From positions 1 through 23,587 of IMG/VR virus record IMGVR_UViG_3300046467_000885: DNA of 23,587 bases; one strand, given 5' to 3'. Numbering within the stretch: the stretch's first letter is position 1; every line of letters starts with the position of its first letter. The notes under the pieces are model-generated. The model ran no database searches. It was not told the origin of the DNA and saw only the letters and a program-made list of their open reading frames with translations. The translations under genes and the position numbers were made by a program. Source of the stretch: a virus. This document shows, piece by piece, positions 1 to 23,587 of the stretch.

Positions 1-1882
1 CAGTTATCAGCGTTACATCGTCACCAAATACAGCATCTAAAACTACGCTCAATCCACCATCTGTTTGAAGTGAGCCATCAGTTGTTGAAGTTGCGTTAGT
101 TGTGTCCTCAGTCTTGATAATTCCACCCGCAGCAATAGCACCGAAGCCTGAAGTTATCGAGCCTGTATCTAATGCTCCTGTTGTAACTATGGAACCAGAA
201 CCTGCTGCTGCACTTGCACCTATGTCTGACAGAACTTCTGCTGCGCTACGCCCGACTACTGTCGTACCATCTATCTTTAGGAAATCAGAATTAGCTACTC
301 CTGAAGCAAACTGTGCAACGTCGTACTGAGAGATACCAGTAGCTACTTGCAGTTCACCACTAGCAAACTCCAGTCCACCGTTAGCAACCAGATCAACAGC
401 TACAGCATCGGCAGCTACATCAATACCATCTCCACCAATTACATTGAGAGTGGCATCGCCTGTCGTAGCACCACCAGTCATACCCGCACCAGCTACAACG
501 CTGGTAATGTCACCCACCGTTGAATCAGCCCAATCAAAATCATTACCATCGGTCATCGTAAGAACTTGGTTGGCAGTACCTGACGCTAGTACGGCAGGGT
601 TACCGCTGGCATCTCCGTAAATTATCTTGCCTCTTGCTATGCCAGCCATCTTAGCTAGGGTCACAGCATTATCTGCGATAGTTCCTGCTCCGGTTACATT
701 TCCTGCTCCAGTAAAAGATGCTGAAGTCCAAGTTACATCTCCGGTCATAGCAATAGTTCGACCCGTTGCTAAGGCTGTAGCCGTGTCAGCGTTACCTGTA
801 AGCGCGCCAGTGACATTGCCTTCCAAAGTTGCGACTAACGTTCCTACCGCATACCCAGTTCCACTGGTATTAACTGCTGTTGCAGAGGGGGCAGCCTGAT
901 TGTCTTTGAATAATTTCCACTTGCCAGAATCATTTGCATCTCTGAATAGTCCGGCATATAAATCCTGTGAACCTGATGTGTCGTATAGCCCGTAGAAACC
1001 AATGTCGAACGTGTCAGCACCAGCGTTGCCTGTAGCTAAAGCGATCAAAGGGTCTTCAACAGTTAGCGTAGCGGTGTTAACAGTTATCGTATCTCCGCTA
1101 ACAGTTAGATCGCCTGTGACTGTTACGTCAGCAGCAAGCGACAAACCTGATGCGTCAGTGATAACACCATCAGTTATGACTGTGGCTCCGATAGTGAAAT
1201 CAGTTGTGGCATCAATGGTCGTGCCTTTTATAGTCGAGTGACCAGTAGCACCAACAGTTGTACCGTCTATAGTTCCACCGTTAATGTCGATGGTAGTTAC
1301 GATGCCCATGTCGGCAACTGTGCGACCTGCGTTAGTCCAGTTGCTTGCCATAGAGGAAAGCGAAAGCGCGCCAATGCTTGTTGCGCCTGTGATGGTTAGG
1401 GTTGAGCCATCTGAAGATATGTACTCGCCACCCCTGTCGTAGAAGTAAAGCTTGTCTACTATTCTTACGTCACCGTCTAGAACATCTAATGATGTTGCGC
1501 CATTCTTACCCGTTATCTGTAGCACCTCGTCGGCTGCGACCCAAGTAAGACCATCACCTGATGAATCAGCAGAGTACAAAGCAAAGTTAAAACCAGCAGC
1601 GTCTTCACCAACAGTTAGTGTTCCCGTAACCGTCATGTCGGTGAGGTTTACTTTGTCACCAGCTTTAAGCCACCGATGGTTAGTCCCATAGGTAATCTTG
1701 ACATCCATCGGGATATGGCTTGCGTCTGTCGTAGTGATAGCCCATTTACCGTTGGAGTCAGTAGTAGTTGAAGCCTCCGCAACTGCTGTTGCATTATCGG
1801 CACTCTCGTAGCCCTGAACAGTTGCACCAGCAATGGCATTGCCAGAGTTGTCGTATACAAATCCTTGTAACGTCATTCCCAT
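1..1882 (-). CDS. Tail fibre-like structural protein, N-terminal part (runs off left edge)
   Basis: An open frame of 627 complete codons runs from ATG at 1882 (a second ATG lies at 1876) to the window edge with no stop, so the C-terminus is missing. The first ~65 residues (MGMTLQGFVYDNSGNAIAGA onward) look like a carboxypeptidase-regulatory or transthyretin-like Ig domain, a common N-terminal module of phage fibres. After that comes low-complexity beta-rich sequence full of G, T, D, A and V with recurring phrases such as GDVTVTGDLTVSGDT and ATGRTIAMTGDVTWT, typical of trimeric beta-helical fibre shafts. It follows the nuclease-like gene by 6 bases and is the last late gene visible. A GGTAGGT stretch precedes the ATG. 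The role, host attachment at the outer tail, is inferred from composition and position. The receptor-binding tip lies outside the window. Confidence 0.8.
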   Translation of the reverse strand, partial: MGMTLQGFVYDNSGNAIAGATVQGYESADNATAVAEASTTTDSNGKWAITTTDASHIPMDVKITYGTNHRWLKAGDKVNLTDMTVTGTLTVGEDAAGFNFALYSADSSGDGLTWVAADEVLQITGKNGATSLDVLDGDVRIVDKLYFYDRGGEYISSDGSTLTITGATSIGALSLSSMASNWTNAGRTVADMGIVTTIDINGGTIDGTTVGATGHSTIKGTTIDATTDFTIGATVITDGVITDASGLSLAADVTVTGDLTVSGDTITVNTATLTVEDPLIALATGNAGADTFDIGFYGLYDTSGSQDLYAGLFRDANDSGKWKLFKDNQAAPSATAVNTSGTGYAVGTLVATLEGNVTGALTGNADTATALATGRTIAMTGDVTWTSASFTGAGNVTGAGTIADNAVTLAKMAGIARGKIIYGDASGNPAVLASGTANQVLTMTDGNDFDWADSTVGDITSVVAGAGMTGGATTGDATLNVIGGDGIDVAADAVAVDLVANGGLEFASGELQVATGISQYDVAQFASGVANSDFLKIDGTTVVGRSAAEVLSDIGASAAAGSGSIVTTGALDTGSITSGFGAIAAGGIIKTEDTTNATSTTDGSLQTDGGLSVVLDAVFGDDVTLIT

Positions 1883-1888
1883 AATTAC

Positions 1889-2287
1889 TTACCTACCAAA
1901 CCTTGATCGGTCTATGCCTACAAGCGCATCTCGAACAATCGACCTTGCGTTGTCTATTAAATCGTCTTCGTCAATAAATATTAAATTTATCCCTAGTGTC
2001 GCTAGATACTGCCTTGTGGAAATATCTGACTGCCTAACCGCTGCGCCTTTTTCGTAATGAAAAAAAACACCCTGTACGTTTATAGCTATATCAGGGGGAT
2101 TATAGATCATAAAGTCTATAACCCTTCCTCCCTTGTCTAGCCTTCCTCCTGCCAACTTGCTTTGATAATCAAAATCAACATTCGGTTTAAGCCCTAGTTT
2201 AAGCAATGCTTTCCAGCATAGATACTCAGGACCACTACCAGCCCACCAGTCCGGTACTGGTACAGCAGGAATTGACTGGTTTGTCAT
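1889..2287 (-). CDS. VSR/DUF559-like PD-(D/E)XK-fold protein with altered active site
   Basis: This is a 132-aa protein whose pattern fits the small VSR/DUF559 branch of the PD-(D/E)XK nucleases. E21 (GSGPEYL) opens the first helix, D58 lies in GRVIDFMIY, the next strand reads INVQGVFFHY (residues 69-78), and it ends with ISTRQYLATLGINLIFIDEDDL, like the usual R-D-x-Y-L-x-x-L-G-Y-x-V-x-R-x-x-x-x-D-L helix and strand. In an active enzyme the D58 partner motif would be E-x-K. Here the aligned residues are N70-V71-Q72, so catalysis may be lost or altered. Its ATG overlaps the TAA of the upstream tail gene (TAATG), so translation is coupled, and it sits between two tail genes. It could be a free-standing homing-type nuclease, a DNA-handling virion protein, or a fold reused structurally. 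The fold call is moderate and the function is unknown. Confidence 0.55.
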   Translation of the reverse strand: MTNQSIPAVPVPDWWAGSGPEYLCWKALLKLGLKPNVDFDYQSKLAGGRLDKGGRVIDFMIYNPPDIAINVQGVFFHYEKGAAVRQSDISTRQYLATLGINLIFIDEDDLIDNARSIVRDALVGIDRSRFGR

Positions 2288-4176
2288 TACGTTTCCACCA
2301 GTTGAACCTGAATCTGCCCTCTCTCGTCTAGCCCTGTAAATTCAAACCCAGAAGCAGCTACAAGGTCAACGTAATACGTTCGGTCAGTATCGCTGTCCTT
2401 ATAGGTAAAAGGAACAAGTGTGTTTGTGTTAATAACAGTTGTTATGTTATCTAATATCTGTTTAGGAGAGCTGCCCCTAAAGCTCTTGGCTGCATCAATC
2501 GTTACTGAAAAGCCATACTTAGGTGGAATCTTTTCTCTCCATCTAAGTTCTATTAAATTTAAGTCCGGGCTAGTAGCAGACGTATTACTAGCAAGCGTTA
2601 CTTTAAATTTAATAGCCGAGAACTCAACTCCAACGCCAGAGGCAAAGTCGTAAGACGTAGTTCCGTTAGTTGTAATTGTTCCAAGGGATGTATACGACTC
2701 AGCAAAATTTACTGCGTAAGATATTTGTACCGTGACATTGCTAGAACAGCTTGACGTAATTGCTCGTAAAGCAATTGCAGTCTTGTTACCTGCTGCATCT
2801 CCACCGTCAAACCAAGGGGTTTCTAGTATTCCCCCACCAATGTCGTACTCAAAACCTGTAGTTTGCTCAGGGTTTATTACATCAGGAGATAACTCAATCC
2901 AGTACAGGTCTCTGCCAACTCCGAACCACATGCGGTATTCGTTGTAAGCAAAGCCTACGTGCGAAGCAGTAAGCCCTGTGCTGTTGCCACCAACCCACTT
3001 TACTTCCCAAGCTGTGTCGTTAAATCCAAGAACAGCCGAAGCACCTGTACCAGAAACAACTGTAGAAGACCCGCCAAAGCCTGATGACTGTCTACCTGTT
3101 GCAAAGACTGAATAAGCGACAGATGTGTCTGCATTTACAAACGCAATTAAGTCATTGTGCGTTCCGATAAGTTTAATAACTTGCCCTGCATAAGCCTCAG
3201 GGATACCGTGGTCTCTGTCGAACCCGACAAGGCTTACTACTGCTGTGTTAGAGCCAGTCTGGTACTTATAGATAGCGTTGCCAGCAGGGAAGTACACAGC
3301 ATCTCGCCATACAACTGTTCCTGAGCCACTTCTTACATGGAACGGCAGCCGAAGCTCCGTGGCTTCCCACCTGTTGTTGGTTTCATCAAAAGCCCAAAGC
3401 CCTACCTTTGTACCTGCATAAATAATTGGGCTACCACTTGCGTCCCGGTAAACAAACAGGGACGTAACATAATCATTTGGAAGCGGTAACGCACCTTTTA
3501 ATGTAGGGTTGGCAGTTGGTCCAGAAGCCCATTGCTTTAGAACTCCTTCTTGATCTATGCCCCATAGTTGACCATGCCAGATAGTAAAGTAATCGACTTT
3601 TCTACTAGCCCCTGCACTAGCGTTTTTATCTGTAAACGAAGCACCATCAACCGTGTAGGTATAGCCTGAGTTACCCCTAGCAAAAATTAGGTAGGTTGCA
3701 TCCCCATCTTTAAAAACAATTGTTTCGTCGGTAGGGTCGGTCAGGGTAGCTAACTCAGAACTCCAAGCGTCGCTGGCGTTGTTGTAGCTGTAAACTCTGC
3801 TATCAGAATTTACGGTATATATTGAGGTACTGCCTCCAACTGTAAATTCAGTAACTGCCCTAATAAAACCAGTACTAGAGTTGGACGCAACAGCGTTAGG
3901 TTTTCTTGGTAAAAGAAGATGCCCTTTAAACCTAGTCTGACAAGTAGACCACCATGCCCTGTCTGCTGAGCCTGAATCTAGCCCTCTGTTCCAGCCTATG
4001 CCGCCACGGAAGTCGTTCTGGGTAAGTATGGAGGCTCTAGGGTCTGCACCACGCTGTGTGTCACCGATGGTAAACCGTGGAGCAGCGATACTTACAAGTG
4101 TCTTTCGTACAGGACCACTGATCTTGTATCTTTCAGAGTTAAGAAGAATTTCACTTGTGCCAACAACAGATGCCAT
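2287..4176 (-). CDS. Large beta-rich tail protein, propeller-like
   Basis: This 629-aa protein starts at ATG 4176, which overlaps the upstream stop as TAATG. Residues ~100-450 contain repeated short beta segments with Y, W and G at regular spacing (IYTVNSDSRVYSYNN, DATYLIFARGNSGYTYTVDG, IWHGQLWGIDQEGVLKQW, IIYAGTKVGLWAFDETNNRW). This suggests a beta-propeller. Residues ~450-545 look like a beta-sandwich, and the last ~80 residues (PPKYGFSVTIDAAKSFRGSS onward) form a separate small domain. No enzyme motif is seen. Position between the connector and the fibre suggests a tail tube, nozzle or hub protein, as in short-tailed phages. That role is inferred from order and architecture, because I do not recognise the exact family. 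Confidence 0.65.
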   Translation of the reverse strand: MASVVGTSEILLNSERYKISGPVRKTLVSIAAPRFTIGDTQRGADPRASILTQNDFRGGIGWNRGLDSGSADRAWWSTCQTRFKGHLLLPRKPNAVASNSSTGFIRAVTEFTVGGSTSIYTVNSDSRVYSYNNASDAWSSELATLTDPTDETIVFKDGDATYLIFARGNSGYTYTVDGASFTDKNASAGASRKVDYFTIWHGQLWGIDQEGVLKQWASGPTANPTLKGALPLPNDYVTSLFVYRDASGSPIIYAGTKVGLWAFDETNNRWEATELRLPFHVRSGSGTVVWRDAVYFPAGNAIYKYQTGSNTAVVSLVGFDRDHGIPEAYAGQVIKLIGTHNDLIAFVNADTSVAYSVFATGRQSSGFGGSSTVVSGTGASAVLGFNDTAWEVKWVGGNSTGLTASHVGFAYNEYRMWFGVGRDLYWIELSPDVINPEQTTGFEYDIGGGILETPWFDGGDAAGNKTAIALRAITSSCSSNVTVQISYAVNFAESYTSLGTITTNGTTSYDFASGVGVEFSAIKFKVTLASNTSATSPDLNLIELRWREKIPPKYGFSVTIDAAKSFRGSSPKQILDNITTVINTNTLVPFTYKDSDTDRTYYVDLVAASGFEFTGLDERGQIQVQLVET

Positions 4177-5432
4177 TAGTCCACCATCTTTGTTCCCGGC
4201 TTAATTGCCGGAAGTGATCGTTCTGCTTGAGCAGCAACACCTTCAAAGAAAGCAGCTCTTCTGTCGTTGTCATCAGGGTCAGTTGTCCTGCCCCTAGCCA
4301 AAGAAAACAAAGCCCTGCTTGTAGCTCTTGCAACTACCAAGTCTGGGTCTGTCTCGCAAACTGTTGCATCAGCCGACAGTAGGACTGGCAGCCTGTAACC
4401 AGAAAGCCTGACTAAGTTGTAGCCAACCTTTCCTCTTGCTGGCTCCGTTAAAAATAACTTGCGTGATTCTTTGTCTACTCTGTAGTTCCCTCCCCAAAGG
4501 CGGGTATACGTTGCAGACTGAGAATCGACAGATTTTATGTCGTTAACCCACACGTACCTAGTGCTAGTTCCTTGCACATAATTAATGCCAACAGATGTTA
4601 TAGCTGTGTCTGTTTCAGGACTAGCAAGGCTTACTCGCATGTACGTCCATGTGCGAGCGGTAGCTGCCGGGATGTTAATAGTTTCTTTAGCAGAACCTAG
4701 GGCAGATGCGCTGCTTAAAACAATAGTTAAGTCACCAGCAGCGTGGGTTACAGAAGACTTAAACCAGAACTCAAGGGTGTCGTGCTTTGCTAGGTTTAAA
4801 GCACTAATGTCTTTGTATCCAACCGTACCTGCTGAAACACTAGATAAATAAAAACTACTAGAAGCACCGTGAGCTTTAAAGTCTTCTGAGTCAGTAGATG
4901 CGGTTACACCTGAAAGACTAGTAGTCCAAGTTGTGTTGGCTGAGTCAACTTTCTTTCCATCAAACGAAGTCCGGTAGTCAACAGAATAAACTGCCACCAT
5001 GTTTGAAGGAATGTCGTGTCTTGAATCAAGCCGTTGCCCGTGATTCGACTCATCTTCTTCTGAGACTAGCCCTCTAGGAGTTCTCTGAATAATCGCTTGG
5101 TTAATAAACTCATGGATTCGTTCAGGTGGGTACTCAGCGCGCCAGTACTCGTAGGTGTCTGAGGAAGCTGTAGAGGCTGTAGCTGCTGGCTTAAAGGTAA
5201 ATGTGCCAGATGAGCTTGCGTAGTCTGTAACACGACGGATAAGACCATCGTTAGTACCAGAGGTGAATACAATCCAACCACCGTTGAACTCGTCATCTCC
5301 ACCTATGTAGTTAGCGTCAACAAGAGTTGTCGTGCTGCCGTTGCCAGTTGCCGAACTTGCGGGGGACTGGTCTAAGTTTGCCGCAATAGATCGCCTAAGT
5401 TGCTCTCTAGTTCTGCTTTGAAATGCAGCCAC
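4176..5432 (-). CDS. Probable head-tail connector/adaptor with beta-sandwich insertion
   Basis: This 418-aa protein starts at GTG 5432 with an AGGTAA-type ribosome site six bases before the GTG. The N-terminus (FQSRTREQLRRSIAANL) and the helical C-terminus (ATSRALFSLARGRTTDPDDN onward) would suit a helical adaptor bound to the portal. Residues ~20-95 are beta-rich (GGDDEFNGGWIVFTSGTNDG). Residues ~170-300 resemble a carbohydrate-binding or laminin-G-type jelly roll (DTLEFWFKSSV, AGDLTIVLSSAS, WTYMRVSLASPETDTAITSV, TRYVWVNDIKSV). An adaptor carrying a lectin-like insert on its outer surface is the simplest reading. It could instead be a whisker or collar protein. The downstream tail gene overlaps it by one base, so the two are coupled. 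Confidence 0.5.
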   Translation of the reverse strand: MAAFQSRTREQLRRSIAANLDQSPASSATGNGSTTTLVDANYIGGDDEFNGGWIVFTSGTNDGLIRRVTDYASSSGTFTFKPAATASTASSDTYEYWRAEYPPERIHEFINQAIIQRTPRGLVSEEDESNHGQRLDSRHDIPSNMVAVYSVDYRTSFDGKKVDSANTTWTTSLSGVTASTDSEDFKAHGASSSFYLSSVSAGTVGYKDISALNLAKHDTLEFWFKSSVTHAAGDLTIVLSSASALGSAKETINIPAATARTWTYMRVSLASPETDTAITSVGINYVQGTSTRYVWVNDIKSVDSQSATYTRLWGGNYRVDKESRKLFLTEPARGKVGYNLVRLSGYRLPVLLSADATVCETDPDLVVARATSRALFSLARGRTTDPDDNDRRAAFFEGVAAQAERSLPAIKPGTKMVD

Positions 5433-5439
5433 GAATTAC

Positions 5440-5781
5440 CTACTTGCTAGCTCTACGCTTTCTTCGCCAGTCAGATAAAGATTTCAGACCACCTTTTAGG
5501 TCATCTAGTTTTTCTTTACTAACCGGATGGGTTGATTGCTGCTTTGCAAAAGCTTTTACTTCTTGCTCCGCAACTTCTCGTTCTTTATGAAGGAGTTCTT
5601 CTAACTGATGACCTTCAAGTCTTGATGCACCGGGAATGTAAACACTTTTTCCATACCCGACATCAAAGGTTTCTTCGGACGGTTGCCCGATCACACGTTC
5701 AACATCTCTAGAGAGGTTAACCTGACGATGCCCAGCTTTTCTGCCTGCGGACACAGGCAGCCATATTTGTTGCTTCGCCAA
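5440..5781 (-). CDS. Small basic late protein, unknown function
   Basis: This is a 113-aa protein. The start is TTG at 5781, supported by an AGAGGGGG ribosome site five bases upstream. The N-terminal half (IWLPVSAGRKAGHRQVNLSR) looks globular. Residues ~55-85 are highly charged and probably a helix or short coiled coil (LEELLHKEREVAEQEVKAF). The end is strongly basic (SDWRRKRRASK). It lies 18 bases below the probable decoration gene and 7 bases above the connector gene, so it is probably a minor head or head-completion protein. I do not recognise a family. Confidence 0.6.
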   Translation of the reverse strand: MAKQQIWLPVSAGRKAGHRQVNLSRDVERVIGQPSEETFDVGYGKSVYIPGASRLEGHQLEELLHKEREVAEQEVKAFAKQQSTHPVSKEKLDDLKGGLKSLSDWRRKRRASK

Positions 5782-5799
5782 GTTAACCCCCTCTAAAAA

Positions 5800-6555
5800 T
5801 TAGTCGCGAATTGCGAGCATGACCCAGCCGTATTCGGTGTCTACTGAAACAACACCCATAGAAGTACCAATAGGTCTTGTGTCTTCTTCGCTAGAAACGT
5901 CCCAAAGGTCAGCAGCACCGGATTCACCCGAAGCTTGACTTGTACCAATTGCGTCACCAACTACGTAAGTCGCTGCACCAGACAGAACAGCAGCAGGACC
6001 AGCAGTTTGTACCCAACAGAAGTAATCTGCGGTTACAGGAATGGTAGTTACACCTAATGCTCCGGTAGTCATAGTACCGTCACCGTCAATGATTTTTACA
6101 TCCTTGTAAGGGCTGTACATCAAACCGAATTGTGTGCCAGTAGTAAAAGCAGTTCTAATACCATCTGACTCATCAAGCGTTATTTCACAACCTGCTGCGC
6201 TAGAGACTGCGGTATTAGATTTAACCCTATATACCTCGCCCTGACCAGCAACGTCGTTGACGAAAAGATAACCGTCTTTGTACTGGTCTTTAGTTACAGT
6301 AAGGGAAGTTGTTGTCGTTACTGTAGTTGACCCTGCTGCTAACGCAGCAGTAGCTAGGTCGCCATCATGTGCTCCAACAGCAGCGATGCCATCTACTATC
6401 TGACCAGCAGTAGTAATAGCTGCATTACTGTTTTCTGCGTAGTAAAAGACTCGTCCGTCAGGCAATACTGCCCTTGTGCCAAGCTTTTGCTTCTGAGAAG
6501 AAGTCTCTACTTTTTCCTGTCCGTATCCCAAATGAATGGTTAGCGGAAATGCCAT
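5800..6555 (-). CDS. Probable capsid decoration or minor head protein
   Basis: This 251-aa protein is rich in beta-formers, Ala, Thr, Gly and Val. Its N-terminus, ending in KLGTRAVLPDGRVFYYAENS, resembles proteins encoded just after the capsid gene in environmental tailed phages, where they are usually labelled minor head or decoration proteins. The middle (~90-200) alternates short beta strands and turns (YLFVNDVAGQGEVYRVKSN, ALGVTTIPVTADYFCWVQT). No catalytic motif is seen. ATG 6555 has an AGGAGGG site six bases upstream that can partly pair with an upstream AACCCT. The position, two genes after the major capsid gene, supports a head role. The role is inferred and no exact family is recognised. 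Confidence 0.55.
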   Translation of the reverse strand: MAFPLTIHLGYGQEKVETSSQKQKLGTRAVLPDGRVFYYAENSNAAITTAGQIVDGIAAVGAHDGDLATAALAAGSTTVTTTTSLTVTKDQYKDGYLFVNDVAGQGEVYRVKSNTAVSSAAGCEITLDESDGIRTAFTTGTQFGLMYSPYKDVKIIDGDGTMTTGALGVTTIPVTADYFCWVQTAGPAAVLSGAATYVVGDAIGTSQASGESGAADLWDVSSEEDTRPIGTSMGVVSVDTEYGWVMLAIRD

Positions 6556-6577
6556 ATCAAACCCTCCTAAAGGGTTA
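6556..6577 (-). promoter_or_regulatory. Ribosome-site hairpin before the decoration gene
   Basis: On the minus-strand RNA, AACCCT (6576-6571) can pair with AGGGTT (6565-6560) across a five-base loop. The Shine-Dalgarno AGGAGGG (6568-6562) is split between loop and stem, six bases before ATG 6555. This could lower initiation on this gene until opened. Seen by eye only. Confidence 0.35.
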
Positions 6578-6634
6578 AGTTTTGAGCAGGTTCTAAGCCC
6601 TGCGATAGTCCGATGTTAAAGGCTCGGTCTATCT

Positions 6635-6916
6635 TTACACCTTTTTTCTAGGTCGCCCTCGTTTTTTCTTAACAGGGGCAACATCCTCTAGCTTACCTGA
6701 AGCAACAGCTTCGGAGAAGCTTTCAACCTTCTCTTCCGCTGGTACTTCAGGGTCAGGGGGACTTTGAACAAAGCCTCTACTTAAGTATTTTTGAAGAAAA
6801 GACTTAGGCAAGTTGGGACATTCAACCCATTTACCGTAACTTTTCTCGTACTTCCATAGAGAAATTTTTTCAGCTCCCCCTACAGACATTTCAATCCTAC
6901 TTTTTTTAGAAACCAT
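6635..6916 (-). CDS. Small protein with C-terminal AT-hook-like tail
   Basis: This 93-aa protein directly follows the capsid gene. Start ATG 6916 has an AAGGGGA site upstream. Residues 1-50 are basic and aromatic (KISLWKYEKSYGKWVECPN, FLQKYLSRGFVQS), the middle is acidic (VPAEEKVESFSEAVASGKLE), and it ends KKKRGRPRKKV. The RGRP core flanked by lysines is the classical AT-hook that inserts into the minor groove of AT-rich DNA. In a head gene cluster this could bind packaged DNA inside the capsid or help nucleoid formation after injection. Only the motif is seen. Binding is inferred, and a simple basic tail without specificity is possible. Confidence 0.6.
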   Translation of the reverse strand: MVSKKSRIEMSVGGAEKISLWKYEKSYGKWVECPNLPKSFLQKYLSRGFVQSPPDPEVPAEEKVESFSEAVASGKLEDVAPVKKKRGRPRKKV

Positions 6917-6942
6917 TATTCAAAGTCCCCTTGAATTATTTG

Positions 6943-7818
6943 TTAGCTAGTTGCGTCAGCAGACGGATTCGGCTTGTCGTAGAGCAAAGCTGCTCCCTTA
7001 GTGTCATCAACTTCAAAGACTGCATAGTCTTCAGTAACAACAACCTCGTATGCACGAAGCGATGCATCCCGCTCACGCTCTTCTGAACGACCACTTGCGG
7101 ACAAGTGACCCATAGCTGTCCTGTCGGCAATAACACCGTAACCGGAGTCATTAGAGTTATTGGTGATGTTTCCATCTTCAAAGATTGGAACACCAGAAAT
7201 CTTAATGCCTGACCAGAAATCCTTGACTGCTGGCTTGTTGAAAGCATCTGGCAGAGGGTATGTAGCAAGCGTGTTGCCCACATCAGTTGCTAGTTTCCAA
7301 ACAGCGTTAGGGTGGTGAACGATAAAAAGATCGTTACCAAACTTATCTGCTTTGGCGTTAGCAATTACACCAGATACGTTAGCAAGGTTAAACAGAGCAT
7401 TGTCTGCACCAATTGCTGTCCCGCCGTTAAGCGATGGAAACAGAGCAATGATGTCTGTGTCCTTCTTACGAGCCATTGCATCACCCATCTGGCGACCAAT
7501 GATCTTGTAAACGTCTTCGTTGTTCTGTCGAAGAAGGGTGTCAGTAACGATTACCTTGAGTCCAACTTCAGCAGTAGTTGCTGTAATAGTTGAAACATCA
7601 ATGTCTTCGCTATCAATCATGTCCTGACCTTCGGCAAGGTCTTCCGCAGTCATCGTAGCGACCTTAGGGATTTCGAGTTTGTACTCACCCTTGCCAAGGT
7701 TGAACTTTTCAATAAGCCCAACCATCGGAGCGTTATGCTCCTCTGTGTACCGTGCTTGTGCAAGCATGATACGAGACATATTCTGGAGATTTCCAGAAGT
7801 AGTCGTTTGTATTGCCAT
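6943..7818 (-). CDS. Major capsid protein, HK97 fold
   Basis: This 291-aa protein starts at ATG 7818 with GAGGT upstream. The N-terminal helix region (NMSRIMLAQARYTEEHNAPM) leads into a strand (EYKLEIPKVATMTAEDLAEG), then the long spine helix (VTDTLLRQNNEDVYKIIGRQ and onward). The A-domain has FIVHHPNAVWKLATDV, and the closing strands include SGIKISGVPIFEDG and RAYEVVVTEDYAVFEVDD. This order is characteristic of HK97-type capsid proteins. The length is typical. The gene follows the scaffold gene by 11 bases, which is the expected arrangement. No N-terminal cleaved delta domain is apparent, consistent with a separate scaffold protein. Confidence 0.85.
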   Translation of the reverse strand: MAIQTTTSGNLQNMSRIMLAQARYTEEHNAPMVGLIEKFNLGKGEYKLEIPKVATMTAEDLAEGQDMIDSEDIDVSTITATTAEVGLKVIVTDTLLRQNNEDVYKIIGRQMGDAMARKKDTDIIALFPSLNGGTAIGADNALFNLANVSGVIANAKADKFGNDLFIVHHPNAVWKLATDVGNTLATYPLPDAFNKPAVKDFWSGIKISGVPIFEDGNITNNSNDSGYGVIADRTAMGHLSASGRSEERERDASLRAYEVVVTEDYAVFEVDDTKGAALLYDKPNPSADATS

Positions 7819-7829
7819 CTTAATTTACC

Positions 7830-8645
7830 TCAATCAAAAATGGTAAGACCCATCTGTCTAGCAGCGGCTCTTGCCATATCTGTGCTTACCGCAGAATCTC
7901 CTGCGTTGTATCTATCTAAGACAGTACTAGCGTTTGTTGGGGCAACGTCAGTTGCGGGGGTTCCTGACCCGTATGTTTGAGATGGAGTAGCACCCTGCAA
8001 TCTTGCCTCAAGGTCTTTAATTCTCTTGAGAGACTTAGCGTGGCGTTCCATTTCAACAGGGTTAGTAATTTCCTGTAACTCTGTAAAAGGAATGTTGTGT
8101 TGAGATGCAAGTTCATAAGCTTTAGCAAGTTGAGTCCGGCTGTTGAGTTCCGAATTAACCTGCTGGTTTTGACGAGTCATTCTGTCTACTTGCATTTTTG
8201 ACAGGTAAGCATCTTTTGCTAAAGAAGCTTGCTCTTCTGCCATTTGCTGTGCAGACATATCATCAATGCCTTGGCTTAAGTATTTCTCTCTAAGCTGCTG
8301 TGAGTATTGCCCCACTTCTGCTTCAAGATTCTTTTGACTTTCTTGCTCTTGGAATCGGTCCCTTTGCACCCGTTCATTCGTTAGCTGTGTTTCTAACTCA
8401 GCCATTCGCTTGTCTGTAGAAGATTGGTACTTCTTAAATTCAGGCGATTGAAAGACTGTGTTAGTTGACTGAGTATCTGTCGTGCCTTCGCTTGTCTCAA
8501 TATCACCACCCTCAATACCAACCTCTGGCTGAAAGGTTTCCGCAGGGGCTTCTAAAGCCCCTACATTATCCAATGCAGGGTCAATATCTAAATTGATGGT
8601 TTCTACCGTAGAGTCAGTTGGCGTTCCTTCTCTCTCAGTTGTCAT
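7830..8645 (-). CDS. Scaffolding protein
   Basis: This 271-aa acidic protein lies directly upstream of the capsid gene. The N-terminal ~85 residues are acidic and disordered (ETINLDIDPALDNVGALEAP). Residues ~90-205 form a long coiled coil rich in E, Q, K, R and L (RMAELETQLTNERVQRDRFQ onward). A Gly/Ser/Thr linker follows, then a short C-terminal helical end (MARAAARQMGLTIFD) of the kind that contacts the capsid protein in other scaffolds. Start ATG 8645 has AGGAGA upstream. It would be expelled or degraded on head maturation. No protease domain is fused. A protease could be the HExxH region in the neighbouring giant protein, but that is speculation. Confidence 0.8.
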   Translation of the reverse strand: MTTEREGTPTDSTVETINLDIDPALDNVGALEAPAETFQPEVGIEGGDIETSEGTTDTQSTNTVFQSPEFKKYQSSTDKRMAELETQLTNERVQRDRFQEQESQKNLEAEVGQYSQQLREKYLSQGIDDMSAQQMAEEQASLAKDAYLSKMQVDRMTRQNQQVNSELNSRTQLAKAYELASQHNIPFTELQEITNPVEMERHAKSLKRIKDLEARLQGATPSQTYGSGTPATDVAPTNASTVLDRYNAGDSAVSTDMARAAARQMGLTIFD

Positions 8646-8724
8646 TAATTACTCTCCTAGCAACGCAACACCTGTTAGATGGCACGTAACACTTGTTTAG
8701 GTTTTTAAATAATACCCTACGTTA

Positions 8725-11700
8725 TTAACGTGTGGCAATTGCCTCTGTAAGCTGTATTTGTTCAGCAGGGGCAGGGACTTGAAGGTCTCTGCCTTTGCTA
8801 AGTCGCGCTCTTGCTTCGTTAGAATCAACAACTCGCTGAGCTACTGCGTACAGCCCATCTGCTTTTTTAAGAACTGCTGGAACACGCTCTCCCCTTGCTT
8901 GGTACTCTTTTCGCAACTTTGCTTTTTCCATTTCCATTGCAGCCGAAACTTTTGCCAGTGAGAAAAGGGAGTCAGGAACCATAAAGTTAGACTTGTTGGC
9001 AATAATATAATCTCGCTTATCAGGAGATAATGCCGCAAGGTAACTGTCTAGCTTATCGCCTATTTCCTCACCGCTTAAACCCATTTCATTTTCTGGGGCA
9101 TAGAGCCTGTCCAGATACTCATAGTATTCGTTCTGGGCTTGTTTTAAAGGTTGACCTTCAGGAACGTCAAACTCGTTGCTGTCATCAAAGGCGTGGCGGC
9201 GAACTCCGGCAAGTTCAGCGTCGTACCTGTTCATTAAGGAGTAAATGCTCTTTGCTTTATCCCCTTTACTTTGCCCACCAGCCATGATGGTTTCAATCTT
9301 TTGGTACTGCTCTAACTCAATGTCGTAAACATCTTGAGTGTATTTACTTGGCTGGAACTCTGACCCTTCGTAATACATTCGATTAATGTATTTCTGTTCG
9401 TAGCCATACAACTCTTTGTAATCTACTCCAGCCAACTCTTGTGAAAGATCATTTTTATCAGCGTAGATACTTACGTTAAGACCAGCCGCTGCACCAATTC
9501 CAAGTAAGGTTTTAGCAAATCCACCGTCTAACTGCTCAGAAGCTTCCATGATTTGTTGAATCATTAAAGGGTAGAAGTCTTCAATATCAGTACTTTGCCC
9601 CGGAATAAATTGCTCTCTGCCAGTAACTTCTTCTCCAAAGAAATTCTCATTAGATATACCCCCTACAATACTGCTACCAAGAGGGCTAAGCTTTGCCTTT
9701 GTAAAGTTTCCAATCTGGCGCATAACGTCAGCGTCAAACTCGTCACCCATAGACGTAATTTCTTTTCGGTCTCCAGAAACTCCGTAAGCTGCGCGAGCCA
9801 TAAATCGCCAAACAGAACCCAGTCCCAAGGTTAGGTCTATGTTTACTCTGCCTTTACTAGCTTTTAAGAAGTTCGACTTGCGCCAGTCTGTTTCAATTTC
9901 AAACCCGTTAAGCACAAGAAGAGTTGTAATGCCTCCAAGCACCCCAAAGGTTCTGGCTAGGTCAGCTCCCATTTGCTTGCTAGTGTGAGCACCACGATGT
10001 CCAGCATTAACTACATACCCGTAATCGGTTTTAACAACTGAACTCTTAGGCAAGTCCCACTTCTTTGCGTGAGCGTTTGCCTTTCTTAAAGCCGCCCCTG
10101 CTTTTTCAGTCTCTTTAAACTTCACAGCCTTAAACTGCATTGCTTCCTTCCCAAAGGTTTGCATAACCGTAAATGGTACTTGGAACCTAGAAGTCATCCA
10201 CCTTGGAGCAAGCAAGACAGTAGAAAGTGCAGGGGCTACATTGTCAGGCAAGCTTCCTCTACCCGTAGCTTTGTTTAAGAAATTACCATAGCTTGCTAAG
10301 TAATCATGTATTGCGGCTTCAGGAACGTTCGAGTTCTGAAGAGTTTTGTAGTAGTCATTTAACAACTCGTACCTCATCTTATTGAGGTATAAGTTGTGGA
10401 ATCTTTCACCAGCCTTGAACGGGTAGGCAACAACTCCAAGAGGGCGTTTAAGAACGCTTCCTGTCTTTTGCATAAACGCATTGTTCTTAACTACGTCAGG
10501 GAAAACATTTCCTACCGAGTTAAACAAGTTCCCAAGAAACGCTTCTTCTCTTTGAGCAAGTGGACCGTTTAAGTCAGATATAAACACATGCTTGTTGATA
10601 AAAGAGTAGTTGACATCGTTGGTTATTGTCTTCATTTGAACGTCATAGTTCTTAGCTGTAAACATACCAACTGAAGACTTGGCTATGTTTTGATACCACT
10701 GAGTATCAGGACCTGAAGCCCACGCTTTAACGTCACCTTTAGCTAAAAGGCTTAAAGACCTTCTTGTTGTAACAGGTTTAATTGCTCCTCCAATAAGCAT
10801 CCCGCCTTGGTTAAAAATTGCTCCGTAGTCAATCGAGAGCAGTAGCGCACGGGGAGCGTTGAAGGCTTGAATAATAAGCTGACGCAGGATTTGCCACTTA
10901 GTCCTAGGCGGCACATCTCTGCCTTTTGCACTCAGCCCTAAAGCTTCCCAGACAAGAGTAACTTCACTTGGGGTCAGCACTTCTGCAACATCAAGTTGGG
11001 TAGTCCCTGACATTCCTGCTACAAAACGCTGAGGCTCTGTTCCGGTTTTTAATTTAGTTGATGCGGGAGAGCCTACAAAAGGAGTTTCTACTCCCATTAG
11101 TTTTTGTATGGCTTTCCTGTAAGTAGTCCGGTCAAAGGTTCTTAAAATAGTCTTTAACTTAGCGTTCTTTATATTTGGAAGTCTTCTTTCTCCGTAGTTA
11201 ATAAGAGCAACAACTTCCATTGGGTGAAGTCTTAAAGGCTTGTACCCTGATTTACTCTTGTCGGCTTGGCTTTTCATTGCCCCGCCTACTGCTTGATCTT
11301 CTGCTTCGTAGCCACGAACAGGGTCAGAGCTAGCTTGCCTTGCTTCCCTAGCAGTTTCTGACCGTGCAACAGTTTTCGTTCTTGCTGCTGAAATTTCAGC
11401 GTCAGTAGTTTCTCTCCAAACTTTAAACTCTTCGCTGTTTATTCTTTTTTCTATCTCAGGAATAAGGTTTGTTGCAATGTAGTCTTCACCTTCTTCTGTC
11501 ATATTGCCATCAATACGACCGAAGCGACCCGTTGTATCTCCAAGAACCTCTTCTAGGATTCTGGCGTTTATAGGCTCAGCAACTCCATCCCCAAAGTACT
11601 TAGGGAAGTTAACTTTAGGAGGGCTAAGGTTCGGGACAGGGTTGTTCGGCTGGCGCGGAATAACGTTTCCTTCTACAGCTTTTCTTAGCAGGTCTAAACG

Positions 11701-14700
11701 TTCTTCAACAGCACGGGCAGGAGACTCAACAGCACGGGTGGTGGCAATTATCTTTTGGTCAATTGCCCTCTGAATTACGTCAGTATTTAAATCTATGAGC
11801 TGCTGGTTTCCTTCAACAAGCCCTCTTCCATGCTTGGTGTTTGCCAACTCTAGCTCAGCGTTATCCGTTAGGTTGTCTAGGTTGCCGCCTTGAGGATTCT
11901 TTTTACGGTGAAAGATTTTTTCAGGTTCTGTTGCTTTTGCGTCAGTTGCTACAAAGAGAACCTTGCTCTTAATAGTGCTGTCGCTACCAACAAGCACTAT
12001 AACCCTGTGAGGTGCTCCCCCTTGGTTAGCTCCACCTATTTCTGTAAGTGCTCCAACACCTGTTTTGGTATAAAGCCTATTAAGTAAGTTGTTAGCTTTC
12101 TTCTCTGAATACTGAGTCCTACCCCCTCTTGTAGGCTTAGAAATTCCAACTCCAATATTAGCGTTGTTGTTTATAGCCCTAGTGCCTTTGTCGTTAAACA
12201 AGGCAAGGTTCTCAGGTTTAAAAGTATTTTGAATGTCTTTAACAAATTCTCTGTTCCTTGACCTGTGGACAAGGTAAGAAACAAGATCAGTCTTTGACGC
12301 AACTTCATCTAACTCTCCAATAACAGGAATGTTATTTAAAGAAGAGCTTTTTACAACTTGCCACCAGCTTGCAGTAGTAGCTTTTATCATTGAGTTAGCT
12401 AACTCATGAACATTTGTAGTTAGCTGCATACTTGCATAAGTAAAGTTACTTTGCTCTGCGTTAGCCAGAATATCATCAAAGATACTAGCGTTAATATCTT
12501 GAAGGTCTATAGCTGCTAGCTGGTCAAAAGCTTTGTCTTGGGCAATAAGCTTGTCAGCAGCTTTTTGTTGAGCTTCCGTAGCAGTCCCTGCGTTTTTTGC
12601 TTCTAGTAAAACGCTTTCTGCTTTGTTTGCTAAAGTTCTAATTGCCGCTCTTGCAATAATAAACTCTTCAGGGTTTACGCCAAGCTGTTCTGCAATATCC
12701 TCTTTGGTAAAACCAGCGGGGAGCACTTCGTTCCAAGCATCGCCTAATCTTTGCTCAGGCAAAGGAACAGCAAATTCTTCCCAGTCAATTGACCCTTTAT
12801 TAACTTCTTCTCTTGTAAAGATATCGAGTTGCTCGGCAAAGTCATCGTACAACTCGCTAAAGGCACTAGTTCCGAAAGTTTTTTCTATGTCAACTGGAGA
12901 AAAGTCTACTTTTCTACCAGCTAGCTCTTGAATAGAAGGGCTTTTCCATCCATTTCTAGCAACACTAGTTAAGTCCACCATAACAGCGCGCTGGTTTAAC
13001 TCAATTTTGCTGGTCTTGGAAGTAACTAACTGCGTGTTATTAAGCAGTCCTTCATCAATAAACCTTGCCCCTAGCCTGTCTGCTGTACCTATCAACTCCA
13101 TAGATATAACTTCGTCTGGACCGATAAGGGGAATGTACGCTTGAACCCTTCCTCCAGCTTGGTCAGCGTAACTCCACGCAGCTATGTCAAAGTCCGTACC
13201 GTACTTCCCGTTACCAAGAAGGTTGTACATTCCTTGGCTTTCAGCAAATCTAAAATCAGCTTTGTAATCTACCTTAACGCCAGTCATAAAAATTATCGGC
13301 TCACCGTTTTCATTTGTGAACGCTAGGTTTTCAAGCCGTTTTTTTACAATTGGATTTAAGTTGCTTTCCCTCCAGTTACCTATAGAACTTATAGGGTTGC
13401 CATCCGGGTCAACAATGCTTAACTTTTGCCTAGTCTGACGCGAAATATCAAACAACGCAAGATTTTTAGTTTCCGGGGATGTGGCTCGCAGAATAATTGC
13501 TCGACGCATTGCTTTTTTACTGTCAATTATTGCGTCTATATCTGGGGCTGTCATGCCTTTCTTTAGTAGTGGAAGGATAGGGGCGTAGAAAGGGTCGTTT
13601 ACTACATCTAACCCAAAAGCACTTAATTCTGAATTAGATTTTATAAGCAGTTCTGTGTCTGTTAGTACTCCAAGGCGACCCATATCCCATGTCAAAGAAT
13701 TTACTGAAGCTGCAATAGCATTATGTTTTGAATTTAAGAAGAACGTAGCTAGCATCCTAGCTTCAAAATCATCAGACGTAGTAGCCCTAGCAAGTATTAT
13801 TGCGACATCGTTAGCTTCTGCTTCGGTAAGAAGTCTCCTTTTTTCAATAGCAGCTTCCTTAACAGCTTTTATTGAGCCGGAGGAAGGAGTGCCTTGCTTT
13901 GCAATATCTTCAAGAATCTGAGCAAATTTACGGAGAGTTGTTTGTTCGGCTAGCGTTTGCTGCCTAGCAACTCCAAGTGGTTGACTCCCCCGGAACAGGT
14001 GCTCATCTATGAAAGTATGCCAAGAGTCAGTTAGTGACTCAGTTGCAGGTCCCCAAACTTTGTCAAGCTCGTATGTCCCTGTATTGCCTTGAGTAATAGA
14101 TGAGGCAGGTCTGTTGCCTCTTGCAACTTCCATTAAGTATCGTGAAAATAACTCTGACCCTGACTCATGCAACAACGAAGTAAGGTCAAGGTCTCTAATT
14201 TGGTTTTCGTCTACCCAAGTTAGTGGCTTGCCTGATTCTCTGGCTGTTCCTACTGGGTCTAGGTTTACTAGCCTTTCAACATCATCGGCGGTTAGCCCTT
14301 TAATAGCTTGCAATTGCTCAGCAGTTAACGCTTCGCCAGTAAGTTGCTGCCTTAAAAGTACTTGTTCTTTTAGGCTATCAGATAAGCCTTGGAACCGAAC
14401 ATTTCCATCGGTTGTTCCATATTTTGCGTAAGTAAAAACATCTTGCAGGATAACGTGACTTAACTCATGTTGAATAGATATGAAAGCGTCAGCTTCGTTA
14501 ATCACAAGATCAGGGTTTGTCTTAGCGTATTCAATAATACTGGCAACCCTACGGAACGTAGAACTCATTACTCCGGCATTAGTTCCTGCAATGCCACCAC
14601 CTGTTAATGTACGTGCTACAGAGTCCTTGCCAATATACGTACTGCGAACTGTAGGAAGTAGGGACTTTATGTATTCATCTTTTGTAACACCGAAAAGCTT

Positions 14701-16179
14701 AGCCACGCCTTCAATAATAGGCTCAGAGACTTTAGCGGCTTGAGCAATTTGACTATCACTCATTCCTAGAATTTTTCCAGAAGCTTGGTAATAATCGTCA
14801 AAGCTGTTTATCGTAAAGTGAACAGTACTTGCTCCTGCGTTTTTTTCCCCTCTAAAAGCAGCAACAATTTTTAACGGTTTATTTGGCTCTTCAACAACTC
14901 TAATATCTGAAGCAGGGCGGCTTAAAGAACCAACTGTTTGAGCAGCGTATTCAATAGGGTCTATCCCGTTTGATGTTATCTCGCTATTGCCTAACTCGGC
15001 TGATACAGGTGCTTTTCCTGCATCAGTTGCAGCCGCAGCTATCTGACCGCTTGTTCTAAGTCCGGGCTGCCCGTACTTTGTAGTTACCCAGTTCTTAGCC
15101 CCACGCAAAGCTTTGTACGGAAGCATTATGTCATCTGCCATCCACCTTGCGCTTCTAGCAACAGAACCTATACCCAAGCCAAAGCCAACGACTTCTCCCG
15201 TAAAAGCTGCTCCGGTTTCAATCTTTGAACCAGTTTCAGGGCTTATAATTCCCGCCCTTTCAAAGGGTTCTGTAGCGGCTCTTGCGGCTCCACCAAAGAC
15301 AGCTTGAGCTGCAACAACCGGAGCGAAATCTTCCCCTAGAGGGTTTGCCGATTTTCCTGCAAACCTTCTAGCTCTAGCACCTGCGGTTTCTTCTAAGAGA
15401 GCTTCTTTTTGGTAGCCAAGTATTTTAGTTTCATTGCCCCCAACCTTAATCGGGTTAAGCATCTTCATAACTTGTTCACGCGCCCGTGTTGTCTTTTCTT
15501 CCCAGTCAGTAACAGCTTCGCCATTAACTATCCTTGGAGCTACAACAATGGGGCGTTGGTTATTCTTTTCAAGAAGCTGGTTATAAAACTGAAACTCTGA
15601 CTCTGATTTACTTATATTTTCTGAAAGAGGTTTGCTGTCGTTGTAAGCTTGAATTTTTTGGTTGTGAGCTGACTTTTCTCTAATAATGAACTGAGAAGGG
15701 TCTTCTTCATCAGGGTTAAAATCAGAACCGCTTAAGCCTTTAAAGCCAGCCCCTTGGAATACGTCAGTCTGTTTAACGCGCTTAACATACGCATCTCTAG
15801 CTTCTTTTTCTAACTGACTACCTATTTGCTGGCTTTGCTCTACTACAGTTGGTATACCCCCGCCAGCAGCGTTCGACCGTGTTCCAGTAGGACGCAGTTC
15901 ATTCAACTCAGCTATTTGTTCTTGAAGCTTCTCGTACTCTCTAGATTCATGGAACGGCTCAAAGTTCTTATTTGGCTGTAGTACATCTTTTGAAATTCTT
16001 GCTTTGTACCAAGGCTGTGACCCCGAAATCCCCATTTCCGCATTACTGTAACCAGCAGGAGGAGGAGTGTAGCCACGCTGTATGCCATCTGCCGCTCGCC
16101 TTCTAGTAGGTAGCTGCGGACCGAACGGCTTTGGAGCCGTTTGCCTGTTAGACAAGAACTGCCGAAAAGATTGAGTCAT
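8725..16179 (-). CDS. Giant polyvalent-type virion/injected protein with HExxH metallopeptidase domain
   Basis: This 2484-aa protein takes up a third of the window. Its ATG overlaps the upstream stop (TAATG). Residues 1-260 are charged and helical. A Gly/Ala-rich hydrophobic stretch at ~305-345 includes TGEVVGFGLGIGSVA. Residues 571-575 are HELSH in SIQHELSHVILQ, a zincin active site. HESGSELFSRY at 671-681 offers E672 or E676 as third zinc ligand. Residues ~950-1035 (NGEPIIFMTGVKVDYKADF to IPLIGPDEVISMEL) weakly resemble ADP-ribosyltransferase folds without the usual His. Residues ~1700-2230, including GRVNIDLTLGLGSVWRF, resemble C-terminal domains shared by 'polyvalent proteins' that phages inject with their DNA. 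A hydrophobic segment, GGITTLLVLNGFEI, lies near 2080. Position between portal and scaffold fits an internal, ejected protein. I saw no RNA polymerase or transglycosylase motif. Peptidase: moderate. Transferase: weak. Confidence 0.7.
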   Translation of the reverse strand: MTQSFRQFLSNRQTAPKPFGPQLPTRRRAADGIQRGYTPPPAGYSNAEMGISGSQPWYKARISKDVLQPNKNFEPFHESREYEKLQEQIAELNELRPTGTRSNAAGGGIPTVVEQSQQIGSQLEKEARDAYVKRVKQTDVFQGAGFKGLSGSDFNPDEEDPSQFIIREKSAHNQKIQAYNDSKPLSENISKSESEFQFYNQLLEKNNQRPIVVAPRIVNGEAVTDWEEKTTRAREQVMKMLNPIKVGGNETKILGYQKEALLEETAGARARRFAGKSANPLGEDFAPVVAAQAVFGGAARAATEPFERAGIISPETGSKIETGAAFTGEVVGFGLGIGSVARSARWMADDIMLPYKALRGAKNWVTTKYGQPGLRTSGQIAAAATDAGKAPVSAELGNSEITSNGIDPIEYAAQTVGSLSRPASDIRVVEEPNKPLKIVAAFRGEKNAGASTVHFTINSFDDYYQASGKILGMSDSQIAQAAKVSEPIIEGVAKLFGVTKDEYIKSLLPTVRSTYIGKDSVARTLTGGGIAGTNAGVMSSTFRRVASIIEYAKTNPDLVINEADAFISIQHELSHVILQDVFTYAKYGTTDGNVRFQGLSDSLKEQVLLRQQLTGEALTAEQLQAIKGLTADDVERLVNLDPVGTARESGKPLTWVDENQIRDLDLTSLLHESGSELFSRYLMEVARGNRPASSITQGNTGTYELDKVWGPATESLTDSWHTFIDEHLFRGSQPLGVARQQTLAEQTTLRKFAQILEDIAKQGTPSSGSIKAVKEAAIEKRRLLTEAEANDVAIILARATTSDDFEARMLATFFLNSKHNAIAASVNSLTWDMGRLGVLTDTELLIKSNSELSAFGLDVVNDPFYAPILPLLKKGMTAPDIDAIIDSKKAMRRAIILRATSPETKNLALFDISRQTRQKLSIVDPDGNPISSIGNWRESNLNPIVKKRLENLAFTNENGEPIIFMTGVKVDYKADFRFAESQGMYNLLGNGKYGTDFDIAAWSYADQAGGRVQAYIPLIGPDEVISMELIGTADRLGARFIDEGLLNNTQLVTSKTSKIELNQRAVMVDLTSVARNGWKSPSIQELAGRKVDFSPVDIEKTFGTSAFSELYDDFAEQLDIFTREEVNKGSIDWEEFAVPLPEQRLGDAWNEVLPAGFTKEDIAEQLGVNPEEFIIARAAIRTLANKAESVLLEAKNAGTATEAQQKAADKLIAQDKAFDQLAAIDLQDINASIFDDILANAEQSNFTYASMQLTTNVHELANSMIKATTASWWQVVKSSSLNNIPVIGELDEVASKTDLVSYLVHRSRNREFVKDIQNTFKPENLALFNDKGTRAINNNANIGVGISKPTRGGRTQYSEKKANNLLNRLYTKTGVGALTEIGGANQGGAPHRVIVLVGSDSTIKSKVLFVATDAKATEPEKIFHRKKNPQGGNLDNLTDNAELELANTKHGRGLVEGNQQLIDLNTDVIQRAIDQKIIATTRAVESPARAVEERLDLLRKAVEGNVIPRQPNNPVPNLSPPKVNFPKYFGDGVAEPINARILEEVLGDTTGRFGRIDGNMTEEGEDYIATNLIPEIEKRINSEEFKVWRETTDAEISAARTKTVARSETAREARQASSDPVRGYEAEDQAVGGAMKSQADKSKSGYKPLRLHPMEVVALINYGERRLPNIKNAKLKTILRTFDRTTYRKAIQKLMGVETPFVGSPASTKLKTGTEPQRFVAGMSGTTQLDVAEVLTPSEVTLVWEALGLSAKGRDVPPRTKWQILRQLIIQAFNAPRALLLSIDYGAIFNQGGMLIGGAIKPVTTRRSLSLLAKGDVKAWASGPDTQWYQNIAKSSVGMFTAKNYDVQMKTITNDVNYSFINKHVFISDLNGPLAQREEAFLGNLFNSVGNVFPDVVKNNAFMQKTGSVLKRPLGVVAYPFKAGERFHNLYLNKMRYELLNDYYKTLQNSNVPEAAIHDYLASYGNFLNKATGRGSLPDNVAPALSTVLLAPRWMTSRFQVPFTVMQTFGKEAMQFKAVKFKETEKAGAALRKANAHAKKWDLPKSSVVKTDYGYVVNAGHRGAHTSKQMGADLARTFGVLGGITTLLVLNGFEIETDWRKSNFLKASKGRVNIDLTLGLGSVWRFMARAAYGVSGDRKEITSMGDEFDADVMRQIGNFTKAKLSPLGSSIVGGISNENFFGEEVTGREQFIPGQSTDIEDFYPLMIQQIMEASEQLDGGFAKTLLGIGAAAGLNVSIYADKNDLSQELAGVDYKELYGYEQKYINRMYYEGSEFQPSKYTQDVYDIELEQYQKIETIMAGGQSKGDKAKSIYSLMNRYDAELAGVRRHAFDDSNEFDVPEGQPLKQAQNEYYEYLDRLYAPENEMGLSGEEIGDKLDSYLAALSPDKRDYIIANKSNFMVPDSLFSLAKVSAAMEMEKAKLRKEYQARGERVPAVLKKADGLYAVAQRVVDSNEARARLSKGRDLQVPAPAEQIQLTEAIATR

Positions 16180-16487
16180 TAGTAATACAAGAATCTAGTA
16201 CGAGGACTGAATTGTGAGCCTTGGTTGTACTGTCTGCCTAGCTGAGCAAAGCGTTGAGTAAACGGAAAGTCTTTTAGGTAGTCAGTAAATGTTGCAGTTG
16301 GTGCGCCACCGCCTAGTACTTGTTCGCCAAGCTTTCCGTAGAAACCTTGCAAAGCTTCGTCATAAATACTAGAGGCTTGCTTTCTTCGGGCAGATGAATC
16401 AAGAAGCCCTTTCGACCCAAGCGTTCCAAAAAACGCAGCCCTAGGCTCTTCTTCAAGAAAGCCAGCCCACGCTGGATTCATTGTCAT
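16179..16487 (-). CDS. Small late protein, unknown function
   Basis: This 102-aa protein starts at ATG 16487 with AGGA upstream, and ATG 16481 is also possible. It has a helical middle (ARRKQASSIYDEALQGFYGK) and an aromatic end (QFSPRTRFLYY). It follows the coiled-coil gene by 9 bases and is translationally coupled to the giant gene by a one-base overlap. This suggests a partner or chaperone of the giant protein, or a small internal head protein. The family is not recognised. Confidence 0.6.
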   Translation of the reverse strand: MTMNPAWAGFLEEEPRAAFFGTLGSKGLLDSSARRKQASSIYDEALQGFYGKLGEQVLGGGAPTATFTDYLKDFPFTQRFAQLGRQYNQGSQFSPRTRFLYY

Positions 16488-16496
16488 AATTAATTC

Positions 16497-17750
16497 CTAG
16501 AATAATCCGTATCGTCTGCCAAGAAAATCAGCAAAGTTGTTAGATGGTGCGGAAGATTGTAAGCTTCCGACCTTTGCAAGATTGCCTCTTGTGAAATCTG
16601 CAAAAGCTTCTCCGCTTGACCCTGCATACCTAGATATAGCTTGTTGAGCCAGCGGAGAATATCTACCTGACATACCTTGATTTGCTAGCTGGAATAGCAA
16701 CTCGGCATCTTCACTAGATTCAGGGTTTAACACACCACTCGCAAATGCATTATCTGGACCGTACTCAGTCATGTCCGCTAATTGTTTAAGTTGGGCAAGC
16801 TGCCTAAGCTGCGATGATCGCGCTCCACCCCCCACTCTATCACCTACAAAACTACCAAAAGTAGGAGCAAACTTGCTAATATTTGACTTGTCCATTTCTC
16901 GTTGAAGGGCAGCTTCATCGCCAGTAAGCGCGTCATACCCACCCGTGGTGTTGCTGCGCCTCAACGCATCTAAATAACTTGCCCTGTCTGTGCCTTCCCC
17001 TGCCGCTTCGTTCATGATTAGGGGCATCAAGGTTGCTAGGTCGTATTCACTTCTTAAGGGCTGATATTGGCTTTTTGCAAACCTTCCAGCAGCACCTCCT
17101 AAATTACCAAGCCCTGCATTTTCAAGCTGCTCTAAAAACGCTCCAAACGGCGAAGTGCCTTCTAGTTGACGTTCCCTAGACTCGTCCGTTTGATATGTAA
17201 GCCCCATCTGAGCATCGTTGCCTCCACCGCCGCCGCCGCCAGTAGGAGGAACACCGCCACCGCCAGCAGGTTCAGCAGAAGCAGCATCCAACTCAGCTTG
17301 CAGTTGTGCCATTCTTTCTTCAAATTCACGCTGTGACTTTTCAGAAGCTGTTCTGAACGCTGCCATTTGCTCTTCAAGTTTTTTATCTTGCTCAAGCATG
17401 TAAGCCTTAAAGCCAGCACTTCCGTCATCTGCATCTACGGGAGGGACAATTGCGGGAGGGTCAATCTCTACTGGTGGGTTTTTATCACCTTCATCGTCAA
17501 ACATCTCCTCTTTGTAAGTACCAGTAGAGGTTTCAACATCTCCGGCATCATCTGTCAATCCTCCGGTGGAACCAGCCCGGTCAGGTTTAGATGTTGATTC
17601 AACAAGAACTGCACCTCCCGCTGTAGCACCAAACTCAGACAGGTCAAGAGCTTTCTTTCTTGCCTCACTAGCGTTTTCTGCATCTACAGAAATGAGTTCA
17701 GTTCCACCGCCCCGTAGTTTTACTTGAACATTATATTTTTTAAGAGCCAT
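16497..17750 (-). CDS. Coiled-coil virion-associated protein, unknown function
   Basis: This is a 417-aa modular protein. Residues 1-50 look like a small alpha/beta domain (KKYNVQVKLRGGGTELISVD, then an ASEARKKALDLSEFG helix). Residues ~55-110 are acidic and disordered. Residues ~112-165 are a coiled coil (EQDKKLEEQMAAFRTASEKS, then a REFEERMAQLQAELDAA heptad pattern). A Gly/Pro-rich linker lies at ~168-182. The C-terminal ~230 residues are Ala/Gly/Leu-rich helices (QLRQLAQLKQLADMTEYG). The gene starts three bases after the portal stop, with its GGAGAA ribosome site inside the portal gene. Position next to the giant protein suggests an internal core or ejection protein. This is inferred. Confidence 0.6.
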   Translation of the reverse strand: MALKKYNVQVKLRGGGTELISVDAENASEARKKALDLSEFGATAGGAVLVESTSKPDRAGSTGGLTDDAGDVETSTGTYKEEMFDDEGDKNPPVEIDPPAIVPPVDADDGSAGFKAYMLEQDKKLEEQMAAFRTASEKSQREFEERMAQLQAELDAASAEPAGGGGVPPTGGGGGGGNDAQMGLTYQTDESRERQLEGTSPFGAFLEQLENAGLGNLGGAAGRFAKSQYQPLRSEYDLATLMPLIMNEAAGEGTDRASYLDALRRSNTTGGYDALTGDEAALQREMDKSNISKFAPTFGSFVGDRVGGGARSSQLRQLAQLKQLADMTEYGPDNAFASGVLNPESSEDAELLFQLANQGMSGRYSPLAQQAISRYAGSSGEAFADFTRGNLAKVGSLQSSAPSNNFADFLGRRYGLF

Positions 17751-17753
17751 TAC

Positions 17754-19619
17754 TTATTCTCCGCTATAAGAACCCGGACCGCCCGGAGTTCCGGGTGGTG
17801 CTTGTGCGGGGTCTCCCGCCCTAGTAAAACCTTGCATCTGTGAAGAAAGAATATCATTAGCTATACCCGGAGGGCTACCCTGCTCTCCTCCACCCCCTTG
17901 AGGTGGCGGTTGTCCGGGCTGCCCCGGTGCTCCCATTCCACCCATCATAGCTTCAGCTTGAGCTTTTAATTGTTCAAACTGCAAATCCTGCGATTGTTCT
18001 TGCTGGTTCTCTTGCTTCAACGTCTTTCTTAAAAGATCAATATAAATAAGAGCTTTTTCTTGCTCGCCTGTTTGCGTCAAGCCTTCAATTAACGTAATTA
18101 ACAACGCCTTCGGCTCTGTCGTGTGGGCTTGCTGTGCGCTAATTGCGTTCTTAAACTGCTGAACATCTGTGACCTGCAAGATGTTTTCCAGAATCCAGTC
18201 ATCTGGAGCAAGAGGACGTTCGCCTTCGCGCATCATCTGCGCCATTGTGATTAGCTGAGGGTCATCTTGCGGCATCCGAACACCGAACTTAACTTCAATT
18301 GCTCCTGCGCCTTCTAGGTCGGCAGGTTTAATTTCTTCGTTAAAGTAATTCGAGATGTCGTTGTAACGTCCGGTTACATCTATTGCCTTAAATCCACCAA
18401 GCTCGTACTGCATAGTAATAAGCTCAGTAATTTGTTTATAGCAAGAGGTCATTGCTTTTACTCTTGGCTCAATCTGATGAGCAGAGCCTTCTTGCAAAAC
18501 CTTGGCTGCGAACCCTGAGATAGCAAAGGGAAGTTCACCGTAACTTACGTTAGACAATCCACCACGTTGTAGTTCCCCGGAAACAATTCCAACAAACGCA
18601 GGAGCGTCTACTGGCATTGTTACTTCATCAAGTAGCTGAATATCAGTACCAGCCGGGAGTGGAACTTCCGAACCATCCTGCCACGGGTCAGAGTCTAGAG
18701 TCGTAGTTCCGTCAGGAGACACAACTTTGTATGGTCGCCTTACAGCGCGCCGAACAAGTGTCTTGTACGCACTCATGGCGAAGTTTAAATCGTCATATAT
18801 CTGGCGGTTGGAAGCAAATATAGACTCACCAAAGTCTCTGGCTGTGTCATCGCTAGCACTTTCGCCTTGAATCCAAGGGGCTGGACCAACCGCTCCTAAA
18901 AATACAGGAGCAAACGCTGTGCCGTTAACATCTTTGATGTTGTGCTTAGTAAGCTTCTTGCCCCACTCGGATTCGTCTTTGCCTTTAGCAATAATAATTC
19001 CGTGCTCTTCACGGTCGTAGTAGTCCCAGACAGCAACCCCGCCTGTACCACCGTCTTTTTCTATGTCTGGTTCAACGTCAATTTTATATTTGGATTTAAT
19101 GCTAGCAACAGAACGCTTGGTTCTCTGCGCTAACCAAACAATCCCATCATCATCCATCTCATAAATACAATGCAATGGGTCGAACGGTGTGATGTCTACA
19201 AAAGTACTTCCGTCTTGGCGTTTGTTTAAAAGCGCACGACCTGCGTACCAGCCACGAAGTACAGCATGAAAGGCAAGTTGCTCCCGAACTGTTGGCTGCC
19301 CTAGTCGTTGCATCCGTTCATCAGCTTGATTAAGTGAGCCGATTGCTAGCTTTTCTTTTTTTGTTCCAGAGTCCCTGCCAGCAACCGCTGCGGTCATGTT
19401 TACTCGGAGCGACATACTAGCGTTAGTTAGGTAGGAGATGATTTTATCGGCTAGAATCCGGGGGGCGTTAGAGGTGTAACTCTGGTATCCCGCGCCAGCA
19501 TCGTGGGCGTTCATTCGATAAAGCCCGTAGTCATCTTCCATTCTGGCGCGTCGGGTGATAAATCCGGGAGATTCCCAAACGCCTTCCAGCATTTCTAGTA
19601 GATCATCTATTTTAGCCAC
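17754..19619 (-). CDS. Portal protein
   Basis: This 621-aa protein follows the terminase gene by one base. Start GTG 19619 has an AGGTGG site five to six bases upstream. Length, position and sequence fit portal proteins. The N-terminal segment (EDDYGLYRMNAHDAGAGYQS, then NAPRILADKIISYLTNA) matches the portal clip-to-wing entry region. The centre has repeated beta strands and turns (VDITPFDPLHCIYEMDDDGI). The region ~255-300 (DFGESIFASNRQIYDDLNFA) is the usual wing helix. The stem/crown part follows at ~350-500. The last ~90 residues are Gln/Pro/Gly-rich and disordered (GGMGAPGQPGQPPPQGG). It would form the dodecameric DNA channel at one capsid vertex and bind the terminase. Confidence 0.85.
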   Translation of the reverse strand: MAKIDDLLEMLEGVWESPGFITRRARMEDDYGLYRMNAHDAGAGYQSYTSNAPRILADKIISYLTNASMSLRVNMTAAVAGRDSGTKKEKLAIGSLNQADERMQRLGQPTVREQLAFHAVLRGWYAGRALLNKRQDGSTFVDITPFDPLHCIYEMDDDGIVWLAQRTKRSVASIKSKYKIDVEPDIEKDGGTGGVAVWDYYDREEHGIIIAKGKDESEWGKKLTKHNIKDVNGTAFAPVFLGAVGPAPWIQGESASDDTARDFGESIFASNRQIYDDLNFAMSAYKTLVRRAVRRPYKVVSPDGTTTLDSDPWQDGSEVPLPAGTDIQLLDEVTMPVDAPAFVGIVSGELQRGGLSNVSYGELPFAISGFAAKVLQEGSAHQIEPRVKAMTSCYKQITELITMQYELGGFKAIDVTGRYNDISNYFNEEIKPADLEGAGAIEVKFGVRMPQDDPQLITMAQMMREGERPLAPDDWILENILQVTDVQQFKNAISAQQAHTTEPKALLITLIEGLTQTGEQEKALIYIDLLRKTLKQENQQEQSQDLQFEQLKAQAEAMMGGMGAPGQPGQPPPQGGGGEQGSPPGIANDILSSQMQGFTRAGDPAQAPPGTPGGPGSYSGE

Positions 19620-19620
19620 A

Positions 19621-20997
19621 TTACCACCTATTCACAGAAATCAAGTTGGTCTGTCCTGAGGTTCTAGCAAAGCCAAAATTCACAACAAGACCGTAGGTTA
19701 TAGCTTTTACCCCGTGATTGAAAGCATCTCTTGGTGTTTTACCTACCACGTTGCCCTCCCTGTCAGTCCTCCAAGTATAAACATGAATCTGGTCATCGAA
19801 AGGGTTAGCGCACCCGCCTAGCTCAGAGATAATGCCTTTACAGTTGTTATTAAAAACAATACTCGGCTGGCGCGAAACAGGGTTTTCTTTTAAATAAGTA
19901 TTGAATCTTTCGATACCATCCATGATTCCGACTCTTTCGGACACCATGTATAGCCCTGCTTGGGCAAGCCATGTATCAACAGGTCTGGATTCACCAAAGT
20001 TATGGGCTGCTACGTCGATAACGCCGTGGGAAACATCCTGCCACCAAGGTTTAGTTTGGCAAATATCAATAATTTCTTCCGTGATCTTAAGGCGTTCGTA
20101 AACTTCGTCTATCACACGGACTTGCCCGTCAATTATTTGTACTGCCTCTACAGCGTAGGCTGACTTTGTAACCTGTGAGTAGCCGGGGTCAATCCAAAGA
20201 TGTACTGGTTCGTTCGGAACATAGACAACTTCATCAGAAACGTGCCTAGCAACGTCAAATGTGTCGTGAACAAGCCCTTTAGGTGGCGCAGGTTTACCTG
20301 CAATTCGCTCGTTAAACCAGTTTTCGGAGTGCAACCGCTCTAGTGACAGGATTTCAGGGTCTTCCCTGCCTTCAGGATAGACAACACGGTTAGTCCATGA
20401 GGGTAATGAGAAGGAAATAGCGTCATCTTGCTTGTGGTAGAACTTCCAAATCTCCCATTGGGACGGATACCAACCCAACGACATTTCAAACGTGCCTTCT
20501 AGGAACAAATACCCACGTTTCTCTGCGATACGACCACGAAGTCTTAGAAAACTGTCGTAGTCAATCTGCGATGCTTCGCAAGTAACGACCATTCGGGGGG
20601 CTTCCATAGCCAAACTTCGATAGTCGTTAGCAGACTTTGTTTTTATTTTAAATAAACCGGGGTTGCTTGCTGTTCCGCATATTATTTCCATCTCACCGGG
20701 GTCGATACGCTTAGTTTGCTTAAACAAAAACCCAAGTCTGCCAAGAATATCCGATAAATAATTCCACTCTGCTCGGTTGCGCTCATAGTCAGCAGCCACA
20801 AGCCACACGATGTCTCCGTCAACAAACTCATCAAGTCTGCTGATGATGGAAATAGCCCCCATAAAGCTTTTACCCGCACGTTCTCCACCCGCAACAAGCT
20901 TAATCCGGGCTGGATGATCGAGTATTTCGTCTTGCTCTTCCCAAGTATCAACACCAACTGTCGATAAAAGAGCTTTCCTGTCTTTCGATAAAAGCAT
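19621..20997 (-). CDS. terL: Terminase large subunit (packaging ATPase-nuclease)
   Basis: This protein pumps phage DNA through the portal and cuts it. Counting from ATG 20997 (458 aa), the Walker A is GGERAGKS at 37-44, with the arginine-bearing P-loop usual in terminases. Walker B plus catalytic Glu is MVVTCE at 136-141. WLVAADYERNRAEW at 65-78 matches the conserved post-P-loop segment. The RNase H-like nuclease carries Asp in LWIDPGYS (~267) and VIDVAAHN (~327). The frame is also open to TTG 21030, but that start has no ribosome site, while ATG 20997 has AGGAGG four bases upstream, so I chose 20997. It heads the late operon. No small terminase subunit gene is seen beside it. Its leader can hide the ribosome site. 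Confidence 0.9.
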   Translation of the reverse strand: MLLSKDRKALLSTVGVDTWEEQDEILDHPARIKLVAGGERAGKSFMGAISIISRLDEFVDGDIVWLVAADYERNRAEWNYLSDILGRLGFLFKQTKRIDPGEMEIICGTASNPGLFKIKTKSANDYRSLAMEAPRMVVTCEASQIDYDSFLRLRGRIAEKRGYLFLEGTFEMSLGWYPSQWEIWKFYHKQDDAISFSLPSWTNRVVYPEGREDPEILSLERLHSENWFNERIAGKPAPPKGLVHDTFDVARHVSDEVVYVPNEPVHLWIDPGYSQVTKSAYAVEAVQIIDGQVRVIDEVYERLKITEEIIDICQTKPWWQDVSHGVIDVAAHNFGESRPVDTWLAQAGLYMVSERVGIMDGIERFNTYLKENPVSRQPSIVFNNNCKGIISELGGCANPFDDQIHVYTWRTDREGNVVGKTPRDAFNHGVKAITYGLVVNFGFARTSGQTNLISVNRW

Positions 20998-21000
20998 TTT

Positions 21001-21077
21001 GCCTCCTGCAAATACTAAACCCCGATGCAAGGAGGCTCAAGCACCGGGGTCTAGGTGCCAATTAAAGCCTTGCATCG
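21001..21077 (-). promoter_or_regulatory. Terminase mRNA leader with competing hairpins
   Basis: On the minus-strand RNA three segments overlap in pairing. A is CGATGCAAGG (21077-21068). B is GCCTCCTTGCATCG (21036-21023). C is TGCAGGAGGC (21010-21001) and holds the terminase Shine-Dalgarno. A:B gives ten perfect pairs and encloses a small GCACC/GGTGC hairpin (21058-21054 with 21045-21041). B:C gives 6+4 pairs with one bulge and buries the Shine-Dalgarno. A:B and B:C cannot coexist, so this has the logic of a translational switch. A further ACCCCG/CGGGGT pairing (21050-21045 with 21024-21019) is also possible. The pairing is seen in the sequence. The switching is inferred. Confidence 0.45.
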
Positions 21078-21190
21078 CACCCTGCTTTGGCTGATTGTAA
21101 CCCTAACGAGGTAGTTTAGTGAGAAACACCCCGGATGCGTACAACCTTGACCACCTCAAAGTAACATAGTTTTAACAGGTGTTATAGACC

Positions 21191-21242
21191 GAAAGGAAGG
21201 AAGGGAAGGGGGGACTATAGGGGGGTAGGGTTGGTAGGTTAA
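21191..21242 (+). other. G-rich, C-poor stretch
   Basis: There is a single C in 52 bases, with runs of three to six G (around 21203-21213 and 21220-21230). It includes ACTATAGGG (21214-21222), which resembles the end of T7-type phage promoters, but the upstream half does not match. G-quadruplex formation on the + strand is possible. Confidence 0.5.
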
Positions 21243-21271
21243 CTAACAACTCTCTTAAAAGAGTTGTTAGT
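21242..21271. repeat. 12-bp perfect inverted repeat
   Basis: ACTAACAACTCT (21242-21253) and AGAGTTGTTAGT (21260-21271) pair perfectly around a six-base loop. No T-run follows on either strand, so it is a poor intrinsic terminator. It sits between the G-rich and G-free stretches and could be an operator or a structural element. Confidence 0.6.
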
Positions 21272-21360
21272 GAAACAACATAGTAGTTATATACAAGGAG
21301 CGATCAGGAAAAAACTTGAGCTAGGGACTCCAAGGCGGAAAATAAACCGTCAGAGGGGTG

Positions 21361-21500
21361 TCACTCACACTACACACTACTACTTCTACACCCTACCCCC
21401 TCCTTCTACTACACCCTACACCCTACACCTACCTCCCCTCCCTCCCCTCCTACAACCCTCCTCCCCCCACTCACCACTCACCCCCCACTCAATCCCCTCA
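21361..21500 (+). other. 140-base tract without any G
   Basis: Every base from 21361 to 21500 on the + strand is A, C or T. C dominates, in runs up to six, and CTACACC-type units recur near 21409-21430. The complementary strand is a long C-free, G-rich tract with many GGG to GGGGGG runs able to form G-quadruplexes. A + strand RNA from here would be almost unstructured, while a minus-strand RNA would be G-rich. Confidence 0.85.
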
Positions 21501-21533
21501 GCAAATTCTCTTCCGGCTTCACCTCTCTCACTC

Positions 21534-21626
21534 CTCCCAACAAGTTGGGAGACCTTGTTTCCTCCCCAGTTACCTTGTAACTGTTATAACAATCTTACGA
21601 TTGTTAAAGGATAACCCCTTGGGTTA
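21534..21626. repeat. Chain of four perfect hairpins in the leader
   Basis: Four inverted repeats lie almost end to end. CTCCCAAC/GTTGGGAG is at 21534-21551 (8 bp, loop 2). CAGTTAC/GTAACTG is at 21567-21583 (7 bp, loop 3). TAACAATC/GATTGTTA is at 21587-21606 (8 bp, loop 4). TAACCC/GGGTTA is at 21612-21626 (6 bp, loop 3). They share no common sequence. Confidence 0.65.
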
Positions 21627-21806
21627 ACTAGGGGGTAGCTTTGCTAAATTTTCCAAGAATCCGGTGGCAGTACGAAGGGTCCGTAGAACTCCTTGAATCC
21701 AGTTTGGAGCAGTCTCTTCCTAGGCATTATGCGCGGGAAAGAGGGGCAGATTTTGCACATTTTAGTTGGATTTGGGGTCTGCTATCATCATGCGCCCACC
21801 CGCTTT

Positions 21807-21830
21807 GGGTCAACTCGTTGACCCTTCTTT
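21807..21830 (+). terminator. Terminator-like hairpin
   Basis: GGGTCAAC (21807-21814) pairs with GTTGACCC (21817-21824), followed by TTCTTT. The 8-bp stem and T-rich tail on the + strand fit an intrinsic terminator, but the loop is only two bases and the T-run is broken by C. It lies upstream of the + strand genes, so it could act as an attenuator. Confidence 0.4.
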
Positions 21831-21889
21831 ACTAACTAGTTAGTAACAGTTACCCCCTTTGGGGGGTAAATGCTCCCCTAAAAGGGGAG
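21829..21889. repeat. 18-bp palindrome and two hairpins before the first early ORF
   Basis: TTACTAACT/AGTTAGTAA (21829-21846) is a perfect 18-bp palindrome and a candidate operator for a dimeric repressor. TTACCCCC/GGGGGTAA (21850-21869, loop 4) follows. Then CTCCCC/GGGGAG (21873-21889, loop 5) comes next, and its right arm is the Shine-Dalgarno of ATG 21892, so the ribosome site can be masked. Confidence 0.5.
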
Positions 21890-21891
21890 TA

Positions 21892-22035
21892 ATGTCCTCT
21901 TTCATAAACCCTGAACGGAGTGAAGGGTTTATTCAAGAGAACATTCCCTCAACCAAAACCGAACTGGAGTTCAGATTTGACTACGAAGCAATTATCGAAG
22001 ATAGAAGCTACGGCACTTTACCGCCCTTTCAATAG
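21892..22035 (+). CDS. Possible 47-aa early protein overlapping the next gene
   Basis: ATG 21892 follows GGGGAG by two bases and opens a 47-codon frame beginning MSSFINPERSEGFIQENIPS and ending YGTLPPFQ. It overlaps the next gene (TTG 21977) in another frame by 59 bases. It is acidic and soluble-looking with no known domain. It carries an internal hairpin, ATAAACCCT/AGGGTTTAT (21904-21932). It may be a leader peptide whose translation opens the next ribosome site, a real small protein, or the first part of a product joined by a +1 shift to the longer frame. The masked, closely spaced ribosome site makes this uncertain. Confidence 0.4.
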   Translation: MSSFINPERSEGFIQENIPSTKTELEFRFDYEAIIEDRSYGTLPPFQ

Positions 22036-22447
22036 AAAGGCTTTCGACGCTGCTTTCCAAAGCAGTAAAACTGGTCGAACCGACCGAGCCAAAGTCCTGA
22101 AAGCATTGCTTTCAGCAGCAACAAAATTCGGAGTCGAAGGGGACTTCGTTGCAATCTCAACGAGATTTGCCAAGAAAGGCTTTGCCTTCAACAACGACCT
22201 AAAGGTCGTCAGGACTAGAGTTAACGAAGTTATTGACTCCAACACCGATGAATCGGTGAAGCAAGTCCGACAGTCAGTAAAACTGACTAGTGGCGAAGTT
22301 GACCTTGGAAAGGTCACTGAGGAAGTCACTAGTGACTTCGTTACCAAAGAAGACCTTGGTCTTCTTGGAGCCAAAGTTGACAAGCTTGCTGAAGCAATGG
22401 CACTAATTGCTGCTGCAATTGGTCCAGAGGCTTTCAACAAGTCGTAA
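21977..22447 (+). CDS. Early protein of unknown function encoded by hairpin-rich DNA
   Basis: This is a 156-aa protein if read from TTG 21977, which has GGAG seven bases upstream. The frame is open back to GTG 21920, but that codon directly abuts GGAG and has no proper spacer, so 21977 is preferred. Residues ~20-80 are basic and mixed (DRAKVLKALLSAATKFGVEG, RFAKKGFAFNNDLKVVRTRV). The C-terminal ~35 residues form an amphipathic helix suitable for oligomers (DLGLLGAKVDKLAEAMALIA). No family is recognised. The coding DNA is exceptional: nearly every 24 bases there is a perfect short inverted repeat (see the repeat entry). A 190-aa open frame on the other strand (22590-22018) mirrors it and is not called. 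Confidence 0.6.
   Translation: MTTKQLSKIEATALYRPFNRKAFDAAFQSSKTGRTDRAKVLKALLSAATKFGVEGDFVAISTRFAKKGFAFNNDLKVVRTRVNEVIDSNTDESVKQVRQSVKLTSGEVDLGKVTEEVTSDFVTKEDLGLLGAKVDKLAEAMALIAAAIGPEAFNKS
22025..22420 (+). repeat. Train of about 14 short hairpins inside a coding sequence
   Basis: Starts of the successive inverted repeats, with stem and loop in bases: 22025 (6, 4), 22050 (7, 2), 22073 (5, 3), 22097 (8, 3), 22135 (5, 4), 22151 (8 with one bulge, 3), 22176 (5, 3), 22194 (7, 2), 22218 (4+4 with a bulge), 22243 (7, 2), 22272 (7, 3), 22300 (7, 3), 22322 (perfect 18-bp palindrome), 22344 (11 with one bulge, 2), 22405 (6, 4). Steps between starts are mostly 16-38 bases, typically about 24. Examples are CTGAAAGC/GCTTTCAG and CACCGAT/ATCGGTG. 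Stem sequences differ, so this is not a sequence repeat. No similar density was noticed in the late genes. Confidence 0.8.
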
Positions 22448-22454
22448 GACTTTC

Positions 22455-22484
22455 CAACTAGTTGCCCTTCGGGGTAGCTAGTTG
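22455..22484 (+). other. UUCG-capped 13-bp hairpin after the early gene
   Basis: CAACTAGTTGCCC (22455-22467) pairs with GGGTAGCTAGTTG (22472-22484), including two G-U pairs, and is capped by TTCG, the extra-stable tetraloop. It begins 7 bases after the stop of the upstream gene. No T-run follows, so an RNA-stabilising or processing end is likelier than a terminator. Its last four bases are also the first four of the three-way junction downstream. Confidence 0.65.
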
Positions 22485-22539
22485 CTAGTTCTTGGATATT
22501 GGTAGTCCAAGCTGAACGAGTTACCTCGAAACTAGCAAC
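22481..22539 (+). ncRNA. Hammerhead-like three-way RNA junction (type III layout, variant core)
   Basis: Stem III is GTTGCTAGT (22481-22489) with ACTAGCAAC (22531-22539), nine pairs. Next is the unpaired T22490, the position just 5' of the cut in a hammerhead (triplet GUU). Stem I is CTTGGA (22491-22496) with TCCAAG (22506-22511). CTGAACGA (22512-22519) follows directly where CUGANGA belongs, with one extra base. G22520 and C22527 would be the single stem II pair, and GAAA (22528-22531) leads into stem III as required. Loop I GGTAG (22501-22505) can pair with loop II TTACC (22521-22525), the kind of loop contact seen in natural hammerheads. Against it, CGAG/CTCG (22517-22520 with 22525-22528) makes a competing 4-bp hairpin that hides core bases. 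The junction is firm on paper, but ribozyme activity is a hypothesis. Confidence 0.45.
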
Positions 22540-22577
22540 AAGTTCATGAAAAGCCCGAATACTAGGAGTAAACCCCT

Positions 22578-22718
22578 TTGTCACCAGCATCTTTCAACCT
22601 AACCTCTTGCCCTAGCTGCAAAGGTGAAGTAATTGTACTTCACAAAGGACGAAGAGCCGGAAAATTGCTATGCAATTCTTGCCGATGGATTGGAACACTA
22701 GCTCAAGCAATTAGCTAG
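22578..22718 (+). CDS. 46-aa zinc-ribbon protein
   Basis: TTG 22578 has AGGAG (22564-22568) nine bases upstream and opens a 46-codon frame. The protein reads SFNLTSCPSCKGEVIVLHKG near its start and GKLLCNSCRWIGTLAQAIS at its end. C-P-S-C and C-N-S-C are 17 residues apart, a classic Cys4 zinc ribbon, with basic residues between. Such mini-proteins in phage early regions often bind nucleic acid or host transcription proteins. That role is inferred. The gene carries perfect hairpins GTGAAGTA/TACTTCAC (22624-22643) and AATTGC/GCAATT (22663-22677), and CTAGCT/AGCTAG ends exactly at its stop codon. Confidence 0.65.
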   Translation: MSPASFNLTSCPSCKGEVIVLHKGRRAGKLLCNSCRWIGTLAQAIS

Positions 22719-22782
22719 AGCTAGTTGACCTGAGCAAGTCAGTAAACTGCTTCGGTTTCTAAACTAGTTACAGGAGTAACAA

Positions 22783-23013
22783 TTGTCTCGAAGTTATAAC
22801 ACTAGTGATGTGTTCAGAGTTGAACCATTAACCAAGGTAGACCGACAGCTTGCTGTCAAAGCAGAAAGACGGTCAATCAAAGTACAGCTAGCTACTGGTA
22901 TCGAAGACCCATTCTGGTTCAAAGCAACTGGTCACAGTGATACTAGGTGGTCTTGGAAAGAAGTTGGAGCGTTGTTCGGAGTGGACAACGGAGTTAAAGG
23001 GTTAAGGAAGTAA
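22783..23013 (+). CDS. Small basic early protein, unknown function
   Basis: This 76-aa protein starts at TTG 22783, with AGGAG six bases upstream. The ribosome site lies in the loop of TTAC/GTAA (22768-22779). The sequence is basic in the first half (KVDRQLAVKAERRSIKVQLA) with several Trp in the second (DPFWFKATGHSDTRWSWKEV) and a helical end (GALFGVDNGVKGLRK). No known motif is recognised. Two hairpins fall in its 5' part: AACAC/GTGTT (22798-22814, spanning codons 6-11) and GACAGC/GCTGTC (22844-22857). It sits in a row of small + strand genes, two bases before the next start. Confidence 0.65.
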   Translation: MSRSYNTSDVFRVEPLTKVDRQLAVKAERRSIKVQLATGIEDPFWFKATGHSDTRWSWKEVGALFGVDNGVKGLRK

Positions 23014-23015
23014 CG

Positions 23016-23399
23016 TTGGAAATTTACATAATAACCAAGAACGTTTATGGCAGCGATTTGTTCTACGTCAAGGGCAAGGTTGCTGCAAAGGTAATAAGTC
23101 AGTTAACTGGTCGCAAGACTGTAACTCGGCTAGACATTGACAACCTAGGCATTTTAGGTCTTAAGGTCAGAGTCAGCGAAGAGGCTCAAGAAGCACTAGG
23201 CTGGACTGCTGAAGAAGCTGGGGCTAAGGCAGTAGACAAAGCCGACATGGAAGCTTGGATGGCTTGGAGAGTAAAAAGACCTTTGACGCTAGGAGTCGAA
23301 GAGGCTCAAGAAATTGCCAAGGAGGTTAAGAAAGCTAGAAAGGGTAAACAGCGTCCTCACTACGGCAATGTTTACAGTCGAAACCAACGACGTAGTTAG
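23016..23399 (+). CDS. Early protein of unknown function
   Basis: This 127-aa protein starts at TTG 23016, two bases after the previous stop, with AAGGA seven bases upstream. Residues 1-55 look beta-rich (MEIYIITKNVYGSDLFYVKG, DIDNLGILGLKVRVS). Residues ~57-105 are helical and acidic, with a repeated phrase EEAQE (SEEAQEALGW, VEEAQEIAKE). The last 25 residues are strongly basic (VKKARKGKQRPHYGNVYSRN), suggesting nucleic acid contact. No family is recognised. Hairpin density is clearly lower than in the first early gene. Confidence 0.65.
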   Translation: MEIYIITKNVYGSDLFYVKGKVAAKVISQLTGRKTVTRLDIDNLGILGLKVRVSEEAQEALGWTAEEAGAKAVDKADMEAWMAWRVKRPLTLGVEEAQEIAKEVKKARKGKQRPHYGNVYSRNQRRS

Positions 23400-23400
23400 A

Positions 23401-23432
23401 TATTATACCATATCAATAGATATGGTGTAATA
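23401..23432. repeat. 14-bp inverted repeat between early genes
   Basis: TATTATACCATATC (23401-23414) pairs with GATATGGTGTAATA (23419-23432), with one G-T pair and loop AATA. It begins two bases after the stop of the 127-aa gene. AT-rich flanks but no clean T-run make it either a terminator-like end or an operator. It also contains -10-like TATTAT and TATACC sequences. Confidence 0.55.
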
Positions 23433-23494
23433 ATATAGTGGCAAATTCAGCAACCGACCCGACGGTTTTCGGGACAGTACTAAGGAGTTCAGCA

Positions 23495-23587
23495 ATGGAC
23501 ATCATCATCGGAAAAATCACTAAGGCTTCAGCAGTTGGGACTCACTTAGAGCCAGCTTACGAAGGGACTTTAACTGGTCGCCAAGTT
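23495..23587 (+). CDS. Start of a further early gene (runs off right edge)
   Basis: ATG 23495 has AAGGAG (23482-23487) seven bases upstream and opens 31 codons to the window end (MDIIIGKITKASAVGTHLEP, then AYEGTLTGRQV). This is too little to assign a function. Unlike its neighbours it uses ATG. A small hairpin, CCCGA/TCGGG (23458-23473), lies in the short gap before it. Confidence 0.6.
   Translation, partial: MDIIIGKITKASAVGTHLEPAYEGTLTGRQV

Follow-up and report, generated by a model that had tools for sequence, protein, structure and literature searches.

The DNA analysed here, called the window, is the whole 23,587-base stretch of an uncultured virus record, IMGVR_UViG_3300046467_000885. 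Its late genes (terminase, capsid and others) lie on the minus strand, and the plus strand carries the earliest genes (Table 1). The first early gene is a genuine gene: a GGAG Shine-Dalgarno sequence stands ahead of its TTG start at 21977, and its homologues share 44-51% amino-acid identity with it. It encodes a protein of the VTGG family (here KLTSGEVDLGKVT) with a helical N-terminal part and a C-terminal helix. The family carries the motif VTGGxVDPAxxP, often DKNGNxLxG, and a C-terminal coiled coil. Searches of PHROGs, Pfam and INPHARED found nothing similar to the open reading frame, nor did a single-sequence search of IMG/VR, and all 15 family members used gave only two stray weak PHROG matches, both of unknown function. 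VTGG is a new protein family. Since the AlphaFold model of the protein was weak (pLDDT 67) and Foldseek returned no significant match, its fold gives no function. No relative was found among INPHARED phages, and the large terminase subunit (terL) had none in GTDB genomes. Among the farther early genes, one encodes a Prim-Pol/PriCT-1/AAA_25 replication protein and another a MoxR-type ATPase. On the late side, a giant virion-type protein of 2484 aa (8725-16179, minus strand; 2818-3323 aa in relatives) carries a HELSH zincin-like motif and had no match in sequence searches of Pfam, PDB or INPHARED.

Table 1. Genes and hairpins around the early start of the window (loops in square brackets; L numbers are loci of relatives)
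Feature	Position	Strand	Size	Remarks
terL, first late gene	19621..21030	-		divergent from train; anchor for finding relatives
Eight perfect hairpins	21534..21889		6-9 bp	non-coding, 5' of gene; starts 21534, 21567, 21587, 21612, 21807, 21829, 21850, 21873; ~12/kb, half the gene's density
First early gene	21977..22447	+	156 aa	TTG start; in-frame GTG at 21920 possible; bears hairpin train
CCTTTC[AATA]GAAAGG	22025..22040		6 bp	
CTGCTTT[CC]AAAGCAG	22050..22065		7 bp	
GGTCG[AAC]CGACC	22073..22085		5 bp	also in L004 and L026
CTGAAAGCA[T]TGCTTTCAG	22097..22115		9 bp	
CGAAG[GGGA]CTTCG	22135..22148		5 bp	
AATCTC[AAC]GAGATT	22153..22167		6 bp	
AAGGC[TTT]GCCTT	22176..22188		5 bp	
ACGACCT[AA]AGGTCGT	22194..22209		7 bp	
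CACCGAT[GA]ATCGGTG	22243..22258		7 bp	same sequence in L026
AGTCAGT[AAA]ACTGACT	22272..22288		7 bp	paired change in L026: AGTCTGT[AAA]ACAGACT
TGACCTT[GGA]AAGGTCA	22300..22316		7 bp	
GAAGTCACT/AGTGACTTC	22322..22339		9 bp	palindrome
AAGAAGACC[TT]GGTCTTCTT	22347..22366		9 bp	
TTGCT[GA]AGCAA	22386..22397		5 bp	
AATTGC[TGCT]GCAATT	22405..22420		6 bp	
AAGTC[GTAA]GACTT	22439..22452			loop holds stop codon TAA (22445-22447); 9-bp version in L013/L046

The first-pass annotation of this DNA had described about 14 hairpins in the gene, about ten of them with six or more pairs, at a step of about 24 bases. Our counts agree: 16 perfect stems of at least 5 bp with loops of up to 4 lie within 22025-22452, and 11 non-overlapping perfect stems of at least 6 bp (8 of at least 7 bp), with loops of 0-4, lie within 22025-22420, typically at steps of 24-30 nt. 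Stems of up to 11 bp had also been reported; the longest detected was 9 bp. The annotation had proposed a comparison with protein-preserving shuffles, and we exchanged synonymous codons of the gene in 5000 runs, keeping protein and codon usage fixed. These shuffles lacked the stems, so the claim of a train stands: they gave 2.7 ± 1.4 stems of at least 6 bp (maximum 8) and a mean of 0.96 of at least 7 bp (maximum 5), and none of the 5000 reached the observed 11 or 8. Random codon order gave a mean of 1.2 stems, against 2.7 with codon usage kept, indicating that the amino-acid sequence itself is bent toward hairpins. Folding energy, another proposed comparison, gave the same picture, with z values for the gene of -6.2 as RNA, -6.8 as plus-strand DNA and -7.7 as minus-strand DNA, whereas the next two genes had -2.1 as RNA. 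Hairpin density was 20.8/kb in the gene and 0-7/kb in the other genes of the window except 1889-2287; most of the window has 0-3 hairpins per 500 nt, the exceptions being this same gene and the non-coding stretch 5' of the train gene (8 per 500). The data confirmed that the hairpin train in 21977-22447 is real. As separate observations, the gene at 1889-2287 (minus strand), a small VSR/REase-like gene with a weak PF18741 match below cut-off, holds 5 hairpins (12.5/kb), which 1 of 200 synonymous shuffles attained, and the capsid gene at 6943-7818 holds 6, attained by none of 200.

Relatives were reached by a terL search, which gave about 100 IMG/VR loci, each then read away from terL (L numbers denote loci and G numbers relative genome records; G001 is L103 and G009 is L026). 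Many of these loci had a hairpin-dense gene at the matching place beside terL. At least five terL lineages carried trains, all in uncultured phages mostly sampled from marine sites, with 8-24 hairpins per gene and a shuffle excess of z 5-17. Homologues in L004, L012, L013, L015, L016, L017 and L026 had 8-13 hairpins in 390-460 nt. Among more distant members, L054 and L055 had 14 and 13 in about 0.5 kb, L089 had 14, L094 had 7 in 339 nt and L092 had 22 in 0.75 kb, while L103 had 61 in 2.5 kb, 24 of them within one 783-nt gene. Ten relatives were surveyed along most of their sequence (9-42 kb), and the strong train was found once per genome, adjoining terL, with the rest at background; G007, G011 and G012 had no strong train, and L103 was hairpin-dense across much of its 9 kb. 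Second, weaker dense stretches (7 per 500 nt) were seen in G004 at ~31500-33000 and in G001 at ~500-1000. Trains persisted across 35% terL divergence, that is, between terminases sharing only 65% identity, with stem sequences wholly changed. The cumulative G-C skew had its minimum at the train in G003, G004, G005, G007 and G008, as a replication origin might give, but transcription diverges there too.

The first-pass annotation had described the feature in one gene, and we considered it as a property of the VTGG gene itself, a view that was dropped. In L103 the train spans about 2.9 kb, covering early genes and an opposite-strand terS-like ORF (10 hairpins, z 9). Other small ORFs bear it in L092 and L094, where the VTGG gene lies farther downstream and is nearly plain (z 2.6-2.8, against 5.2-5.9 in the first genes, where the shuffle of L092 ORF1 was composition-preserving only). 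Thus, what defines the train is its place, at the first early gene or genes, rather than any single gene.

Three side observations concern the same neighbourhood. A long perfect hairpin at 21242-21271 of the window (ACTAACAAC..GTTGTTAGT) has a matching place 5' of terL in distant lineages, its counterparts in L055 and L008 standing about 200-270 nt before terL; it is possibly a regulatory site or a terminator. The tetranucleotide CTAG is strongly enriched across the early region in the lineage to which the window belongs (window 22481-23587 and the early regions of L004, L106, L044, L047, L008, L046 and L015), at about 10-25/kb against 5.2/kb in the late genes of the window, and this excess is absent from the other train-bearing lineages. 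The terL match of L026 (G009:C1:12495-13901) contains one in-frame TAA and is otherwise 94% identical to the terL of the window.

The geometry of the trains was regular. Stems were mostly 6-9 bp and Watson-Crick perfect, with hardly any one-mismatch stems; over all trains the centres were spaced at a median of 31 nt (quartiles 27-38), with linkers of median 13 nt. Density was 7-10/kb over the 300 nt that precede the first early start codon, climbed to 23-28/kb over the 300 nt that follow it, and fell to about 2.5/kb within roughly 2 kb. Non-coding flanks were sparser than train genes (about 3-17/kb against 21-31/kb), with 3-12/kb on the upstream side, and the first 17-60 nt of most train genes were hairpin-free. 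Stop codons often sat in loops (C[GTAA]G, C[TAAA]G), as in L092, L089, L094, L054, L046 and the window; at least six of these cases are roughly independent, giving a rough p of 5e-5 with a chance rate of our own estimate. Some start codons were also seen in hairpin loops (L055, L092).

Comparison of homologues revealed that structure, and not stem sequence, is conserved, as the first-pass annotation had proposed; stems were kept, compensated or replaced, and the covariation which it had suggested looking for was present. In the set L008, L044, L047, L130 and L131, almost all stem differences were either compensated on both arms, as in TCTGAACC..GGTTCAGA versus TCTAAACC..GGTTTAGA and GACTTG..CAAGTC versus AACTTG..CAAGTT, or shortened the stem beside the loop. 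No G-T pair, and no G-T intermediate, occurred in the hairpins kept among these five loci. Between L047 and L008, synonymous third positions differed at 1 of 55 sites in stems and 17 of 72 outside (p about 5e-4), and first and second positions at 1 of 107 and 20 of 175, respectively (p about 7e-4); in close relatives, stem sites were about ten-fold less diverged than the sites interleaved with them. The depletion was not significant for L044 against L047 or L008, because the last two hairpins of L044 have been replaced wholesale by two different ones. L054 and L055 kept the loops (GAA, TAC, TAAA) and the places of hairpins with both stem arms rewritten, and a 21-nt insertion in L015 is itself a hairpin. 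With both compensatory changes and low stem divergence found, the nucleic-acid structure appears to be under selection, and the double role of one sequence, as protein message and as structure, is supported by the homologue and shuffle comparisons. As sole proof of selection, low stem divergence is weakened, since arm-to-arm correction together with selection on the protein could mimic it.

The trains go together with the VTGG gene. The family was encoded in all 18 train-bearing loci, and no train was seen in the 22 loci where VTGG went undetected; in six VTGG loci the train was weak or absent. Some of the loci compared are short fragments. On the terL tree, trains fall in five separated lineages and the train label needs 3-4 changes, a pattern consistent with an old feature that was lost together with VTGG.

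Whether the hairpins work as DNA or as RNA was judged from mismatches and loops. G-T pairs in stems (17/1394) were no commoner than A-C mismatches (33/1464), and one-mismatch stems comprised 3 with G-T and 2 with A-C; the wobble tests gave no sign of RNA, G-U being tolerated no more than A-C in the sense strand. The claim that the loops share no motif stood for the window's own lineage (A), where loops are mostly tetraloop-sized and triloops read R-N-A in 7 of 24 cases with C-G closing in 6 of 24, but not for the other lineages (B). There, 83 of 95 triloops read R-N-A on either strand, against 16 of 87 in control DNA (p 4e-22), and 72 of 95 were closed by C-G, against 15 of 87, although these counts are not fully independent because L054 and L055 are related. 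The motif was nearly strand-symmetric: R-N-A and Y-N-Y stood at 52:31 sense to antisense, with background pentamers C-RNA-G and C-TNY-G at about 199:151 (p=0.39), and triloop purines showed a small coding-strand bias (56:27, p=0.08). The stable RNA loops UUCG and GNRA were not enriched, and an Rfam cmscan of 21000-23587 gave a single match (E=1; 16.6 bits against a gathering score of 39.5). In phage N4, such a loop with a C-G closing pair is required for hairpins to extrude at physiological supercoiling (PMC4496689). Taken together, the lack of a G-T excess, the near strand symmetry of the R-N-A/C-G triloops and the requirement in N4 point to DNA, and it is more likely that the hairpins act at the DNA level than as RNA.

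The first-pass annotation had listed four candidate meanings without preferring any. We favour, with a probability of about 0.4, the reading that the train is a hairpin array which selection maintains at the DNA level where the early operon begins. It builds on the excess over shuffles, the single place per genome, the gradient from the early start codon, the compensatory changes and the low stem divergence. Inverted repeats of 6-10 bp, all perfect and with loops of 3-4 nt, would lie every ~30 bp over the first early gene or genes as a conserved structural element. Its working form would be DNA, as mini-hairpins or cruciforms extruding where DNA is negatively supercoiled or is opened in the wake of RNA polymerases that fire from the divergent early/late region; single-stranded DNA at a replication start is the alternative. 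The array may absorb supercoils, gate early transcription, or serve replication start with the phage Prim-Pol/helicase, and the co-occurring VTGG protein would be its likely partner. The passage of the L103 train through an opposite-strand gene, and the shared presence and loss of train and VTGG on the terL tree, count for this array; the missing R-N-A/C-G preference in lineage A, the coding-strand lean of triloop purines, the bias of trains to coding DNA, the hairpin-free gene starts and the stop codons in loops count against it.

Two other readings are tentative. One may imagine a new kind of genetic element, a sequence-independent DNA 'hairpin code' imposed on coding genes where the early operon begins, kept perfect by selection and read by VTGG as a dedicated structure-recognising protein; we regard this as rather doubtful. 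A live rival, on similarly uncertain ground, is that the train works as structured mRNA: it may armour the transcript against a nuclease, prevent R-loops, pace translation or attract an RNA-binding protein as bait. A role of the transcript would directly explain the bias to coding DNA, the hairpin-free gene starts and the stop codons in loops of at least six lineages or genes, and the train indeed lies mainly within transcribed coding DNA, beginning past the start codon, with a more negative RNA folding z than the next genes and the purine tilt already described. The lack of any greater tolerance for G-U than for A-C, the missing G-U intermediates in close relatives, the near strand symmetry of the lineage B loop motif, the unenriched UUCG and GNRA loops and the Rfam best match below gathering score argue against it.

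Mutation by itself, giving no structural function, is a live but less likely rival as the source of the train. Quasi-palindrome template switching, seeded by stable mini-hairpins in heavily transcribed or single-stranded DNA, would copy arm to arm, with selection on the protein as a filter. Such a process fits the perfection of the stems, the DNA-stable, strand-symmetric loops, the turnover of hairpin positions and the smooth fall-off away from the early start; stem divergence, too, might be lowered by arm correction combined with selection on the protein, and in yeast quasi-palindrome mutations are linked to high transcription (PMC3820800). However, flanks free of protein constraint should then be densest, yet they are sparser than the train genes; the remaining genes, capsid among them, hardly exceed background or do not exceed it, though presumably highly transcribed; trains survive the terL divergence given above; and a site-specific mutator would be required that was lost exactly with the VTGG gene. 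Chance or a codon-usage artefact of a single gene, which has only the general commonness of short hairpins in its favour, is refuted by the synonymous shuffles and by the recurrence of trains in at least five lineages that differ in codon use and have 38-53% G+C.

Nothing comparable came up in the libraries and literature searched, which gave no train of hairpins inside a phage gene, and the phenomenon appears to be new. A gene that has to encode a protein and also form a row of perfect hairpins is under a strong double constraint, which no described phage system explains. The train is short, can be recoded and goes with a single new protein family, so its role lends itself to direct tests, and it may uncover a so far undescribed early role of DNA structure during infection. 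In genome-scale ordered RNA structure and structured coding mRNAs, pairing shapes synonymous choice, and G-U and long-range pairing are tolerated; the trains differ in having only local, perfect, G-U-free hairpins. They share features with the early (virion RNA polymerase) promoters of phage N4, which have 5-7 bp stems, 3-nt loops with G..A, C-G closing and a place in the early region, and whose hairpins extrude from supercoiled DNA (PMC4496689); in loop type and closing pair, lineage B agrees with N4 and lineage A, that of the window, does not. An N4-like virion polymerase was considered and rejected, as the giant 2484-aa protein matched neither N4 vRNAP nor RNA polymerase in Pfam and PDB sequence searches. 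N4, however, has three promoters with conserved stem bases, whereas a train comprises 10-60 hairpins that lie in coding DNA and whose stems are unrelated. The target hairpin/cruciform of diversity-generating retroelements (DGR) is also alike in its 7-10 bp stem of free sequence, its GRNA loop, its action at the DNA level and the function of compensatory stem mutants (PMC3240598), but it is a single hairpin beside a variable region, and here there is a train and no retroelement was noticed among the annotated early genes. In hairworm (Nematomorpha) mitochondria, perfect inverted repeats are similarly kept within protein genes (PMC6649704); those reach 284 bp in many genes, while trains consist of regularly spaced 6-10 bp units in one place. 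REP/BIME elements are likewise arrays of small DNA palindromes (PMC3733652). The train region of the window, however, holds no hairpin-sized direct-repeat family, and where REPs are extragenic copies of one sequence, the stems of the train are all different and mostly intragenic.
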